Positions 1 through 64,000 of a stretch of DNA of 64,000 nucleotides are shown in pieces. The notes below the pieces were generated by a model, which made no database searches, was not told the DNA's origin, and was given only the letters and a program-made list of their open reading frames with translations. The stretch spans positions 1 to 64,000 of the forward strand of contig JAFSJY010000046.1 of NCBI GenBank assembly GCA_017449215.1, given 5' to 3'. Both the position numbers and the translations under genes were made by a program. The stretch's first letter is position 1; the number at the start of each line of letters is the position of its first letter. The stretch is from Acholeplasmatales bacterium. Lineage in GTDB: Bacteria; Bacillota_I; Bacilli_A; Acholeplasmatales; Anaeroplasmataceae.

Positions 1-43
1 ATTATAGACTAAATGATATGTCTTTTCTATTTTTGAATGGGCG

Positions 44-96
44 AACCCTTAAGGGTTTAAGAATAACGCTACGCTTATTAGGGGACACATTCCCCT
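44..96. repeat. Three consecutive inverted repeats
   Basis: Three short hairpins follow each other: a perfect 14-bp palindrome (44-57, AACCCTTAAGGGTT), an imperfect AATAACG/CGCTTATT stem (62-79) and AGGGGA/TCCCCT around a 5-nt loop (80-96). None is followed by a T-run, so they are not obvious terminators. The rest of 97-361 shows no convincing gene; a 68-codon open frame across this stretch has no ribosome-binding site or recognisable product. The hairpins could belong to a structured RNA or the end of a repeat cut by the window edge. Confidence 0.35.
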
Positions 97-361
97 ATAA
101 CCCTTTGTATATTACTGTCAATTTAAATTTTACAACTGATAACCTTTTGAATGGAATACGAAATTTATTTTTCACCATAGAAAAATATGATAAAATAAAA
201 GAAATGTATATGATTTATTATTAGGTGTTTTGAATAGAAAAATATAGAAAATCATATAGAATTAGTTTTGGCCTATATTAAAAGAAAGATAATAAGAAAT
301 ATAAACACCCTAAGTTTAAAACATCAATAAATTCATATAAAATAATATCGTTACCTTTTTG

Positions 362-377
362 CTTTTTACGTAAAAAG
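362..377. promoter_or_regulatory. 16-bp palindrome upstream of acetolactate decarboxylase
   Basis: CTTTTTACGTAAAAAG is a perfect 16-bp palindrome ending 44 bases before the start codon at 422. Its position and symmetry suit an operator for a dimeric repressor. The regulator is unknown. Confidence 0.4.
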
Positions 378-421
378 ATTTGCACAAAAAAGATTTATGA
401 TATAACATTTGAGGAGAAAAT

Positions 422-1237
422 ATGAAAAAATTATTATTATCGTCTTTTTTATTACCAGTATCTTTTATCGCTTTAAGTGGATGTAGTAATAATTCAGCAA
501 AGGAATCTAGTAAGTATAATACTGAAGCAATACACCAGGTATCATTATTACAAGGGTTAATGCTTGGGGATTATTATGGAAGCGTAACTGTTAAAGAATT
601 AAAGAGTATGGGAAATACTGGTATTGGTACATTTAATAGCTTAAATGGTGAATTAATATTAATTGATGGAATTTGTTATCGCGCAAATGAGTCATTAGAA
701 TTAGAAGTAGTTAGTGATGATGAAACTGTACCATTTGCGGATGTTACATTCTTAGATAATGATTTAAGCTATGAATTAAATGGTTTAAATAGTATAGAAG
801 AGCTAAAATCCACTTTAGATAGCAAAGTTAAAGAGCTTGGCACTAATCGTTTTTATATGATTAGAATAGATGGATTATTTGATGAGATATATTTTCGAAG
901 TGAGAAAAAGCAATCTTTACCATATAAGCCTTTAAATGAAGTATTAAAAACAGATCAAACATTTAAAACGATGACTAATACAAATGGAAGTATAGTTGGA
1001 TTATATACACCAAATTATATGTCTGATTTAAATGCGGTAGGATGGCATTTCCATTTTGTTACAGAGGATAGAAGAAGTGGAGGCCATGTATTAAATGCTG
1101 ATTTAGGTGAATGTAATATTACATGGGATTATACAGATTCATTTAATATGTATTTACCAAATGGTGAATTTTTTAATACATTAGATTTAACAGTTGATCA
1201 AGATGAGGCTATTAAAGAGGTTGAACAAGGAAATTAA
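422..1237 (+). CDS. budA: Alpha-acetolactate decarboxylase, lipoprotein form
   Basis: This 271-residue protein matches acetolactate decarboxylase, which converts 2-acetolactate to acetoin. Conserved blocks include GIGTFNSLNGEL near residue 63 and IRIDGLFDEI. The zinc-ligand pattern WHFHF...SGGH places His209, His211 and His222 as metal ligands. Residues 1-21 form a lipoprotein signal peptide (LSGC, Cys21), so the enzyme should be anchored outside the membrane; secreted forms are known in Brevibacillus, but many homologues are cytoplasmic. A GAGGAG ribosome-binding site sits at 411-416. No acetolactate synthase gene lies in the window. Confidence 0.88.
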   Translation: MKKLLLSSFLLPVSFIALSGCSNNSAKESSKYNTEAIHQVSLLQGLMLGDYYGSVTVKELKSMGNTGIGTFNSLNGELILIDGICYRANESLELEVVSDDETVPFADVTFLDNDLSYELNGLNSIEELKSTLDSKVKELGTNRFYMIRIDGLFDEIYFRSEKKQSLPYKPLNEVLKTDQTFKTMTNTNGSIVGLYTPNYMSDLNAVGWHFHFVTEDRRSGGHVLNADLGECNITWDYTDSFNMYLPNGEFFNTLDLTVDQDEAIKEVEQGN

Positions 1238-1311
1238 TTAAAAGAGTTCAACTATTTATAGCTGAATTTACTTTTTCAATTAAAGAAGAAGATTTTTACT
1301 GAATTTTTTTC

Positions 1312-1340
1312 TTGACAGTAATAATAAATATTGTTATTCT
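1312..1340 (+). promoter_or_regulatory. Promoter of riboswitch/antiporter transcript
   Basis: TTGACA (1312-1317) and TATTCT (1335-1340) are separated by 17 bases, a near-consensus sigma-A promoter. Transcription should start near 1347, just before the riboswitch. Confidence 0.75.
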
Positions 1341-1360
1341 TAAAAAGAAAGTTAATAGAT

Positions 1361-1456
1361 TCCAAAAAGGGAGTAGAAACCTATAAATAGGGTTATCGTT
1401 CGTCAATACAGTATTATTTAATACTCGGACATAAATTAAATTTCGAGACTTTTACC
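1361..1456 (+). promoter_or_regulatory. yybP-ykoY Mn2+ riboswitch
   Basis: The leader carries the yybP-ykoY signatures in order: GGGAGTAG (1369-1376), CGTCAATAC (1401-1409) followed by a short stem, CTCGGAC (1424-1430), and a CTTTTACC 3' strand (1449-1456) able to close P1 with AAAAAGG (1364-1370). The class binds Mn2+. The P1 3' strand is also the 5' half of the terminator at 1447-1482, so ligand-stabilised P1 should prevent termination, giving an ON switch for export genes. The class was recognised from memory of its consensus, not by a covariance search. Confidence 0.82.
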
Positions 1457-1482
1457 ATTATGTGGTAGGAGTCTTTTATTTT
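1447..1482 (+). terminator. Riboswitch-controlled intrinsic terminator
   Basis: A 10-bp stem (1447-1456 with 1464-1473) with a 7-nt loop is followed by TTTTATTTTT. Its 5' arm overlaps the riboswitch P1 3' strand, which makes it the expression platform. Confidence 0.8.
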
Positions 1483-1502
1483 TATGAAGGAGAGAATATT
1501 AA

Positions 1503-2555
1503 GTGATACCAGAATTTTATAGGAATTGGGATGCGTTTCCTAAAATATTAATTCTAATTATATTTATTGTAGCTGGAACTATATTTTTAGTTAAATTTTG
1601 TAATTTGTTCGTTAATTCAGCTTCTGCAATTGCTAAAAAAATTCATATACCACCAATGATTATTGGTTTGACTGTTGTGGCGATGGGAACATCTTGTCCA
1701 GAACTTGCTGTTTCTGTTTCTGATTCAATTAGAAGTTTGATTAGCGGAACTAATGCTAATATTGCTATTGGAAATGTAGTTGGTTCAAACATTTGTAATA
1801 TTTTATTAGTTTTAGGATTATCAATTATATTTACACCAATAATAGTTAAAAAATCTAGTCTTAAAAAAGAATTTCCTGTTTTATTAGGTGTTTCATTGTT
1901 GTTAGTGTTATTTGTTTTGATTGCGGGTGGTATTACTGGTAATTATGAAGTTTCTAGATGGATGGGTATTGTATTTGTTCTTTTGGAAATTGCGTATATG
2001 ATTTTCTTGATAATTGATGCTAAAAAAAATAAATTAGAAAATGATTCTGAAGAAATTAAAGATATGAAATTATGGAAAGCTATATTATTTGTCATTATAG
2101 GTGCAATTGGAATTGCTGCTGGTGGTGAATTTGTAGTTTTTGGAGCTAAGGGATTAGCGGTTACAGGTGCAACAGCAATGGGAATCAATAGCGATTTAGC
2201 CGAAAGCTTAGTTGGTTTGACAATTGTTGCGGTTGGTACAAGCTTACCTGAACTTGTTACTAGTGTTGTAGCAGCAAGAAAAGGTGAAAATGATATTGCA
2301 CTTGGCAATGTAATTGGATCTAATATTTTTAATATCTTATTTGTTTTAGGATTATCAGCTGTAGTTAATCCTCTTACAACTGGAAATGAAATAGTTATTG
2401 ATTTGATTGTAATGATGGCATCTGCATTATTGTTATTTGGAATTTCATTAACAAAAAAATTAGATAGAAAAATCGGAATTATTTTCATAATTTTTTATTT
2501 AATGTATTTAACATATTTAGTATTAAGAAACTTAGGTATTATTCCGCAAATGTAG
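1503..2555 (+). CDS. CaCA-family cation/Na+ antiporter (YrbG-like), candidate Mn2+ exporter
   Basis: This 350-residue membrane protein shows the two inverted alpha repeats of the CaCA superfamily: GTSCPELAVS (62-71) with GNVVGSNICN (90-99), and GTSLPELVTS (245-254) with GNVIGSNIFN further on. About ten hydrophobic segments are visible. Translation starts at GTG 1503 after an AAGGAGAG site. The family exchanges Ca2+ for Na+, but a Mn2+ riboswitch immediately upstream suggests Mn2+ (perhaps with Ca2+) as a physiological substrate; that is inference. It is followed after 19 bases by a Na/Pi transporter in the same transcript. Confidence 0.88.
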   Translation: MIPEFYRNWDAFPKILILIIFIVAGTIFLVKFCNLFVNSASAIAKKIHIPPMIIGLTVVAMGTSCPELAVSVSDSIRSLISGTNANIAIGNVVGSNICNILLVLGLSIIFTPIIVKKSSLKKEFPVLLGVSLLLVLFVLIAGGITGNYEVSRWMGIVFVLLEIAYMIFLIIDAKKNKLENDSEEIKDMKLWKAILFVIIGAIGIAAGGEFVVFGAKGLAVTGATAMGINSDLAESLVGLTIVAVGTSLPELVTSVVAARKGENDIALGNVIGSNIFNILFVLGLSAVVNPLTTGNEIVIDLIVMMASALLLFGISLTKKLDRKIGIIFIIFYLMYLTYLVLRNLGIIPQM

Positions 2556-2574
2556 AAATAGGAGAAAAAGTATA

Positions 2575-4209
2575 ATGGTAATATTTAATAGTATTTTGGC
2601 TTTATTGGCAGGCGTTGGTGTTTTTATTGTTGGAATGAACATGTTATCACAATCACTTCAAAAGGTTGCAGGGTCTGGAATGAAGAGATTGATAGGAAAA
2701 ATTACAACAAATAGGTTTGCAGGTGTTGGTATTGGTGCACTTGTAACTGGTATTATTCAGTCTAGTGCTGCAACAACCGTAATGGCTATTGGTTTTGTAA
2801 ATGTTGGTACAATGACACTTTCTCAAGCTACATCAGTTATTATGGGTGCAAATATTGGTACAACTGTTACAGGATTATTAGTTTCTTTATCAAGTTTTGA
2901 TGTTGGAATTTATGCTTCAGTATTAGCTTTTATTGGAGTTATGTTACAGTTTATTAAAAATGATAAAGCCAAAAATATTGGTGGTATTATTTGTGGATTA
3001 GGTTTAATATTCATCGGTTTAGATTTGATGAGCGGGTCATTTAACAATGATGAAATTAAAAGCTTTATACAAAATATTTTTTCAAATATTGATTTTCCAT
3101 TATTACTTTTATTATTAGGTATAATATTTACAGCATTGATGCAATCAAGTAGCGCAATGACAGGTTTAGTAATTATTATGGTAGCAAGTAATGCAATGCC
3201 TTTTAAAAGTGGATTGTTTGTAATACTTGGTGCTAATATAGGTACTTGTATTACAGCGTTGATTGCTACAATTGGAACTAATATAAATGCTAAAAGAACA
3301 GGATTTATCCATCTTTTATTCAATGTTATAGGTGTTTTAATTTTTACAATTATCGTATGGTGCTTTAGTGATTCAATCATAAATATATTAAATACTATAT
3401 TTGGAAATAATTATTCAATTGAAATAGCTGTTTTCCATATTGTATTTAATGTAACTACAACATTGTTATTATTGCCTTTTATAAAATATTTAGTAAAAAT
3501 TGCTCAATTTGTTATTAAGGATAAGAAAAATGATGTTTCTAATGTAATTAAATATATAGATAATAGATTATTAATGACTCCACCAATTGCTTTTGAACAA
3601 GTAAAAAAAGAAATAATAAATATGGCAATTTTATCTCATGAAAATTATAAAATGGCAGTAGAAGAATTGTTCTCACAAGATGATAAAAATGTTGGTAAAA
3701 TTAATAAACATGAAGATGAAATTGATTATATGAATAGCGAAATAACTAAATTCTTAATAAAATTGTCTCCTCTTTTAAATGGACAAAATGAAAAGATATT
3801 AGGAAGCTATTTCCATGTTGTAAATGATATAGAAAGAATAGGCGATTACGCTCAAAATTTCTCAGAATTTTCAATTAAGATGAAAAATGATAATCTTAAG
3901 TTTTCAAATGTAGCTTTAAATGAGTTAAAACAAATGTGCGATAATGTTGAAGAAATGTATTCTATAGCTATTGATATATTATCTAATGGAAAATTTGAAG
4001 AATTAGATAGATTATCAAAATTAGAAGAAATGACTGATGAATATAAAGAAAAATTCTCGGCTAAGCATTTCGAAAGATTATCACAAGAAAATTGCAGCAT
4101 GGAGCTTGGAGCTTATTATATAACAATTATTTCGCAAATAGAAAGAGTTGGTGACCATATTGTAAATATAGGTTTTTCTACTAAAAATCCAACTGGAGAT
4201 CAAAAATAA
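2575..4209 (+). CDS. Na+/phosphate cotransporter with C-terminal PhoU domain
   Basis: This 544-residue protein belongs to the NptA/YjbB Na/Pi cotransporter family. It has two internal repeats with QSSAAT (62-67) and QSSSAM (190-195), each followed by GANIGT, with membrane helices up to about residue 320. Residues from about 345 on are a PhoU-like helical domain. A GGAGAAAAAG site precedes ATG 2575. Being in the riboswitch transcript, it may be raised together with the antiporter under high Mn2+; phosphate movement could then affect Mn-phosphate balance (inference). YjbB homologues can work as phosphate exporters, so direction is not settled by sequence. Confidence 0.85.
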   Translation: MVIFNSILALLAGVGVFIVGMNMLSQSLQKVAGSGMKRLIGKITTNRFAGVGIGALVTGIIQSSAATTVMAIGFVNVGTMTLSQATSVIMGANIGTTVTGLLVSLSSFDVGIYASVLAFIGVMLQFIKNDKAKNIGGIICGLGLIFIGLDLMSGSFNNDEIKSFIQNIFSNIDFPLLLLLLGIIFTALMQSSSAMTGLVIIMVASNAMPFKSGLFVILGANIGTCITALIATIGTNINAKRTGFIHLLFNVIGVLIFTIIVWCFSDSIINILNTIFGNNYSIEIAVFHIVFNVTTTLLLLPFIKYLVKIAQFVIKDKKNDVSNVIKYIDNRLLMTPPIAFEQVKKEIINMAILSHENYKMAVEELFSQDDKNVGKINKHEDEIDYMNSEITKFLIKLSPLLNGQNEKILGSYFHVVNDIERIGDYAQNFSEFSIKMKNDNLKFSNVALNELKQMCDNVEEMYSIAIDILSNGKFEELDRLSKLEEMTDEYKEKFSAKHFERLSQENCSMELGAYYITIISQIERVGDHIVNIGFSTKNPTGDQK

Positions 4210-4300
4210 TACGTTAAATGAAAAACTAAAATTCGCTATAAACAGTTTTTTTTAAAATACCATTATCTTAAATGTCATTCATAGATGATATATTAGCATT

Positions 4301-4328
4301 AAAAAAAGAAGCCAAAAGAAATGGCTTC
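4301..4328 (-). terminator. Terminator of the tRNA-His/tRNA-Trp transcript
   Basis: GAAGCCA (4308-4314) pairs with TGGCTTC (4322-4328) around a 7-nt loop. Read on the minus strand the stem is followed by seven Ts. It lies downstream of the two minus-strand tRNAs. Confidence 0.75.
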
Positions 4329-4356
4329 AATAGTATAACCAATATATTAAATATTT

Positions 4357-4390
4357 AAGGCAATCATTATAATAAGTGATTGTCTTTTAC
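4357..4390 (+). terminator. Terminator of the antiporter-Na/Pi operon
   Basis: A 10-bp stem (4357-4366 with 4377-4386) is followed by TTTTAC. It is convergent with the minus-strand tRNA terminator, separating the two units. Confidence 0.65.
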
Positions 4391-4451
4391 TTTATATAAA
4401 AAGAAAAAAAGTTAAACCTAAATATTGGCTTAACTGTGTGTATTTATAAAC

Positions 4452-4525
4452 TGGCAGGGGCGGAGAGAATCGAACTCCCACGGATGGTTTTGGAGACCAC
4501 TACAATACCATTATGCTACGCCCCT
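4452..4525 (-). tRNA. tRNA-Trp (CCA)
   Basis: The minus strand folds as a complete 74-nt tRNA: acceptor AGGGGCG with CGCCCCT, discriminator G, encoded CCA tail, T-arm GTTCGATTC, and an anticodon loop CTCCAAA closed by GTGGT/ACCAT. The anticodon is CCA, reading UGG. This agrees with use of TGG for Trp and TGA as stop. Confidence 0.93.
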
Positions 4526-4551
4526 ACTATAAAAATAAAATGCACAAATAA

Positions 4552-4628
4552 TGGGGCGCATAACAGGGATCGAACCTGCGCATAACGGAGCCACAATCCG
4601 CCGTGTTAACCGCTTCACCATATGCGCC
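4552..4628 (-). tRNA. tRNA-His (GTG)
   Basis: The minus strand gives a 77-nt tRNA whose acceptor is GCGCATA/TATGCGC, with the His-specific extra G at -1 opposite C73 and an encoded CCA. The anticodon loop TTGTGGC (anticodon GTG) is closed by GCGGA/TCCGT. It is transcribed before tRNA-Trp. Confidence 0.93.
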
Positions 4629-4648
4629 ATTTATAAACGTGCAATACA

Positions 4649-4676
4649 ATTATAACTTAAATATTTATTTTGTAAA
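4649..4676 (-). promoter_or_regulatory. Promoter of the tRNA-His/tRNA-Trp unit
   Basis: On the minus strand TTTACA (4671-4676) and TATAAT (4649-4654) are spaced by 16 bases, about 20 bases upstream of tRNA-His. Confidence 0.6.
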
Positions 4677-4719
4677 GATAAAAATTATCTCTTTTGAAAA
4701 AATATGGATATATGTTTTA

Positions 4720-4747
4720 TTGAAAATCATAAAAAAAATGATACAAT
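4720..4747 (+). promoter_or_regulatory. Promoter of the 445-residue membrane protein gene
   Basis: TTGAAA (4720-4725) and TACAAT (4742-4747) are 16 bases apart; TGA directly before the -10 gives an extended -10 form. AAAGAAAGGA provides the ribosome-binding site before ATG 4782. Confidence 0.6.
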
Positions 4748-4781
4748 TGTTATGTATGTTTAAAAAGAAAGGATATACCAT

Positions 4782-6119
4782 ATGGGAAAGAAAATCGCTA
4801 AAATCATATTCATTTTTATAGGTCTAGTATTTACATTCCTTGCATATGTTATTGCTTATAACTCTGGTGCTTCAACTAATTATTTTGAATTAGTAAATGA
4901 AGCTTCAAAATCTGAAAGCCATGCAGATATGTGTAAGGCATTCTCTATGTACCAAATTCCTTATGATGCTACTCCAATAGCTGAAACTAATAAGGGAACT
5001 AAAAATGAAATTGTTGTATATAACGCAATTAATCAATTAAATTTAACTTATTATGAAACAACTGAGACTTCATCAAATTCAAAGAATTATGCAAGTATTC
5101 AGTTCATGTATTATTTCTTTATTTATAGTCCACAATTTGATTATGGTGCTATTGAAGGAAAGAATGAGACAGGTCTTAGATTCTATGGTGAGAATGGAGA
5201 AACTTATACATTCCATTATGTTGTAGATAGTAATTCTAATAAGGATGAAATATTAGAAAATCCAAAGAGTCCAAAGGAAGCTTTATTTAATACATCAAGA
5301 AATATGATTACTACATATTCTGAGTATGGATTTGTATTTACATCTATTTCTGAATTATTTGTAGAAGGAATTAGAGAAAAGCTAGATAGCCCTATTACTA
5401 AACTTGAATTATTAAATAATAAGGGTAATGTAGTAGAAGGAACTACTATTGAGGTAAATCTTGATTTTAGTCAGCAATTCTATAAGGATATGGCTGAATT
5501 TAAGCAAGCATCTGTAGATTTATTTGAGATTGAGCAAATTCCAAGTGGTGAAAGAACTCCTGAGGAAAAGACTGCATATGAAAATGCTCAAAACTATATT
5601 AATGATTTCAACATTGATAATTATAAGGATAAGGGCTATGATAAGGGTTTCAGCAAGGATGATATTTATACAACTAAGCTAATTTTCTCAAGCATTGGTA
5701 TTGCCGCATTATTCGCATTAGTAGTAGCTATTATCTATATCCTAGTATTCTACTTTAAGAAGATTAAGAATTGGGTATTTGGTGGTCGTCATTCTAGAAC
5801 TACTCAAAGAATTGTTCCTAATAAGATGCCTACTAAGCCAATTGAGCCTGTTAAGACTAATTTCGATAGAGTAAATGAAAAAAGAGCTGAGGATTTAGCT
5901 AAGAAGAGAGCTCAAGAGGAAGAAATTAAAAAGAGAGGTAACATGATTGTTGCCCCTACTAATATAGCTCCTGAAGCTGAAGAAGTAAAAGAAGATTCTA
6001 AGGTTGAATTAACTAAGGAAGATGTTAAGCTTGATGATGAAGCTACAGTAGCTGAATCTCCAGTAGTAGAAAATAATGAAGCTACTACTGAAGTAGATGA
6101 AACTAAACCTGAATTATAA
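4782..6119 (+). CDS. Membrane-anchored protein of unknown function with acidic cytoplasmic tail
   Basis: I do not recognise this 445-residue protein. Residues about 7-27 form one membrane helix and about 300-325 a second. The roughly 270 residues between them should lie outside the cell and are polar. After the second helix comes a basic patch (KKIKNW, GRHSRTTQR), a charged helical stretch (KRAEDLAKKRAQEEEIKK) and a very acidic Pro/Glu/Val-rich tail. It is transcribed alone and ends in a strong terminator. A role at the envelope, such as scaffold or sensor, is possible but nothing in the sequence proves it. Confidence 0.75.
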   Translation: MGKKIAKIIFIFIGLVFTFLAYVIAYNSGASTNYFELVNEASKSESHADMCKAFSMYQIPYDATPIAETNKGTKNEIVVYNAINQLNLTYYETTETSSNSKNYASIQFMYYFFIYSPQFDYGAIEGKNETGLRFYGENGETYTFHYVVDSNSNKDEILENPKSPKEALFNTSRNMITTYSEYGFVFTSISELFVEGIREKLDSPITKLELLNNKGNVVEGTTIEVNLDFSQQFYKDMAEFKQASVDLFEIEQIPSGERTPEEKTAYENAQNYINDFNIDNYKDKGYDKGFSKDDIYTTKLIFSSIGIAALFALVVAIIYILVFYFKKIKNWVFGGRHSRTTQRIVPNKMPTKPIEPVKTNFDRVNEKRAEDLAKKRAQEEEIKKRGNMIVAPTNIAPEAEEVKEDSKVELTKEDVKLDDEATVAESPVVENNEATTEVDETKPEL

Positions 6120-6123
6120 TTTT

Positions 6124-6149
6124 AAAAGGAAGCACGCGTGCTTCCTTTT
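6124..6149. terminator. Bidirectional terminator
   Basis: A perfect 26-bp palindrome (AAAAGGAAGCACG and its complement) with A-run on one side and T-run on the other lies between two convergent genes and should stop transcription from both. Confidence 0.85.
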
Positions 6150-7461
6150 ACTTTATTTCTTTAATTATTTCCTTCATACCATCATCAATTAAATCCTCAT
6201 TAATTGATGTATATCCAATTATGATTTTATTATATTCTTTTCTATCTATATCGTAATCACTTAATATAGATATATTAACACCTTTTTTTAATAAATTATT
6301 CTTTATTAATTTAGTGTCCTTTTTAGTATTAACAATAATTGATAAGTAATTCTTATTATCATATTCGATATTATTTTCTTCTAATATATCAATTATTTTC
6401 TTTCTTATATTTAAATATCTTTTCTTTAATTTATTAATGTGAGATGCATAATATCCATCATTAATAAATTCCTTTAAGGCTAGCTGTTCTAATGTAGCTA
6501 CACTAGATGAATATCCCTTATAATGATTTAAATATTTTTCCTTTAAATCATCAGGTAATATAAAATAAGATATTCTTAAGCCTGGATACATTGTCATTGT
6601 AAATGAGGAGAAGAATATTACATTATTATTTGATAATGAATAGATAGGAGTTGATGGTGATTCCTTAATTCTAAATTCGGCATCAAAATCATCCTCAATA
6701 ATATAGCTTCCCGTTTTATTTAAGAATTCAATTAATTCCTTTTTCCTTGATATGGACATCTTTATTCCAGTAGGAAATTGACTAAATGATGTAGTATATA
6801 AAATAGTTTTATTCTTAGGTACTAATACACCATTTTGATCTAATTCAATAAAATTAGATTTTAATCCTAAATTAGAAGCTATTGGTAATAGCTTATGATA
6901 TCCTGGGTTTTCAAATGTGATATTATCTATATTTATAATTCGGAGTACCGAACGTAGTGATTCTATACCATAGCCTATAAAAATAGAATTAGGAGATACA
7001 TTAATTCCTCTATTAGTTTTTAAATGAGAGGAGATAGCCATTCTTAAGCCTAAATCTCCTTCAAATTCTGTTTTATTAATAAAATCCTTATCATTTAAAA
7101 TAGCTTTAATAATTCTTTTATAATTAGTATTAGTAAATTCAAAGATATTAGATGTAGTGAAATCATATTTATATGATTCCTTTTTTTTGATTTTATTATC
7201 AATATTCTTTGGTTTGATATTTATAGATATTTGATCAGATACATAATATCCACTTTTTTCAATAGAATAAATATAACCCTCGTCAATTAATAAATCATAA
7301 GCATTTATTACTGTATTTAGGCTTACATTTAAATTAATAGCTAAATCTCTTTTAGATGGTAGCTTTTCATTTGATTTTAATTCACCACTATTTATTAGAT
7401 TAGATATCTTTTCGTAAAGCTCTATATATTTTGATTTTTTACCACTTAATATAATTTCCAT
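6148..7461 (-). CDS. MocR/PdxR-type GntR regulator with degenerate aminotransferase domain
   Basis: This 437-residue protein has a GntR winged helix at residues 1-75 (LPSKRDLAINLNVSLNTV) joined to a fold-type I aminotransferase domain (about 100-437), the MocR layout. Family landmarks remain: ENPGYH (185-190) and EDDFDAEFR (256-264). However, the block that should read SFSK carries SFTM (286-289), so the lysine that forms the Schiff base with pyridoxal phosphate is Met289. TTSFSQFPTG also departs from the usual PSHQ(F/Y)P block. It therefore probably senses a ligand without an internal aldimine, or only acts structurally. It is divergent from the WYL operon; MocR proteins often control such neighbours. 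Confidence 0.88.
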   Translation of the reverse strand: MEIILSGKKSKYIELYEKISNLINSGELKSNEKLPSKRDLAINLNVSLNTVINAYDLLIDEGYIYSIEKSGYYVSDQISINIKPKNIDNKIKKKESYKYDFTTSNIFEFTNTNYKRIIKAILNDKDFINKTEFEGDLGLRMAISSHLKTNRGINVSPNSIFIGYGIESLRSVLRIINIDNITFENPGYHKLLPIASNLGLKSNFIELDQNGVLVPKNKTILYTTSFSQFPTGIKMSISRKKELIEFLNKTGSYIIEDDFDAEFRIKESPSTPIYSLSNNNVIFFSSFTMTMYPGLRISYFILPDDLKEKYLNHYKGYSSSVATLEQLALKEFINDGYYASHINKLKKRYLNIRKKIIDILEENNIEYDNKNYLSIIVNTKKDTKLIKNNLLKKGVNISILSDYDIDRKEYNKIIIGYTSINEDLIDDGMKEIIKEIK

Positions 7462-7487
7462 CTGAATCTATTCCTTTACTTATAATT

Positions 7488-7507
7488 TACCAGTAATTTG
7501 ATACCAG
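7488..7507. promoter_or_regulatory. Direct repeat TACCAG x2, candidate MocR operator
   Basis: TACCAG occurs at 7488-7493 and 7502-7507, a 14-base period. It lies just downstream of the minus-strand -10 at 7516-7521, so bound protein would cover the start of the MocR transcript. Direct repeats are typical MocR targets; autoregulation is inferred. Confidence 0.5.
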
Positions 7508-7515
7508 ATATTTAA

Positions 7516-7544
7516 ATTATAATTCATATCTAAATTATTGTAAA
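7516..7544 (-). promoter_or_regulatory. Promoter of the MocR-type gene
   Basis: On the minus strand TTTACA (7539-7544) and TATAAT (7516-7521) are separated by exactly 17 bases. Confidence 0.7.
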
Positions 7545-7560
7545 ATTAATTTTCGTTTTG

Positions 7561-7589
7561 TTGTAATTAGACATTAAAAATGTTACAAT
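7561..7589 (+). promoter_or_regulatory. Promoter of the WYL-HAD-lyase operon
   Basis: TTGTAA (7561-7566) and TACAAT (7584-7589) are 17 bases apart, with TGT before the -10. Because transcription would begin near 7596, the upstream in-frame ATG at 7580 cannot be the start of the WYL protein. Confidence 0.6.
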
Positions 7590-7624
7590 TATTTTGTATT
7601 TTTTCGTATTTAGAGGTAGTAAAA

Positions 7625-8572
7625 ATGGCAAATAAAACAGCAGCGACAATTAAATTAATTCAGGTACTTTCTGCGAGAGGAGAATTCATATCTACAAGTG
7701 AGCTTGCCGATATGATTGATACTAATCCAAGAAATGTAAAGGAATACATTAAAGAGATTGAGGTATGTGGCTATAAGGTGGATTCATTGGCTGGAGTTTA
7801 TGGTGGATATAGAATGAATAAGGCATCATTATTACCAGCTATTAATTTAAATAATGATGAAATTAAAATGATTAGAGATACTACATCATATCTAGCATCT
7901 AAGAATGATTATTTTGGAGCTAATGAAATTGATTCAATCTTCGGTAAGATTTTAGCATCATTAGATGATTCTAAGCCTATTACACCACTTACTATGGTAG
8001 ATAAGTTCCCTCTTTCTATGACTAAGGAGGAGCTACAAAAAAGATTTACTGTTTTAAATGATGGTATTGAATCACAATATAAGGTTGAAATCGAATATTT
8101 GTCAGTTGCTGGTAAGGTAAAGAATCATGTTATACATCCATATAAGCTATTTGTTTATAATGGTAATTGGTTTGTTATTGCATATAATGAGACAGTAAAT
8201 GATGTTGGATATTTTAAATTAAATAGAATTAATAATTTATACTTAACTAGAAGCCATTTTACAGTATTAAAGACTTATATTGAGGAAGATTATTTAGATG
8301 GCTATGGCATGGTAAAGAATGGTGAATATTATCATGTTGAATTAGAATTAACTAATTTAAATACTGTAATGAAGGAAAGAATCTATGGCAAGAATCAAAA
8401 TGTAGTTGAGATAGATGATAGACATGTAAGATTTAGTGCTGATATGCAAAATCAGGAAATGATTTTATCATTTGTTTTATCATTTGGAAATAAATGTAAG
8501 GTTATTGAGCCAGATTGGCTAAAGGATAAGGTTAAGGAAACTATAAGGGAAGAATTAGCATTATATGAATGA
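7625..8572 (+). CDS. HTH-WYL transcriptional regulator
   Basis: This 315-residue protein begins with a helix-turn-helix of the DeoR/YafY type (KLIQVLSARGEFISTSELADMI) at residues about 8-60. A WYL-type domain follows, with IHPYKLFVYNGNWFVIAY around residues 180-200. WYL domains bind nucleotides or other ligands in several bacterial regulators. I place the start at ATG 7625, preceded by AGAGGTAG, because the promoter -10 lies upstream at 7584. The gene overlaps the HAD gene by 8 bases, so it likely regulates its own operon. Confidence 0.85.
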   Translation: MANKTAATIKLIQVLSARGEFISTSELADMIDTNPRNVKEYIKEIEVCGYKVDSLAGVYGGYRMNKASLLPAINLNNDEIKMIRDTTSYLASKNDYFGANEIDSIFGKILASLDDSKPITPLTMVDKFPLSMTKEELQKRFTVLNDGIESQYKVEIEYLSVAGKVKNHVIHPYKLFVYNGNWFVIAYNETVNDVGYFKLNRINNLYLTRSHFTVLKTYIEEDYLDGYGMVKNGEYYHVELELTNLNTVMKERIYGKNQNVVEIDDRHVRFSADMQNQEMILSFVLSFGNKCKVIEPDWLKDKVKETIREELALYE

Positions 8573-9206
8573 TATTAAATATATATTTTTTGATTTTAAT
8601 GGAACAATTCTAAATGATGTTGAGCTTTGCTTAGATTTGTTAAATGAAAAGCTTATTAAGCAAAATAAGCAAACCTTAACATTAGATGAATATAAGCATG
8701 TATTTAAATTTCCTATAAGACAATATTATCAGGATGCTGGCTTAGATTTTAATATTGAATCATATGAAAGTATGGCTGATAGCTTTATAGCTAAATATCA
8801 GCCTGCCTCACTTACATGCGGATTATATTCATGTGTTATTCCTACACTTAAATTTTTAAAGGAAAAGAATATTAAATTAATTATTTTATCAGCATCTGAA
8901 ATGAATAACTTAAATTATCAGGTTAATCATTATGGTATAGGTCATTATTTTGATGCAATATTAGGTATTAATAATATTTATGCTGATTCTAAAACTGGTA
9001 TTGGAATAAATTATATTGAAAAGAATAATATAAATAAAAAGGAATGTATCTTTGTTGGTGATACATTACATGATTTTGAGATAGCAAATGAAATGGGTAT
9101 TGAGCCTATTTTAGTAACATGTGGTCATCAGGCCTTTGATGTATTAAGAAGCAGTGGTGCCGCTATTATAAATGATATTGGTGATTTAAGGGGTTGGTTT
9201 CTATGA
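8565..9206 (+). CDS. HAD-superfamily hydrolase
   Basis: This 213-residue protein has HAD motifs in order: FFDFNGTILND near the N terminus (motif I), LSAS (motif II), a lysine at SKTGIG, and VGDTLHDFEIANEMG (motif IV). It is close in length to phosphoglycolate phosphatase-like enzymes. Motif I is DxN instead of DxD; the second residue normally acts as acid/base, so the reaction may be slow or altered, though DFNGT is seen in some HAD subgroups. The gene overlaps the WYL gene upstream and shares ATGA with the lyase-like gene downstream, so the three are translationally coupled. Confidence 0.85.
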   Translation: MNDIKYIFFDFNGTILNDVELCLDLLNEKLIKQNKQTLTLDEYKHVFKFPIRQYYQDAGLDFNIESYESMADSFIAKYQPASLTCGLYSCVIPTLKFLKEKNIKLIILSASEMNNLNYQVNHYGIGHYFDAILGINNIYADSKTGIGINYIEKNNINKKECIFVGDTLHDFEIANEMGIEPILVTCGHQAFDVLRSSGAAIINDIGDLRGWFL

Positions 9207-11170
9207 TTTTCGTTAAAGAGGATTTTAATGATTTTAAAACTGGAGAGCTTCCATATGATAAGGGTCACTCTGCCCTAGGAGAATATCATCATATTGATTA
9301 TCCTGGTTATTTTGGTAATTTTTATGATCCCATTGCTCTACATCAATGGAGAAGCCTAGATGGTAGCTGGCTTATAACTGAGGATAATGGAATTCATTAT
9401 TTAGAACAAAATAGAGGAGATAACACTAAGGGTGCCTTTTTAAATGTTGCCTCTACATTAGTTCATAAAAATAAAATATATAGTGATTTTACTGTTTCAT
9501 TTAATGTAAGACAATTTGAAATAAATAGCTATTCAGGCTTAGCATTTTCTTATTTAACATCTAGATATTATTATGGTGTTGTTTTAGAATTTGATAAATT
9601 AAAACTTATTAAAAGAAATGAAGAGACTATAGAAATAATTAAGGAAGTTAAAATTAATTTTGATGATTCTAAGGATTACAATATCAAGGTTAAGGTATCA
9701 AATAATGTTTTAATATATCTAGATAATGAATTATTAATTAATGAAAAAGTAGAATATGTTAAGGGTAGAAGCATTGCCTTTATATCTAAGGCAGCGTGTA
9801 GATATTCTAATTTAGTTGTCGAGATGAATGAAGATGAATATCAGGAGCATTTATCTAATCTTGAAAAGGAAAATGAAAGATTAGAGGGTAAAAGAAAGAA
9901 ATATCCTAAGTTAGAATGCATTAAAAAAATAGATTTAGGAAATGCTGGTACAGGTAGACAATTACGAATTGCGAGATACAACGGAAAATCATATTTATTA
10001 TTTGCCCAGCATCAAAAAAGATATATTAGAGATTCATTTGCCCACCTATCATCTATGAGTTTATTTGAATATGAAAGTGGTAAGCTTTTATGGACTATTG
10101 GTGAGCCTAATAATTCATTTGATAATACAATGATTTCATGTGATTTACCATTTCAAATTGCTGATATAGATAATGATGGAAAATTAGAAATTATTTATGC
10201 TAGAAACTTCATGGTTAATATCATTGATATGCTCAGCGGTAAATTAAAAAAATCAATGAAAACACCTATTATTCAAGGTGATCCTAATGTTAAAAATGAG
10301 CCTTTTTATAGATTAAATGTCGATGCTATAAGAGTGGCTGATTTTGAAGGATTAGGTTATCAGGGTGATTTTATCATTAAGGATAGATATCAAAATGTAT
10401 GGGCATTCTCATATAAGAATGATTTTAAGGAATTATTTAGATATAATCATAAAAATACTGGTCATTTCCCATATGTATTTGATTATGATAATGATGGTAG
10501 AGACGAGCTATTAATTGGTTATGATTTAATTAATTCAGATGGTAAGATGATTTGGAGCTTACCAATGAATAGTGATCATACTGATGAAATAATCTATACT
10601 AAGCTATCCAAGGATAGTGAAGAAAAATTCATACTGGCATCTGGTAATGAGGGTATGAATATCATCAATAGAGATGGTACAATCTTTAAGCATAATGAGA
10701 TAGGACATGCTCAGCGCATTAGTGTTGCTAAATATGATTTAAAAGAAAAAGGCCTTCAAATTATGGCAACTGCCTTTTGGGGTAGTGATGGTATTGTATG
10801 TATTTATGATTCAAATGGAGAGCTATTGAAACAAATGGAGGTAGGAGGTAATGGTAGTGTCATTACTCCTATAATGTATGATGGTATAAATACATTAGCA
10901 TTATTACATGCAGGTATAAATGGTGGCCTAATAGATTCGGATTTAGATAGAGTTGTTTTATTTCCTGATGATGAACATCCATTTACATCATCTGAGGTTT
11001 ATGATATTGATGATGATGGAATAGATGAAATATTATGCTGGAATTTAAATGAGCTTTGGGTATATAAGGCAAAGGAATATGTAATTCCTAAAAAGAGGTA
11101 TAGAAAATATCCATCTAATTCATTCTCAAATTATCGCGGTGAGTATTTAATTTCAGAAGATGATTTATAG
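9203..11170 (+). CDS. Laminin-G-like plus rhamnogalacturonan-lyase-like propeller protein
   Basis: This 655-residue protein has two parts. Residues about 1-215 look like a concanavalin/LamG-type beta-sandwich (SDFTVSFNVRQFEINSYSGLAFSY). Residues about 230-655 look like the calcium-binding beta-propeller of family 11 rhamnogalacturonan lyases, with DIDNDGKLEI, DYDNDGRDELLIGYDL and DIDDDGIDEI repeats. No signal peptide is present, so the protein is probably cytoplasmic. The start ATG 9203 overlaps the HAD stop and follows AAGGGGTTGG. Substrate and even catalytic activity are uncertain; pectin-derived oligosaccharides are a reasonable guess. Confidence 0.65.
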   Translation: MIFVKEDFNDFKTGELPYDKGHSALGEYHHIDYPGYFGNFYDPIALHQWRSLDGSWLITEDNGIHYLEQNRGDNTKGAFLNVASTLVHKNKIYSDFTVSFNVRQFEINSYSGLAFSYLTSRYYYGVVLEFDKLKLIKRNEETIEIIKEVKINFDDSKDYNIKVKVSNNVLIYLDNELLINEKVEYVKGRSIAFISKAACRYSNLVVEMNEDEYQEHLSNLEKENERLEGKRKKYPKLECIKKIDLGNAGTGRQLRIARYNGKSYLLFAQHQKRYIRDSFAHLSSMSLFEYESGKLLWTIGEPNNSFDNTMISCDLPFQIADIDNDGKLEIIYARNFMVNIIDMLSGKLKKSMKTPIIQGDPNVKNEPFYRLNVDAIRVADFEGLGYQGDFIIKDRYQNVWAFSYKNDFKELFRYNHKNTGHFPYVFDYDNDGRDELLIGYDLINSDGKMIWSLPMNSDHTDEIIYTKLSKDSEEKFILASGNEGMNIINRDGTIFKHNEIGHAQRISVAKYDLKEKGLQIMATAFWGSDGIVCIYDSNGELLKQMEVGGNGSVITPIMYDGINTLALLHAGINGGLIDSDLDRVVLFPDDEHPFTSSEVYDIDDDGIDEILCWNLNELWVYKAKEYVIPKKRYRKYPSNSFSNYRGEYLISEDDL

Positions 11171-11180
11171 GTTTATATTC

Positions 11181-11209
11181 TTGAAATTAAGTGATTTATC
11201 GTATATAAT
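11181..11209 (+). promoter_or_regulatory. Promoter of the 191-residue lipoprotein gene
   Basis: TTGAAA (11181-11186) and TATAAT (11204-11209) are 17 bases apart, upstream of GGAGGT at 11227-11232. Confidence 0.65.
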
Positions 11210-11239
11210 AGAAAAAAATTTTGTTTGGAGGTATTTAAC

Positions 11240-11815
11240 GTGAAAAAATTTGTTAAAATTTTATCACTTATAGCTATAGTATTTGTTATGACATTAAGCT
11301 TAGCATCTTGTTCATACAATTTCTTTAGTGAATATAATGGTCAAGGAGCTGAGATAAGCACTGATGATATTAAGTATTCCTTTGAGGTACTAGACGCTGA
11401 TCAGGTAAAGACTTATAAGGATGATAAGAAGAGCTTTGTATTATTCATTGGTACTCATACAAAGGAAACTTGTGTAAATCAGGTTAAGAAGATTTGTGAG
11501 GAAGCTACTAATATTAATTATGATGGTATTTTCCTATATGTAGATGTTACAGATGCTTTATCATCATTATCTTTACATAAGGAATATGTTGAAAAGCTTG
11601 GTGTTAAGGAAATCGATGATTCAACTTATGGATTAGTTGCTGCATGCTACGACAACGGAAGTGTTAAGTGGGATACATCTAATACTTCAAGATATGAAAA
11701 GATGTTAACTAAGTTTACATCTACATCTGATAATGTTTCTAGCGGTATTTCATTCCGTGCTATTACAGATTACGTAAAAGAGAATTATTATTTAAAAACA
11801 ATTAATGATTTATAG
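11240..11815 (+). CDS. Lipoprotein with possible thioredoxin-like domain
   Basis: This 191-residue protein starts at GTG 11240, seven bases after GGAGGT. Residues 1-24 are a lipoprotein signal (SLASC, Cys24). The core (KSFVLFIGTHTKETCVNQVK, about residues 75-94) resembles the strand-loop-helix start of a thioredoxin fold but with one cysteine instead of CxxC. It is therefore unlikely to be a standard disulfide oxidoreductase. It is monocistronic with its own promoter and terminator. Function unknown. Confidence 0.7.
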   Translation: MKKFVKILSLIAIVFVMTLSLASCSYNFFSEYNGQGAEISTDDIKYSFEVLDADQVKTYKDDKKSFVLFIGTHTKETCVNQVKKICEEATNINYDGIFLYVDVTDALSSLSLHKEYVEKLGVKEIDDSTYGLVAACYDNGSVKWDTSNTSRYEKMLTKFTSTSDNVSSGISFRAITDYVKENYYLKTINDL

Positions 11816-11822
11816 GATTCAT

Positions 11823-11849
11823 GGACTACCTTTGAGGTAGTCCTTTATT
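11823..11849 (+). terminator. Terminator after the lipoprotein gene
   Basis: GGACTACC (11823-11830) pairs with GGTAGTCC (11836-11843) and is followed by TTTATT. Confidence 0.7.
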
Positions 11850-11860
11850 ATTATAATAAT

Positions 11861-11900
11861 AAACAAAAAGTTGTTGTTTGTGTACAAAAAACACTTGTTT
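11861..11900. promoter_or_regulatory. Repeated AAACAA/TTGTTT elements upstream of thrC
   Basis: AAACAA (11861-11866), TTGTTT (11874-11879) and TTGTTT (11895-11900) recur in the thrC promoter region. The two TTGTTT copies are 21 bases apart, two helical turns, and the last one is the -35. They could bind the HTH-ACT protein encoded in the operon. Confidence 0.35.
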
Positions 11901-11923
11901 TAAATATTTAATCAGTATATAAT
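11895..11923 (+). promoter_or_regulatory. Promoter of the thrC-thrB operon
   Basis: TTGTTT (11895-11900) and TATAAT (11918-11923) are 17 bases apart, followed by GGAGGT 14 bases before ATG 11957. Confidence 0.65.
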
Positions 11924-11956
11924 CATAATTGACTTTTATTTTGGAGGTATTTTGTT

Positions 11957-13381
11957 ATGTTTCATAGTACAAGAGGAACAAAAGAAGTCTCAAGTCCAGA
12001 GGCAATTTTAAATGGACTAGCAGATGATGGTGGATTATATGTTTTAGATTTTATGCCATCTATTAATTATAAGGAATTAATTAATGATAATTATCAAACT
12101 ATCGCAGCTAAGATCTTAAATGCATTCTTCCCTGAATTTTCTTATGATGAAATTAAGAAGGAAATTGACGAGGCTTATGCAACATTTGATATTAAAGAGG
12201 TAGTTGAATTACATAAATGTGATAATGCTTATTTCCTAGAATTATTCCATGGCCCTACTTTAGCATTTAAGGATTTAGCTTTAGTAGTTTTACCTAGATT
12301 AATGAAGCTTTCTAAGAAGAAGCTAGGCTATAAGAAGAATATCACTATTTTAACTGCGACATCTGGTGATACTGGTGGAGCTGCCTTAAATGGATTTACT
12401 CCAGTACCTGGTATGTCTATTGTAGTATTATATCCTAATGGTGGTGTATCTCCTGTTCAAGAGGCACAAATGTGCTCATTTAAGGGTGATAATGCCGCAG
12501 TTTTAGCAATCAATGGTAACTTCGATGATTGCCAAAACTTTGTTAAGGATTTCTTTAACACTCATAAGGATTTATCTATTTCTAGTGCTAACTCAATTAA
12601 TATTGCTAGATTAGTACCACAGGTAGTTTATTATTTCTATTCATATATTGATTTATTAAGAAAGAGAGAAATTAAGGCTGGAGAGGAAATTACATTCTGT
12701 GTTCCAACTGGTAATTTCGGTAATATTTTAGCTGGCTTCTTAGCTAAGAAGACTGGCCTTCCTATTAAGAACTTAATTTGTGCATCAAATAAGAATAATG
12801 TATTAACTGAATATTTCTTAACTGGTAAGTATAATAAGAATAGACCATTCTTTAAGACTAATTCACCATCTATGGATATTTTAATTTCTTCAAATTTAGA
12901 AAGATTTATTTATTATGCATCTATGAATGATACTGATAAGACTTCTAAGCTAATGAAGAGCTTAAAGGAAAATGGCGAATATACATTTAAGAATCCATAC
13001 GATTATTTCTATGCATATTCAACTAATGAGGAAGAAACATTAAATGTAATTAAGAATGTTTATAACAAATATAATTATTTAGTTGATCCTCATACTGCAT
13101 GTAGCTACAATGCATATTCAATTTATGCAAAGGAAACTAAGAATAGTGAAAAGGTTGTAGTTGTATCTACAGCTTCACCATTTAAGTTCCCTCAATCTGT
13201 TTTAGCCGCATTTGATGTTAAGGCAGATGAATCATTAGAATCTGTAAAGGTATTAAGTGATAAATTTGGTATTGCAATTCCTAAGGTTTTAAACTATCCA
13301 GCTGTTAATCGTGATGTAGTTGAATTAATGGATGCAAATTCTGTAGTTGAAGGTAAGATAAAATGTTTTCAGTCAAAGTAA
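11957..13381 (+). CDS. thrC: Threonine synthase
   Basis: This 474-residue PLP enzyme converts O-phosphohomoserine to threonine. It begins with the ThrC signature STRG near residue 4, and FHGPTLAFKDLAL (98-110) contains the Schiff-base lysine Lys105. TATSGDTGGAAL is the phosphate-binding loop. The length fits the longer threonine synthase class, as in E. coli and fungi, instead of the shorter Bacillus type. thrB starts inside its 3' end (19-base overlap), so the two products are made together. No homoserine dehydrogenase gene is nearby. Confidence 0.93.
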   Translation: MFHSTRGTKEVSSPEAILNGLADDGGLYVLDFMPSINYKELINDNYQTIAAKILNAFFPEFSYDEIKKEIDEAYATFDIKEVVELHKCDNAYFLELFHGPTLAFKDLALVVLPRLMKLSKKKLGYKKNITILTATSGDTGGAALNGFTPVPGMSIVVLYPNGGVSPVQEAQMCSFKGDNAAVLAINGNFDDCQNFVKDFFNTHKDLSISSANSINIARLVPQVVYYFYSYIDLLRKREIKAGEEITFCVPTGNFGNILAGFLAKKTGLPIKNLICASNKNNVLTEYFLTGKYNKNRPFFKTNSPSMDILISSNLERFIYYASMNDTDKTSKLMKSLKENGEYTFKNPYDYFYAYSTNEEETLNVIKNVYNKYNYLVDPHTACSYNAYSIYAKETKNSEKVVVVSTASPFKFPQSVLAAFDVKADESLESVKVLSDKFGIAIPKVLNYPAVNRDVVELMDANSVVEGKIKCFQSK

Positions 13382-14220
13382 ACGCAACGTCAGCTAATTT
13401 ATGCGTTGGATTTGATGTTTTAGGCTTAGCACTAGATATTAAAAATGTTTTTACTTTTGAAAAGACTGATGATTTTGAATTTACTGGCTTTGAAAAGAAG
13501 TATTGTGATATTAAGCATAATTTAGTATATGATTCATATATTAGGGTATTTGAAATATTAAATAAAAAGCCTATTCCTGTAAGAATTGGCTTTAGTGGGG
13601 ATATTCCTGTATCTAGAGGATTAGGATCATCATCTAGCTTAATTGTTGGTGGTGTATTCGCTGCTAATCATATTTTAGGAGAGCCTTTATCTATTAATGA
13701 GTGCTTCGACATTTGTGCTAAGATAGAGGGACATCCTGATAATGTCGCCCCTGCAATTTATGGAGGACTTGTTGCTTCATATAAGATAGGAGATAAATAT
13801 TATCCAAATTTATATCATATATCAGATAAATTAAAATTTGTTACTATTATCCCACCATTTGAGCTATCTACTGAAATGGCACGTGGTGTATTACCACATG
13901 AATTAGCTTATAAGGATATAGTAAATAATTTATCTAGAATTGTTAATATTCCAAGAGCCTTTGGCGATGGAGATTTAAAGCTAATCAATAATTTATTTGA
14001 TGATAGATTACATGAGCCTTATAGAGGGAAGCTTATTAAGGGCTTTGATGAAATAAAGAAGGTATGTAATTCAAATGATGTTGCCTTATGCATTTCAGGG
14101 TCTGGCTCAACAATGCTTGCAATATCATATGATTATAATATTTTAAATGAATTAAAGAAATTTGGCTATGAGCTTAGAACTCCAAGTGTAGGTACTGGAG
14201 TTATTATCGAGGAGGAATAG
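13363..14220 (+). CDS. thrB: Homoserine kinase
   Basis: This 285-residue GHMP-family kinase phosphorylates homoserine for ThrC. It shows the N-terminal ATSANLCVGFDVLGLAL, the ATP-binding loop PVSRGLGSSSSL (residues about 80-91) and the C-terminal SGSGSTMLA. It overlaps thrC by 19 bases and the HTH-ACT gene follows after one base. Confidence 0.93.
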   Translation: MFSVKVNATSANLCVGFDVLGLALDIKNVFTFEKTDDFEFTGFEKKYCDIKHNLVYDSYIRVFEILNKKPIPVRIGFSGDIPVSRGLGSSSSLIVGGVFAANHILGEPLSINECFDICAKIEGHPDNVAPAIYGGLVASYKIGDKYYPNLYHISDKLKFVTIIPPFELSTEMARGVLPHELAYKDIVNNLSRIVNIPRAFGDGDLKLINNLFDDRLHEPYRGKLIKGFDEIKKVCNSNDVALCISGSGSTMLAISYDYNILNELKKFGYELRTPSVGTGVIIEEE

Positions 14221-14221
14221 T

Positions 14222-14653
14222 ATGACAAATGATGAATATTATGTTATCCATAAAAATGTATTGCCAGACTATTTCGAGAAGGTAATTCAAATAAAGGATT
14301 TGATTTCAAGTGGTGCTAATGTAAGTGAGGCTTGTAAGGAAATAGGTCTTTCACGTTCTACATTTTATAAATATAAGGACCATGTAAATCGTCCTTCAAC
14401 TAAGATTGGTAAAAGAGTAATCCTAAACTTTAAGGTTAAGGATGAGCCAGGTACATTATCAACTATTTTAAATGAGGTTGCTGATAGAAAGGCTAATATT
14501 CTAGCAATCAATCAAGAGGTACCTGTACATAATATTGCATTTATTACAATGACTATTTCAGTAAATAATATGGAAATATCTATTCAACAATTAGTTAATG
14601 AATTAAAGAATGGAACAAATGTAATTGATGTTTTATTATTAGCCGTTGAATAA
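14222..14653 (+). CDS. HTH-ACT regulatory protein (PheB/UPF0735 family)
   Basis: This 143-residue protein joins a short helix-turn-helix (VSEACKEIGLSRSTFYKYKD, about residues 36-55) to an ACT domain (VKDEPGTLSTILNEVADRKA, from about 72). ACT domains bind amino acids. Position directly behind thrB suggests that it senses threonine and represses thrCB. The family is annotated PheB or UPF0735 in Bacillus; the threonine link here is inference from context. Confidence 0.82.
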   Translation: MTNDEYYVIHKNVLPDYFEKVIQIKDLISSGANVSEACKEIGLSRSTFYKYKDHVNRPSTKIGKRVILNFKVKDEPGTLSTILNEVADRKANILAINQEVPVHNIAFITMTISVNNMEISIQQLVNELKNGTNVIDVLLLAVE

Positions 14654-14674
14654 GAAACGGCAATTTGATATAAT
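14646..14674 (+). promoter_or_regulatory. Promoter of acpP inside the end of the preceding gene
   Basis: TTGAAT (14646-14651) and TGATATAAT (extended -10, hexamer 14669-14674) are 17 bases apart; the -35 lies in the last codons of the HTH-ACT gene. GGAGG follows before ATG 14697. Confidence 0.7.
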
Positions 14675-14696
14675 TTTATTACGGAGGAAACAAAAA

Positions 14697-14930
14697 ATGG
14701 ATGTATTTGAGGAAGTAAAAAAGATTATTGTTTCAGAATTAAATTGTAAGCCTGAACAAGTAACACTAGATGTAAATTTAAAGGATGATTTAGGTGCCGA
14801 TTCTATCGACGCTGTACAAATCGTTATGGATATTGAAGATACATTTGGTATAACTGTTGATGAAGACAATGCTCAATCAATGCTAACTGTTAAGAATATT
14901 GTAGAATACATTGAGGCAAATACAAAATAA
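14697..14930 (+). CDS. acpP: Acyl carrier protein
   Basis: This 77-residue acidic protein has the phosphopantetheine site GADSIDAVQ with Ser36. The usual motif is DSLD, here DSID. Start ATG 14697 follows CGGAGG. It has its own promoter and terminator and lies apart from fatty-acid synthesis genes. It is followed by a LeuRS-like gene and an acyltransferase, so it could serve lipid synthesis generally or a dedicated local pathway. Confidence 0.93.
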   Translation: MDVFEEVKKIIVSELNCKPEQVTLDVNLKDDLGADSIDAVQIVMDIEDTFGITVDEDNAQSMLTVKNIVEYIEANTK

Positions 14931-14936
14931 ATGATA

Positions 14937-14957
14937 GGGCTATTGAATAGCCCTTTT
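14937..14957 (+). terminator. Terminator after acpP
   Basis: GGGCTA (14937-14942) pairs with TAGCCC (14948-14953) and is followed by TTTTG. Confidence 0.7.
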
Positions 14958-14979
14958 GTTTTGGAAAGGAGTGGCCATT

Positions 14980-16971
14980 ATGAATGATGCTTATAAGAAA
15001 TGGCAAGAAGATAAAAATTTCATAATTGATAATGACCACCTAAAGGAAAAAAGCTATATTTTTTCTTCCTTTCCTACTGCGAATAAATATGGCTTTCAAA
15101 CAGGTAATATAAGACCTTTATTATATGGTGATGTGCTTGCCCGTTATGAAAGATTATTAAATAAAAATGTTTTATATCCTGTAGGATTTAATACATTAGC
15201 TGAATCATCATTTATTGAATCTAGAAAGTCAGCAAATGTATTAAATGATAATTTAGCTAAAACATTCCTTAATCAAATGCTAAAGCTTGGTATTGGTGTT
15301 AATGACCAAAAGATTATGGATATGCGTCATGATGAATATTTATCTAATTTACAATTGGATTTTATTGAATTATATGATAGAGGATATATTGAATATAAAA
15401 ATACTATAGGCTATCAGGATAATAAATCTAAGAAGATTTATGATTATATGGTTAGACCAGAAGATTCTACAAAAATTCAATTAAAGGGATTTGTATTAAA
15501 ATGTGGTTCTGTAATTGATGATGTTATGAAGAATATCAATCAATTAAATATAGAAGAGGATATTAAGGAAAGGCTTATTAATGCCTTCGATGGAAGAGAT
15601 ACATTACTAATTGAGCTTGAAACATCAATAGGTACTAAATTAAATATTTCCTTTGAGAATCCTTGGATGATTGGTGGAGTAACATACATCCTATTAAATC
15701 CTGATTTTATTGATGTTATGCCACTATGTGATCCTAATGAGGTTTTAAATATAAAATCATATATTGAAAAGAAGGATCAGCTATATGTATATTCAGGTAA
15801 TTATTGTACAAATCCTTTAACAGGCAATAAGATACCTATTTTAATTTCTGATATGAATAATGGCCCAGTTTATGCAGGTAATCCATTCATTAATTCTGAT
15901 GATAGATTATTCGCAACAAATGAAGGCTTTGAGGTAATTGATATATTAGATGAGGATGGATTATTAATTAATTCAGATTTTTTAAATGGAATGATTGAAA
16001 AGGAAGCTAATCTAGCTATTACTCTAGCATTTACAGATGGTGGATTAGCTCAATCTAAAAAGGAATATTTCCATAAGGATATATTATTATCATCTACAGA
16101 TCCCTTTGGAGCTTTATTCCCATTTTTAAATGACGATGGTAAGCTTTATTCATTAAGAGATTTTTTACCACTATCATTTTCAGTTCAATTTAGACCAATT
16201 CTAAATGAAAAATGTGATGTTCCTGGCTCTATTATGAGTGGAACTATTAATTCGTTATTTACTATTGGTATGGCTCCTATCCTAGCTATTTTATATGATG
16301 AGATAGGTTCTAATGAATCTATGTTTTCTAAAATAGCAATAGATGAGTTTATTGATTGGGGAGAAATCAAAGAGCTTTCTGTAAGTGAGGATATTATTTA
16401 TGCTGGTATATTAATGCCTATAATCATAAATAATATAATTAGAAGAGAGGCTCCATTTACTCCAAGGCTTATTAAGAATGTAAAAATAATTAAGGATACA
16501 TATGATAAGAATCATAATAACATAAAAAGATCTAACAATAATATGCTAGATTTTGACTCATTATGTGAAAGCTATTCACCAGACTCTATAAGAGCCTATT
16601 TTATGATGGGTAAAATAGATGATGATTTTATTTATGATGAGGATACATTAGAGGAAATAAATGAATTTATTAAAAAGATATCTATTACTGTATTAAATCC
16701 TACATATGTATCAGAAAACAAATTAGATTATGAATTCTTTAATTTAGAGAATAAATCTAAGATGTATTTAAATGAAAATAGAGTAAGTGATTACGCTAAA
16801 CTTGTATTAGAATTTAGTAATAATATTATTTTAAATAATAAATTAACAGAGGAACAGCTATTATCATATTTATCTGTTATTTATCCTTTGATGCCATATT
16901 TATCAGAGGAATCTTATAGTAGATTATTTGATTCTAAATATTCTATAATTAATGAGGGCTGGCCATGCTAG
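14980..16971 (+). CDS. Degenerate leucyl-tRNA synthetase paralogue (pseudo-synthetase)
   Basis: The 663-residue protein follows bacterial LeuRS from end to end without its active-site motifs. YGDVLARYERLLNKNVLYPV (about 49-68) matches the region after HIGH, but HIGH itself reads QTGN (40-43). The CP1 editing domain is recognisable by TNPLTGNKIPILISD, yet its usual GTGAVMAVPAHDERD reads GPVYAGNPFINSDDR. LRDFLPLS replaces RDWLFSRQRYW. KMSKS reads NIKRS (514-518), still followed by YSPDSIRAYFMMG. The protein stops at WPC, before the C-terminal tRNA-binding domain, and is about 140 residues shorter than usual LeuRS. The long intact frame argues for selection. Amino-acid activation is unlikely. 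AAAGGAG precedes ATG 14980. Confidence 0.8.
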   Translation: MNDAYKKWQEDKNFIIDNDHLKEKSYIFSSFPTANKYGFQTGNIRPLLYGDVLARYERLLNKNVLYPVGFNTLAESSFIESRKSANVLNDNLAKTFLNQMLKLGIGVNDQKIMDMRHDEYLSNLQLDFIELYDRGYIEYKNTIGYQDNKSKKIYDYMVRPEDSTKIQLKGFVLKCGSVIDDVMKNINQLNIEEDIKERLINAFDGRDTLLIELETSIGTKLNISFENPWMIGGVTYILLNPDFIDVMPLCDPNEVLNIKSYIEKKDQLYVYSGNYCTNPLTGNKIPILISDMNNGPVYAGNPFINSDDRLFATNEGFEVIDILDEDGLLINSDFLNGMIEKEANLAITLAFTDGGLAQSKKEYFHKDILLSSTDPFGALFPFLNDDGKLYSLRDFLPLSFSVQFRPILNEKCDVPGSIMSGTINSLFTIGMAPILAILYDEIGSNESMFSKIAIDEFIDWGEIKELSVSEDIIYAGILMPIIINNIIRREAPFTPRLIKNVKIIKDTYDKNHNNIKRSNNNMLDFDSLCESYSPDSIRAYFMMGKIDDDFIYDEDTLEEINEFIKKISITVLNPTYVSENKLDYEFFNLENKSKMYLNENRVSDYAKLVLEFSNNIILNNKLTEEQLLSYLSVIYPLMPYLSEESYSRLFDSKYSIINEGWPC

Positions 16972-16981
16972 AAGAGGACTT

Positions 16982-17764
16982 ATGAAACAAAAAATAATTT
17001 ATTATAGTGATGAATTAAATGATGAATTTTCTGAAAAGAAAATAACACCTAAGGTAATAGATGGTAATTGGAAATATATTCATACAAGCCTATGGAAGAA
17101 ATTTACTCATGTATTTTGGCTAAGGTTTATAATCGCTCCTATATTTTTTACTCATTCTAAATTAAAATATAGACATAAAATAATAGGAAAAGAAAAGCTT
17201 AAACCATATAAAAAATGTGGTATATTTATGTATGGTAATCATACTAATCCATTATGTGATACATATTACCCATGCTTTGTTAATGGATATAAGGATGTAT
17301 ATTTAATATGTAATCCTGAAAATGTGTCAGTACCTGTATTAGGACCTATAACACCATCATTAGGTGCTCTACCATTACCAGGTGATATGGAGGCCACTAA
17401 GAATTTTACAAAGGCTATTGAATATCATATAAATCATAAGAAATGTATTATGATATATCCTGAGGCACACATCTGGCCATTTTATACTAAAATTAGACCA
17501 TTTAAGGATGCCTCATTTAGATATCCTATTCAATATGATACACCAGTATTTTCTATGACTAATGTATATAGAAAAAGAAGATTCTCTAAGAATCCTAAAA
17601 TGATTACCTATGTTGATGGACCATTCTTTTATAATAAGGAATTATCTAAGGTAGAGGCAAGGCGTGATTTAAGAGATCAGGTTTATAATCAAATGGTTAT
17701 AAGAAGTAAGGAAAATAATATTGAAATATGGAAATATATAAAGAAGGAGGAAGAAAATGATTAA
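16982..17764 (+). CDS. PlsC-type acyltransferase
   Basis: This 260-residue protein resembles 1-acylglycerol-3-phosphate acyltransferases. GNHTNPLCD is motif I, though with five residues between His and Asp where the family normally has four. YPEAHIWPF is motif III. A hydrophobic stretch (FWLRFIIAPIFF, about 41-52) probably docks it to the membrane. It starts 11 bases after the LeuRS-like gene and overlaps the GT8 gene by 8 bases. Acyl acceptor unknown; it may take acyl groups from ACP encoded just upstream. It differs clearly from the PlsC-like protein at 33471-34238. Confidence 0.82.
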   Translation: MKQKIIYYSDELNDEFSEKKITPKVIDGNWKYIHTSLWKKFTHVFWLRFIIAPIFFTHSKLKYRHKIIGKEKLKPYKKCGIFMYGNHTNPLCDTYYPCFVNGYKDVYLICNPENVSVPVLGPITPSLGALPLPGDMEATKNFTKAIEYHINHKKCIMIYPEAHIWPFYTKIRPFKDASFRYPIQYDTPVFSMTNVYRKRRFSKNPKMITYVDGPFFYNKELSKVEARRDLRDQVYNQMVIRSKENNIEIWKYIKKEEEND

Positions 17765-18590
17765 TATTTTATTTTGTGGAAATGATAAAGTATTTGATGG
17801 TATGATGACTACTATGCTATCAATATTTGAAAGAACTAAAACAAAAGAAGCCTTCAATATTTATATATATACAATGGATGTATCTGATATTAAGCCACAA
17901 TATCTAGCATTATCTGATGATATGGCTAATTTCTTAGATAAGGTTGCTAAAACATATAACCCAGATAATAAGGTTACTAAGATAGATGTATTAGATTATT
18001 ATAATAAGGAATTTAGAAATTCTCCTAATGAATCATGTTACTGCTCACCATATACATTATTAAGATTATTTGCAGATATTATTCCAAATATGCCAGATAA
18101 GCTATTATATTTAGATGCTGATTTAATGTTTAATGGTGATATAGAAAAGCTTTATAGCATTGATGTTAATAAGGTTGAATACGCAGCCGCGAATGATCAT
18201 TATGGTAAATTCTTAATTAATCCTAGATATATTAATGCGGGTGTTTTATTATTTAATTTAAAGAAAATGAAGGAAACTAATTTATTAGGTAAGGCAAGAG
18301 AGCTAATTAAGAAAAAGAAGCTAACATTTGCTGATCAATCTGCGATAATTAGAAGTACTACTAAAAAGAAGTTAATATCTCAAAGATTTAATGATCAAAA
18401 ATTCTTATATAAGAAAACTATTATTAGACATTTCTCTAAAAGATTATTTTGGTTACCTTATCCTCATACTGATAATATTAAGCAATGGCATGTAGATAAG
18501 GTTCATAAGGTATTTAAATATCATCAGTTTGATGATATTTATGAAATATATTTTAAATTAAAGGAAGAATTTGAAAAGAGCATTTCATAA
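17757..18590 (+). CDS. GT8-family glycosyltransferase
   Basis: This 277-residue protein has the GT8 pattern: an N-terminal nucleotide-sugar fold, LLRLFADIIP, the metal-binding DxD in LLYLDADLMFNGD, YINAGVLLFNL and FADQSAI. Bacterial GT8 enzymes transfer glucose or galactose to lipopolysaccharide, teichoic acid or protein acceptors. Translational overlap with the acyltransferase gene suggests a glycolipid or cell-surface polymer product. Confidence 0.88.
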   Translation: MINILFCGNDKVFDGMMTTMLSIFERTKTKEAFNIYIYTMDVSDIKPQYLALSDDMANFLDKVAKTYNPDNKVTKIDVLDYYNKEFRNSPNESCYCSPYTLLRLFADIIPNMPDKLLYLDADLMFNGDIEKLYSIDVNKVEYAAANDHYGKFLINPRYINAGVLLFNLKKMKETNLLGKARELIKKKKLTFADQSAIIRSTTKKKLISQRFNDQKFLYKKTIIRHFSKRLFWLPYPHTDNIKQWHVDKVHKVFKYHQFDDIYEIYFKLKEEFEKSIS

Positions 18591-18601
18591 TTGAAATGCT
18601 C
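18578..18601. terminator. Terminator between convergent genes
   Basis: GAGCATTTCA (18578-18587) pairs with TGAAATGCTC (18592-18601) around TAAT. Read on the minus strand it is followed by TTTTC; on the plus strand the T-run is weaker. It overlaps the last codons of the GT8 gene. Confidence 0.65.
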
Positions 18602-19552
18602 CTAATTCTTTTTATAATAGATACCTTGGTATAATTTATTATTTCTCATATATTTATCGATATCATTCATTACTGTCATTTTCTTAATCGTCCATCTTGG
18701 CTCAATTAAATCATCTATTACTGCATCAGCGGCTAGTCTATGAATAATGATATCATCTCTTAAATTACATATTTGCTTAACTGTGTATTCTACATATTCT
18801 TCCTTAGTTAATATGTGGAATTTTTCTTTTTTATATTCTTCATATAATTTAGTATTATTTAAAAGAAGTAGTGAGTGAAATTTAATACCTTGAATATCTA
18901 AGCTATTAATAAAATTAATAGTATTTAAATTATCCTCTAATGTCTCATTAGGTAAGCCTGTAATTACATGAACTATTATTTCTATATTTTCTTTTCTTAA
19001 TAGATTAACAGAATCTATAAATTCTTCAGTAGTCATACATCTATTAATTCTTTTAGAGGTTTCCTCATTTGATGTTTGAAGACCTAACTCTACCTGAACA
19101 TGAGTTCTTTTATTTAATTCACCTAAATAGGAAGCAATTTCCTTTGTTATACAATCTCCTCTAGTAGCGATTGAAATACCTATTGTTTTTTCTGGTATTA
19201 CATTTAAAGCTTCCTCATATTTTTCTTTTAATATATCTAGATTAGCATAGGTGTTAGAATATGCTTGAAAATATGGCATATATAAAATATTAGGCCATTT
19301 ATTTTCCATTATTTCTTTTATTTCTAGAAATTGTTCCTTAATTGGTTTTTTAATATTTCCAGCATTTTCGCCAGAACCTTGATTTGAGCAGAAGGTACAG
19401 CCACCTATTCCCTTAGAGCCATCTCTATTAGGGCAGGTAAAGCCACCATTTAATGGAATCTTAGCTATCTTGGCATTATAATGCTTTTTATTATATTCAT
19501 TTAAGGAATTATAGGGCTTATCCTTAGTAAAATAATTCAATTCAATCACCAA
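18602..19552 (-). CDS. Radical SAM protein, YtqA/TIGR01212 family
   Basis: This 316-residue protein carries an atypical radical-SAM cluster, CPNRDGSKGIGGCTFC, characteristic of the YtqA group. GLPNET and ISIATRGDC follow. The [4Fe-4S] cluster would cleave S-adenosylmethionine; the substrate is poorly defined in the family. It is monocistronic. Confidence 0.87.
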   Translation of the reverse strand: MVIELNYFTKDKPYNSLNEYNKKHYNAKIAKIPLNGGFTCPNRDGSKGIGGCTFCSNQGSGENAGNIKKPIKEQFLEIKEIMENKWPNILYMPYFQAYSNTYANLDILKEKYEEALNVIPEKTIGISIATRGDCITKEIASYLGELNKRTHVQVELGLQTSNEETSKRINRCMTTEEFIDSVNLLRKENIEIIVHVITGLPNETLEDNLNTINFINSLDIQGIKFHSLLLLNNTKLYEEYKKEKFHILTKEEYVEYTVKQICNLRDDIIIHRLAADAVIDDLIEPRWTIKKMTVMNDIDKYMRNNKLYQGIYYKKN

Positions 19553-19639
19553 TATTATTATAATATTTTTTAAAATATTTTTATGAAAAATATATAAATT
19601 ATTAAATAACTTTAAAGTATATAAAATAAAAACTTTTTT

Positions 19640-19648
19640 TGGTATAAT
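19640..19648 (+). promoter_or_regulatory. Extended -10 promoter before the polC unit
   Basis: TGGTATAAT (hexamer 19643-19648) is an extended -10; no good -35 is seen. It is 31 bases upstream of ATG 19679, which has a TGGAGGTGG site. Confidence 0.5.
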
Positions 19649-19678
19649 AAAAACATAGTTTTTACATGGAGGTGGATT

Positions 19679-20476
19679 ATGAAGATTTTATATAGAATCA
19701 TGGATATTTTTTGTCATCCATCTCGCATAGTATTTTATTATAAGGATAAGATTTATGTTCTTATAATCCATCTATTAGCATTCGCCGCTATGGCTGTTGG
19801 AGTAACCGCGGCATTATCATATACTGATTATTATATTTCAAGAGAAGACGGTGAGGCCTTCTCTAAGGCTATCTTTGAGTCAAAGCAGGTAGCTGAAATT
19901 GAATATAATGATTATAAGCTATCTGGAGAACAGGCAACTATTTCTGCAGGTGTGTTTAGAATTTATTTTAATATGGAACAGCCTACAACATATTCTAGTA
20001 GTGAATTTGTTGTAGTATTAGGTCAAGAGAAGGCTCGTGGCTATAGTGGTACTAAGCTTGTTTATGAAATGGAATATAAGAATTTAAGCTCAAATTATAG
20101 CTTTAAGCTATCTGATCTAAAGAGTGGTAAAAATGAAAAGGAAATAGAGTTTGTGGATTTTATTTCTGTCTATTTAAGAGGCTTTGAGCATGAATATGCC
20201 ACACAAACATTTTTAGGTGGTCTACGACTTATATTAGAATTCTATGGTATTTTACTAATTGCGATGTTTATATTTACATATTTAATAAATCCAACAATTA
20301 AGTTTGAGGTTAGAGCTAGATTAATGATATATGATAGCTTAATTTTCTTCTTTATCTTTAGTCTTGCCTTCATATTTAATGTTGAATTCCTAGAATATTT
20401 AGCATTTGCCATAGCGTTATTTTATTCATCTATAACATTTAGACATATTATAAGAATTAATAAGAATGGGAAGTAA
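19679..20476 (+). CDS. Multi-pass membrane protein of unknown function (DUF1189-like)
   Basis: This 265-residue protein has one membrane helix at about 26-48, an extracellular or cytosolic loop of about 130 residues, and three or four helices in the C-terminal third (about 178-255). The N-terminal block and overall layout recall DUF1189, but I cannot confirm it. It ends five bases before polC and is likely co-transcribed with it. Confidence 0.7.
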   Translation: MKILYRIMDIFCHPSRIVFYYKDKIYVLIIHLLAFAAMAVGVTAALSYTDYYISREDGEAFSKAIFESKQVAEIEYNDYKLSGEQATISAGVFRIYFNMEQPTTYSSSEFVVVLGQEKARGYSGTKLVYEMEYKNLSSNYSFKLSDLKSGKNEKEIEFVDFISVYLRGFEHEYATQTFLGGLRLILEFYGILLIAMFIFTYLINPTIKFEVRARLMIYDSLIFFFIFSLAFIFNVEFLEYLAFAIALFYSSITFRHIIRINKNGK

Positions 20477-20481
20477 TATCA

Positions 20482-23400
20482 ATGTATTTAAGAGAAATGC
20501 TATTGAATAGTGGGCTTATCGATTCTAATAAGCTATTAGAATTAGAATGCACATTAAAGAAGTATAGTAAGAGAATAAATATTAATATTAAATTAGATAA
20601 TAGCTTAAGCTTTAGCGATTATGTTAAATTTTTAGATACTATTAAGTCATTTTTAAAGCCACTAAATTGTGGTATTTTTATTGATGTCAAATATAATAAT
20701 ATGACTTTATCATTAGATGAATTAAATGAATATACTCATAATATCTTAAATTCATTAGAGGAATCATATCCAAGAATTAAGGCATTAACTAATGATGAGC
20801 CAGTTATTGATGATAAATCTATTTCATTTGTTGTTGCGTGTGACGCGAGAGGACTAGATGATTTAATTAATCTTGTTAGAGATGAATTTGATTCATATGG
20901 ATTAAAGTATGAAATAAATTTAAAATATAACGAAAATGAATCTATTGAAAATCAAATAAGAGAAATTGATAATCAAATTGAAAAGCACTTAGCTGAAATT
21001 CAAAAGGAAGCAGAAGAAATTACTAAGGCTAATAAGATTATTAATGAGGAAAAGGGTAAGTATAAGTCATATAGACCTACAGAGGTTATCCCTATTAAGT
21101 CTATACCAATGACATATGAGGAATTGGGTCAATACACATATGAAAATGGTAAGGGCGCCGTTATGATTGAAGGATATATCTTCGGTGAGGTTGATATGAG
21201 AGTTATGACTAGAGGTAAAAGTGCTGGTCTATTAACTATTAAGGTTACTGATGAAACAGATTCAATTCTAGTTAAGAAATGGTGTAGAAGTGAAACTGAA
21301 AGAGATACATTCGTTGATTCATTGAAGGCAGGCTCTACAGTTAGAGTTGTTGGTAATTTAGAATACGATGCGTATGCTAAGGCTATTATTGTTTCAGCTA
21401 ATAGTATTGAGATAACTGGTAAGCATACTGATGAGGTTATTGTAGATAATAATGAAGAAAAGCGTGTAGAGCTACATTTACATACAAAGATGAGTGCGCT
21501 AGATGGTGTAACTGACGCTGGTGATTATGTAAAGGCTGCGGTAGCTTGGGGCTGGAAGGGTATTGCCCTAACAGACTTAAATGGTGTTTACGCCATTCCT
21601 GATATTGAGCATGCCGTTAAAGGATTAGGTGATAAGGCAGCTGACTTTAAGCCTATCTATGGTACTGAGCTATCATTTGTTGATGATACTAAATTCTTTA
21701 TTACATTTGATGAAAGAGATATTAATTTAAAGGAAGCTACATATGTTGTTTATGATATTGAAACAACAGGCTTTTCTCAGGAATATGATAGAATCATTGA
21801 AATTGCCGCTCATAAGGTTAGAGGCGGAATTATCGTTGATGAATTTGAGGTATTTGTAAATCCTGAAATGCCTATTCCTGCAAAGATTACAGCATTAACA
21901 TCTATTACTGATGAGGATGTTAAGAATGCTGAAACTATCGATAAGGTAATTCCTAAGTTTATGGAATTCGCTAAGGATTCTATTTTAGTAGCTCATAATG
22001 CTAAATTCGACGTTGGTATGGTTTATGCTAATATTAAGAGATTAGGTATGAATTATGAAGAGCTACCTGTAATCGATACCTTAAATTTATTCCGTGCTGG
22101 ATATTCTAATGAGGTTAAAACATTTGGTTTAAAATCATTATCTAAATACTTTAAGGTTAAGCAGGAGCAGCACCATAGAGCAACAGATGACACTAGAGTA
22201 ACTGCACTTTGCTTCATTCAAATGCTAAATGATTTATATTCTAAGGGAATTGTAAATTATAAGGATATTAATTCTACAATTGATCCTAATGAGCATTGGA
22301 AGCATTTAATTACAAAGGAATCACATATTACATTCCTAGCTAAGAATAAGAGTGGTAATAAGAATCTATATAAATTAGTATCAGATGCCCTAACAGTTCA
22401 TATGTATAAGGGTGATGCTAAAGCATTAAGATCCGTTATTGAAAAATATAGAGAGGGTCTATTAGTTGGTTCTTCATCATCTAATGGCGAGGTTTGGACA
22501 CTTGCTTCAACAAGAAGTGAGGAAGAAACATTAGAGGCTATGTCTTATTATGATTATATTGAGGTTTCTCCTCCATCTTGCTACTCACATTTATATGAGG
22601 ATTATGCAGAGGGTAAGGATGCTATTATAGATATCATAAAGAAGATTATTAGATTAGCTAAGTCAATTAATAAGCCAGTTGTTGCAACATCTGATTGTTA
22701 TTATTTAAGACATTCAGAAAAGAAATATAGAGAAATATTAATTGCATCTCCTAAGCTAGGTGGAGGTCAGCATGATTTAGCAACTGCTAAAATCATTCCT
22801 AATAACCACCTAAGAACTACTACAGAGATGCTAGAGGAATTTAATTTCTTAGATAAGGATTTAGCACATGAAATTGTAATTGAAAATCCTAATAAGATTT
22901 TAGATATGGTAGAAAAGTTTGATGCCTTCTCACCTGATATGTTCGCTCCAAGAGATGATCAATTTAAGGATAATCCTGTTGTTAATTATGTAAAATCAAT
23001 TAATGAGGAATCAAGAAGAATTGTAAATGAGCATGTTACTGCAACATATGGTGATAAGCCTCATCCAATTATTCTAAAGAGAGTAGAAAGAGAATTAAAT
23101 TCAATTATATCTTCAGGATATATGTCAGTTTATTATATTTCTCACCTATTAGTTAAAAAGTCACTAGATGATGGATATCTAGTAGGCTCAAGAGGATCAG
23201 TAGGCTCATCATTAGTAGCGACTATGATGGATATTACTGAGGTTAATCCATTAAAGCCACATTATGTTTGTAAAAAATGTAAATTCCATACATTTAAAAT
23301 GACTAAGGAAGAATTAGCTGAATATGGCTTAACTGATTTAGAGGCACCTTTCCAGGAAAAGCTTCAAAGTGTTGATTCAGGCTTTGACCTAGATGATGCA

Positions 23401-24975
23401 GTATGCCCAGTTTGTGGCGAAAAGCTTTCTAAGAATGGTCAGGATATTCCGTTTGAAACATTCCTAGGCTTTGAGGGAGATAAGACACCAGATATCGACT
23501 TAAACTTCTCTGGTGAATATCAGGCTAAGGCCCATGAATATATTAGAACAGTATTTGGTAATGATAATGCCTTCCGTGGTGGTACTGTAGCCACAATAGC
23601 TGATAAGGTAGGCTTTGGCTATGTTAAGGGCTATTGTGAAAAGAAAAATATCACATTAAGAGAATGTGAAATTGAAAGATTAGCAACTCATCTAGATGGT
23701 GTAAGAAGATCTACAGGACAGCACCCAGGTGGTATCGTTGTAGTTCCTAATTATGTAGATATTTATGATGTTACTCCATTCCAGTATCCAGCAGATGATA
23801 CTGAATCAGTATGGAGAACAACACATTATGATTATCATAAGTTTGAAGCAAACCTATTAAAGTTTGATATTCTAGGACACGATGATCCTACTATTATTAG
23901 ATATTTAATGAACTATGTTCATGATCATCAGGATGAATTCCCATTTACAAGAGCACAGGATATCCCACTAGATGATAGAGAGGTATTACAGCTATTTGAG
24001 GGAACTGAGGTAATTGGTGTTACTAAGGAGGAGCTAGGCTGCGAGGTCGCATCCTTTGGTGTTCCTGAATATGGTACTAGATTCGTTCAAAACATGCTAG
24101 TTGAAACAAAGCCTAAGACATTTGCTCAGCTAGTTAAGATTTCAGGTCTTTCTCATGGTACAGACGTATGGAGTACAAATGCTCAGGATTTAGTAAATGG
24201 TAAGACTGAATTTGGTGAAATTCCATTTGCACAGGTTATAGGATGTCGTGACGATATCATGGTTGACCTAATGAAATATCTAGCCCCTAAGGATGCCTTT
24301 GATATTATGGAATTCGTAAGAAAGGGTAAGCTTTATAAGGGTGGAGCTGATAAATGGGCTAAGTATTCAGCTAAGATGAAGGAGGCAGGAGTACCAGATT
24401 GGTATATCTTCTCATGCTCAAAGATTAAGTACATGTTCCCTAAGGCTCATGCTATTGCCTACGTTATGATGGCATTACGTATTGCTTGGTTTAAGGTTCA
24501 TTATCCTAAGCTATTCTATAGTGCTTGGCTATCTAAGAGAGCTAAGGGCTATTCTGTACAAGCATTCCTTGGTGGTCCTCAGGCGATAAGAGCTAAGATT
24601 GAAGAAATTAAATCAAAGGGTAGTACAACAGCTACAGACGATGATTTAATTACTGCACTTCAAATCGCGCTTGAAATGACATTAAGAGGAATTAGATTCC
24701 TACCAGTTGATATTAATAAATCATCTGCCACTGTATTTGAAATAGAAGGAGATAATTTAAGAATACCTTTCGTTGCCGTAGATAAGCTTGGTGAAAATGC
24801 CGCTTTAAATATCGTTCAGGCAAGAGAGGAAAGACCATTCTCATCTATTAAGGATGCTATTAAGCGTGGTAAGATTAATAATACTATTGCAGATATGTTT
24901 AGAGAAAACAGATTCTTTGCTGGCTTACCAGAGGATGATGTTGAAAAAACAGAAGGATTATTTGCATTCATGTAA
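20482..24975 (+). CDS. polC: DNA polymerase III alpha subunit, PolC type
   Basis: The 1497-residue replicase has the Gram-positive PolC layout. An N-terminal region and an OB fold (YIFGEVDMR onward) lead to a PHP domain starting HLHTKMSALDG (about residue 331). A DEDDh proofreading exonuclease is inserted in it (YDIETTG about 423, HNAKFD, HRATDDTR). A zinc finger follows (CKKC near 930, CPVC), then the palm with PDIDLNFSGEYQ near 1003. In the PHP domain, the usual TDH metal-site block reads TDLNG (about 364), losing one histidine. It forms the core of the replication fork. Confidence 0.96.
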   Translation: MYLREMLLNSGLIDSNKLLELECTLKKYSKRININIKLDNSLSFSDYVKFLDTIKSFLKPLNCGIFIDVKYNNMTLSLDELNEYTHNILNSLEESYPRIKALTNDEPVIDDKSISFVVACDARGLDDLINLVRDEFDSYGLKYEINLKYNENESIENQIREIDNQIEKHLAEIQKEAEEITKANKIINEEKGKYKSYRPTEVIPIKSIPMTYEELGQYTYENGKGAVMIEGYIFGEVDMRVMTRGKSAGLLTIKVTDETDSILVKKWCRSETERDTFVDSLKAGSTVRVVGNLEYDAYAKAIIVSANSIEITGKHTDEVIVDNNEEKRVELHLHTKMSALDGVTDAGDYVKAAVAWGWKGIALTDLNGVYAIPDIEHAVKGLGDKAADFKPIYGTELSFVDDTKFFITFDERDINLKEATYVVYDIETTGFSQEYDRIIEIAAHKVRGGIIVDEFEVFVNPEMPIPAKITALTSITDEDVKNAETIDKVIPKFMEFAKDSILVAHNAKFDVGMVYANIKRLGMNYEELPVIDTLNLFRAGYSNEVKTFGLKSLSKYFKVKQEQHHRATDDTRVTALCFIQMLNDLYSKGIVNYKDINSTIDPNEHWKHLITKESHITFLAKNKSGNKNLYKLVSDALTVHMYKGDAKALRSVIEKYREGLLVGSSSSNGEVWTLASTRSEEETLEAMSYYDYIEVSPPSCYSHLYEDYAEGKDAIIDIIKKIIRLAKSINKPVVATSDCYYLRHSEKKYREILIASPKLGGGQHDLATAKIIPNNHLRTTTEMLEEFNFLDKDLAHEIVIENPNKILDMVEKFDAFSPDMFAPRDDQFKDNPVVNYVKSINEESRRIVNEHVTATYGDKPHPIILKRVERELNSIISSGYMSVYYISHLLVKKSLDDGYLVGSRGSVGSSLVATMMDITEVNPLKPHYVCKKCKFHTFKMTKEELAEYGLTDLEAPFQEKLQSVDSGFDLDDAVCPVCGEKLSKNGQDIPFETFLGFEGDKTPDIDLNFSGEYQAKAHEYIRTVFGNDNAFRGGTVATIADKVGFGYVKGYCEKKNITLRECEIERLATHLDGVRRSTGQHPGGIVVVPNYVDIYDVTPFQYPADDTESVWRTTHYDYHKFEANLLKFDILGHDDPTIIRYLMNYVHDHQDEFPFTRAQDIPLDDREVLQLFEGTEVIGVTKEELGCEVASFGVPEYGTRFVQNMLVETKPKTFAQLVKISGLSHGTDVWSTNAQDLVNGKTEFGEIPFAQVIGCRDDIMVDLMKYLAPKDAFDIMEFVRKGKLYKGGADKWAKYSAKMKEAGVPDWYIFSCSKIKYMFPKAHAIAYVMMALRIAWFKVHYPKLFYSAWLSKRAKGYSVQAFLGGPQAIRAKIEEIKSKGSTTATDDDLITALQIALEMTLRGIRFLPVDINKSSATVFEIEGDNLRIPFVAVDKLGENAALNIVQAREERPFSSIKDAIKRGKINNTIADMFRENRFFAGLPEDDVEKTEGLFAFM

Positions 24976-25001
24976 GAAGAGACCAACAATCTCTTCTTTT
25001 T
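24976..25001 (+). terminator. Terminator after polC
   Basis: GAAGAGA (24976-24982) pairs with TCTCTTC (24990-24996) and is followed by TTTTT. Confidence 0.75.
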
Positions 25002-25049
25002 GGTATTTTGTGTGATTTTGTCAATAATACTTTTTTGTTATCTATTTTA

Positions 25050-25058
25050 TGCTATAAT
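25050..25058 (+). promoter_or_regulatory. Extended -10 promoter of the Bax-inhibitor-like gene
   Basis: TGCTATAAT (hexamer 25053-25058) without a clear -35; AAAGGAGG follows before ATG 25086. Confidence 0.5.
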
Positions 25059-25085
25059 ATTTTTGGTAAATAAAGGAGGCAAAAG

Positions 25086-25826
25086 ATGAGAACAAATTTA
25101 TTTGACAAAATAGATACTTCATCAAGCTACTATGATGAGGTAGATAGAGCTTCTGTAAAAGGTATTATTTTTAAGACAGTAATTTTATTATTATTAGCAG
25201 TTACATCAGCTACTATGCTATTTATATTCTTACCTGAAATGCTAAATGATGAAAGTAAGATTATACCATTCTATGCTTTATTAATTGTATCTTCAATTAT
25301 TGCATTAATTTGTGGTATAGCTGGTAGATTTGAAACAAGAGCTACAAAATATTTAGCAGTTATTTATGCACTTGCTGAAGGTATAACAGTTGGTTTCTTA
25401 ACTAGACTAGTAGAATATTATGTTCCTGGTGCTGGTATTATGGCCTTATCAGCAACATTTGCAATCTTCGCAGTTGTATTAATTTTATATTCAGTTGGTA
25501 TTCTAAGAGCTACATCTAGATTAATGGGTATCTTTATCGCAGTAATGATTGGTGCGTTATTATTATCAATAACATCATTAGTTGCTTGGTTCTTTGTTAC
25601 AGATCATACATATTTCATAATTTGTATCGCAGTAGAGGTAGTGTTATTAATTGAGGGTGTAATATCATTAGTATTTAATTTTGCTGAGGCAGATGCTGTT
25701 ATTAAGGCTGGCTGCTCAAAGAATGCTGAATGGTGTGTATCACTAGGATTATCAATTAGCTTAATTTTCATTTATATTGATATTTTAAGATTAATCTTCT
25801 ATATTGCTGCTGCTAATAGAAATTAA
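25086..25826 (+). CDS. Bax inhibitor-1/YccA-like membrane protein
   Basis: This 246-residue protein has seven hydrophobic segments after a short cytosolic start. YLAVIYALAEGITVGF and the C-terminal EWCVSLGLSISLIFIYIDIL match the bacterial Bax-inhibitor-1-like (YccA) group. Related proteins act as pH-dependent calcium leak channels or modulators of membrane proteases. It is monocistronic with its own terminator. Confidence 0.75.
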   Translation: MRTNLFDKIDTSSSYYDEVDRASVKGIIFKTVILLLLAVTSATMLFIFLPEMLNDESKIIPFYALLIVSSIIALICGIAGRFETRATKYLAVIYALAEGITVGFLTRLVEYYVPGAGIMALSATFAIFAVVLILYSVGILRATSRLMGIFIAVMIGALLLSITSLVAWFFVTDHTYFIICIAVEVVLLIEGVISLVFNFAEADAVIKAGCSKNAEWCVSLGLSISLIFIYIDILRLIFYIAAANRN

Positions 25827-25833
25827 TAAAAAT

Positions 25834-25858
25834 AGGATAGCTTCATGCTATCCTTTAA
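25834..25858 (+). terminator. Terminator after the Bax-inhibitor-like gene
   Basis: AGGATAGC (25834-25841) pairs with GCTATCCT (25847-25854), followed by a weak TTAAATTT run. Confidence 0.55.
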
Positions 25859-25877
25859 ATTTGTCTAAGGAGTCTTT

Positions 25878-26501
25878 ATGTCAAATTATATTTTTGATGT
25901 TGATGGCACATTATTAGATTCATATGGTGGTATATTAGAATCTGTAATGGATGTCATAAAATTAAATAATTATAATATGAATTCTAAGGATGCCTTAGAT
26001 TTTATATTAAAATATGCAGTCTTTGATTTATTCTATAAAATAGAAAAAGAAACTAATATTCCTTTTGATAAGGTGCTAGAGGAATATAAGAAATCTAGGT
26101 TAAGAACTCAGGATAATTATGCTATTATGCCTAATTGTAAGAAAATGCTTAATGAGCTTAAGAATAATGGTGCTAAATTATTTATTTTCACTCATAAGGG
26201 TGAAGCAATTAACCATATAGTAGAAAATGATTTTAAGGGCATTTTTATTGATGTAATTCATGCCTTTGGTCATGATTTTAAAAGAAAGCCTAGTAGCTAT
26301 TCAATAGATTATTTAGTAAACAAATATGATCTAGATAGAGATGATACCTATTATGTAGGAGATAGACCTATCGATATTGAATGTGCTTATAATAGTAATA
26401 TTAAATCTATTTTCTATAATGAAAAAAATATAGGCCTAAAATATAAGCCTACATATAGAATAAATGATTTAATTGAAATAGTAGATATAGAAAAGAAATA
26501 A
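25878..26501 (+). CDS. HAD-superfamily phosphatase
   Basis: This 207-residue protein has the normal HAD motif I FDVDGTLLDS at its N terminus, FTHKG as motif II, KRKPSS with the conserved lysine, and YVGDRPIDIECA as motif IV. It belongs to the phosphoglycolate phosphatase/beta-phosphoglucomutase-like group. Substrate unknown. Confidence 0.87.
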   Translation: MSNYIFDVDGTLLDSYGGILESVMDVIKLNNYNMNSKDALDFILKYAVFDLFYKIEKETNIPFDKVLEEYKKSRLRTQDNYAIMPNCKKMLNELKNNGAKLFIFTHKGEAINHIVENDFKGIFIDVIHAFGHDFKRKPSSYSIDYLVNKYDLDRDDTYYVGDRPIDIECAYNSNIKSIFYNEKNIGLKYKPTYRINDLIEIVDIEKK

Positions 26502-26520
26502 GCTCCATGTGGAGCTTTTT
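26500..26520 (+). terminator. Terminator after the HAD gene
   Basis: AAGCTCC (26500-26506) pairs with GGAGCTT (26511-26517), continuing into a T-run. It separates convergent genes. Confidence 0.65.
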
Positions 26521-26994
26521 CTAACCCTTATAAATGAAATATCTCTTTCCGGCTTTAATAACATTAACCTCTTCAACATTAGAATCAAGATTAATGATTG
26601 TGCCATTTCTTTCATATTCAACACCTTCAACGATAGAAGTAACCTTACCTTCCTCAGTAGATGTTACATAATATGCCTTATTATCCTTACTGTTAATAAT
26701 AACTGAATATTTCTTTATTTCCTTTTCACCAAATACAAGTAATTGGCTATCATTTATAAAATTACCATGAAGTGATTGAGCAAATGTAGCATCCTTTTCA
26801 TAACAAGTAAATGCGATATTTGCATTATTATATGAACTTTCAATTTTTGATTCTAAAACAGCATTATTTACAGATGCCTTAGCCTTATTAAAGAATTTTG
26901 AAAATCCATTTTCCTTTTTTTCTTTCTTTTCGCTTTTTTCGCCATCCTCAACTACTTCGGCGTCAATAGCTTCCTTTTTTTCTTTCTCGTTCAT
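26521..26994 (-). CDS. Small protein of unknown function with charged N terminus
   Basis: This 157-residue protein begins with about 35 Lys/Glu-rich residues, then a short FSKFFNKAK segment, and a beta-rich C-terminal domain (KEIKKYSVIINSKDNKAYYV). No signal peptide or membrane segment is present. A GGAGG site lies upstream. I do not recognise the family. Confidence 0.65.
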   Translation of the reverse strand: MNEKEKKEAIDAEVVEDGEKSEKKEKKENGFSKFFNKAKASVNNAVLESKIESSYNNANIAFTCYEKDATFAQSLHGNFINDSQLLVFGEKEIKKYSVIINSKDNKAYYVTSTEEGKVTSIVEGVEYERNGTIINLDSNVEEVNVIKAGKRYFIYKG

Positions 26995-27023
26995 TACATT
27001 TTTCCTCCAAAATTGTACTAATA

Positions 27024-27032
27024 ATTATAACA
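27024..27032 (-). promoter_or_regulatory. Extended -10 promoter of the 157-residue protein gene
   Basis: On the minus strand TGTTATAAT (hexamer 27024-27029) lies about 30 bases upstream of the start codon, without a clear -35. Confidence 0.45.
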
Positions 27033-27085
27033 TGTGAATTGTTAATCTTCTATATTGAAAATGCATTTTCATAAAATTGGCTTTA

Positions 27086-27114
27086 TTTACTTTGTATAGT
27101 AAAAGAGTTATAAT
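27086..27114 (+). promoter_or_regulatory. Promoter of yqeY
   Basis: TTTACT (27086-27091) and TATAAT (27109-27114) are 17 bases apart; TGGAGG follows before ATG 27144. Confidence 0.6.
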
Positions 27115-27143
27115 TATTAATAGTTTATGGAGGTTTAATTAAG

Positions 27144-27569
27144 ATGATTTTTGATGATTTACAAAAGGCTAATATCCAAACAATGAAGGATCATGACAAG
27201 GTAGCTCATGAGGTTATTTCATTAGTATTTGGTAAGGCTAAGAATACTGCAATTGACAAGGGCTATGAGGATAGAAAGCTTCCAGATGCTGAATGCTTAC
27301 AGCTTATCCAAAAGTTCATTAAGGAATTAGAGGAGGAGAAGCTAAGCTTTGAAAAGGCTGGTAGAGCAGAAACAGTTGAAAAGCTAGCTACTCAACAAAA
27401 GATTTTAAGTGCTTATTTACCAAAGCAAATGACTGAGGATGAAATAAGAGCTGAAATTGCTAAGCTAGATGATAAGAAGGTACCTTCAGTAATGAAGCAT
27501 TTTAAGGCTAATTTTGCTGGCAAATGTGATATGGGCCTAGTATCTAAGGTATGCAAGGAATTTAATTAA
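27144..27569 (+). CDS. yqeY: YqeY/GatB-tail-like protein
   Basis: This 141-residue helical protein matches the YqeY family, which resembles the tail domain of GatB, the tRNA-dependent amidotransferase subunit. QQKILSAYLPKQMTEDEI is the conserved block, and the C-terminal lobe ends with MGLVSKVCKEFN. Its role is not well established; tRNA binding has been proposed from the GatB similarity. Confidence 0.85.
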   Translation: MIFDDLQKANIQTMKDHDKVAHEVISLVFGKAKNTAIDKGYEDRKLPDAECLQLIQKFIKELEEEKLSFEKAGRAETVEKLATQQKILSAYLPKQMTEDEIRAEIAKLDDKKVPSVMKHFKANFAGKCDMGLVSKVCKEFN

Positions 27570-27592
27570 AAACAGGAATTTCCTGTTTTTTC
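27568..27592 (+). terminator. Terminator after yqeY
   Basis: AAAACAGGAA pairs with TTCCTGTTTT almost without loop and is followed by TTCTTTTC. Confidence 0.7.
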
Positions 27593-27654
27593 TTTTCATT
27601 AACTTTTAATTGTTTAAAAATTATTATATAATTTTAAACACGGGGGATTCATAT

Positions 27655-28536
27655 ATGGAAAAGATTAGTTTAAAAGCAAATGATGGATTAGTACTATCAT
27701 GTCTATATAATAAAGCTTTAAAGCCTATTGGTATTGTTCAAATTGTTCATGGAATGATTGAGCATAAGGAAAGATATGAAGACTTTATTAATTTTTTAAG
27801 TCAAAATGGTTATACAGTAATTATTTCTGATTTAAGAGGACATGGTGAATCTATTAATGATGAATATAAGCTAGGTCATATTGGAACTATTGAGCAAATG
27901 GTTGATGACCAAATGGTAGTTACTGAATATGTAAAGAAAAAGAATCCTCATTTACCACTTTATATGTTCGCTCATTCAATGGGCTCATTGATTGGAAGAA
28001 TGTATATTGAGCATCATGATGATGAATTAAAGAAGCTAATATTATCAGGTACTGTAGGCCGTCCATTTGGTGTAGAACTTGCGGTAATGATTGCTAATAT
28101 GAATTCTAAGGGAAAGAAGCAATATAAGGCTTCTAAGACATTATGGAAATTTAGTAATGGTATGTCAAAGGATCCATCATTAGATTGGTTAAGCTATAAT
28201 AAGGAAAATATTGAAAGATATAGCAAGGATCCACTTTGTAATATTACGTTTGATAATCATTCATATCAAACATTATTTAAGATGGTTCATTATACTGCTA
28301 AAAGAAAGAGATATGAATGTAAAAATCCATTACTTGAAATAAGAAGTGTTTCAGGCTTAGATGATAGAACTACATTAGGAACTGATGGTGTTAAAAGAAC
28401 ATTAAAGTATTTAATGATGGCAGGATACCAGAAGCTATCATTTATTGAATATCCTAATATGAAGCATGAAATACTGCAAGAGGATAATAAGGAAGAAGTT
28501 TATAATGATGTTATAAAATTCTATGGTGAGGAATAA
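27655..28536 (+). CDS. Alpha/beta hydrolase (monoglyceride lipase / lysophospholipase type)
   Basis: This 293-residue enzyme has IVQIVHGMIEHKERY (oxyanion region), SDLRGHGES and the nucleophile elbow AHSMGS, which put it in the Hydrolase_4 group with monoacylglycerol lipases. The catalytic His is probably in MKHEI near the C terminus. The start ATG 27655 follows a CGGGGG site. Its stop codon overlaps the Nudix start (TAATG). A role in membrane lipid turnover is likely but unproved. Confidence 0.85.
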   Translation: MEKISLKANDGLVLSCLYNKALKPIGIVQIVHGMIEHKERYEDFINFLSQNGYTVIISDLRGHGESINDEYKLGHIGTIEQMVDDQMVVTEYVKKKNPHLPLYMFAHSMGSLIGRMYIEHHDDELKKLILSGTVGRPFGVELAVMIANMNSKGKKQYKASKTLWKFSNGMSKDPSLDWLSYNKENIERYSKDPLCNITFDNHSYQTLFKMVHYTAKRKRYECKNPLLEIRSVSGLDDRTTLGTDGVKRTLKYLMMAGYQKLSFIEYPNMKHEILQEDNKEEVYNDVIKFYGEE

Positions 28537-29027
28537 TGTATTGTAGTAAATGTGGTAATGTCCTAGAAAAGAAATTTTTAGAAAAAGAAGGTATGATTAA
28601 TTTTTGTTCTTCTTGTAATGAATATGTTTTTGATAGGACTAATGTTGCCGTAAGTATGATTATATTAAATCCAGATGAGACTAAGATGCTATTTATTAAG
28701 CAATATGGTAAGGATAAATTCATATTAGTTGCTGGATATACAAATCCTGGTGAATCCTTAGAGCATACTGTCTATAGAGAAATGGGAGAAGAAATTGGAA
28801 GATACCCTAAATCTATAGAATTTAATATGTCTAAGTATTTCGCTCCATCAAATACATTAATTTCAAATTTCATTTGTAAGCTAACATCAATGGATATTTT
28901 CCCTAATGAGGAAATAGATTATTATGAATGGATTCCTCTTGAGGAAGCAAATGAAAAAATAGCTCAAGCTAGACTAGCAAGAGAATTTGTTAAGGAATTT
29001 TTCAATAAGAGAAAAAAATTAAATTAA
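28536..29027 (+). CDS. Zinc-finger Nudix hydrolase
   Basis: This 163-residue protein starts with a zinc ribbon (CSKCG and CSSC, residues 3-29) followed by a Nudix domain. The Nudix box reads GESLEHTVYREMGEEIG at about residues 71-87. The combination resembles NudC-like NADH pyrophosphatases but the protein is much shorter. It overlaps the hydrolase stop by one base and is co-translated with it. Confidence 0.87.
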   Translation: MYCSKCGNVLEKKFLEKEGMINFCSSCNEYVFDRTNVAVSMIILNPDETKMLFIKQYGKDKFILVAGYTNPGESLEHTVYREMGEEIGRYPKSIEFNMSKYFAPSNTLISNFICKLTSMDIFPNEEIDYYEWIPLEEANEKIAQARLAREFVKEFFNKRKKLN

Positions 29028-29031
29028 AACT

Positions 29032-29060
29032 TTTGTTTTAGGCTCTTTATATGTTAAAAT
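29032..29060 (+). promoter_or_regulatory. Promoter of the alarmone synthetase operon
   Basis: TTTGTT (29032-29037) and TAAAAT (29055-29060) are 17 bases apart, placing the transcript start near 29067 beside an inverted repeat. Confidence 0.5.
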
Positions 29061-29068
29061 TGAATTAG

Positions 29069-29083
29069 TGGTACATGGTACCA
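29069..29083. promoter_or_regulatory. Inverted repeat at the start of the alarmone synthetase transcript
   Basis: TGGTAC-ATG-GTACCA is a perfect inverted repeat immediately after the predicted start site. It could be an operator or a stabilising 5' hairpin. Confidence 0.45.
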
Positions 29084-29104
29084 ATCCGATTACATTAAAT
29101 AAAT

Positions 29105-29146
29105 ATGAAAGGAGAGGGCATTATAACTGCTCGACTTGTGAGATGA
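29105..29146 (+). CDS. Possible 13-residue leader peptide
   Basis: ATG 29105 opens a frame of 13 codons (MKGEGIITARLVR) whose TGA overlaps the next gene's ATG as ATGA. The only strong ribosome-binding sequence in the region, AAAGGAGAGG, lies inside this frame, 25 bases before the synthetase ATG, too far for normal initiation. Coupled translation from this mini-ORF would explain how the synthetase is started. There is no clear ribosome-binding site for the mini-ORF itself. Confidence 0.3.
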   Translation: MKGEGIITARLVR

Positions 29147-29820
29147 TATTACAAAAGGAAATCCAGGTTAATGCCTACTTTGATACTGATTATAATGATC
29201 CAGCATCAGTGGCAGTAATGGAAGAGTATTCAAAAATTGAAAAGGTATATCGTTATGCATTAAGAGAAATGTGTGCAAAGCTAGAAAATCTAGATGATTA
29301 TTGTAGTGTAAGCTTATCACATAATCCTATTCATAATATTGAGTCTAGAATAAAAACAAAGAAATCTATTATTGAAAAGATTCATAGACGTGGATATCCG
29401 GTTACAATTAGAACCCTAAAGGATTTAATTTATGATATAGCAGGTGTTAGAGTTGTATGTAATTATATCGATGATATCGATGTTATCATTGAGCTTTTGA
29501 TGCAACAAAAGAATCTAAGAATTAGATTAAGAAAGGATTATATATCTAATCCTAAGCCTACTGGATATAGAAGTGTTCATATTGTTTTTGAAAAGCAAAT
29601 GTTTTTAGAGGATGAAGAAATATGGACTCCTATTGAAATCCAATTTAGAACAATCGCAATGGATATGTGGGCATCGCTTGAGCATGAATTAAGATATAAA
29701 TCTAAAATGGAATTATCAGATGATGATAAGAAAAAGCTTAAGGAATATGCCGATAAGCTTTATGAAATAGATGTCGCTATGCAAAAGATGTATAACGAGA
29801 ATACAAAGGGAGAAAATTAG
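29143..29820 (+). CDS. Small alarmone synthetase (RelQ/YjbM-like GTP pyrophosphokinase)
   Basis: This 225-residue protein has a RelA/SpoT synthetase domain without hydrolase or TGS/ACT parts, like B. subtilis YjbM. Motifs include SRIKTKKSIIEKI, DIAGVRVVC, KPTGYRSVH (ATP/GTP site) and IEIQFRTIAMDMWASLEH. It makes (p)ppGpp from GTP and ATP. I chose ATG 29143 from family alignment. The gene is followed after two bases by map. Confidence 0.9.
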   Translation: MILQKEIQVNAYFDTDYNDPASVAVMEEYSKIEKVYRYALREMCAKLENLDDYCSVSLSHNPIHNIESRIKTKKSIIEKIHRRGYPVTIRTLKDLIYDIAGVRVVCNYIDDIDVIIELLMQQKNLRIRLRKDYISNPKPTGYRSVHIVFEKQMFLEDEEIWTPIEIQFRTIAMDMWASLEHELRYKSKMELSDDDKKKLKEYADKLYEIDVAMQKMYNENTKGEN

Positions 29821-29822
29821 AA

Positions 29823-30629
29823 ATGTTTAATTATGATGAAATGGCTAAACTATATAGTAAGCGTGGAGCTACTATACCAAAGCCAGAAATGATTAAAACA
29901 CCAGAACAAATAGAAGGTATTAGAGAAGCAGGTAGAATCAATACATTAGTATTAGATGAGGTTGCAAAGCATATTAAGGCAGGTATGACAACTAATGAGA
30001 TTAATACAATTGTTCATAATAAGACAATTGAATTAGGTGGAATACCAGCACCACTTAATTATGAGGGCTTCCCTAAGAGTGTTTGTACATCAGTTAATGA
30101 TCAGGTATGCCATGGTATTCCTGATGATACTGTATTAAAGGATGGAGATATCATCAATGTCGATTGTACTACTATAGTAAATGGCTATTATGGTGATGCA
30201 TCTCGTATGTTCTTAATTGGTAATGTTGATGAGGCTGGTAAATTCTTAGTTAAGACAACTAAGGAGGCATTAGATTTATGCTTAGAAAAGATTAAGCCTT
30301 ATGATAGATTAAGAGACATAGGATATTATATTGAAAAATATTGTAAGGAAAGAGGCTTCTCTGTTGTTCATGAGGTTGGTGGACATGGAGTTGGTGTTGA
30401 TTTCCATGAAGACCCATTTGTTTTCCATTATGGTAAGAAGGGTACAGGTATGGTTTTATTCCCAGGTATGATTTTTACAATTGAACCAATGGTTAATGAA
30501 GGAACAAGACATATTTTCTTAGACGCTGAAAATAATTGGACTATCTATACAGATGATGGTGGTAGATCTGCCCAATGGGAATATACATTATTAATGACAG
30601 AGGAAGGACTAGAAATTTTGTCAAAATAG
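29823..30629 (+). CDS. map: Methionine aminopeptidase, type I
   Basis: This 268-residue metalloprotease removes N-terminal Met. Metal ligands are visible in the pita-bread fold: Asp in NVDCTT and YGDASR, His in GHGVG, Glu in TIEPMV and Glu in QWEYTLL. VCHGIP holds the substrate-pocket His. About 25 extra residues precede the conserved IKTPEQIEGIREAG. Confidence 0.93.
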   Translation: MFNYDEMAKLYSKRGATIPKPEMIKTPEQIEGIREAGRINTLVLDEVAKHIKAGMTTNEINTIVHNKTIELGGIPAPLNYEGFPKSVCTSVNDQVCHGIPDDTVLKDGDIINVDCTTIVNGYYGDASRMFLIGNVDEAGKFLVKTTKEALDLCLEKIKPYDRLRDIGYYIEKYCKERGFSVVHEVGGHGVGVDFHEDPFVFHYGKKGTGMVLFPGMIFTIEPMVNEGTRHIFLDAENNWTIYTDDGGRSAQWEYTLLMTEEGLEILSK

Positions 30630-30640
30630 GGGATGGTAAT

Positions 30641-31927
30641 ATGAATCAGGAATTTAATCCTGACGCTTTAGCATCAATAAGAATATTAAATAGTCACGGA
30701 TATTTAGCTTTTTTAGTTGGCGGAGCAGTTCGTGACTATTTTTTGAATTGTGAATCCCATGATTTTGATGTTACAACTAACGCAAGCCTAGATGAAATCT
30801 GTAATGTATTTAAGGATTATAAGCATAAAATTTATGCTAATAAGCAATGTGTTGGTGTAAGAATAAATGAAGCATTTATTGAAATAGCTACATTTAAGGG
30901 AAGTACTATTGAAGAGGATTTAGCTAATAGAGATTTTAGTATTAATTCAATTGCTTATAATCCAGATTCAGGATTTGTAGATCCTTATAATGGAATAGAT
31001 GATATTAATAATAAGCTATTAAAAACTGTTAAGGAGCCTATTTTAGTGATTAGAAAGGATCCAATAAGAATCCTAAGAGCAATTAGATTTGAATGCCTAT
31101 ATAGCTTTAAAATGGATGATGAGCTAGAAAAGAATATTTATGAATTAGGTGAATTATTAAATTTAGTTCATCCAATGAAAATTCCTAATGAAATTAATCC
31201 TATATTAATATCAGATAAATGCTCATATTATATTAAAAAATATAAAGAAATATTTAAAATATTATTTAAGCCTTTAAATGAATGTGATGGATTCAACCAG
31301 CATTCAAGATGGCACATCTATGATGTATTTAATCATATAATGAAGGTAGTAGAATCTACTGATAATGATTTAGTATTAAGATTATCTGCCCTTTTCCATG
31401 ATATTAAAAAGCCAGAATGCTTAAGAATTGATGAGGCAGGAGAAGGACATTTTCCTAATCATTATACATATTCAGCTGAATATGCTAAGGAAATATTAGA
31501 ATATTATGCATATAATCATAAAATAGTTGAAAGAGTATATCATTTAGTTTTATTCCATGAAACTAGATTAGAATTAAATGATGAAATGATATTAAATTTC
31601 TTAGTTCAATTTGGAAAAGAGGATATAGATTTATTTACTAAACTACAAAAGGCTGATATGATGGGTCAAAATCCTGAATTATTATTTAGATTAGATAATT
31701 ATAAGCTAATAGAAGAAAGAATTTATTATTTTATAAATAATTACAATATTGTTACCTATAATAAGCTAGCAATTAAGATTAAGGATTTAGTTGATAGAGG
31801 ATATTCAGAAAAGAATGCTAAAAAGAAATTAATATCATTAGCTATTAAAGTTACTTTATATGAAATAGCTAATGATAGAAATGAATTATTAAAATTAATA
31901 AAGCATAGTGTAAAGGATTGCGTCTAG
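30641..31927 (+). CDS. cca: CCA-adding tRNA nucleotidyltransferase with HD domain
   Basis: This 428-residue protein has the class II nucleotidyltransferase head FLVGGAVRDYFL with DFDVTT (metal-binding DxD), EDLANRDFSINS and RKDPIRILRAIRF. From about residue 215 an HD domain follows (HSRWHIYDVFNH, LFHDIKKPE). Start ATG 30641 follows AGGGGATGG; it lies 11 bases after map. It builds or repairs the tRNA CCA end, although the tRNAs seen here already encode CCA. Confidence 0.93.
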   Translation: MNQEFNPDALASIRILNSHGYLAFLVGGAVRDYFLNCESHDFDVTTNASLDEICNVFKDYKHKIYANKQCVGVRINEAFIEIATFKGSTIEEDLANRDFSINSIAYNPDSGFVDPYNGIDDINNKLLKTVKEPILVIRKDPIRILRAIRFECLYSFKMDDELEKNIYELGELLNLVHPMKIPNEINPILISDKCSYYIKKYKEIFKILFKPLNECDGFNQHSRWHIYDVFNHIMKVVESTDNDLVLRLSALFHDIKKPECLRIDEAGEGHFPNHYTYSAEYAKEILEYYAYNHKIVERVYHLVLFHETRLELNDEMILNFLVQFGKEDIDLFTKLQKADMMGQNPELLFRLDNYKLIEERIYYFINNYNIVTYNKLAIKIKDLVDRGYSEKNAKKKLISLAIKVTLYEIANDRNELLKLIKHSVKDCV

Positions 31928-31949
31928 ATAAAAATAGATGCAATTTTTT
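31917..31949 (+). terminator. Terminator after cca
   Basis: ATTGCGTCTA (31917-31926) pairs with TAGATGCAAT (31935-31944), one G-U pair, and is followed by a T-run. The stem begins inside the last codons of cca. Confidence 0.75.
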
Positions 31950-32012
31950 AATTTTTTTCAATATTTTTACATATAGTGACTCTTATTACTATATATGAGG
32001 AGGAGTATAAAT

Positions 32013-32105
32013 ATGTGTAAAGAAGAAATAGTAAAAAAAATAAAACCTGATGAGTTGAAATTTTTAGTAATAATTATATATAGAAATGCACTTTTGCTAT
32101 TTTGA
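32013..32105 (+). CDS. Possible 30-residue peptide
   Basis: ATG 32013 follows an excellent GAGGAGGAG site and encodes 30 residues: Lys/Glu-rich first half, hydrophobic second half ending YRNALLLF. It ends just before the first operator of the toxin-antitoxin module. It may be a real small peptide or the remnant of a longer gene broken before the module. No family recognised. Confidence 0.35.
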   Translation: MCKEEIVKKIKPDELKFLVIIIYRNALLLF

Positions 32106-32107
32106 TG

Positions 32108-32179
32108 GTGCAAAAATTGCACTTCAATAACAAAACAAGGTGCAAATTTTGCACTTTGGCATTGATTAAAAAGTGCAAA
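32108..32179. promoter_or_regulatory. Three phased GTGCAA operators of the HTH-MNT/HEPN module
   Basis: Two 15-bp palindromes, GTGCAAAAATTGCAC (32108-32122) and GTGCAAATTTTGCAC (32140-32154), are followed by a half site GTGCAAA (32173-32179). The starts are 32 and 33 bases apart, three helical turns, so bound dimers would lie on one face. The last site is in the promoter spacer. An additional TGCAC lies at 32087-32091. They are the obvious targets of the HTH domain of the downstream antitoxin. Confidence 0.7.
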
Positions 32180-32190
32180 AAAATTATAAT
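32162..32190 (+). promoter_or_regulatory. Promoter of the HTH-MNT/HEPN operon
   Basis: TTGATT (32162-32167) and TATAAT (32185-32190) are 17 bases apart, with the GTGCAA half site in the spacer. Confidence 0.7.
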
Positions 32191-32211
32191 TTAAGTGTGA
32201 GGTGATTATCT

Positions 32212-32688
32212 ATGACACTTAAGGAATTACGTTTATCTAAAGAATTAACACAAAATCAGGTAGCTGATTTAGTTGGGATTTCATTACGTTCTTATAAAGA
32301 GTACGAGAATGATATTAATAAAGTAAACACACTAAAATATAATTACATATATAATGAATTATCTAAATTTGATTTAATAGACGAAGAACATGGAATTCTA
32401 AAATTAGATAGCATAAAAAAAATTGTATCTAATGTTTTGAAGGATTATGATGTTGATTATTGCTATTTATTTGGTAGCTATTCAAAGAATAAGGCTAATG
32501 AGTTAAGTGACGTAGATTTACTTGTTTCAACCAATATTACAGGTATGGCATTTTTTGGTTTGGCGGAAAAATTAAGGGAATCACTTCGTAAAAAGGTTGA
32601 TTTACTTAATATAGAACAGTTAGTTAATAATCAAGTGTTGCTTAACGAGATATTAAGGAACGGTATTAAAATTTATGGAAAAGAATAA
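32212..32688 (+). CDS. HTH-MNT nucleotidyltransferase antitoxin (MntA-like)
   Basis: This 158-residue protein fuses an Xre helix-turn-helix (LTQNQVADLVGISLRSYKEY, 12-31) to a minimal nucleotidyltransferase domain. The catalytic pattern GSx10DxD is exact: Gly88-Ser89 to Asp100-Val-Asp102. MntA antitoxins AMPylate a tyrosine of the partner HEPN ribonuclease to silence it. The N-terminal HTH adds transcriptional control through the phased palindromes upstream. It overlaps the HEPN gene by 14 bases. Confidence 0.88.
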   Translation: MTLKELRLSKELTQNQVADLVGISLRSYKEYENDINKVNTLKYNYIYNELSKFDLIDEEHGILKLDSIKKIVSNVLKDYDVDYCYLFGSYSKNKANELSDVDLLVSTNITGMAFFGLAEKLRESLRKKVDLLNIEQLVNNQVLLNEILRNGIKIYGKE

Positions 32689-33007
32689 TCAGTTCTATCT
32701 AATTAAAACTATTAATGAGATAGATACTATATTGGAATATTCTAAAGATGTAAAAATAGAAACTTTAATAGAAAAACCAGTTATATTGGATGGAATTGTT
32801 TTTAGAATGATTCAAATGTCAGAGCACATGAATAATATTACTCAAGAATTCAAATTGGCACACCCAAATATAGATTGGATAAGTATCAAGGGTTTCAGAA
32901 ATAGACTTGTGCATAACTATGGTGGTGTTGATTTAAAGTTTGTTTACAATGCAATAAATGAAGATATTCCAAATTTGAAAAAAGAATTACTAGAGTTAAT
33001 TTCATAG
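32675..33007 (+). CDS. HEPN-domain ribonuclease toxin (HepT-like, DUF86)
   Basis: This 110-residue all-helical protein carries the HEPN catalytic motif RNRLVHNY: Arg75-x4-His80-x-Tyr82. Tyr82 is the residue that MNT partners modify in described HepT/MntA pairs. It should cleave RNA when free. Its overlap with the antitoxin frame keeps production coupled. Confidence 0.88.
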   Translation: MEKNNQFYLIKTINEIDTILEYSKDVKIETLIEKPVILDGIVFRMIQMSEHMNNITQEFKLAHPNIDWISIKGFRNRLVHNYGGVDLKFVYNAINEDIPNLKKELLELIS

Positions 33008-33017
33008 TAATAATATT

Positions 33018-33049
33018 GAGCAAATTTTTAAATCAATTTGCTCTTTTTT
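33018..33049 (+). terminator. Terminator after the toxin gene
   Basis: GAGCAAATT (33018-33026) pairs with AATTTGCTC (33035-33043), followed by six Ts. Confidence 0.8.
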
Positions 33050-33116
33050 CAATCCAAGATACTCCATATATTAATTGGTTACCAACCTAGCGGACAAAAT
33101 GTATTTTATAAATTAT

Positions 33117-33131
33117 GTCCCAAGTTGGGAC
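33117..33131. repeat. Short inverted repeat GTCCCA-AGT-TGGGAC
   Basis: A perfect 6-bp inverted repeat with a 3-base spacer lies between the toxin terminator and the tRNA-Lys terminator. The rest of 33050-33160 contains no gene that I can see. Possible recombination or protein-binding site. Confidence 0.3.
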
Positions 33132-33159
33132 ACAAATATTAAAAGAATAAATATAAAAA

Positions 33160-33183
33160 ATAAAAAGCGCCATACGACGCTTT
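33160..33183 (-). terminator. Terminator of the distal tRNA-Lys
   Basis: On the minus strand AAAGCG (33178-33183) pairs with CGCTTT (33164-33169), followed by a T-rich run. Confidence 0.65.
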
Positions 33184-33194
33184 GAATATCAGAC

Positions 33195-33270
33195 TGGTGG
33201 ACCCTTGGAGACTCGAACTCCAGACCCACTGATTAAGAGTCAGTTGCTCTACCAACTGAGCTAAGGGTCC
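33195..33270 (-). tRNA. tRNA-Lys (CTT), copy 1
   Basis: The 76-nt minus-strand gene has acceptor GGACCCT/AGGGTCC, discriminator A, encoded CCA, D-loop AGCTCAGTTGGTAGAGC and anticodon loop CTCTTAA between ACTGA and TCAGT, giving anticodon CTT. It is identical in sequence to copy 2. Confidence 0.93.
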
Positions 33271-33296
33271 AAAATAAAAAGGAATGTCAACATTCC
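33271..33296 (-). terminator. Terminator between the two tRNA-Lys genes
   Basis: On the minus strand GGAATG pairs with CATTCC (33281-33296) and is followed by TTTTTATTTT. It would end transcription of copy 2 before copy 1. Confidence 0.65.
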
Positions 33297-33313
33297 TTTA
33301 ATCTTATAATTAC

Positions 33314-33389
33314 TGGTGGACCCTTGGAGACTCGAACTCCAGACCCACTGATTAAGAGTCAGTTGCTCTACCAACTGAGCTAAGGGTCC
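33314..33389 (-). tRNA. tRNA-Lys (CTT), copy 2
   Basis: This is a 76-nt gene identical to copy 1, 119 bases away, with encoded CCA and anticodon CTT. It lies directly behind the strong promoter at 33434-33462. Confidence 0.93.
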
Positions 33390-33433
33390 ATGTATAAGAT
33401 CAAAGTCATGCAAAATGCACAACTGCAATAAGG

Positions 33434-33462
33434 ATTATACACGCCCAAAATTTCTTTGTCAA
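33434..33462 (-). promoter_or_regulatory. Consensus promoter of tRNA-Lys
   Basis: On the minus strand TTGACA (33457-33462) and TATAAT (33434-33439) are both perfect and exactly 17 bases apart, as expected for a highly expressed tRNA. Confidence 0.85.
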
Positions 33463-33470
33463 CAATTATT

Positions 33471-34238
33471 TTATCTTTTTAAGAAATAATCTGAATGCTC
33501 GTTAAAGTAATCTGACATTATTTTTTGAATATCAGACTGTGCCTTCTCAATAGTTTCTTTTTTAGTAGATAGTTTTTCAATCTTATATGGCTCTAATATA
33601 TTTAGATGTATACAAGGCTTTTTTCTTCTTAATAGCTTATATAAGCCCTTTGGCTTATGGAATGTATGAACCATAATAATTATATTATCGGCTCCATCTA
33701 TAGCGAAATGGAAGGCACCAGACTTAAATTCTCTTATATGATCACAATATGGCATTAACATTGCCTCAGGGAATACTAATATATTTTTTCCTTTTCTTAA
33801 TACTTCTGGAGATTCATTAACAAATCTTTTATATAATTTAAATCCAGTCGGAATAGGTACAGCTCCACCTATTCTAAAATATTTAGATACTATTCCAAAT
33901 CCTAAATTAGATTGTAATGTTAATGTATATATTCTTTTAGTCCACAATGCAGTTAATATAGAAAATGCATCTAATGGGAATGTATGGTTACATACTAATA
34001 TAGAAGATTTAATATATTTTTTATTTTTCTTTCCTACTACCTTATAACCCCAGGATAGCTTTTTAGGAAAGAATAATACAAATTTGGTGATTAATATCAT
34101 TGTTATTTGAAAAAACCAAAAAAAGAAGCCTTTTTTATAAAGCTTATAGTCATCCTTTAATATGACCTCCTTTGGCTTAAAGCCATTGTCATATACATAT
34201 TCACTATCTATTTCTTTTTGTGTTTTTTCCTTTTCCAT
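33471..34238 (-). CDS. PlsC-like 1-acylglycerol-3-phosphate acyltransferase
   Basis: This 255-residue protein has the acyltransferase motif I NHTFPLD (HX4D), the acceptor-binding FPEAMLMPY (motif III) and a membrane-anchoring stretch GFFFWFFQITMILITKF around residue 40. It should acylate lysophosphatidic acid or a related lipid. The start ATG (complement of 34236-34238) follows a GGTGA site. The tRNA-Lys promoter is between its stop codon and the tRNAs. Confidence 0.85.
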   Translation of the reverse strand: MEKEKTQKEIDSEYVYDNGFKPKEVILKDDYKLYKKGFFFWFFQITMILITKFVLFFPKKLSWGYKVVGKKNKKYIKSSILVCNHTFPLDAFSILTALWTKRIYTLTLQSNLGFGIVSKYFRIGGAVPIPTGFKLYKRFVNESPEVLRKGKNILVFPEAMLMPYCDHIREFKSGAFHFAIDGADNIIIMVHTFHKPKGLYKLLRRKKPCIHLNILEPYKIEKLSTKKETIEKAQSDIQKIMSDYFNEHSDYFLKR

Positions 34239-34347
34239 AAAAATCACCAAGAAAATTATAACTTATTTAATCATTATATCCAAGTAGAATAATGGATATA
34301 AATATGATAAAATAAACATAGTTTATTTAAGGTAGGTAAGCAAATAT

Positions 34348-36627
34348 ATGGATAATGAGCTTATTAAAATAAGTGGTGAAATTAAAAATTACATATATGA
34401 AACTACTGAATCAATGTATAAGGTTGTAAAAATAATTTCTGATGATGAGGAAATTACTATTACAGGAGCCTTTCCTCATTTAGATGAGGGATTAGTATAT
34501 GATTTTTTAGGATATTATAAGGAAAATCCTAAATATGGTAAGCAGTTCTTTGTACAATCATATTCTAAAAGTGAATCATATTCAATTGATGGATTAATTA
34601 GCTATTTATCAAGTGAAAGATTTTATGGAATAGGAGAAAGAATCGCTACTAATATAGTTAATACCCTAGGTACTGGATGTATTGATATTATTTTAAAGAA
34701 TCCAGAAAGATTAGAAGAAATTAAGGGTATTACTAAGGCTAAGGCTCAAATCATTTATGATTCATTATCTAGAGGACAGGCAGAGGAACAGATATTCATA
34801 AAGCTATATAGCTATGGCTTATCATCTAAGATGGTTGGAAGGCTTTATGAAAAATATGGAACTAAGACCTTAAATATAATAGAAGAGAATCCATATATTT
34901 TAATTAGAGATATTGAAGGCTTTGGATTTAAAAGATGTGATAATTTAGCTTTGAATTTAGGCTTTAAGAAAAATGATATAAGAAGATTAAAGGCTTCAGT
35001 TAATTTTACATTATCTAATATCTGCTACAATTATGGATTTACATTCCTAACATATAAGCAATTATATAATTCAACAATTAAATTATTAAATGATCCTGAC
35101 ATATTAGGTAGTGATATTGATTTGGCTATCCAAGAGCTACTCGCTGATGGTGGATTAGTTAGTGAGGATGAAAGAATATATGATTATGCCCTATATAAGG
35201 CAGAAAATATAGTTAAGGATAGATTATTAAAAATTAATAAAAATACTAATAATGTTTTAAAAAGAGATGATGTGGCTCTAGCCTTAGATTATGTAGAGGA
35301 GAATTTAAATATAATCTATACTCCGATGCAAAAGGAGGCTATTATTAGTTCATTATCTAATAAGATATCTATTATTACAGGTGGTCCAGGTACTGGTAAA
35401 TCTACTGTAATTAAGGGTATATTAAATACATATGCGAAGGCACATAAGCTAGATATTACATCTGATGAATTTAAATATAAGGTTATGATGGCAGCTCCAA
35501 CTGGAAGAGCGGCTAAAAGAATGACTGAGGCTACAGGCTTTTACGCAACTACAATTCATAAGACATTAGGCTATTCATTAGATGGAGAATTCCAGCATAA
35601 TGCCTTATCTCCATTAACTGCTAACTTATTGATCATAGATGAGGTATCTATGGTTGACATTCTTTTAGCTAAAAATTTATTTGATTCTTTATTGTCTAAC
35701 TGTCAAATAATATTAGTAGGAGATTCTAATCAGCTTCCAGCTGTGGGACCTGGTAATGTATTATTAGATTTAATTAATTCTAATATTTTTAAGACCATTA
35801 AATTAAATCAAATAATGCGTCAGGCAGAGGGCTCTGATATTATTAAGCTTTCTAATATGATTTTACAAAAGAGAATTGATTATAGAATCTTTAGCGCAAA
35901 AAAAGAAGTATTTTATTATCCATACGATTCAAAGGGAATCATTGATGGAATAATTAAAATACTTGATAATTATTTAGCTAAAGGTGGAGATTTATTTAAT
36001 GGTATTCAAATATTAGTACCTATGTATAATGGTGTTGCAGGTATTGATGAAATTAATAGAGTAGTTCAAGAAAAATATAATCCTAGTGAAAAGATGATTG
36101 TAAGAGATGATAAAATCTTTAAGGTTAATGATAAGGTCTTACAATTAAAAAATGATAGAGATTTAGATATCATGAATGGCGATATTGGTAAAATAATTGA
36201 TATTGTTAAGGATAATGAAAAGGATTATTTGTTAATTAATTTCGATGATAGAGTATTGAAATATCCTGCCTCTAATTTAGATTCCTTACAGCTTGCCTAT
36301 GCTATAAGCATTCATAAATCTCAAGGATCTGAATTTCAAAATGTAATTATGCCGATTGTTAAATCCTATAACATTATGCTTAAGCCTAAGCTTATTTATA
36401 CAGGTATAACAAGAGCTAAATCAAAGGTTATCATTTTGGGTCAGGTAGAGGCATTAGATTATGCCTTATCACAAATGGATGACACTAGACAAACAACACT
36501 TGCCGTTAGATTAAATGAGGATTCTAATAAAAAGATAGTAGAAAAGATATTAGACCCTGAAATCCCATTTGATGATTTTGGTGAATATGATATGGAGGGT
36601 ATTACTCCATATACATTTATGGATTAG
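34348..36627 (+). CDS. recD2: RecD2-type (RecD-like) ATP-dependent DNA helicase
   Basis: This 759-residue SF1B helicase has an N-terminal OB-like and helix-hairpin-helix region (FYGIGERIATNI; ITKAKAQIIYD). The Walker A GGPGTGKST is at 345-353 with Lys351. LIIDEVSMVD is Walker B, GDSNQLPAVG motif III, and the end YAISIHKSQGSEFQNV with TGITRAKSKV completes the helicase. RecD2 unwinds 5'-3' and acts in repair and fork protection without RecBC. It precedes alaS, as yrrC does in Bacillus. Confidence 0.93.
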   Translation: MDNELIKISGEIKNYIYETTESMYKVVKIISDDEEITITGAFPHLDEGLVYDFLGYYKENPKYGKQFFVQSYSKSESYSIDGLISYLSSERFYGIGERIATNIVNTLGTGCIDIILKNPERLEEIKGITKAKAQIIYDSLSRGQAEEQIFIKLYSYGLSSKMVGRLYEKYGTKTLNIIEENPYILIRDIEGFGFKRCDNLALNLGFKKNDIRRLKASVNFTLSNICYNYGFTFLTYKQLYNSTIKLLNDPDILGSDIDLAIQELLADGGLVSEDERIYDYALYKAENIVKDRLLKINKNTNNVLKRDDVALALDYVEENLNIIYTPMQKEAIISSLSNKISIITGGPGTGKSTVIKGILNTYAKAHKLDITSDEFKYKVMMAAPTGRAAKRMTEATGFYATTIHKTLGYSLDGEFQHNALSPLTANLLIIDEVSMVDILLAKNLFDSLLSNCQIILVGDSNQLPAVGPGNVLLDLINSNIFKTIKLNQIMRQAEGSDIIKLSNMILQKRIDYRIFSAKKEVFYYPYDSKGIIDGIIKILDNYLAKGGDLFNGIQILVPMYNGVAGIDEINRVVQEKYNPSEKMIVRDDKIFKVNDKVLQLKNDRDLDIMNGDIGKIIDIVKDNEKDYLLINFDDRVLKYPASNLDSLQLAYAISIHKSQGSEFQNVIMPIVKSYNIMLKPKLIYTGITRAKSKVIILGQVEALDYALSQMDDTRQTTLAVRLNEDSNKKIVEKILDPEIPFDDFGEYDMEGITPYTFMD

Positions 36628-36857
36628 TCAAAGTACTTACAAGTCTTTGGCTTTTCTTTTTTCATCTCATCATCTAGGCTTATATTAAGCTGCTTTAATA
36701 TTCTTTGTAATAATTCAAAATCTGGCTCTCTTAAGCCATTTTCTATCTTGTTGTATTTGGTTTGAGAAATGTATAAAAGCTCTGCCATTTTCTTTTGAGT
36801 TACATTTAATCTCATTCTTTTTTCTTTAATTATTTTTGAAAATTCTTTAAAAGTCAT
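36624..36857 (-). CDS. Xre-family HTH regulator
   Basis: This 77-residue protein is one helix-turn-helix domain (MRLNVTQKKMAELLYISQTK, 16-35, and IENGLREPDFELLQRILKQL) with a short Cys-containing tail. It is convergent with recD2 (4-base overlap of the ends) and divergent from alaS, so it may regulate from the region 36858-37054. Confidence 0.85.
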   Translation of the reverse strand: MTFKEFSKIIKEKRMRLNVTQKKMAELLYISQTKYNKIENGLREPDFELLQRILKQLNISLDDEMKKEKPKTCKYFD

Positions 36858-36932
36858 AATGAATCACCAATTGATTATACTATTAATTTTTTTGAGAAAA
36901 TAGAGTTTCCGTTTTGATAAAAAAATTTAACA

Positions 36933-36950
36933 CATAATGTTTACATTATG
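36933..36950. promoter_or_regulatory. Inverted repeat between xre and alaS
   Basis: CATAATG-TTTA-CATTATG is a perfect 7-4-7 inverted repeat, 28 bases upstream of the alaS -35. It is a candidate site for the adjacent Xre protein. Confidence 0.45.
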
Positions 36951-36977
36951 GGTAGATATGCAAAATCGTTAATGTTG

Positions 36978-37006
36978 TTGATATTGACACTCATTTTTGA
37001 TACAAT
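36978..37006 (+). promoter_or_regulatory. Promoter of the alaS operon
   Basis: TTGATA (36978-36983) and TACAAT (37001-37006) are 17 bases apart with TGA before the -10. The leader then has an AAAGTC/GACTTT hairpin ending directly at GGAGGT; no T-box motif is present. Confidence 0.6.
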
Positions 37007-37054
37007 ATATAAGGTTAAAAGTCTTTATATTAGGACTTTGGAGGTATAAAGATT

Positions 37055-39670
37055 ATGAAAAATATGAAATCTTTTGAAATTAGACAAATGTGGTTAGACT
37101 TCTTCAAGTCTAAGGGTCACAATGTTGAGCCTAGTGCTTCACTAGTACCAGTAGATGATCCAACATTACTTTGGACTAATGCGGGTGTTACACCATTAAA
37201 GAAGTATTTTGATGGTTCAATGAGACCTGAAAATCCAAGAATCACTAATGCTCAAAAGTGTATTAGAACTAATGATATTGAAAATGTAGGTAAGACTGCA
37301 CGTCACCATACATTCTTTGAAATGCTTGGTAATTTCTCTATTGGAGATTACTTTAAGAATGAAGCTATTGAATTCGCAGTAGAATTATTATTCTCACCTG
37401 AATGGTTTGGATTTGATAAGGATAAAATTTATATTACACATTATACAAATGATGTTGATGCTAGAAATACTTGGATTAAGAATGGTATTTCTCCAGATCA
37501 TTTAATTCCACTTGAGGGAAATTTCTGGGAGATTGGTGAGGGTCCATGTGGTCCTGATACAGAAATGTTCTATGACCGTGGTCCTAAGTATGATAAGAGA
37601 GGTCCTGAATTAATTAGAGATGATATTGAAAATGATAGATTCATTGAAATTTGGAATATCGTATTCTCTCAATTCAATTCAAAGGCTGGTGTTGATAGAA
37701 AGGATTATAAGGAATTACCTTCTAAGAATATCGATACTGGTTGTGGTCTTGAAAGATTATGCTGCGTTATGCAGGGTGTAGATACAAACTATGACACTGA
37801 TTTATTCATGCCTATCATTAAGAAGACAGAGGAAATTTCAGGTGTTAAATATACTGGCCAAATGGCATTTAAGGTTATTGCTGACCATGTAAGAACTTGT
37901 ACATTTGCAGTAGCTGATGGTGCTATTATGTCAAATGAGGGTAGAGGCTACGTTTTAAGAAGAGTATTAAGACGTGCTTCTAAATATGCTAAGGCATTAG
38001 GTATTAATAAGCCATTTATGTCTGAGCTTGTTGATGTTGTAATTTCTATTATGGATCCATTCTATCCATATTTACATGAAAAGAAGGATATCGTTAAGCA
38101 GGTTATTTCATCTGAGGAGGAGAAATTCCTATCTACTTTAGCATCAGGTGAAAAGAGATTACAGGATATTGTTGCTCAAACTAAGGGCAATACTATTTCT
38201 GGTGCTGACGCATTCGTATTATATGATACATATGGCTTCCCAATTGAATTAACATTAGAATATGCTGAGGAAAATGGAAAGACTGTAGATGTTGAAGGCT
38301 TCAAGAAGTATTTACTTGAGCAAAAGGAACGTGCAAGAAATGCACGTAAGGATGAAGGCTCAATGAAGGGTCAAAATGAGGAATTCTTAAGCTTTAAGGA
38401 TGAATCAAGATTCTCTGGATATAATTGTACTAACCAAAAGAGTAGAGTAATTGGTGTATTTGGTAATGCTGTTGTATTAGATGAAACACCATTCTATGCA
38501 TTCTCTGGTGGTCAGCTATGCGATAAGGGTAAATTAGATGACATTAATGTAATTGATGTTATTAAGATGCCTAATGGTCAGCATTTACATGTATTAGAGA
38601 AGAATCCATTTAAGATTGGTGATTTAGTATTCGCAGTTGTTGATAAGGAAAATAGAGATTTAACTCGTAAGAATCACTCAAGTGCTCACTTATTACAAGC
38701 ATCATTACAGGCTAATTTAGGTTCTCATGTTCATCAGCAGGGTTCTCAGGTTTGTGCTGATTATTGTCGTTTCGACTTCAATAATTATTCAAATCCAACT
38801 GATGATGAAATTATTAAGATTGAGGATTTAGTAAATAAATATATCGAAGAGGCTCATACTGTAAATACATTAGTATTACCTATTGAGGAAGCAAAGAAGC
38901 TTGGTGCTATGATGCTATTCTCTGAAAAGTATGGCGATAAGGTTAGAGTAGTAGATATGGGTGTATCAAAGGAATTCTGTGCTGGTACACACGTAGCTAA
39001 TACAGCTGAAATTGAAAAGTTTGCAATCGCATCAATTGAATCAATTGGTTCTGGTACATTCAGATGTACTGCATATACTTCAAATGACGCAATGAAGCAT
39101 ATCGCTCTAAGCCAAGCAAATGTTATGGAAACATTAAAGGCTGTTGTTGCTAAGGGTAATGAATTAGTAAAGACTGCTTACCAAGAAGGTATCGAGGTTG
39201 AATTCCATTTTGTTGAAAGACAAATTGATGTATTTGGCTATAGATATGTTTTAGCATTACGTAAGGAATTAGCTAAGGCTCAAGAGGCTTATAAGGAATT
39301 AGAAAAGGATTATAATGCTAAGAAGAGTCAAAATGCTTTAAAACAATTAGATCAATATAATTCTCGTATCAGCAATAATAAGCTAATTACTAGAGTAGAT
39401 GTTACTGATACTAACCTAATGAAGGATATGGCAACTGCTTTAAGAAATAATAAGAACCTTGATGTTGTATTATTAGCTTCAACAGATGGTGTAAAGGTTA
39501 CATTCGTTTGTGCTGCACAAGGTAGCTTTGATGCTTGTCAAATCGTAAGAGAGGCTACTAAGATCACTGGAGGCGGCGGTGGAGGAAAGAAGGACATCGC
39601 TCAAGCTGGTGGTAAGGATTCATCTAAGATTGATCTTGCATTAATTCGTGTTGCGGAGATTTTAAAGTAA
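37055..39670 (+). CDS. alaS: Alanyl-tRNA synthetase
   Basis: This 871-residue class II synthetase begins with MWLDFFKSKGH and contains motif 2 ARHHTFFEMLGNFSIGDYFK. The editing domain has HSSAHLL (zinc-binding HxxxH) and FCAGTHVANT. GGGGGGKKDIAQAGG marks the C-terminal C-Ala DHHA1 domain. Full length for the family. Its TAA overlaps the ruvX ATG by one base. Confidence 0.96.
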   Translation: MKNMKSFEIRQMWLDFFKSKGHNVEPSASLVPVDDPTLLWTNAGVTPLKKYFDGSMRPENPRITNAQKCIRTNDIENVGKTARHHTFFEMLGNFSIGDYFKNEAIEFAVELLFSPEWFGFDKDKIYITHYTNDVDARNTWIKNGISPDHLIPLEGNFWEIGEGPCGPDTEMFYDRGPKYDKRGPELIRDDIENDRFIEIWNIVFSQFNSKAGVDRKDYKELPSKNIDTGCGLERLCCVMQGVDTNYDTDLFMPIIKKTEEISGVKYTGQMAFKVIADHVRTCTFAVADGAIMSNEGRGYVLRRVLRRASKYAKALGINKPFMSELVDVVISIMDPFYPYLHEKKDIVKQVISSEEEKFLSTLASGEKRLQDIVAQTKGNTISGADAFVLYDTYGFPIELTLEYAEENGKTVDVEGFKKYLLEQKERARNARKDEGSMKGQNEEFLSFKDESRFSGYNCTNQKSRVIGVFGNAVVLDETPFYAFSGGQLCDKGKLDDINVIDVIKMPNGQHLHVLEKNPFKIGDLVFAVVDKENRDLTRKNHSSAHLLQASLQANLGSHVHQQGSQVCADYCRFDFNNYSNPTDDEIIKIEDLVNKYIEEAHTVNTLVLPIEEAKKLGAMMLFSEKYGDKVRVVDMGVSKEFCAGTHVANTAEIEKFAIASIESIGSGTFRCTAYTSNDAMKHIALSQANVMETLKAVVAKGNELVKTAYQEGIEVEFHFVERQIDVFGYRYVLALRKELAKAQEAYKELEKDYNAKKSQNALKQLDQYNSRISNNKLITRVDVTDTNLMKDMATALRNNKNLDVVLLASTDGVKVTFVCAAQGSFDACQIVREATKITGGGGGGKKDIAQAGGKDSSKIDLALIRVAEILK

Positions 39671-40086
39671 TGAAATACATAGGGCTAGATTTAGGAAGTC
39701 GTACCTTAGGTGTTGCAATATCAGATGAAACAGGATTTTTAGCTCGTGCCTATGATACATTTAGATTTAAGGATGACAATTACGAGGCTGCAATTAATTA
39801 CACAATTGATGTTTGTCAAAAGGAAAATGTGTCTGAGGTAGTGCTTGGTCTTCCTAAGCATATGAATGGTGATGCTGGCATTCGTGCCGACATTTCCATT
39901 TCATTTAAGGAAGAAATAGAAAAAAGAAGTAATATTAAGGTCCATTTAGAGGACGAAAGATTAACAACAATTATTGTTGATAAGGCAATGATTGAAGGAA
40001 ATATTAGAAGAGATAAAAGAAGACAAAAGAAGGATGAATTAGCAGCGGTAGTTATTCTTCAAGGATTCTTAGATAGAAAAAGATAA
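39670..40086 (+). CDS. ruvX: RuvX/YqgF Holliday-junction resolvase-like protein
   Basis: This 138-residue RNase H-fold protein shows IGLDLGSRTLGVAISD at the N terminus, VVLGLPKHMNGD, and EDERLTT. These hold the acidic residues of the active site. YqgF has been linked to Holliday-junction resolution and to pre-16S rRNA processing. It shares one base with the end of alaS. Confidence 0.93.
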   Translation: MKYIGLDLGSRTLGVAISDETGFLARAYDTFRFKDDNYEAAINYTIDVCQKENVSEVVLGLPKHMNGDAGIRADISISFKEEIEKRSNIKVHLEDERLTTIIVDKAMIEGNIRRDKRRQKKDELAAVVILQGFLDRKR

Positions 40087-40098
40087 AGGAGAATAGCT

Positions 40099-40434
40099 AT
40101 GGATGATCGTACTATTACATTAATTGGCGATGACGGTAAGGAAGTTAAAGCCCAAATTTTATTTACATATCATTCTGATGATTTTGATAAGAATTATGTA
40201 GTATTTATGGTAAATGGTCAAGCTTCAGCTGCGACATATTTCGATGATGGCACTGGCTCAGGCAGACTAGGTGATATCGAAACTGACGAAGAGTGGGAAA
40301 TGCTAAACGACCTATTACAGGAATTTGTTGAAAATCAAAAAGAAGGTGCTTGCGGTGGATGTTGTGGATGCCAAGGAGATTGTGGACAAGAGGGATCTGG
40401 ATCCGACTGCTCTTGTGATTGTAAAGGAAACTAA
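40099..40434 (+). CDS. DUF1292 (YrzB) protein with cysteine-rich tail
   Basis: The first 85 residues match DUF1292: TITLIGDDGKE, VVFMVN and a C-terminal DEEWEMLNDLLQEF. The last 27 residues are unusual: eight cysteines in CGGCCGCQGDC and CSCDC, rich in Gly and Ser. Such a tail could bind metal. It also overlaps the start region of the next gene by about 20 bases. The family is always found in the ruvX neighbourhood but has no settled function. Confidence 0.88.
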   Translation: MDDRTITLIGDDGKEVKAQILFTYHSDDFDKNYVVFMVNGQASAATYFDDGTGSGRLGDIETDEEWEMLNDLLQEFVENQKEGACGGCCGCQGDCGQEGSGSDCSCDCKGN

Positions 40435-41035
40435 CACAATCAACTTTAATGAAAAAATTGAATCAATGCGTTCATTCGCTAGAGAAAATGGAGTCCCTAT
40501 TATTAAAGACGAGGGACTAGTTTTCTTAAAGAATATCATTGGTCTTAAAAGACCTATGAATATATTAGAAATAGGTACAGCTATAGGCTATTCAGCTTTA
40601 ATGATGAATTCTGTATGCAATTCTAATATTTATACAATTGAACGTGATGAAAAAATGTATAATGAGGCAACTAAGAATATAAATGAATTAGGTGTTAAAA
40701 ATATCAATATCATTTATAAGGATGCCTTAGAAGCATTTGATTTAATAAAGGATATCAAATTTGATTTAATATTCATTGACGCCGCAAAGGCTCAATATAA
40801 AAAATTCTTTGATATCTATACACCACTTTTAAATGAAAATGGCGTAGTTGTATGTGACAATATGCTTTTCCATGGAGTTGTAGTCCATGAGGAGAATTAT
40901 GATAATTTGACTAAGGGCCTAAGAGGCTTAGTTAGAAAGCTACATGCTTTTACAAAGGAATTAATGGAAAATGATAAATACGATACCACACTATATGATA
41001 TTGGTGATGGTATTAGTGTATCAATATTAAAATAG
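40415..41035 (+). CDS. SAM-dependent O-methyltransferase (YrrM-like)
   Basis: This class I methyltransferase has ILEIGTAIGYSALMM (SAM-binding motif I), YTIERDEKMY, DLIFIDAAKAQYKKFF and VVCDNMLFHG. In Bacillus, YrrM has been tied to tRNA wobble-uridine modification as TrmR; the same may hold here. The start is uncertain: I choose GTG 40415, which gives about 206 residues and aligns with the usual N terminus, though no strong ribosome-binding site precedes it. Confidence 0.87.
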   Translation: MIVKETNTINFNEKIESMRSFARENGVPIIKDEGLVFLKNIIGLKRPMNILEIGTAIGYSALMMNSVCNSNIYTIERDEKMYNEATKNINELGVKNINIIYKDALEAFDLIKDIKFDLIFIDAAKAQYKKFFDIYTPLLNENGVVVCDNMLFHGVVVHEENYDNLTKGLRGLVRKLHAFTKELMENDKYDTTLYDIGDGISVSILK

Positions 41036-41046
41036 GAGAGAGCTAT

Positions 41047-41934
41047 ATGAGAATTAGAGGTTCAATTCATATGATTGAGCTTGATGCCAAGGTAATTGGA
41101 ATAAAAGTTAATAGACGAATTGAATTTTTCTATTTTCAAAATAGTCAAATGAATTTATTCAAAAGATATCTATATATTGGAAATTGGATAGATTTTGAAT
41201 ATAAGGAAAATAGAGTAAAAAAGGGTGATTATTTAGCTCACCCAGTTTCATTTGTATATAGAATAGAGGCATTAGGTAAATTAGATCATATTATATATTA
41301 TGATAAGATTAATATTAATGGCTCCTTAAGTACATTTATTGATTCTTTAAATAATACAATGTTCTTGGATTTAGAGATGACAATGCCAAGCTATAATTTT
41401 AAGGGCAAGGGCTTTAGAGCTGAGGTTATTCAGGCAGGCTTAGTTATCTTTGATAAGGATGGTAAGGAATTATATAGATATTCTAAATATATAAAGCCTA
41501 AATTAACTAATAAGCTTTCAAAAAGAGTGTGTGATTTCTTATCAATAGATGAAGAAGAATTTGAAACTACAGCTATAACATATGATACATTCTATAATGA
41601 TTTTAATAATATGATTACTAAATATAATCCAGCTATTATTGTATATGGTAAGAATGATAGCATTGTATTAAATGATTCATATGAAATTAATTCATTACCT
41701 TCATTAAAGAATAAGACTAGATTTGTTAATTTATTACAGTTAATTAAAACATATTATGAATTAAGAAATGATCCAGGCTTATTTAAGCTATATGGTGTAT
41801 ATTCTGGAAATGAAGATAATCAGGTTCATGATGCCTTTGATGATTGTGTTGTTACATATAAGGTATTTGAAGCATTTAAAAATGATTTAAGAAATAATAT
41901 TAAGACAAAGGAAATTAGAGAAAACTTTGATTAA
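41047..41934 (+). CDS. DEDDh exonuclease-like protein
   Basis: This 295-residue protein has about 95 N-terminal residues resembling a small beta-barrel. A 3'-5' exonuclease-type domain follows: MFLDLEMTMP gives the DxE motif, VYGKNDSIVL the middle Asp, and HDAFDDCVVTYKVF the His...Asp motif. The pattern is like KapD/ERI-1-type enzymes. AGGAGAG precedes ATG 41047. Substrate, DNA or RNA, cannot be told from the sequence. Confidence 0.75.
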   Translation: MRIRGSIHMIELDAKVIGIKVNRRIEFFYFQNSQMNLFKRYLYIGNWIDFEYKENRVKKGDYLAHPVSFVYRIEALGKLDHIIYYDKININGSLSTFIDSLNNTMFLDLEMTMPSYNFKGKGFRAEVIQAGLVIFDKDGKELYRYSKYIKPKLTNKLSKRVCDFLSIDEEEFETTAITYDTFYNDFNNMITKYNPAIIVYGKNDSIVLNDSYEINSLPSLKNKTRFVNLLQLIKTYYELRNDPGLFKLYGVYSGNEDNQVHDAFDDCVVTYKVFEAFKNDLRNNIKTKEIRENFD

Positions 41935-41941
41935 GAAAAAT

Positions 41942-41966
41942 GGGTAAGCATTGTGCTTACCCTTTT
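41942..41966 (+). terminator. Terminator of the alaS operon
   Basis: GGGTAAGC (41942-41949) pairs with GCTTACCC (41955-41962), followed by TTTTC. Confidence 0.8.
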
Positions 41967-41973
41967 CAAATCG

Positions 41974-42003
41974 TTGACAAATATCCTTTTTGGCTGTTAA
42001 AAT
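41974..42003 (+). promoter_or_regulatory. Promoter of the GH95 gene
   Basis: TTGACA (41974-41979) and TAAAAT (41998-42003) are 18 bases apart with TGT before the -10. GGTGA precedes ATG 42033. Confidence 0.6.
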
Positions 42004-42032
42004 CCAAATAAGGATTATAATTTGGTGATTTT

Positions 42033-44165
42033 ATGAAAAAAGTATTTGATTTTTATGCTAAAACTGGCAAAAAGGATAAGGAAGGCTTTAATGATGCTTT
42101 ACCAATTGGTAATGGTAGAATGGGCGGGATGATCTATGGCCATCCTATTAATGAAAAGATTGTATTAAATGCGGATTCTTTATGGTTAGGTAAGCCAGGT
42201 AGAAAAAGATATAATAAGGATTTTAATAAATATTATAAGGAAATACAAAAATTAGTAGATGAAAATAAAATTCTTGAGGCTGAAGAACTTATTAAACTGG
42301 CATGCTTTTCATCACCTAAGGGTGAATGTATTTATTCAACTGCTGGTGAATTAAGAATTAATTTTTCATTTAATGGAAATGATGTTACTAATTATAAGCG
42401 TATATTAGATTTAGATGACGGCTTAGTAAATGTTCAATTTAATGTATTAAATAATAATATTAGAAGAACTCATTTTGCATCATATAAGGATCAAGTAATT
42501 ATTAGTAATATTAAATCAGATGATAAGATTAACTTTAATTTATCATTAGATAGAGAAAAGATATTTGATGAAATTGAAATCGCTAATGATATGTTAACAC
42601 TTATTTATAAGTACAATAATAAGGATACCCTATATATAGTACTTAAGGTAGTTTCTAATGGAAATGTAAAAAATATTGGAGATAATATTATTATTAATAA
42701 TTCAACTGATACAACTATTTATGTATCTTTAGATACTACTTATAATTCAAAGAATATTAAGAAAGAAATGATTGATAATATTAATAATTTAGAATATTCA
42801 AGTGCTTTATATAGGCATTTAGATGATTATCATTCATTAATCTTAAGGCAAGAACTTAAAACAAATGATAATGACATCAATTATTTTTATGAATTATCTA
42901 GATATTTAATGATATCATCTTCAAGAATTAATTCATTACCTGCTAATTTACAAGGTATTTGGAATCAGGATATATTCCCATCTTGGGATAGTAAATATAC
43001 AATTAATATCAATTTAGAAATGAATTATTGGAATGTATATAGATCTAATTTAATTGAATGCTCATTACCCTATTTTGAATTATTAAAGAAAATTCATAAA
43101 AATGGTAAGCTTTTAGCTAAGAATATGTATAATGCAAGAGGCTTTGTTGCGTTCCATAATTCTGATATGTATGGGGATTGTGCACCACAGGATAAATATT
43201 TACCTGCAACATCATGGCCACTTGGTGGCGCATGGATGGCAATAAAGATTTATGAGCATTATTTATATACTAATAATTTAGATTTTTTAAATGAATATTA
43301 TTATATCTTAAAAGATAGTGCTATATTTTTTGAGGAGATATTAATAAAAGATAGTGATGGTTATTTTATATTAAGTCCATCTTTATCACCAGAAAACAGC
43401 TATTATTTAGATGATAAGATATGTCATATATCTAAGGGCTGTGCAATGGATACAGAAATATTAACTGATTTATTTAATGCTTATATAGAAGCGTCTAAGC
43501 TTTTAAATAAAAAGAAGGATAAAAAGGCAATAGAAATTATTAATAATTTATTGCCATTAAAGGTCGGTTCAAATGGTCAAATCGTTGAATGGAATAAGGA
43601 TTATTTAGAGGCTGAAAAAGGGCATAGACATATTTCTCAGCTATATGGCTTATATCCATCTGATCAAATTACAGAAATGAAGCCTGAACTATTTAAGGCA
43701 GCTAGAAGAACTATTGAGCTTAGATTATTAAATGGTGGGGGACATACAGGTTGGTCGAAGGCTTGGATATTATGTATGTATGCAAGACTTAATGATGGTA
43801 AGGCATTTGCCAAAAATTTTAAAGAATTTATATCTAATTCAACATCAAGTATTGGTTTAGATTTACATCCGCCATTCCAAATTGACGGTAATTTTGGAGT
43901 GGGAAGTGCTATATCAGAGCTTTTAGTAAGAGAGGTAAATGGTTATGTTGAATTATTACCTTCCATTAATAATACTACCTTAAAGGATGGATATTATAAT
44001 GGTATTAAGCTTAAGGGTGGATTTGAATTATCTATTAAATGGAATAATTATAAGCTAAAAAAATTAGAAATAATTGGAAATGGTAATATTAAGATTATTT
44101 CTAAGAATAGTAGCTTTAATATTCCAGATATAATTTATGTTAATGGTAAATATATTTTAAATTAA
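42033..44165 (+). CDS. Glycoside hydrolase family 95 (alpha-L-fucosidase type)
   Basis: This 710-residue enzyme opens with DALPIGNGRMGGMIYG and LNADSLWLG, the N-terminal hallmark of GH95. In the (alpha/alpha)6 barrel NINLEMNYWNVY holds the Asn pair that activates water, GGGHTGWSKAW lies around the catalytic region, and QIDGNFGVGSA provides the late Asp/Asn block. GH95 enzymes invert alpha-1,2-fucose or alpha-L-galactose linkages. No signal peptide is present, so it probably works on imported oligosaccharides such as mucin, milk or xyloglucan fragments. Confidence 0.9.
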   Translation: MKKVFDFYAKTGKKDKEGFNDALPIGNGRMGGMIYGHPINEKIVLNADSLWLGKPGRKRYNKDFNKYYKEIQKLVDENKILEAEELIKLACFSSPKGECIYSTAGELRINFSFNGNDVTNYKRILDLDDGLVNVQFNVLNNNIRRTHFASYKDQVIISNIKSDDKINFNLSLDREKIFDEIEIANDMLTLIYKYNNKDTLYIVLKVVSNGNVKNIGDNIIINNSTDTTIYVSLDTTYNSKNIKKEMIDNINNLEYSSALYRHLDDYHSLILRQELKTNDNDINYFYELSRYLMISSSRINSLPANLQGIWNQDIFPSWDSKYTININLEMNYWNVYRSNLIECSLPYFELLKKIHKNGKLLAKNMYNARGFVAFHNSDMYGDCAPQDKYLPATSWPLGGAWMAIKIYEHYLYTNNLDFLNEYYYILKDSAIFFEEILIKDSDGYFILSPSLSPENSYYLDDKICHISKGCAMDTEILTDLFNAYIEASKLLNKKKDKKAIEIINNLLPLKVGSNGQIVEWNKDYLEAEKGHRHISQLYGLYPSDQITEMKPELFKAARRTIELRLLNGGGHTGWSKAWILCMYARLNDGKAFAKNFKEFISNSTSSIGLDLHPPFQIDGNFGVGSAISELLVREVNGYVELLPSINNTTLKDGYYNGIKLKGGFELSIKWNNYKLKKLEIIGNGNIKIISKNSSFNIPDIIYVNGKYILN

Positions 44166-44176
44166 AGCTAATAAAA

Positions 44177-44239
44177 AAATGGAGAAATTCTCCATTTCAG
44201 ACTGTTGACAAACTCGATTGAGTAATCAACAGTCTTTTT
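44177..44239. terminator. Double-hairpin terminator between convergent genes
   Basis: AAATGGAGAA/TTCTCCATTT (44177-44197) is followed by a long hairpin, GACTGTTGA (44200-44208) with TCAACAGTC (44226-44234), then TTTTTATTTT. They separate the GH95 gene from hslO. Confidence 0.75.
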
Positions 44240-44242
44240 ATT

Positions 44243-45109
44243 TTACTTACATTTAAATATTAATTCTTTAATTTGATTTTCATCAAAATTATATTTCTTA
44301 TTACAGAAATTACATGTGATTTCTAGCTTATGATCCTGATTTAAAATATCTGTTAATGTATCCTTACCTAAAGAGATTAATCCTTTTTCAAATCTTTCTC
44401 TATTACAGCTACATTCATATTTTAATTCCTTAGTTTCTAATATTTGATAATCTCCACCTGTAATTTCATTAATGATTTCTTCTGGATTATATCCTTCCTT
44501 AATCATTTCTGTACAAGGCTTCATTGTGTTTAATCTATCCTCTAAGGTCTTAATATATTCTTCCTTACAGCCTGGCATAACCTGAATTAAAAAGCCACCT
44601 GCAGATAGGACATTACCCTCATCATCAATTGATACACCAAGACCAACAGAAGATGGGATTTGTTCTGATTTAGCAAAATAATAAGTAAAGTCTTGAGCTA
44701 TATCACCAGATACTATTTCACAAGAAGATGAGAATGGAGCTCTCATATGTAAATCCTTTACTACCTCAATAGTACCAGCACCTACTGCGTGCTCAATATT
44801 TAATCTACCATCATTATATTGTAATAGTACTCCTGGATTTTGACAGAAGCCTCTTACCTTACCATCAGTTGCTTCAACTGTGATTTTTCCAACAGGACCA
44901 TCACAATCTAATTTAATATTTAAAAATTCTCCTGATTTATATGTACAAGACATAATAGCACCAATTGTTAGAGTACGACCTAATGCTTGTAAAGAAGAAG
45001 GCCATAAATTAAATATATTTTTAGCTTCCTTACAGATATCAGTTGTAATAGCTGCGTAGATTCTAACTGTTTGATTCATACAATATGCCTTTTGTAAATA
45101 ATCCTTCAT
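44243..45109 (-). CDS. hslO: Hsp33 redox-regulated chaperone
   Basis: This 288-residue protein is Hsp33. The C-terminal zinc switch is CSC (Cys233, Cys235) and CNFC (Cys266, Cys269). When oxidised the cysteines form disulfides and the chaperone becomes active. The core IGAIMSCTYKSGE and SGGDIAQDFTYYF-like blocks match the family. GAGGTG precedes the start codon. Confidence 0.94.
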   Translation of the reverse strand: MKDYLQKAYCMNQTVRIYAAITTDICKEAKNIFNLWPSSLQALGRTLTIGAIMSCTYKSGEFLNIKLDCDGPVGKITVEATDGKVRGFCQNPGVLLQYNDGRLNIEHAVGAGTIEVVKDLHMRAPFSSSCEIVSGDIAQDFTYYFAKSEQIPSSVGLGVSIDDEGNVLSAGGFLIQVMPGCKEEYIKTLEDRLNTMKPCTEMIKEGYNPEEIINEITGGDYQILETKELKYECSCNRERFEKGLISLGKDTLTDILNQDHKLEITCNFCNKKYNFDENQIKELIFKCK

Positions 45110-45174
45110 TTTAACACCTCGCGCATTATTATAACATAATAAGAAAATTATATAACTATTTTATTAAAAAGATG

Positions 45175-45180
45175 TATAAT
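45175..45180 (+). promoter_or_regulatory. -10 element of the lipoprotein quartet
   Basis: TATAAT at 45175-45180 lies about 50 bases upstream of ATG 45231; I see no convincing -35, so the assignment is weak. Confidence 0.35.
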
Positions 45181-45230
45181 AAAATTGATGAGTGTGGATT
45201 TTCAAAAAAATATAAGGATAAGGTTTAAAT

Positions 45231-46193
45231 ATGAACAAACGTAATGCTTTTAGTAAGATGATATTATTATCATCTATTGCATCATGCGTATTATTATTTT
45301 CATGTGGTAAGTCAGCTACTGAGACTGAAGACTTAAATGGAAAAATAATCGAATTTGAAAATATTGGTGGCAAAACAATTGATTCTAATATACCAGCTAG
45401 CAAAACTTATTACTCTATGAGCGAGTATCAAGCATTAGATAAAGTATTAAAGTATGCTTATACATCACCAACAACTGACATAGAAACTAAGGAATCTCAT
45501 GAAGTAAAGATTAAATATGGCATAGGAGATGTATTATATAATCATATTAAAAAGTATGAAAATGAAGTTGAATTATATAATAAGAATCAAGAAATAAAGT
45601 TGTCAATTTTCAGAATGAGCTATCCAAGTCTAAATTTCTATGATATTGCTAAAGAGATAAAGGAATATCCATATTATGATCGTGAATTATATGATCGAGA
45701 ATTGTACATCACAAAAAAACCAGAGGGTACGAAAATTAGTGAGATCTGCCAAAAAGAAGTAATATATACTGAAACTAACACGTTAGAATATTATTTTAGT
45801 GAAAGCTTTAAATATGATAAATTAGAATTTATAGATACTATTACAAAAGACAAACTAAGTGCATTAGATTCAACTAATAAAGCGCAATATGGTATATTAC
45901 AATATTTTTTCCTGCTTGAACCTTCGAATGATTCTGATGAGATAATTGAATTTTGTCGTTTAGCTAATGAGGAAGGAAGCACTAAAGCGCCTACAAAAAA
46001 TGGAATAGAAAATATAACATGGCAAGCTGACAATTATGTTTTCCCAATCGCAAATATAAATGACCCTAATTTTGGAAAACGTCAAATTAATCATTCTGCT
46101 TTAAGAATGCTACCAAGTAGCTTAAATAGTGGTTTAACTTATGTCATTGAAGATAATAATGTTACCTTCTATACAAAAAAGGAGGTGGCATAA
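45231..46193 (+). CDS. Lipoprotein A1 of a four-member paralogous family
   Basis: This 320-residue protein has a lipoprotein signal (LLFSC, Cys25). The body shares long blocks with A2 at 46842-47795: the signal region MILLSS, IKKYENEVELY, QEIKLSIFRM, NTLEYYFSESFKY, ITKDKL, YGILQYFFLLEP, and a C-terminal ALRMLPS. A tandem DRELY-DRELY occurs near residue 150. No family recognised. Its TAA overlaps the ATG of B1. Confidence 0.8.
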   Translation: MNKRNAFSKMILLSSIASCVLLFSCGKSATETEDLNGKIIEFENIGGKTIDSNIPASKTYYSMSEYQALDKVLKYAYTSPTTDIETKESHEVKIKYGIGDVLYNHIKKYENEVELYNKNQEIKLSIFRMSYPSLNFYDIAKEIKEYPYYDRELYDRELYITKKPEGTKISEICQKEVIYTETNTLEYYFSESFKYDKLEFIDTITKDKLSALDSTNKAQYGILQYFFLLEPSNDSDEIIEFCRLANEEGSTKAPTKNGIENITWQADNYVFPIANINDPNFGKRQINHSALRMLPSSLNSGLTYVIEDNNVTFYTKKEVA

Positions 46194-46807
46194 TGAAGCT
46201 TTTTAATAAATTGATAGTAGTTTTTGCTTTATCATTTGTAGTATTTATGAGTTCATGTACTCCTGAATACGAGAACACAGTGAGAGAACCATATGCGCAT
46301 GATGAACGCATTGGCTTCTCTACTGAAAATGAACCACTTGAATCTCATAAAGTCACTATTTATTATGGAAAGAAGGAATCAGAAGTAGATACTATTTTAT
46401 ATACTTATGATTACATTTCTATTATTCGTTCTAGTCAAAGCGCTAACAATTATAATATGTATGGTACTAATGCCTTAAATGATTTTGACCATGATGTTGT
46501 ATTTACAATTGTAAGAAATGTATATGAATCTACTAAAAGTAAGGTATGCAAGAGTACTATAATATATCAAGAAACTAATAAATTTAGTTATTACATTTCA
46601 GATGGCTTTGTCTACGGTAAAAATTCTTATGTGGATACAATAACAAAAGATGATTTATTTGATAATAAGGATGGATATGGGTATATTGTTTATGATTGGT
46701 ATTTTACTGAGGACAGTTATAAGAAATCAAAATATAGCACAGAAAAGCTATATTATACAATTGACGATGATAAAATAACATTTAAAATTGCTAAACAAGA
46801 TAATTAA
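46193..46807 (+). CDS. Lipoprotein B1 of a four-member paralogous family
   Basis: This 204-residue lipoprotein (MSSC, Cys22) shares with B2 the blocks GFSTENEPLESHK/GLHTENKPLNKHE, DFDHDVVFTI, and LYYTIDDDKITFKIAK at the C terminus. It also shares NKFSYYISDGFVYGK, TITKDDL and GYGYIVYDWYF with the A proteins, showing that A and B have a common origin. Function unknown. Confidence 0.8.
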   Translation: MKLFNKLIVVFALSFVVFMSSCTPEYENTVREPYAHDERIGFSTENEPLESHKVTIYYGKKESEVDTILYTYDYISIIRSSQSANNYNMYGTNALNDFDHDVVFTIVRNVYESTKSKVCKSTIIYQETNKFSYYISDGFVYGKNSYVDTITKDDLFDNKDGYGYIVYDWYFTEDSYKKSKYSTEKLYYTIDDDKITFKIAKQDN

Positions 46808-46841
46808 TTTAATAAAAAAATTATATACGGGAGGTGAGCTA

Positions 46842-47795
46842 ATGAATAAGCGTTCTATTATTAATAAGATGATATTGTTATCATCTATTTCAGCATGTGC
46901 TTTGTTGTTTTCTTGTGGTAAATCAGAAACTGAAACAAAAGATAAAGAAGGTAATACTATTGAATTTGAAAACATTACTAGTGACGAAATAGAAATTAAT
47001 CGAGTTAGATGGTGGGATGAAGCTTATACTGTCTTAGAGGACACATATGCTATATCTAGAACAGATTCATTAGCTAATTCATCACATGATGTAAATATAT
47101 CTTATGGTATAGGAGATAGATTACTTAATCATATTAAAAAATATGAAAATGAAGTTGAATTATTTGAAAAGACTCAGGAGCTAAAGCTATCAATATTTAG
47201 AATATGCTACGCAAACTATCAAGATTTTTCTATTGGTCAGAATATAGCTAGAAATCCTTATTATAATGTTTATTTTAATAATCTACCTGATTATGAGAAA
47301 AAAAGTGGAAGAAATATAGAAACATATATTGATGGAACTAATTATGAGGATTATTATTCTAGAGTTGAAGTTTATAGTGAAATAAATAATTTAGAGTATT
47401 ATTTTAGTGATGATTTCAAATATGGAAAATTAGAAATAATAGATAATATTACAAAAGATGATTTAAAGCCATTTGTTAAAAGAGATTGTAGTGAAGAATA
47501 TGGATTATTACAATATTCATTTTTGCTTGAGCCTGTAGATAGTGATGATGAGATAATTAAATATGGTCGTATAAGTGATGGAAGTGGTAATGAGCGTACT
47601 TATACTAAAAATGGTGTAGAAAGTGTTAGTTGGAATAAGGGAGATTATGCATTTCCTCTATATGAAGCAAATGATGGAACAGTACAAGTAAATAGAGCTG
47701 CATTAAGAATGCTAACAAGCTATGTTAGTAATTGTATTCCATATGTAATAGAAGGAAATAATGTTACTTTTAATACTTCTAAGGAGGTGGCATAA
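46842..47795 (+). CDS. Lipoprotein A2 of a four-member paralogous family
   Basis: This 317-residue lipoprotein (LLFSC, Cys25) is the paralogue of A1. I place the start at ATG 46842, right after GGAGGTGAG, because that gives the same MNKR signal peptide as A1. IKKYENEVELFEKTQELKLS, NNLEYYFSDDFKYGK, ITKDDLKP, YGLLQYSFLLEP and ALRMLTS mirror A1. Its TAA overlaps the ATG of B2 exactly as A1 overlaps B1. Confidence 0.8.
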   Translation: MNKRSIINKMILLSSISACALLFSCGKSETETKDKEGNTIEFENITSDEIEINRVRWWDEAYTVLEDTYAISRTDSLANSSHDVNISYGIGDRLLNHIKKYENEVELFEKTQELKLSIFRICYANYQDFSIGQNIARNPYYNVYFNNLPDYEKKSGRNIETYIDGTNYEDYYSRVEVYSEINNLEYYFSDDFKYGKLEIIDNITKDDLKPFVKRDCSEEYGLLQYSFLLEPVDSDDEIIKYGRISDGSGNERTYTKNGVESVSWNKGDYAFPLYEANDGTVQVNRAALRMLTSYVSNCIPYVIEGNNVTFNTSKEVA

Positions 47796-48469
47796 TGAAA
47801 AGAATAAATAGATTTATTTTATGCTTTATTCTTTCTCTTTTTGTCTTTTTAACGGCTTGTGATTCAGTATCTAGCCATGGTATTGACGCTTATTATTCTC
47901 AACCAATAACAGCGTGGCAGGAGAATCAATATATAGGATTACATACTGAAAATAAGCCGCTTAATAAGCACGAGCTAGATATATATTATGGACTACCTTC
48001 AGGTGTTATTTTTGAGATATTTGAGAATTATGCTAATTATTCAGCGTTTACTGATTTTGATCATGAGGTTAAATTTACAATTAAAAGAAGAATATATGAA
48101 AGCTCTACTAACTCAGGTACTGAATATAAGGAAAAGGATATTTTTACAAAGGTTGATAAATTAAGCTATTTTACATCATATGATTTTGTATATGGTAATA
48201 ATTCTATTAAGGATATTATTTCATTAGATGATGTTTATAATAATGAAGGTGGATATGGGTATATTAAATATGATTGGTATTTAACTGAGGTAGATGGATC
48301 TAATTTAATAATGAACTATATAACTGATTGGGATTGGAATTTAAAATATGGTAAACATATTCCAGAATCTAGATTATCTGGAACTAGGTCAACAAGTGCT
48401 TTATACTATACAATTGATGACAATTTAATTACATTTAAAGTAGCTAAAAAGAGTACAATATACAGCTAA
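47795..48469 (+). CDS. Lipoprotein B2 of a four-member paralogous family
   Basis: This 224-residue lipoprotein (LTAC, Cys22) is the paralogue of B1. It carries LHTENKPLNKHELDIYYG, DFDHEVKFTIKRRIYESS, LSYFTSYDFVYGN and LYYTIDDNLITFKVAKK. It is slightly longer than B1 because of an insertion near the C terminus. It ends the quartet. Confidence 0.8.
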   Translation: MKRINRFILCFILSLFVFLTACDSVSSHGIDAYYSQPITAWQENQYIGLHTENKPLNKHELDIYYGLPSGVIFEIFENYANYSAFTDFDHEVKFTIKRRIYESSTNSGTEYKEKDIFTKVDKLSYFTSYDFVYGNNSIKDIISLDDVYNNEGGYGYIKYDWYLTEVDGSNLIMNYITDWDWNLKYGKHIPESRLSGTRSTSALYYTIDDNLITFKVAKKSTIYS

Positions 48470-48532
48470 TTATACAGAAATATGGTATTTAATCGATAAA
48501 ACATATTATTATTAAAATAATAATAATACTTT

Positions 48533-48546
48533 TGAAAACGTTTTAC
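48533..48546. promoter_or_regulatory. cre-like operator TGAAAACGTTTTAC
   Basis: The sequence resembles a CcpA/LacI-family catabolite element (TGWAANCGNTNWCA) with mismatches at the last two positions. It lies 25 bases upstream of the -35 at 48571. Weak but suggestive. Confidence 0.3.
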
Positions 48547-48550
48547 TATG

Positions 48551-48564
48551 GTATAAATTTATAC
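48551..48564. promoter_or_regulatory. Palindrome GTATAAATTTATAC upstream of the arginine leader
   Basis: A perfect 14-bp palindrome ends six bases before the -35 of the leader promoter. It does not match the usual ARG box (TGAAT...ATTCA), so the regulator is unclear. Confidence 0.4.
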
Positions 48565-48570
48565 ATATAG

Positions 48571-48598
48571 TTGACTATTGTGAATTTAGAAGTATAAT
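48571..48598 (+). promoter_or_regulatory. Promoter of the arginine leader region
   Basis: TTGACT (48571-48576) and TATAAT (48593-48598) are 16 bases apart. The transcript should begin near 48605. Confidence 0.7.
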
Positions 48599-48603
48599 TT
48601 AAG

Positions 48604-48743
48604 TATCTATTTCGGATTTATCCCTAATAGATATCCCTGCAAAGATAGTTTAATATTATTTAAACTTGAGTATAATTATGAAAGGACACTAGTTAGTTCA
48701 TAATTATGTCCTTTTAAACAAAGAGGGCATAATAGCCCTTTTT
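48604..48743 (+). ncRNA. Structured RNA of unknown class with switch-like hairpins
   Basis: Directly after the promoter come: a hairpin TATCTATT/AATAGATA with inner GGA/TCC (48604-48633); GTTTAA/TTAAAC (48648-48665); an 11-bp stem ATAATTATGAA/TTCATAATTAT (48672-48682 with 48697-48707); and a competing stem AAAGGACA/TGTCCTTT (48681-48688 with 48707-48714) ending in TTTT. The last two share bases and cannot form together. A separate terminator follows at 48724-48743. It precedes the Arg T-box and may be a small RNA or a second attenuator. I recognise no known riboswitch class. Confidence 0.5.
48724..48743 (+). terminator. Terminator upstream of the Arg T-box
   Basis: AGGGC (48724-48728) pairs with GCCCT (48735-48739), followed by TTTTG. 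A short stem, but with a good T-run. Confidence 0.55.
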
Positions 48744-48769
48744 GTTTTTCTCATAGCAGGAAATTGAAT

Positions 48770-48933
48770 AATGCTGATGATAGAAAAATAGTAGATTTAT
48801 GAAAGCATATAGAGAGTCCTGGATGGTGGAAGCAGGATTGAAATAGTTTATTGAACGCGTTTCTGTAGGCATATAGTTTAGAGTGGGTTAAGATATAAAT
48901 ATCTTACCAATTAGAGTGGTACCGCGCAATTTG
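48770..48933 (+). promoter_or_regulatory. T-box leader specific for tRNA-Arg
   Basis: Stem I contains GATGATAGAAA at its base, the AGAGAGTCC...AAGCAGGA distal part, and the specifier in TTGAACGCG, where CGC (48856-48858) is an arginine codon. The T-box motif AGAGTGGTACCGCG (48913-48926) follows; TGGT would pair with the NCCA end of uncharged tRNA whose discriminator is A. Uncharged tRNA-Arg should favour the antiterminator and switch on argGHCJBDF. Confidence 0.9.
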
Positions 48934-48964
48934 CGTCTCTTTCGTTGAAAGAGGCGTTTTTTTG
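48934..48964 (+). terminator. T-box-controlled terminator
   Basis: CGTCTCTTTC (48934-48943) pairs with GAAAGAGGCG (48947-48956), followed by seven or more Ts. It is the alternative to the T-box antiterminator. Confidence 0.88.
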
Positions 48965-48997
48965 TTATATAATATGTTAGTATGGAGGTTATTAGAT

Positions 48998-50230
48998 ATG
49001 ACAAAAGGAATTAAAAAGGTAGTTTTAGCTTATTCAGGAGGTCTTGACACATCAATTATCATCCCTTGGTTAAAGGAAAATTATGATAATTGTGAGGTTA
49101 TTGCAGTATCAGGAAACGTTGGTCAAGCTGATGAGCTTGAGGGCTTAGAGGAGAAGGCAAAGAAGACAGGTGCTTCTAAGCTTTACATTGAGGATTTAAA
49201 TAAGGAATTCGTTGAAGATTTTATCTTCCCTACAGTTAAGGCAGGAGCTAAATATGAAAAGTATTTATTAGGTACTTCATTTGCTCGTCCTATTATCGCA
49301 AAGAGAATTGCAGAGATTGCTTTAAAGGAAGGCGCTGACGCAATTTGTCATGGTTGTACTGGTAAGGGTAATGACCAAGTAAGATTTGAATTAACTATTA
49401 AGGCATTCGCTCCTAACATGAAGATTATCGCTCCATGGAGAGAGTGGAACATTAAGTCTCGTGATGAGGAAATTGATTATGCTGAAGCACACAATATTCC
49501 ACTTCGTATTTCAAGAGAAACTAACTATTCTAAGGATAAGAACCTATGGCATTTATCTCATGAAGGTTTAGATCTAGAGGATCCAGCTAATGAGCCACAA
49601 TATAATAAGCCAGGCTTCTTAGAGTTAGGTGTATCTCCAGAGCAGGCTCCAGATAAGCCAGAGTATGTAACAATTCATTTCGAAAAGGGTATTCCTACAG
49701 CTGTCAATGGTAAGAAGTATAACGCTGTTGATTTGGTTTGGGAGTTAAATAAGATTGGTGGTAGAAATGGTGTTGGTATTCTAGACATCGTTGAAAATAG
49801 ATTAGTTGGTATGAAGAGCCGTGGTGTTTATGAGACTCCAGGTGGAACTATTCTTTATGAAGCACATGAATTATTAGAGTCTATTACATTAGACAAGGAA
49901 ACTGCTCACTATAAGAAGTCAGTATCTGATAAGTTTGCAGATTTAGTTTATAACGGATTATGGTATACACCACTTCGTGAGGCTTTATCAGCATTTGTTG
50001 ATAAGACTCAGGAGCATGTAACTGGTGATGTTAAAGTAAAGCTTTATAAGGGTAATATTATCCCTGCTGGTATTACATCTCCATGGACATTACATAATAT
50101 GGACATCGCATCATTCGATGATGATGGTGGTGCATATAATCAAGCAGATTCTGCTGGATTCATTAACCTATTTGGTTTACCAGTAAGAGTTCAAGCTATG
50201 GTTAATGAGAAGAACAAAAATTTAAAGTAA
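48998..50230 (+). CDS. argG: Argininosuccinate synthase
   Basis: This 410-residue enzyme joins citrulline and aspartate using ATP. It shows the P-loop-like AYSGGLDTS near residue 10, [14 protein letters not shown] and ETPGGTIL. The start ATG 48998 follows GGAGGT; an upstream in-frame ATG at 48974 precedes that site and is rejected. It is the first gene after the T-box. Confidence 0.96.
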
Positions 50231-50246
50231 TTATGAGGTAAAAATT

Positions 50247-51620
50247 ATGGCAAAGGCAATGTGGGCTGGAAGATTCCAAAAGGAAGAAAATAAGGAAGTA
50301 AATGATTTTAATTCATCAATATCATTCGATTCTAGAATGTATGAAAGTGATATAACTGGCTCAATTGCCCATGCTAGAATGCTAGGCAATCAGGGAATCA
50401 TTTCTAAATCAGATTCAGAATTAATTATTGAAACATTAGCAAAAATTCTAGAAGACATTAATAATGGTAAGCTAGAATTTGATATGGAGGCTGAGGATAT
50501 TCATATGTTTATCGAGGCTGAGCTTACTAATAGAATTGGTGAGGTTGGTAAAAGATTACATACATCTAGATCTAGAAATGATCAGGTTGCATTAGATATA
50601 AGACTTCATTTAAAGAAGGAAGTAGCTAAGATTGTAGAGGCTATATCTAGTCTAATTGATACTTTCTTAGACATGGCAGAAAAGAATAAGGAAACTATTA
50701 TGCCAGGCTATACTCATTTACAAAGAGCACAGCCTATAACACTAGCAAATCATCTTTTAGCTTATGCATTTATGCTTAAGCGTGATAAGGAAAGATTTAA
50801 TGATGCAGTTAAGAGAATGAATTATTCTCCACTAGGATCTTGTGCCCTAGCAGGTACAACATATCCAATTGATAGAGATATGGTAGCTAAGGAATTAGGA
50901 TTCGATGGAATTGTCAGAAATTCATTAGATGGTGTATCTGATAGAGATTTCTGTGTAGAAATTGCAAGTGCGGCATCACTTTGTATGATGCACTTATCTA
51001 GATTCTCAGAAGAAATCATTATGTGGTGCTCATGGGAATTTAAATTCATTGAGCTTGATGATGCATATTCAACTGGTTCATCAATTATGCCACAAAAGAA
51101 GAATCCAGATATTTGTGAGCTTGTAAGAGGTAAGACTGGTAGAGTATATGGTGATTTAATCACATTATTAACTATACTAAAGGGTACTCCACTTGCATAT
51201 AACAAGGATATGCAGGAGGATAAGGAGGCAATATTTGATTGCCTTGATACCTTATCAATGTGTCTTCATATTGTTAAGCCTATGGTTGAAACAATGAAGG
51301 TTAATAAGGAAAATATGAGAAACGCTGCCGCTAAGGGCTTTATTAACGCTACTGACTTAGCTGATTATTTAGTTAAGAAGGGTATGGCCTTTAGAAGTGC
51401 ATATAAGATTTCTGGATCAATTGTTGCTTATTGTATTGAGAATAATTTGGTTTTAGAAACTGTTTCTTTAGATAAATATAAGGAATATTCTGATTTATTT
51501 GATTCAGATGTATATCAATATATCAATTTAGAGGAATGTACTTTTAAGAGAACAAGTAAGGGTGCCTCAGCTATAAAGAGTGTTGAGGAACAAATAAATT
51601 TCCTAAGAGGTAATAAGTAA
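50247..51620 (+). CDS. argH: Argininosuccinate lyase
   Basis: This 457-residue fumarase/aspartase-superfamily enzyme cleaves argininosuccinate to arginine and fumarate. HTSRSRNDQVALD, TPGYTHLQRAQP-like GYTHLQRAQPIT and the signature GSSIMPQKKNPD are present. It overlaps argC by one base. Confidence 0.96.
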   Translation: MAKAMWAGRFQKEENKEVNDFNSSISFDSRMYESDITGSIAHARMLGNQGIISKSDSELIIETLAKILEDINNGKLEFDMEAEDIHMFIEAELTNRIGEVGKRLHTSRSRNDQVALDIRLHLKKEVAKIVEAISSLIDTFLDMAEKNKETIMPGYTHLQRAQPITLANHLLAYAFMLKRDKERFNDAVKRMNYSPLGSCALAGTTYPIDRDMVAKELGFDGIVRNSLDGVSDRDFCVEIASAASLCMMHLSRFSEEIIMWCSWEFKFIELDDAYSTGSSIMPQKKNPDICELVRGKTGRVYGDLITLLTILKGTPLAYNKDMQEDKEAIFDCLDTLSMCLHIVKPMVETMKVNKENMRNAAAKGFINATDLADYLVKKGMAFRSAYKISGSIVAYCIENNLVLETVSLDKYKEYSDLFDSDVYQYINLEECTFKRTSKGASAIKSVEEQINFLRGNK

Positions 51621-52585
51621 TGGAAAAGTTTAAGGTATTTATTGATGGAGAGGCTGGTACTACAGGTCTTCGTATTTATGAAAGATTAAGTGAATTTAAT
51701 GATATTGAATTATTATCAATTAATCCTGATTTAAGAAAGGACCCAGCTGAAAGAAAAAAATTAATTAATCAAGCAGATGTAGTATTTTTATGTCTTCCTG
51801 ATGACGCAGCTAAGGAATCAGTATCTTTACTTGATAAGGACAATAAGCATACTAAGATTATTGATACATCAACAGCTCATAGAACAAATGAATTATTTGC
51901 CTATGGCTTTCCTGAATTAGATAAGGATTTAGAAAATAAGATTAAGAATAATCAGCTAATAGCTAATCCAGGCTGTCATGCCTCTGGATTTATAGTAGCT
52001 GCCTACCCATTAATTAAATTAGGCATTTTAGATAAGAATTATCCATTTGCTGTTAATTCAATTACTGGCTATTCAGGTGGCGGTAAGAAGATGATTGCTG
52101 ATTATGAAACAAATGAGGACCCATTATATAAGGCACCAAGATTATATGGTATGGGCCAAACACATAAGCATTTAAAGGAAATGAAGGCTATTGTTGGATT
52201 AGATTTAAACCCTATCTTTAATCCAATTGTTTCTAATTTCTATAGTGGTATGATGGTATCTACTGGTATTGAGGTATCATATATGAAGAAGAAATATACT
52301 GCTTTAGAATTAAGAGATGTTTTAGCTGATTACTATAATAAAGAGAATTCATTAGTTAAGGTTATGCCTTTTAATGAAAAGGGTACTGATTCAGGCTTTT
52401 TATCTGCTGGTACATTATCTGGATGCGATAATATGTATCTTTATGTTAACGGTAATGACGAAAGAATATGTATTACTGCAGTTTATGATAATTTAGGCAA
52501 GGGTGCTTCTGGTGCGGCAATTCAAAATATGAATTTAGCACTTGGAAGAAGCGTTAAATCTGGATTAGACGTTAAGGAGGATTAA
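51620..52585 (+). CDS. argC: N-acetyl-gamma-glutamyl-phosphate reductase, type 2
   Basis: This 321-residue enzyme is of the shorter type 2 class: FIDGEAGTTGLRIYERL forms the NADPH site and NPGCHASG holds the catalytic Cys119. Type 2 ArgC is best known from Proteobacteria, whereas Bacillus has the longer type 1. Every other gene in the operon is of normal Firmicute type, so argC may have been replaced by transfer. Confidence 0.93.
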   Translation: MEKFKVFIDGEAGTTGLRIYERLSEFNDIELLSINPDLRKDPAERKKLINQADVVFLCLPDDAAKESVSLLDKDNKHTKIIDTSTAHRTNELFAYGFPELDKDLENKIKNNQLIANPGCHASGFIVAAYPLIKLGILDKNYPFAVNSITGYSGGGKKMIADYETNEDPLYKAPRLYGMGQTHKHLKEMKAIVGLDLNPIFNPIVSNFYSGMMVSTGIEVSYMKKKYTALELRDVLADYYNKENSLVKVMPFNEKGTDSGFLSAGTLSGCDNMYLYVNGNDERICITAVYDNLGKGASGAAIQNMNLALGRSVKSGLDVKED

Positions 52586-52587
52586 TC

Positions 52588-53808
52588 ATGAAGGTTATTG
52601 AAAATGGTGTTGTAGCTCCACTTGGCTTTAAGGCTAATGGTATTGAGGCTGGTATTAGAGAGGGCAAGAAGAGAATTGACCTTGCTTTAATTACATCTAG
52701 TGTTAAAGCAACTGCCGCTGCTGTATATACTACTAATTTAGTTAAGGCCGCTCCAATTTATGTAACTAAGGATAATTTAGCTGATGGATATGCTCAGGCT
52801 ATGATTTGTAATGCAGGTAATGCTAATACTTGTAATGCAGATGGTATTGAAATAGCCACTAAGACTTGTGAGCTATTAGCTAAGGAATTAAATATTAGTG
52901 CTAAGGATATTATCGTTGCTTCAACTGGTGTAATTGGTATGCCAATGTCAATTAAGCCAGTTGAAAATGGTATGGCTAAGCTTGTTGCTGGTCTTGATAA
53001 TAAGAAGGAAAATGCTGATTTAGCAGTTAAGGGTATTATGACAACTGACACAGTTGCTAAGACAATAGCTGTTGAATTTGAAATTGGTGGCAAGGTTTGT
53101 AAGATGGGTGCCATGACTAAGGGTGCTGGTATGATTCATCCTCAAATGGCAACTATGCTATGCTTTGTTACAACAGATGCTAAGATTTCATCTAAGATGC
53201 TTAATGAGGCATTAAAGGATGTTGTTGATGATACATTTAATATGCTATCTGTAGATGGTGATACATCAACAAATGACACATTATCAATTATGGCTAATGG
53301 TTTAGCTGGTAATAAGGAAATTACAGAAAAAAATGCTGATTATGAGGCATTTAAGAATGCTTTATATTTTGTATGTGAGAATTTAGCTAGAAGAATGGCT
53401 AAGGATGGCGAGGGTGCTACAAGACTACTTGAATGTGTAGTAACTGGTGCTAAGACAAAGCAGGATGCTAGAATAGTAGCTAAGTCAGTTATTTGCTCAT
53501 CACTTTTAAAGGCTGCAATCTTTGGTAGTGATGCTAACTGGGGTAGAGTATTATGTGCTATTGGCTATTCTAAGGCAGATTTAGATATTAATAAGGTTGA
53601 TGTAGATTTCAAATCTCGTAAGGGTCAAATTGCAGTTTGTAGAAATGGTGCTGGTGTACCATTTAGTGAAGAAATTGCAAAAGAGATTCTACTTGAGGAT
53701 GAAATCGAGGTAGTAGTAAACTTAAATTCAGGGGAAGGAGAATCTAAGGCCTTCGGTTGTGATCTAACATATGATTATGTAAAGATTAACGGAGACTATA
53801 GAAGCTAA
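52588..53808 (+). CDS. argJ: Bifunctional ornithine acetyltransferase / N-acetylglutamate synthase
   Basis: This 406-residue protein is processed between Ala188 and Thr189 at the conserved KGAGMIHPQMATML; Thr189 becomes the N-terminal nucleophile. It transfers acetyl from acetylornithine to glutamate, which closes the acetyl cycle, so no argE or argA is needed in the operon. Confidence 0.95.
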   Translation: MKVIENGVVAPLGFKANGIEAGIREGKKRIDLALITSSVKATAAAVYTTNLVKAAPIYVTKDNLADGYAQAMICNAGNANTCNADGIEIATKTCELLAKELNISAKDIIVASTGVIGMPMSIKPVENGMAKLVAGLDNKKENADLAVKGIMTTDTVAKTIAVEFEIGGKVCKMGAMTKGAGMIHPQMATMLCFVTTDAKISSKMLNEALKDVVDDTFNMLSVDGDTSTNDTLSIMANGLAGNKEITEKNADYEAFKNALYFVCENLARRMAKDGEGATRLLECVVTGAKTKQDARIVAKSVICSSLLKAAIFGSDANWGRVLCAIGYSKADLDINKVDVDFKSRKGQIAVCRNGAGVPFSEEIAKEILLEDEIEVVVNLNSGEGESKAFGCDLTYDYVKINGDYRS

Positions 53809-53810
53809 TT

Positions 53811-54659
53811 ATGGTTAATTTAGATGAGAGAGCTTCAATATTAAGTGAAGCATTACCATATATTTTAAAATATAAGGAAAAGATTATTGTTATTAAATAT
53901 GGTGGAAATGCCATGATTGATGAGCATTTAAAGCAATTAGTAATGGAAGATGTAGTTATGCTTAACTCATTAGGTATGAAGGTTGTTTTAGTTCATGGTG
54001 GTGGTCCTGAAATTTCAGGAATGCTAAAGAAGGTTGGTAAGGAATCTAAATTTGTTAACGGCTTACGTGTAACAGATTCAGAAACTGCTGACATTGTTAC
54101 TCAGGTATTAGCTGGTAAGGTTAATAAGAATTTAGTTAAGCAATTAAATTTAGCTGGTGGTAACGCAGTTGGTCTTTCAGGCTTAGATAGTAATTTAATT
54201 GAGGCTAGGCCTATTAACCCTGAATTAGGCTATGTTGGTGAAATTGTTAGTGTAAATACTGACGTTATTTTAGATTTATTAGCTATGGGCTATATTCCTG
54301 TTATATCTACAGTTGGATATGACAAGGAGGGTCATGTTTATAATATTAACGCAGATACAGCAGCAGCTAGAATTGCTGGTGAATTAAACGCAGAAAAGTT
54401 CATCGCAATGACTGATATTAAGGGTGTATTAAGAGATAAGAATGATGATTCAACATTAATGAAGTATATTAATGTATCAGAATTAAAGAGCCTAGAAAAG
54501 GAAGGTATCATCGATGGTGGTATGATTCCAAAGGTTCAATGCTGTGTTGAGGCTATTAGACGTGGCGTTAAGTTTGTAGTTATTATTGATGGTAGAATAC
54601 CTCATTCTATCTTAATTGAAATGTTAACTGACGATGGTGCAGGAACAGAATTTAAGTAA
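53811..54659 (+). CDS. argB: Acetylglutamate kinase
   Basis: This 282-residue amino-acid kinase carries VIKYGGNAM (Lys for phosphate), VLVHGGGPEIS, and NGLRVTDSETADIV. NINADTAAARIAGEL and GGMIPKV follow. It phosphorylates N-acetylglutamate. The N terminus lacks the extra helix seen in arginine-inhibited hexameric forms only in part (about 20 residues precede the core), so feedback inhibition cannot be judged. Confidence 0.95.
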   Translation: MVNLDERASILSEALPYILKYKEKIIVIKYGGNAMIDEHLKQLVMEDVVMLNSLGMKVVLVHGGGPEISGMLKKVGKESKFVNGLRVTDSETADIVTQVLAGKVNKNLVKQLNLAGGNAVGLSGLDSNLIEARPINPELGYVGEIVSVNTDVILDLLAMGYIPVISTVGYDKEGHVYNINADTAAARIAGELNAEKFIAMTDIKGVLRDKNDDSTLMKYINVSELKSLEKEGIIDGGMIPKVQCCVEAIRRGVKFVVIIDGRIPHSILIEMLTDDGAGTEFK

Positions 54660-54678
54660 TGATTAGGAGTTGATTTTT

Positions 54679-55854
54679 GTGGAGAATTATATTGAAGAGG
54701 ATAAGGAATTTATTGCAAATACCTATGGTAGATTCAATTTAGTTATAAAGGAAGGTCATGGCTCAACATTCGTTGATGTCAATGGCAAGGAATATATTGA
54801 TTTTGGTTCTGGTATTGGAACTAATTCATTTGGTGTAAGTGACAAGGAATGGCTAGACGCTGTTGTTAGTCAGGCTAGTACTATTCAGCATACATCAAAT
54901 TTATATTATTCACTTCCTCAAATTAAATTAGCAAAGCTTTTATGTGAGAAGACTGGAATGAAGAAGGTTTTCTTCTCAAATTCAGGTGCTGAATCAAATG
55001 AATGTGCTATTAAGACAGCTAGAAAGTATTCATTTGATAAGTATGGAAAAGGAAGAAGCGAAATAATTACTTTAATTAATTCGTTCCACGGAAGAACTAT
55101 TTGTACTTTATCCGCAACAGGACAGGATGTATTTCATAATTATTTCTTCCCTTTTGTTGAGGATTTTAAATACGCACCAGCAAATGATATTGATGCATTA
55201 AAAAATCTAATTAGCGATAAGACTTGCGCTATTATGATTGAAACTGTTCAGGGTGAGGGTGGAGTTAATCCACTTGACGCTGAATATATTAAGTTCATTG
55301 ATAAGGTTTGTAAGGAAAAGGATATTCTATTTATAGTTGATGAGGTTCAAACTGGTAATGGTAGAACTGGTTATTTATATAGCTATATGGAATATGGTGT
55401 AAATCCTAATATTGTAACTACAGCTAAGGGCTTAGCTGGTGGCTTACCATTTGGTGCTATTTTATTTGATGAAAAGACTAAGAATGTATTAGGTCTTGGT
55501 GAGCATGGTACAACATTTGGTGGAAACCCTGTTTGTGCTAGTGCCGCATATTCTATTTTAAAGAGACTTGATGATGATTTATTCAATCATGTTAAGGAAT
55601 GCAGAAAGATAGTAGAAAAGAAATTATCAGATAAGAGTTTAGTTAAGTCTATATCTGGTAAGGGTATGATGGTTGGTATTGAATTACCAGAAAATGTTAA
55701 GGCTAAGGATGTAGCTATTAAATGTATTGAAAATGGCTTAGTAGTTTTAACAGCTAAAACTAAGGTAAGATTATTACCTCCTCTAAATATTAGCTTTTCT
55801 GATTTAGAAAAGGGATTAGATATCCTACTTAAGAGTATAAAGGAGTGTATGTAA
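54679..55854 (+). CDS. argD: Acetylornithine aminotransferase
   Basis: This 391-residue PLP aminotransferase shows SNSGAESNECAIKTAR, FHGRT, the substrate loop VDEVQTGNGRTG and the Schiff-base lysine in TTAKGLAGGLP. I choose GTG 54679 as start, nine bases after AGGAG at 54665-54669; the in-frame TTG at 54670 touches that site and is too close. Confidence 0.94.
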   Translation: MENYIEEDKEFIANTYGRFNLVIKEGHGSTFVDVNGKEYIDFGSGIGTNSFGVSDKEWLDAVVSQASTIQHTSNLYYSLPQIKLAKLLCEKTGMKKVFFSNSGAESNECAIKTARKYSFDKYGKGRSEIITLINSFHGRTICTLSATGQDVFHNYFFPFVEDFKYAPANDIDALKNLISDKTCAIMIETVQGEGGVNPLDAEYIKFIDKVCKEKDILFIVDEVQTGNGRTGYLYSYMEYGVNPNIVTTAKGLAGGLPFGAILFDEKTKNVLGLGEHGTTFGGNPVCASAAYSILKRLDDDLFNHVKECRKIVEKKLSDKSLVKSISGKGMMVGIELPENVKAKDVAIKCIENGLVVLTAKTKVRLLPPLNISFSDLEKGLDILLKSIKECM

Positions 55855-55855
55855 T

Positions 55856-56770
55856 ATGATGAAGCATTTATTAACACTTGAGCAATTATCAAAGGATGAA
55901 ATATTAGAAATATTAAATCTTGCTGATCAATTAAAGTTCCAAAAGAAGAATGGAATTGCTCATCCAATTTTAAAGGGTAAAACACTAGGAATGATTTTCC
56001 AAAAGTCATCAACTAGAACAAGAGTATCATTTGAGGTTGGTATGCACGATTTAGGTGGTCAGGCTTTATTCCTATCTAGCCGTGATTTACAAATTGGTCG
56101 TGGTGAGCCAGTTCAGGATACTGCAAGAGTTTTATCTAGATATCTAGATGGTATTATGATTCGTACATATGCTCAAAGCGAGGTTGAGGATTTAGCTAAA
56201 TATGGTTCAGTACCTGTAGTTAATGCCTTAACTGATTATTGTCATCCATGTCAGGTATTAGCTGACCTTATGACAATTAGAGAATTTAAGGGTAGCTTTA
56301 ATGGCTTAAAGGCATGTTTTATCGGTGATGGTAATAACATGGCTAACTCAATCATTGTTGGTTGCTTAAAGCTTGGTATGAAGATGTCTATTGCATCTCC
56401 TAAGGGCTATGAAATTTGTGAGCATATTCAAGAATTTGCAAAACAATACCCTGGTATGTTCGAAATGACTAATGATCCATTTCAAGCAGCAAAGGATGCT
56501 GATGTAATATTTACAGATGTCTATGCATCAATGGGTCAAGAATCTGAGGCTAAGGTAAGACTTGAAGCATTTAAGGGCTTCCAGGTTAATAAGGAATTAA
56601 TGGCTGTAGCTCATGAGGATTGTATGGTTCAGCATTGTTTACCTGCTCATAGAGAAGAAGAAATTACAAATGAAATCTTTGAGGCTCATGCAGATGAAAT
56701 TTTTGAAGAGGCTGAAAATAGATTACATGCTCAAAAGGCAGTTTTAGTTAAATTAATGGCAAACAAATAA
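55856..56770 (+). CDS. argF: Ornithine carbamoyltransferase
   Basis: This 304-residue enzyme makes citrulline. It has KSSTRTRVSFE (carbamoyl-phosphate loop), HPCQVLADL, and HCLPAHREEE, the ornithine-binding signature. An AAGGAG site precedes the tandem ATG-ATG. It is the last arg gene; no carAB genes are nearby. Confidence 0.95.
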   Translation: MMKHLLTLEQLSKDEILEILNLADQLKFQKKNGIAHPILKGKTLGMIFQKSSTRTRVSFEVGMHDLGGQALFLSSRDLQIGRGEPVQDTARVLSRYLDGIMIRTYAQSEVEDLAKYGSVPVVNALTDYCHPCQVLADLMTIREFKGSFNGLKACFIGDGNNMANSIIVGCLKLGMKMSIASPKGYEICEHIQEFAKQYPGMFEMTNDPFQAAKDADVIFTDVYASMGQESEAKVRLEAFKGFQVNKELMAVAHEDCMVQHCLPAHREEEITNEIFEAHADEIFEEAENRLHAQKAVLVKLMANK

Positions 56771-56779
56771 TAAAAGTAG

Positions 56780-56788
56780 TGATATAAT
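56780..56788 (+). promoter_or_regulatory. Extended -10 promoter of the aquaporin gene
   Basis: TGATATAAT (hexamer 56783-56788) with no clear -35; TAGGAGG follows before ATG 56817. Confidence 0.5.
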
Positions 56789-56816
56789 ATTTATAAGTAG
56801 GAGGAAATAGATATTT

Positions 56817-57554
56817 ATGAATTCATTATTAAAAAAGGCAGTTGCTGAATGCTTTGGTACTTTCGTTTTAGTATTCGTTGCATGTGGTGTTGCTTTAGCT
56901 ACTGGTGGTGGCCTAGTTGCTACTTCATTAGCGTTTGGTTTAGTAATTGTTGCTATGGCTTTCTCAATTGGAAGAATCTCAGGTTGCCATATCAACCCAG
57001 CAGTTTCATTAGGCTGCTTATTAACTAAGAGAATGACTGGAAAGGAATTCTTAGCTTATGTTTGTGCTCAATGCGTAGGTGCAATCTTAGGTGGCGTTTT
57101 AATCTTTGCTTGCTTCAAAATGGCAGATATTAATGTAAACTTCGCATATGGTGCTTCAAACTATGCTGTTGGTGGTGAATACTCATTCGGTGGTGTTATG
57201 TCTGCTTTAATCGTTGAAGTAGTATTAACATTCATTTTCGTACTAGTTATCTTAAATGTAACTGATAAGAAGGCTGATAATTCTGGCGTTTCTAAGTTTG
57301 CTGGTATTATCATTGGTTTAACATTAGTATTAGTTCACTTAATTGGTATTAATTTAACTGGTACATCAGTTAACCCTGCTAGATCAATTGGTACAGCAGT
57401 AGCTAACCTAATCTTTGGTGAGGGTGAAGCTAAGGCTTTAGCTCATGTATGGATGTTCATTGTAGGACCTTTAGCTGGTGGTGCTTTAGCAGCTTTATGC
57501 TATAATGTATTATTTGCTAAAGATGGCGCTGATGAGTCTTCTAAATTAGATTAA
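56817..57554 (+). CDS. Aquaporin / MIP channel
   Basis: This 245-residue protein has six hydrophobic helices and the two half-helix signatures CHINPAVSLG and TSVNPARSIGTA. Arg directly after the second NPA is the selectivity-filter residue. The pattern is closer to water channels (AqpZ) than to GlpF, which would carry NPARDxxPR. It is not linked to glycerol genes. Confidence 0.9.
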   Translation: MNSLLKKAVAECFGTFVLVFVACGVALATGGGLVATSLAFGLVIVAMAFSIGRISGCHINPAVSLGCLLTKRMTGKEFLAYVCAQCVGAILGGVLIFACFKMADINVNFAYGASNYAVGGEYSFGGVMSALIVEVVLTFIFVLVILNVTDKKADNSGVSKFAGIIIGLTLVLVHLIGINLTGTSVNPARSIGTAVANLIFGEGEAKALAHVWMFIVGPLAGGALAALCYNVLFAKDGADESSKLD

Positions 57555-57568
57555 TAATAAGAAAAATT

Positions 57569-57602
57569 AACTGACTTGATTTAATTCGAGTCAGTTTTTT
57601 TC
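57569..57602 (+). terminator. Terminator after the aquaporin gene
   Basis: AACTGACT (57569-57576) pairs with AGTCAGTT (57589-57596), followed by TTTTTTC. Confidence 0.8.
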
Positions 57603-57624
57603 TTATGTAAAAATAATATTTTAA

Positions 57625-57633
57625 TGTTATAAT
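57625..57633 (+). promoter_or_regulatory. Extended -10 promoter of the 322-residue membrane protein gene
   Basis: TGTTATAAT (hexamer 57628-57633), then AAAGGAGTGG before ATG 57654. Confidence 0.5.
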
Positions 57634-57653
57634 TATCTAAAGGAGTGGATGCT

Positions 57654-58622
57654 ATGACAAATTTTGAGGTTTATAAAAAAACATTATCATTTTCATTATT
57701 AAAATTTGCAGTAGATTTATTTACAATGGTAGTAGTAGCTGGATGTATGGCTGCTGGATTCTTTATTATGAATACTACAACTGATAAAGCATTAATAGGT
57801 TTAGCTATTGGTTTAATAATAGGAATAATATTATCTGTATTAATAAGTATATTCATTACTAATAGAATTAGAGCTGCTCAAATAATAATGATGACATATG
57901 GTGTAGTAGATGGAAAAATACCTGATAATGCATTTAGTCAAGGCTTTAAGGAATTACATGGTAGATTTGGTAAAATAACAGTATTCTTTATTATTGAGCA
58001 TGCGATTAAAGGAATCTTTAGACAAATCGGTAGAGGCCTTGATAAATTAGGTAGAGCAGTAGGAGGAGATGTTGGTGAGAGTGTTACATCAGCTATCAAT
58101 TCCGCAATCCAAATATTAATTGGATATATGTGTGACTGCTGTATGGGCTGGATATTATATCGTAAGGATGTAAATGGCTTTAAGGCTGGCTGTGAGGGTG
58201 CTGTAATATTCTTTAAGCATGGTAAAACATTATTAAGAAATATTGGTAGAATTTTTGGAATGGGCTTTATATCATTCTTAGTAATTGGTGGAGCATTCTT
58301 TGGAATATTCTATTTAATATTTATGAATTTCCCTGATTTATTTAATACATTAGCTAGTGAAATTAAAGAAATTGGTATAAGAAATGATATTGAAATAAAG
58401 GAATTCTTGACAGAACCAACAACATTAAGATTATTCTTATGTGCAATTGGTGGTATTGTACTTTGGTCATCAATTCATTCAGTATTAATTAGACCATTCA
58501 TTTTAGTTGGTGTATTACGTAATTTTATGGCTGCTGGATTAAATGATCTTCCAACAGAAAGTGATTTTGAGGAATTAAATAATAAATCACCTAAATTCCA
58601 AAAGTTATATAATAGGATTTAA
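57654..58622 (+). CDS. Multi-pass membrane protein of unknown function
   Basis: This 322-residue protein starts at ATG 57654 after AAAGGAGTGG. Two helices lie near residues 20-70, two or more between about 105 and 160, and two near 205-230 and 265-300. CDCCMGW near the middle is a cysteine cluster at a membrane boundary. No family recognised. It is followed by its own terminator and the zinc operon. Confidence 0.72.
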   Translation: MTNFEVYKKTLSFSLLKFAVDLFTMVVVAGCMAAGFFIMNTTTDKALIGLAIGLIIGIILSVLISIFITNRIRAAQIIMMTYGVVDGKIPDNAFSQGFKELHGRFGKITVFFIIEHAIKGIFRQIGRGLDKLGRAVGGDVGESVTSAINSAIQILIGYMCDCCMGWILYRKDVNGFKAGCEGAVIFFKHGKTLLRNIGRIFGMGFISFLVIGGAFFGIFYLIFMNFPDLFNTLASEIKEIGIRNDIEIKEFLTEPTTLRLFLCAIGGIVLWSSIHSVLIRPFILVGVLRNFMAAGLNDLPTESDFEELNNKSPKFQKLYNRI

Positions 58623-58636
58623 AAATCACAATTATT

Positions 58637-58669
58637 GATTCTCATTTTCAAAATGGGAATCTTTTTTTC
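58637..58669 (+). terminator. Terminator before the zur operon
   Basis: GATTC-CATTTT with AAAATG-GAATC (58637-58661), one internal mismatch, followed by seven Ts. Confidence 0.8.
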
Positions 58670-58697
58670 TTGCAATAAAAAAATATAGTGATATAAT
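58670..58697 (+). promoter_or_regulatory. Promoter of the zur-znuACB operon
   Basis: TTGCAA (58670-58675) and TGATATAAT (extended -10, hexamer 58692-58697) are 16 bases apart. Confidence 0.6.
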
Positions 58698-58701
58698 TAA
58701 T

Positions 58702-58718
58702 TTGCAAATGGTTTGCAA
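58702..58718. promoter_or_regulatory. Inverted repeat, candidate Zur box
   Basis: TTGCAAA-TGG-TTTGCAA is a perfect 7-3-7 inverted repeat between the -10 and the ribosome-binding site of the Fur-family gene. Binding there would block the transcript when zinc is plentiful. It does not look like the Bacillus Zur box. Confidence 0.6.
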
Positions 58719-58732
58719 TTTGAGGTGAAAGT

Positions 58733-59149
58733 ATGCAAAATAAATATAATACAAAGCCAAAGGAACAAATTTTAGAGTTTTTAAAAAATCATAAAAATAA
58801 GAGATTTACTGTAAATGAGATGTATGAATCTATAAGATTAGAAAATAGTAATATTAATTTATCTACTATTTATAGAAACATTAATTCATTAATAGAAGAA
58901 GGAGTCCTTTTAAAGCATCAAGGTAATGATAGTAAGTGTGCAACTTATCAGTATATCGAAAATGAGGACTGTTTAGCCCACTTCCATTTTGAATGTATTA
59001 AATGTGGTAGAGTATCTCATTTAGGAGCAAAGGAAACAAATGATTTTTTAAAGATGATTAAAAGAACAATGTTCTTTGAGGTAGAGCCTCAAAATACCTA
59101 TATTAGAGGTATTTGCAATAATTGCAAAAATGTATTTATTAATTTTTAG
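58733..59149 (+). CDS. zur: Fur-family regulator, probably Zur
   Basis: This 138-residue protein has the Fur winged helix (ILEFLKNHKNKRFTVNEMYE, STIYRNINSLIEEGVLLKH) and two structural CxxC pairs, CIKCG and CNNC. The regulatory site includes HFHFECIKC. PerR and Zur look alike, but linkage to znuACB and the operator at its own promoter favour Zur. It is first in the operon, nine bases before znuA. Confidence 0.85.
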   Translation: MQNKYNTKPKEQILEFLKNHKNKRFTVNEMYESIRLENSNINLSTIYRNINSLIEEGVLLKHQGNDSKCATYQYIENEDCLAHFHFECIKCGRVSHLGAKETNDFLKMIKRTMFFEVEPQNTYIRGICNNCKNVFINF

Positions 59150-59157
59150 GAGAAAGA

Positions 59158-60141
59158 ATGAAAAAGATTTTAGGATTTATTGGTTTAGTATTTTGTAGCT
59201 TATTACTATTAGTAAGCTGTGATAATACTAGCTATGATATTGTAGTTACTAATTTCCCTGGCTATGATGCCGCAAGAGCAGTAACAGAAAACACAGATAA
59301 TAATATTAAGATGCTATTAGCACCAGGTAGTGATGCTCATGGATATGATTCATCAGCTAATGATATCGCAACAATTGTTAATTGTAAGGTATTTGTTTAT
59401 GTTGGTGGTGAATCAGATGAGGAATGGGTTGAAAATAAGATTTTAAATAATGTTAAGGAAACAACTAAGGTTGTTAGCATGTTTAAGGTTTTAGAGGGTT
59501 CGTTATATGAGGAAGAGGATCATGACCATGAAGAGGAAGAACATGACCACGACCATGATCATGAGGAAGTAGAATATGATGAGCATGTATGGACAGACCC
59601 TACTAATTTTGCTAAAATTGTAGAGGCTATAAAGGATGCCTTAGTATCGGTTGATACTAATAATAAGGAAACTTATGAAGAAAATGCTAAGCAATATAAG
59701 AGTGCATTAGCTGAATTAGATAGTGAAATGATTGAAGAAATAGCTAAGGCTAATAATGATACTATCGTAGTGGCTGATAGAAATCCATTCTTATATTTTG
59801 AGAAGCATTATAACATCGAGGTTGTTGGTGCCTTCCCTGGTTGTTCTACAGTTGAGGCAATCTCTGCCGCTAAGAAGGCAACACTTATAGATGCAATTAA
59901 AACTAATAATATTGGAATTGTATTTATATTAGAAACAACAGATTTAGATAATAGTGCTGGCTTAGATATTAAGAATGAAATTAATTCTCAAATAGCTAAG
60001 GGTACATATAGTGGTAAGACAGTAGATGTTAAGGTTTTATATTGTATGGAAAATCCTGGTATGGATGATTTTGAGAATGGTTTAACATATTTAGATATGT
60101 TTAAGCATAATATCGATGTTATTAAAGAAGCTTTAAAGTAG
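59158..60141 (+). CDS. znuA: Zinc-binding lipoprotein of an ABC importer (ZnuA/AdcA-like)
   Basis: This 327-residue lipoprotein (LLVSC, Cys21) is a cluster A-I metal-binding protein. PGSDAHGYD and DEHVWTDP supply two His ligands. Between them lies a mobile metal-collecting loop EEHDHDHDHEE (about residues 120-140). At the place of the third usual His (SHDAF in ZnuA) the sequence is ADRNPF, so ligand three appears changed. AFPGCSTVEAISA follows. Confidence 0.9.
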   Translation: MKKILGFIGLVFCSLLLLVSCDNTSYDIVVTNFPGYDAARAVTENTDNNIKMLLAPGSDAHGYDSSANDIATIVNCKVFVYVGGESDEEWVENKILNNVKETTKVVSMFKVLEGSLYEEEDHDHEEEEHDHDHDHEEVEYDEHVWTDPTNFAKIVEAIKDALVSVDTNNKETYEENAKQYKSALAELDSEMIEEIAKANNDTIVVADRNPFLYFEKHYNIEVVGAFPGCSTVEAISAAKKATLIDAIKTNNIGIVFILETTDLDNSAGLDIKNEINSQIAKGTYSGKTVDVKVLYCMENPGMDDFENGLTYLDMFKHNIDVIKEALK

Positions 60142-60151
60142 AGGTGCTAAA

Positions 60152-60841
60152 ATGGCAATACTAAAGGTTAATGGATTATCTCTTGGATATGAAAAGCAGG
60201 TAGTTATTAATGATATTTCATTTGAAGTTAATAATAAGGATTTCATTTTAGTTATTGGTTCTAATGGTGCTGGTAAATCTACTCTTATTAAGGGTATATT
60301 AGGCATTATTAAGCCTATTAGTGGTGAGATTATTTATGATTCAGAAACTAAGAATCATATTGGATATATGCCACAGGAAACTAAGGTAGATAGAAATTTC
60401 CCAGCCTCAGTTATGGAAATAGTATTGTCAGGCTTAATTAATAAAATGGGTAGAAGACCATTTTATAATAAAGAGGATAAGGAAAAGGCTCGTGAAGCCT
60501 TAAAAATCCTTAAGATAGAAAATTTAGAAAAGAAGATATTTTCTGAATTATCTGGTGGACAAAGGCAAAAAGTTTTATTAGCTAGAAGCCTTTGTGCTAC
60601 TACGAATTTATTAATATTAGATGAGCCAAGTAATAATTTAGATCAGGAATCTAAGGTTGAATTCTATTCAACACTAAAGCATCTAAATGAGGGTCATGGA
60701 ATAACAATAATAATGATTACTCATGATATTACAAGAGATAGAGAGGCATTCATTGGTAATAAGGTATTAGAGCTTAGACCTTCAGGATATTTCTTTGATA
60801 CAACAGAAAAGTACATGGAGGAGCTAGGATATGATTCTTAA
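60152..60841 (+). CDS. znuC: ABC transporter ATPase, zinc (ZnuC)
   Basis: This 229-residue ATPase has the Walker A GSNGAGKST, Q-loop MPQETK, signature LSGGQRQKV, Walker B LLILDEPSNNLD and switch His in MITHD. It energises the importer formed with ZnuB and ZnuA. It overlaps znuB by 11 bases. Confidence 0.95.
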   Translation: MAILKVNGLSLGYEKQVVINDISFEVNNKDFILVIGSNGAGKSTLIKGILGIIKPISGEIIYDSETKNHIGYMPQETKVDRNFPASVMEIVLSGLINKMGRRPFYNKEDKEKAREALKILKIENLEKKIFSELSGGQRQKVLLARSLCATTNLLILDEPSNNLDQESKVEFYSTLKHLNEGHGITIIMITHDITRDREAFIGNKVLELRPSGYFFDTTEKYMEELGYDS

Positions 60842-61658
60842 TAATGTTTTTTCCATGCTAGCCTATGACTTTGTTATTAAGGCTTTAATCGTTGGTGTAT
60901 GTATATCATTATGCTCAAGCTTACTTGGTGTTAATATGGTACTTAAAAATAAGGCAATGATTGGTGATGGCTTATCTCATGTTGCCTTTGGTGCATGTGC
61001 TATCGCAGCGTGCTTAAACTGGGCACCATTAATTGTTTCTATTCCTGTAGTAGTAATTTCTGCCTTTATTATATTAAAGTTATCAGAAAAGAGTAAAATT
61101 CATGGCGATAGCTTAATTGCCTTATTTGCATCATCATCTTTAGCTATAGGATATATAGCAATTAAGCTTGGTGGCTTAAATAAGGATTTAGATAGCTATT
61201 TATATGGAAACATATATATGATATCAACTACAGAGCTTATATTAACATTAGTATTAACTGTAGTAGTAATAGGAGCATTTGTAATCTTTTATAATAGAAT
61301 ATTTAGTATTACATTTGATGAGGATTTTTCTAAATCAAGTGGAGTAAGAACTGAAATATATAATATTATTATTTCAATTCTATGTGCATTTACAGTAGTT
61401 ATTGGTATGAAGGTAATGGGTACATTATTAATTACTTCATTGATAGTATTCCCAGTTTTATCAGCAAGACAAATATGTAAAACATATAAGCATGTTGTTA
61501 TTGCAAGTGCAATAATTTCAGTATTATGCTTCGTTATAGGTATAATAACAAATCTAGCAGTAGACCTACCTGTAGGTGCTACAATTGTAGTAATTAATTT
61601 AATAGTATTTATTATACTTTTAGTAACAAGATTAATAATGAATAAGAGTCCAAGATAG
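60831..61658 (+). CDS. znuB: ABC transporter permease, zinc (ZnuB)
   Basis: This 275-residue ABC-3 family permease has about eight membrane helices. MIGDGLSHVAFGACAIAACL is the family signature near residue 45, and KVMGTLLITSLIVFPVLSARQ lies near 200-220. It pairs with ZnuC and ZnuA. Confidence 0.94.
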   Translation: MILNNVFSMLAYDFVIKALIVGVCISLCSSLLGVNMVLKNKAMIGDGLSHVAFGACAIAACLNWAPLIVSIPVVVISAFIILKLSEKSKIHGDSLIALFASSSLAIGYIAIKLGGLNKDLDSYLYGNIYMISTTELILTLVLTVVVIGAFVIFYNRIFSITFDEDFSKSSGVRTEIYNIIISILCAFTVVIGMKVMGTLLITSLIVFPVLSARQICKTYKHVVIASAIISVLCFVIGIITNLAVDLPVGATIVVINLIVFIILLVTRLIMNKSPR

Positions 61659-61690
61659 TTACCTATATTGGTAGTATCATGGCTCTTTTT
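61646..61690 (+). terminator. Terminator of the zinc operon
   Basis: GAG(T)CC...GATA...ACC on the 5' side (61646-61663) pairs with GGT...TATC...GG(C)TC (61670-61685), followed by TTTTTCTTTTTC. The stem starts inside znuB. Confidence 0.7.
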
Positions 61691-61703
61691 CTTTTTCTAA
61701 TGT

Positions 61704-61732
61704 TTGAGATATTCTCTTAAATATGTTACAAT
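61704..61732 (+). promoter_or_regulatory. Promoter of the HD-GYP operon
   Basis: TTGAGA (61704-61709) and TGTTACAAT (extended -10, hexamer 61727-61732) are 17 bases apart. Confidence 0.65.
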
Positions 61733-61756
61733 CATATAACTAAGGTGGCGATTACC

Positions 61757-63025
61757 ATGAAACTGAATTTAACAGAAACATTATATGCATTATCATTTGC
61801 GTTAGATACTGTCCAATATGAAATGGGAGGAATATCTAATGAACATGGTAAGCATGTAGCATATATTTCTTATTTAATGGGTAAGTATCTAAATTATGAT
61901 AATGATAAATTAAATGATTTAGTTGGTTTATCTATTTTACATGATAATGCTTTTACAGAATATGTAAGAGAAGAATATAATGGTGGAGAATTATATGATT
62001 ATGATGCTATCGCAAGTGATGATGAGATAAATAAATTAAGAAATGGATTCTTAACTCATACTATGCATAATGTTGTAGGTGAGGAAAACATTAGATTAAT
62101 TCCTTTTAGAACTAATGTTAAGGATGTTATTTTATATCATCATGAGAATGTAGATGGAACAGGTCCATTACATAAGAAGGCTAATGAAGTACCAGAAATG
62201 GCTGAAATTATTCATATTGCAGATATGATGGATGTTTTATTTGATTTAAAGAAAATAGATGAATCTGGGTTTAATGATGCTATTAATAAGATTAAAAGAT
62301 TAGATGGTAAATTATTCTCTAAGCATATGGTTGATACATTAGTAGCTTCAGTTAAATATTCTGATATAGTTACTCTTCAGCACGAAGGTGTTGTTAATTT
62401 CTTAAAGAAAAATCTAGAATCTCATATCTATGATTATTCAGATCAGGAGATTAGAAATATCTGTCAATTCTTTGCTAAGATTGTAGATTACAAATCCTCA
62501 GTAACAAAGAATCATTCTTTAGGTGTTGCTGATAAATGCTATAAGATGGCTAAATATTATAACTTTGATGATGATAAGGCTATTAGATTTTATTTTGCTG
62601 GTGCCTTTCATGATGTAGGTAAATTAATTATTCATAACGATATATTAGAAAAGCCTGGTAAGCTTACTAGTGCTGAATTTGAAGAGATTAAGAATCATGC
62701 AAAAGCTACTGAAATGATACTATCTGGTATCTCTGGTATTGATGATATTATAGGCTGGGCATCGAAGCATCATGAAAAGCTTGATGGGTCTGGATACATG
62801 TCTAATTTAGGTGCAGATAGCTTATCTTTTGAGGAAAAATTGCTTGCGTGTATAGATATCTACCAAGCACTAACAGAAAAAAGAAGTTATAAAGGTGATT
62901 TTCACCATACTGAGTCTATTGACATTATGCGAGAAATGGCTAATAATAATAAGATAGACAAGGATATTGTCGAAGATATTAATAATTATTTTAAGGGAGA
63001 AGGAAAATGTCAAAAAAAGTTTTAA
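61757..63025 (+). CDS. Tandem HD-GYP domain phosphodiesterase
   Basis: This 422-residue soluble protein has two HD-GYP units. The first (about 1-200) has LHDN (His62, Asp63) and HHENVDGTGP; the second (about 235-422) has FHDVGKLIIHNDIL, HHEKLDGSGY and DIYQALTEKR. In both units the GYP is altered (TGP; SGY followed by Met instead of Pro). HD-GYP enzymes degrade cyclic dinucleotides. No GGDEF protein is in the window. The start ATG 61757 follows AAGGTGG; the frame overlaps the next gene by 19 bases. Confidence 0.87.
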   Translation: MKLNLTETLYALSFALDTVQYEMGGISNEHGKHVAYISYLMGKYLNYDNDKLNDLVGLSILHDNAFTEYVREEYNGGELYDYDAIASDDEINKLRNGFLTHTMHNVVGEENIRLIPFRTNVKDVILYHHENVDGTGPLHKKANEVPEMAEIIHIADMMDVLFDLKKIDESGFNDAINKIKRLDGKLFSKHMVDTLVASVKYSDIVTLQHEGVVNFLKKNLESHIYDYSDQEIRNICQFFAKIVDYKSSVTKNHSLGVADKCYKMAKYYNFDDDKAIRFYFAGAFHDVGKLIIHNDILEKPGKLTSAEFEEIKNHAKATEMILSGISGIDDIIGWASKHHEKLDGSGYMSNLGADSLSFEEKLLACIDIYQALTEKRSYKGDFHHTESIDIMREMANNNKIDKDIVEDINNYFKGEGKCQKKF

Positions 63026-63675
63026 CTTACGTTTCATTAGCTGTAGGTTGCCTTGCTGCTATCGCTGCCATTTTCTACCTTGTAAATGCAATTCAGGTTG
63101 CTACTAATTATAATTGGGTAGATGGTGAAATTAAGACAACTATTTATGAAATTCTAATTGTAATTACATTATTATGTGCTACAGTTGGTTATTGCTTAGG
63201 TGGAGTTAGAATCATTAAGGCTTTCTTAGATAAGAAGGATGTTAATTATTCATACTTTGCATTACCTATGGCAACTTATTTCGCAGCTAAGATTATCTTC
63301 GCAGGAATCTATCTTGGTTTCTGGGATTTAGGTGATGTAGGAACATGGATTTTCGCTGCATTAGCTATTGGTGGTTTAGTATTAGTATTATTACCTGTAT
63401 TTGGTAAGATAGATGAGAAGAATTCAAAGCTAGTTGCTTTAATTGCTGCTATCGCTGGATTCGTATTATCTTTAGTAGACCTAATCAATGCTGGTGGTGT
63501 TAATGCTGCTGCATTAGTATTCGTTATGTTCATGTTTGCATGTGTAGCTGCTATCTATGTTGCATATGTATTTACAGAATACAACAATGCTCCTGAGTCT
63601 GAGGCTAAGGAAGAGAAGGCTGTTGAAGCTAAGGAAGAAGCTGCTGAAGCTGATTCTGAAGATAAAGCTGAATAA
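63007..63675 (+). CDS. Membrane protein with acidic tail, partner of the HD-GYP gene
   Basis: This 222-residue protein has six hydrophobic helices spread over residues 5-190, then a highly charged Glu/Ala/Lys tail (EAKEEKAVEAKEEAAEA). It is translationally coupled to the HD-GYP gene, whose last codons contain its start, with GGGAGAAGG as ribosome-binding site. It may anchor or report to the phosphodiesterase. No family recognised. Confidence 0.75.
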   Translation: MSKKVLTYVSLAVGCLAAIAAIFYLVNAIQVATNYNWVDGEIKTTIYEILIVITLLCATVGYCLGGVRIIKAFLDKKDVNYSYFALPMATYFAAKIIFAGIYLGFWDLGDVGTWIFAALAIGGLVLVLLPVFGKIDEKNSKLVALIAAIAGFVLSLVDLINAGGVNAAALVFVMFMFACVAAIYVAYVFTEYNNAPESEAKEEKAVEAKEEAAEADSEDKAE

Positions 63676-63690
63676 TTTGATTTGGTAGAA

Positions 63691-63718
63691 AGCGTGGCTT
63701 AGGCTACGCTCTTTTACT
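63691..63718 (+). terminator. Terminator after the HD-GYP operon
   Basis: AGCGTGGC (63691-63698) pairs with GCTACGCT (63703-63710), with one G-U pair, followed by CTTTTACTTTTT. Confidence 0.75.
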
Positions 63719-63806
63719 TTTTACAAGAAATAATAGACTAGTGGACGCATAATCCCATTTTATACAGTTAACTTAAATTAGTGCTATTTTATTTTGGTTG
63801 ATTATA

Positions 63807-63815
63807 TGATATAAT
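63807..63815 (+). promoter_or_regulatory. Extended -10 promoter of pgi
   Basis: TGATATAAT (hexamer 63810-63815) with weak -35; CGGAGG follows before ATG 63840. Confidence 0.55.
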
Positions 63816-63839
63816 TAACAAAACGGAGGTTCGATCATT

Positions 63840-64000
63840 ATGAGTTTTAAATTAAATTTAAATGTTGATAATGCCACTTGCTTTATTGATAAGAAGGTTT
63901 TAGATGGCGTAAAGAAGGATGCTAAGAGTGCATATCAAACTTTAGTAGAAAAAAATGGAGAAGGAAATGATTTCTTAGGCTGGTTAGATTTACCAGTAGC
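63840..64000 (+). CDS. pgi: Glucose-6-phosphate isomerase, N-terminal part
   Basis: The last 161 bases open a frame that runs off the window end: 53 codons are seen. YQTLVEKNGEGNDFLGWLDL matches the N-terminal EKTGAGSDFLGWVDLP region of Bacillus glucose-6-phosphate isomerase. Only the start is visible, but the promoter and GGAGG site are normal. Confidence 0.82.
   Translation, partial: MSFKLNLNVDNATCFIDKKVLDGVKKDAKSAYQTLVEKNGEGNDFLGWLDLPV

Follow-up and report, generated by a model that had tools for sequence, protein, structure and literature searches.

Type VII toxin-antitoxin systems are the closest described relatives of the locus analysed here. In HepT/MntA of Shewanella oneidensis (SO_3166/SO_3165) the gene for the minimal nucleotidyltransferase (MNT) likewise precedes and overlaps that for the HEPN toxin, and the motifs GSX10DXD and RX4HXY as well as the MntA fold are common to both systems. 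The Shewanella antitoxin SO_3165 is reported to be autorepressing and has no recognisable DNA-binding domain, and the two palindromes in its promoter are dissimilar (PMC4621449); the HepT/MntA complex contains two MntA per six HepT (PMC7641770). The HEPN-MNT system of Legionella pneumophila (8xeh), which provides the best structural match to our MNT domain, has a stoichiometry of 4:1 (PMC11586414). Its solved MNT of about 108 residues leaves no room for an N-terminal helix-turn-helix (HTH), the likeness being that of a short MNT, and the paper holds no promoter study. Makarova 2009 described type VII modules as being without an obvious DNA-binding part, with one possibly encoded in trans (PMC2701414). 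In the type IV system AbiE (AbiEi antitoxin/AbiEii) the nucleotidyltransferase acts as the toxin; in the present locus it serves as antitoxin to a HEPN RNase. The Xre-family type II antitoxins HipB, PezA and MqsA, which the HTH profile of our antitoxin matches, autoregulate through binding of palindromes and neutralise their toxins by binding, without AMPylation.

The locus described here, which lies in a stretch of 64,000 nucleotides (the window), is best regarded as a variant of the known type VII HepT/MntA system with a fused autorepressor. Unlike SO_3165, its MNT protein bears an Xre HTH and its operators are similar to one another and phased; the toxin has 110 residues, compared with 133 in Shewanella. 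Sequence comparisons make it probable that the locus is a horizontally moving cassette of the HepT/MntA type, in which the HTH-fused MNT antitoxin would both AMPylate the toxin and repress the operon cooperatively. The open-access literature that was searched, coverage of which is incomplete so that absence is weak evidence, contained no paper on HTH-MNT fusions.

The toxin and antitoxin genes and their operators

An earlier note on this DNA had proposed that an Xre HTH and an MNT domain are fused in a single protein, and profile searches bear this out: the 158 residues of the antitoxin comprise an N-terminal HTH_3 domain (30.7 bits against a cut-off of 23) and a C-terminal minimal nucleotidyltransferase (Polbeta, 53.5 bits; NTP_transf_2, 36.6 bits). 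The catalytic motif GSX10DXD spans G88-D102 (G88, S89, D100 and D102) and is kept in 80 of 82 antitoxin homologues, the two exceptions (L016 and L069) being loci with no toxin detectable downstream. The MNT model resembles solved MntA structures (8xeh, E 4e-7; 7bxo, E 3e-6), and recognition helix alpha-3 occupies residues 25-33 of the AlphaFold2 model (mean pLDDT 90.7). In one of the exceptional loci, L016, the orphan HTH-MNT has DxN in place of DxD, its toxin gene was not found, and an operator-like GTGTAAAAATTGCAC lies just downstream, between HTH-MNT and a response-regulator gene; domestication of this protein as a regulator is possible.

The toxin matches the HepT-like family PF01934 with 62.8 bits (cut-off 23.5) and carries RX4HXY as R75, H80 and Y82, the tyrosine of RNRLVHNY being residue 82 as the earlier note had it; because the toxin homologues were picked by this motif, the figure for its conservation among them is not independent. 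Profile comparison with solved HepT gives an E value of 1e-9, and Foldseek ranks the HepT fold first with a probability of 1.0, yet with a weak E value of 0.08. Against the NCBIfam equivalog models (NF047752/NF047751) both proteins are matched over the right region and score below the cut-off of 60, the antitoxin with 53.6 bits to MntA and the toxin with 35 bits to HepT, a threshold that pertains to the models and not to mechanism. As both scores fall short of it, the MNT/HEPN pair represents a divergent branch; the Pfam family cut-offs are exceeded. The first 14 nt of the toxin gene overlap the end of the antitoxin gene, and the order MNT then HEPN is common to the relatives. Given the structure and profile matches to MntA/HepT and the published homologues, AMPylation of Tyr82 is the expected mechanism: the MNT domain would add AMP to this residue and thereby silence the HEPN ribonuclease.

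Table 1. Features of the locus and of the window (nucleotide positions are those of the window)
Feature	Position	Strand	Details
Upstream right half-site TGCAC, fourth operator position	32087..32091	+	centre 32084, 31 bp from next centre
Operator O1, GTGCAAAAATTGCAC	32108..32122	+	6 of 7 pairs; centre 32115
Operator O2, GTGCAAATTTTGCAC	32140..32154	+	perfect 15-bp palindrome, 7 pairs; centre 32147, 32 bp from O1
Promoter TTGATT-17-TATAAT	32162..32190	+	
Operator O3, left half-site GTGCAA	32173..32178	+	in -35/-10 spacer; centre 32180, 33 bp from O2
Antitoxin, Xre HTH and MNT nucleotidyltransferase joined by flexible linker	32212..32688	+	158 aa
Predicted base-reading residues of antitoxin HTH	helix 25-33		R26, K29, E30
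Toxin, HepT-like HEPN ribonuclease	32675..33007	+	110 aa
Intrinsic terminator-like stem-loop and T tail, closes operon	33018..33043	+	
Lipoprotein-like unit copies	45231-46193/46193-46807 and 46788-47795/47795-48469		

The operators had been described as two perfect 15-bp palindromes and a half-site spaced 32-33 bases apart, with the last inside the promoter. This account holds for O2, for both of the spacings among O1, O2 and O3, and for the position of the last half-site within the 17-bp spacer between TTGATT and TATAAT; O1 is imperfect at one pair, and a fourth site in register had been missed, which adds a 31-bp step at the upstream end (Table 1). Because 31-33 bp amounts to about three turns of B-DNA, it follows from the spacing that all sites would lie on one face of the helix. 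O1 and O2 are the only occurrences of the pattern GTGCAANNNTTGCAC in the 2.05-Mb genome (0 for a control pattern), and chance palindromes are ruled out by this genome-wide uniqueness together with the arrays in homologous promoters. Just upstream of the operators, an ORF of 30 codons (32013-32105) that has a strong ribosome-binding site overlaps the fourth half-site; it was rejected as a part of the system, there being no convincing relative among 27 genomes of the genus. An RNA element in the leader was likewise rejected, Rfam having matched tRNAs only.

Operator arrays in relatives and the recognition-helix code

Relatives were taken from samples of the genus, family, order, class and phylum to which this genome belongs and from a bacterial genome collection, whose records labelled Lachnospiraceae, Spirochaetales and Coriobacteriia are metagenome-assembled and uncertain in their labels. 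Half-sites in homologous promoters are offset by 31-34 bp in 121 instances where shuffles predict 4.5, and 49 of 61 class I promoters, versus 2 of 183 shuffles, hold an array of four or more half-site arms at 31-34 bp, with spacings of 31 bp (11), 32 (60), 33 (39) and 34 (4). When 14 later loci are added, 64 of 75 promoters have at least four half-sites at steps of 30-33 bp; the overlapping steps of 32-35 bring 53 of the 75 to four arms, and non-overlapping steps at most 12. These promoters are related and the counts are not independent events; they are also slightly low, as a search for odd-centred palindromes misses the 14-bp sites of L053 and L069. The letters of the half-sites vary among clades while the spacing is constant, and arms within one promoter are mostly of the same variant, as predicted for selection by one protein. 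In 49 of 62 homologous promoters the -10 hexamer starts 4-7 bases beyond the centre of the final operator. Lone half-sites at the upstream end of the array face inward (right half) in 27 loci and outward (left half) in 4, and those at the downstream end face inward in 47 and outward in 0, a skew that overlap with the -10 box can explain and in part forces.

Variation in the half-sites is tracked by the recognition helix, for which homologues give the consensus L/R-R-S/T-Y-x1-x2-Y-E (x1, residue 29; x2, residue 30). Arg at x2 accompanies C at base -3 in 17 of 17 cases and other residues accompany A in 39 of 39 (56/56 together), and the same rule was right for 13 of 13 held-out loci fetched later, two of them near-identical. 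At base -6, Gln at x1 goes with C (17/17), Lys or Ile with T (27/27) and Arg with G (all five loci seen), and Lys at x1 also goes with G at base -7 (11/11 loci); at base -5, G never varies, nor does the preceding Arg or Lys. In a phylogeny of the MNT domain only, Arg at x2 changes at least four times and Gln at x1 at least six times and the bases follow, the well-supported branches carrying just two independent pairs per trait. Together with the arrays, which the comparisons make a trait of the family, this covariation, 56/56 plus 13/13 held out, argues strongly, if indirectly, that the fused HTH recognises the half-sites and represses its own operon. The bifunctional protein of the earlier note, repressor and predicted AMPylase in one, is thus well supported by domains, motifs, arrays and the covariation of helix and operator.

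The covariation amounts to a natural recognition code for an Xre helix, and it accounts for how paralogous modules could stay insulated. The same genome has a second HTH-MNT module (L002; G000:C54:11078-11539) with 55% identity, whose toxin is split over two frames by a frameshift. Its helix, RRSYQKYE, and its half-site, GCGCAA, both differ from those of the main locus, and so the two modules should not cross-regulate. In a distant subfamily (L091-L097 and L035-L042; 33-37% identity, helix ...TLRNWE) the promoter operators are TACCCCAATGGGGTA, and in clear cases these repeat every 31 bp.

Probable cooperative repression and a possible role of the toxin

We favour a mechanism in which HTH dimers bind the GTGCAA half-sites, as strong indirect evidence indicates, and in which dimers three helical turns apart would share one face of the DNA and touch through their MNT domains, either directly or by way of HepT, so that the array is presumably filled cooperatively. 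Judging from its position, the last half-site would place protein inside the promoter and turn the operon off; at low antitoxin the promoter would be free, and antitoxin would be made first and toxin second. Cooperative binding is likely because the spacing is conserved and the terminal half-sites face inward, suggestive of contacts between neighbouring dimers. A requirement for toxin was evaluated from its losses: of 71 class I loci whose antitoxin is intact, 26 have no toxin or a broken one (counts that come from antitoxin-based searches and say nothing on how often the antitoxin is lost), and arrays are intact in 19 of these 26 versus 39 of the 45 loci with an intact toxin. Persistence of most arrays after toxin loss argues that their upkeep does not need the toxin; as evidence against conditional cooperativity, which the data do not require, it is weak.

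These counts bear directly on a reading that we consider somewhat unlikely, in which HepT links two HTH-MNT proteins into a bivalent unit over two inward-facing half-sites, with repression governed by the ratio of toxin to antitoxin or by the state of AMPylation. The Shewanella (HepT)6(MntA)2 complex, which holds two MNTs (PMC7641770), could act in this way, and inward-facing half-sites at the ends of the array are what tiling bivalent units would leave; however, arrays outlast the loss or breakage of the toxin, the 4:1 stoichiometry in Legionella is not bivalent (PMC11586414), and a strict rule of even half-site numbers is not borne out, odd arm counts being as common as even ones. An extension of this reading, which we hold tentatively and think rather unlikely, is that HTH-MNT proteins define a sizeable type VII class that has gained little recognition: unmodified HepT would bridge HTH-MNT molecules over half-sites three turns apart, and promoter occupancy would report the modification state of the toxin. 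If true, one enzyme would read the level of free toxin twice, by AMPylation and by promoter occupancy.

At the other extreme, each palindrome might be bound independently by an HTH dimer, the regular spacing merely keeping the sites near the promoter. A full palindrome is indeed the standard site of an Xre dimer, and a few loci retain one full site and one half, but independent sites need no helical phase and would not tolerate lone half-sites. Retention of 31-34 bp steps although half-site sequences differ among promoters, and of 31-bp steps in clear cases in the distant subfamily with its unrelated operator sequence, makes such a simple autorepressor unlikely. Highly improbable is the further reading that the HTH is vestigial or of phage type and regulates something else, the palindromes belonging to another regulator: Xre domains are promiscuous partners, and the Shewanella MntA also binds its own promoter without an HTH (PMC4621449), but residue and base agree within the same locus in 69 of 69 cases and the operators are absent elsewhere in the genome. 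Here the DNA-binding part is fused to the type VII enzyme, and the array offers a direct means of testing for cooperative and conditional repression.

Related architectures with other partners were also observed. In a Clostridia MAG (L024:3464-5731) the HepT gene is replaced by that of a ResIII/DEAD helicase-HNH protein, the 8-nt overlap with the HTH-MNT antitoxin gene being unchanged, and in L021:1501-3231 the same type of HTH is joined to an AAA ATPase (AAA_14) with no MNT.

Genomic slot and distribution

Relatives at other genomic locations are similar at the DNA level over approximately 32117-33010, that is, the operators and the genes. The slot is flanked by a gene resembling that of CCA-adding enzyme on one side and a tRNA-Lys pair on the other; in G003, the nearest neighbour for this locus, a YhcG/DUF1016 nuclease gene fills it, and in G016 it is empty. 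The distribution is patchy, with relatives in 18 of the 55 genomes sampled from the family and in 67 of 395 in the class sample. Carriage by a prophage or plasmid was rejected, the neighbours being chromosomal housekeeping genes and no plasmid match having been obtained; a phage-collection record contains one full-length match. A self-contained, horizontally moving cassette is the best explanation, and taken jointly with the proposed functions of the antitoxin we judge it probable.

Two duplications elsewhere in the window were also observed. The tRNA-Lys(CTT) gene is present as a tandem duplicate at 33195-33389, double in G003 too and single in G016, and a two-gene lipoprotein-like unit is tandemly duplicated at 45231-48469 (Table 1).
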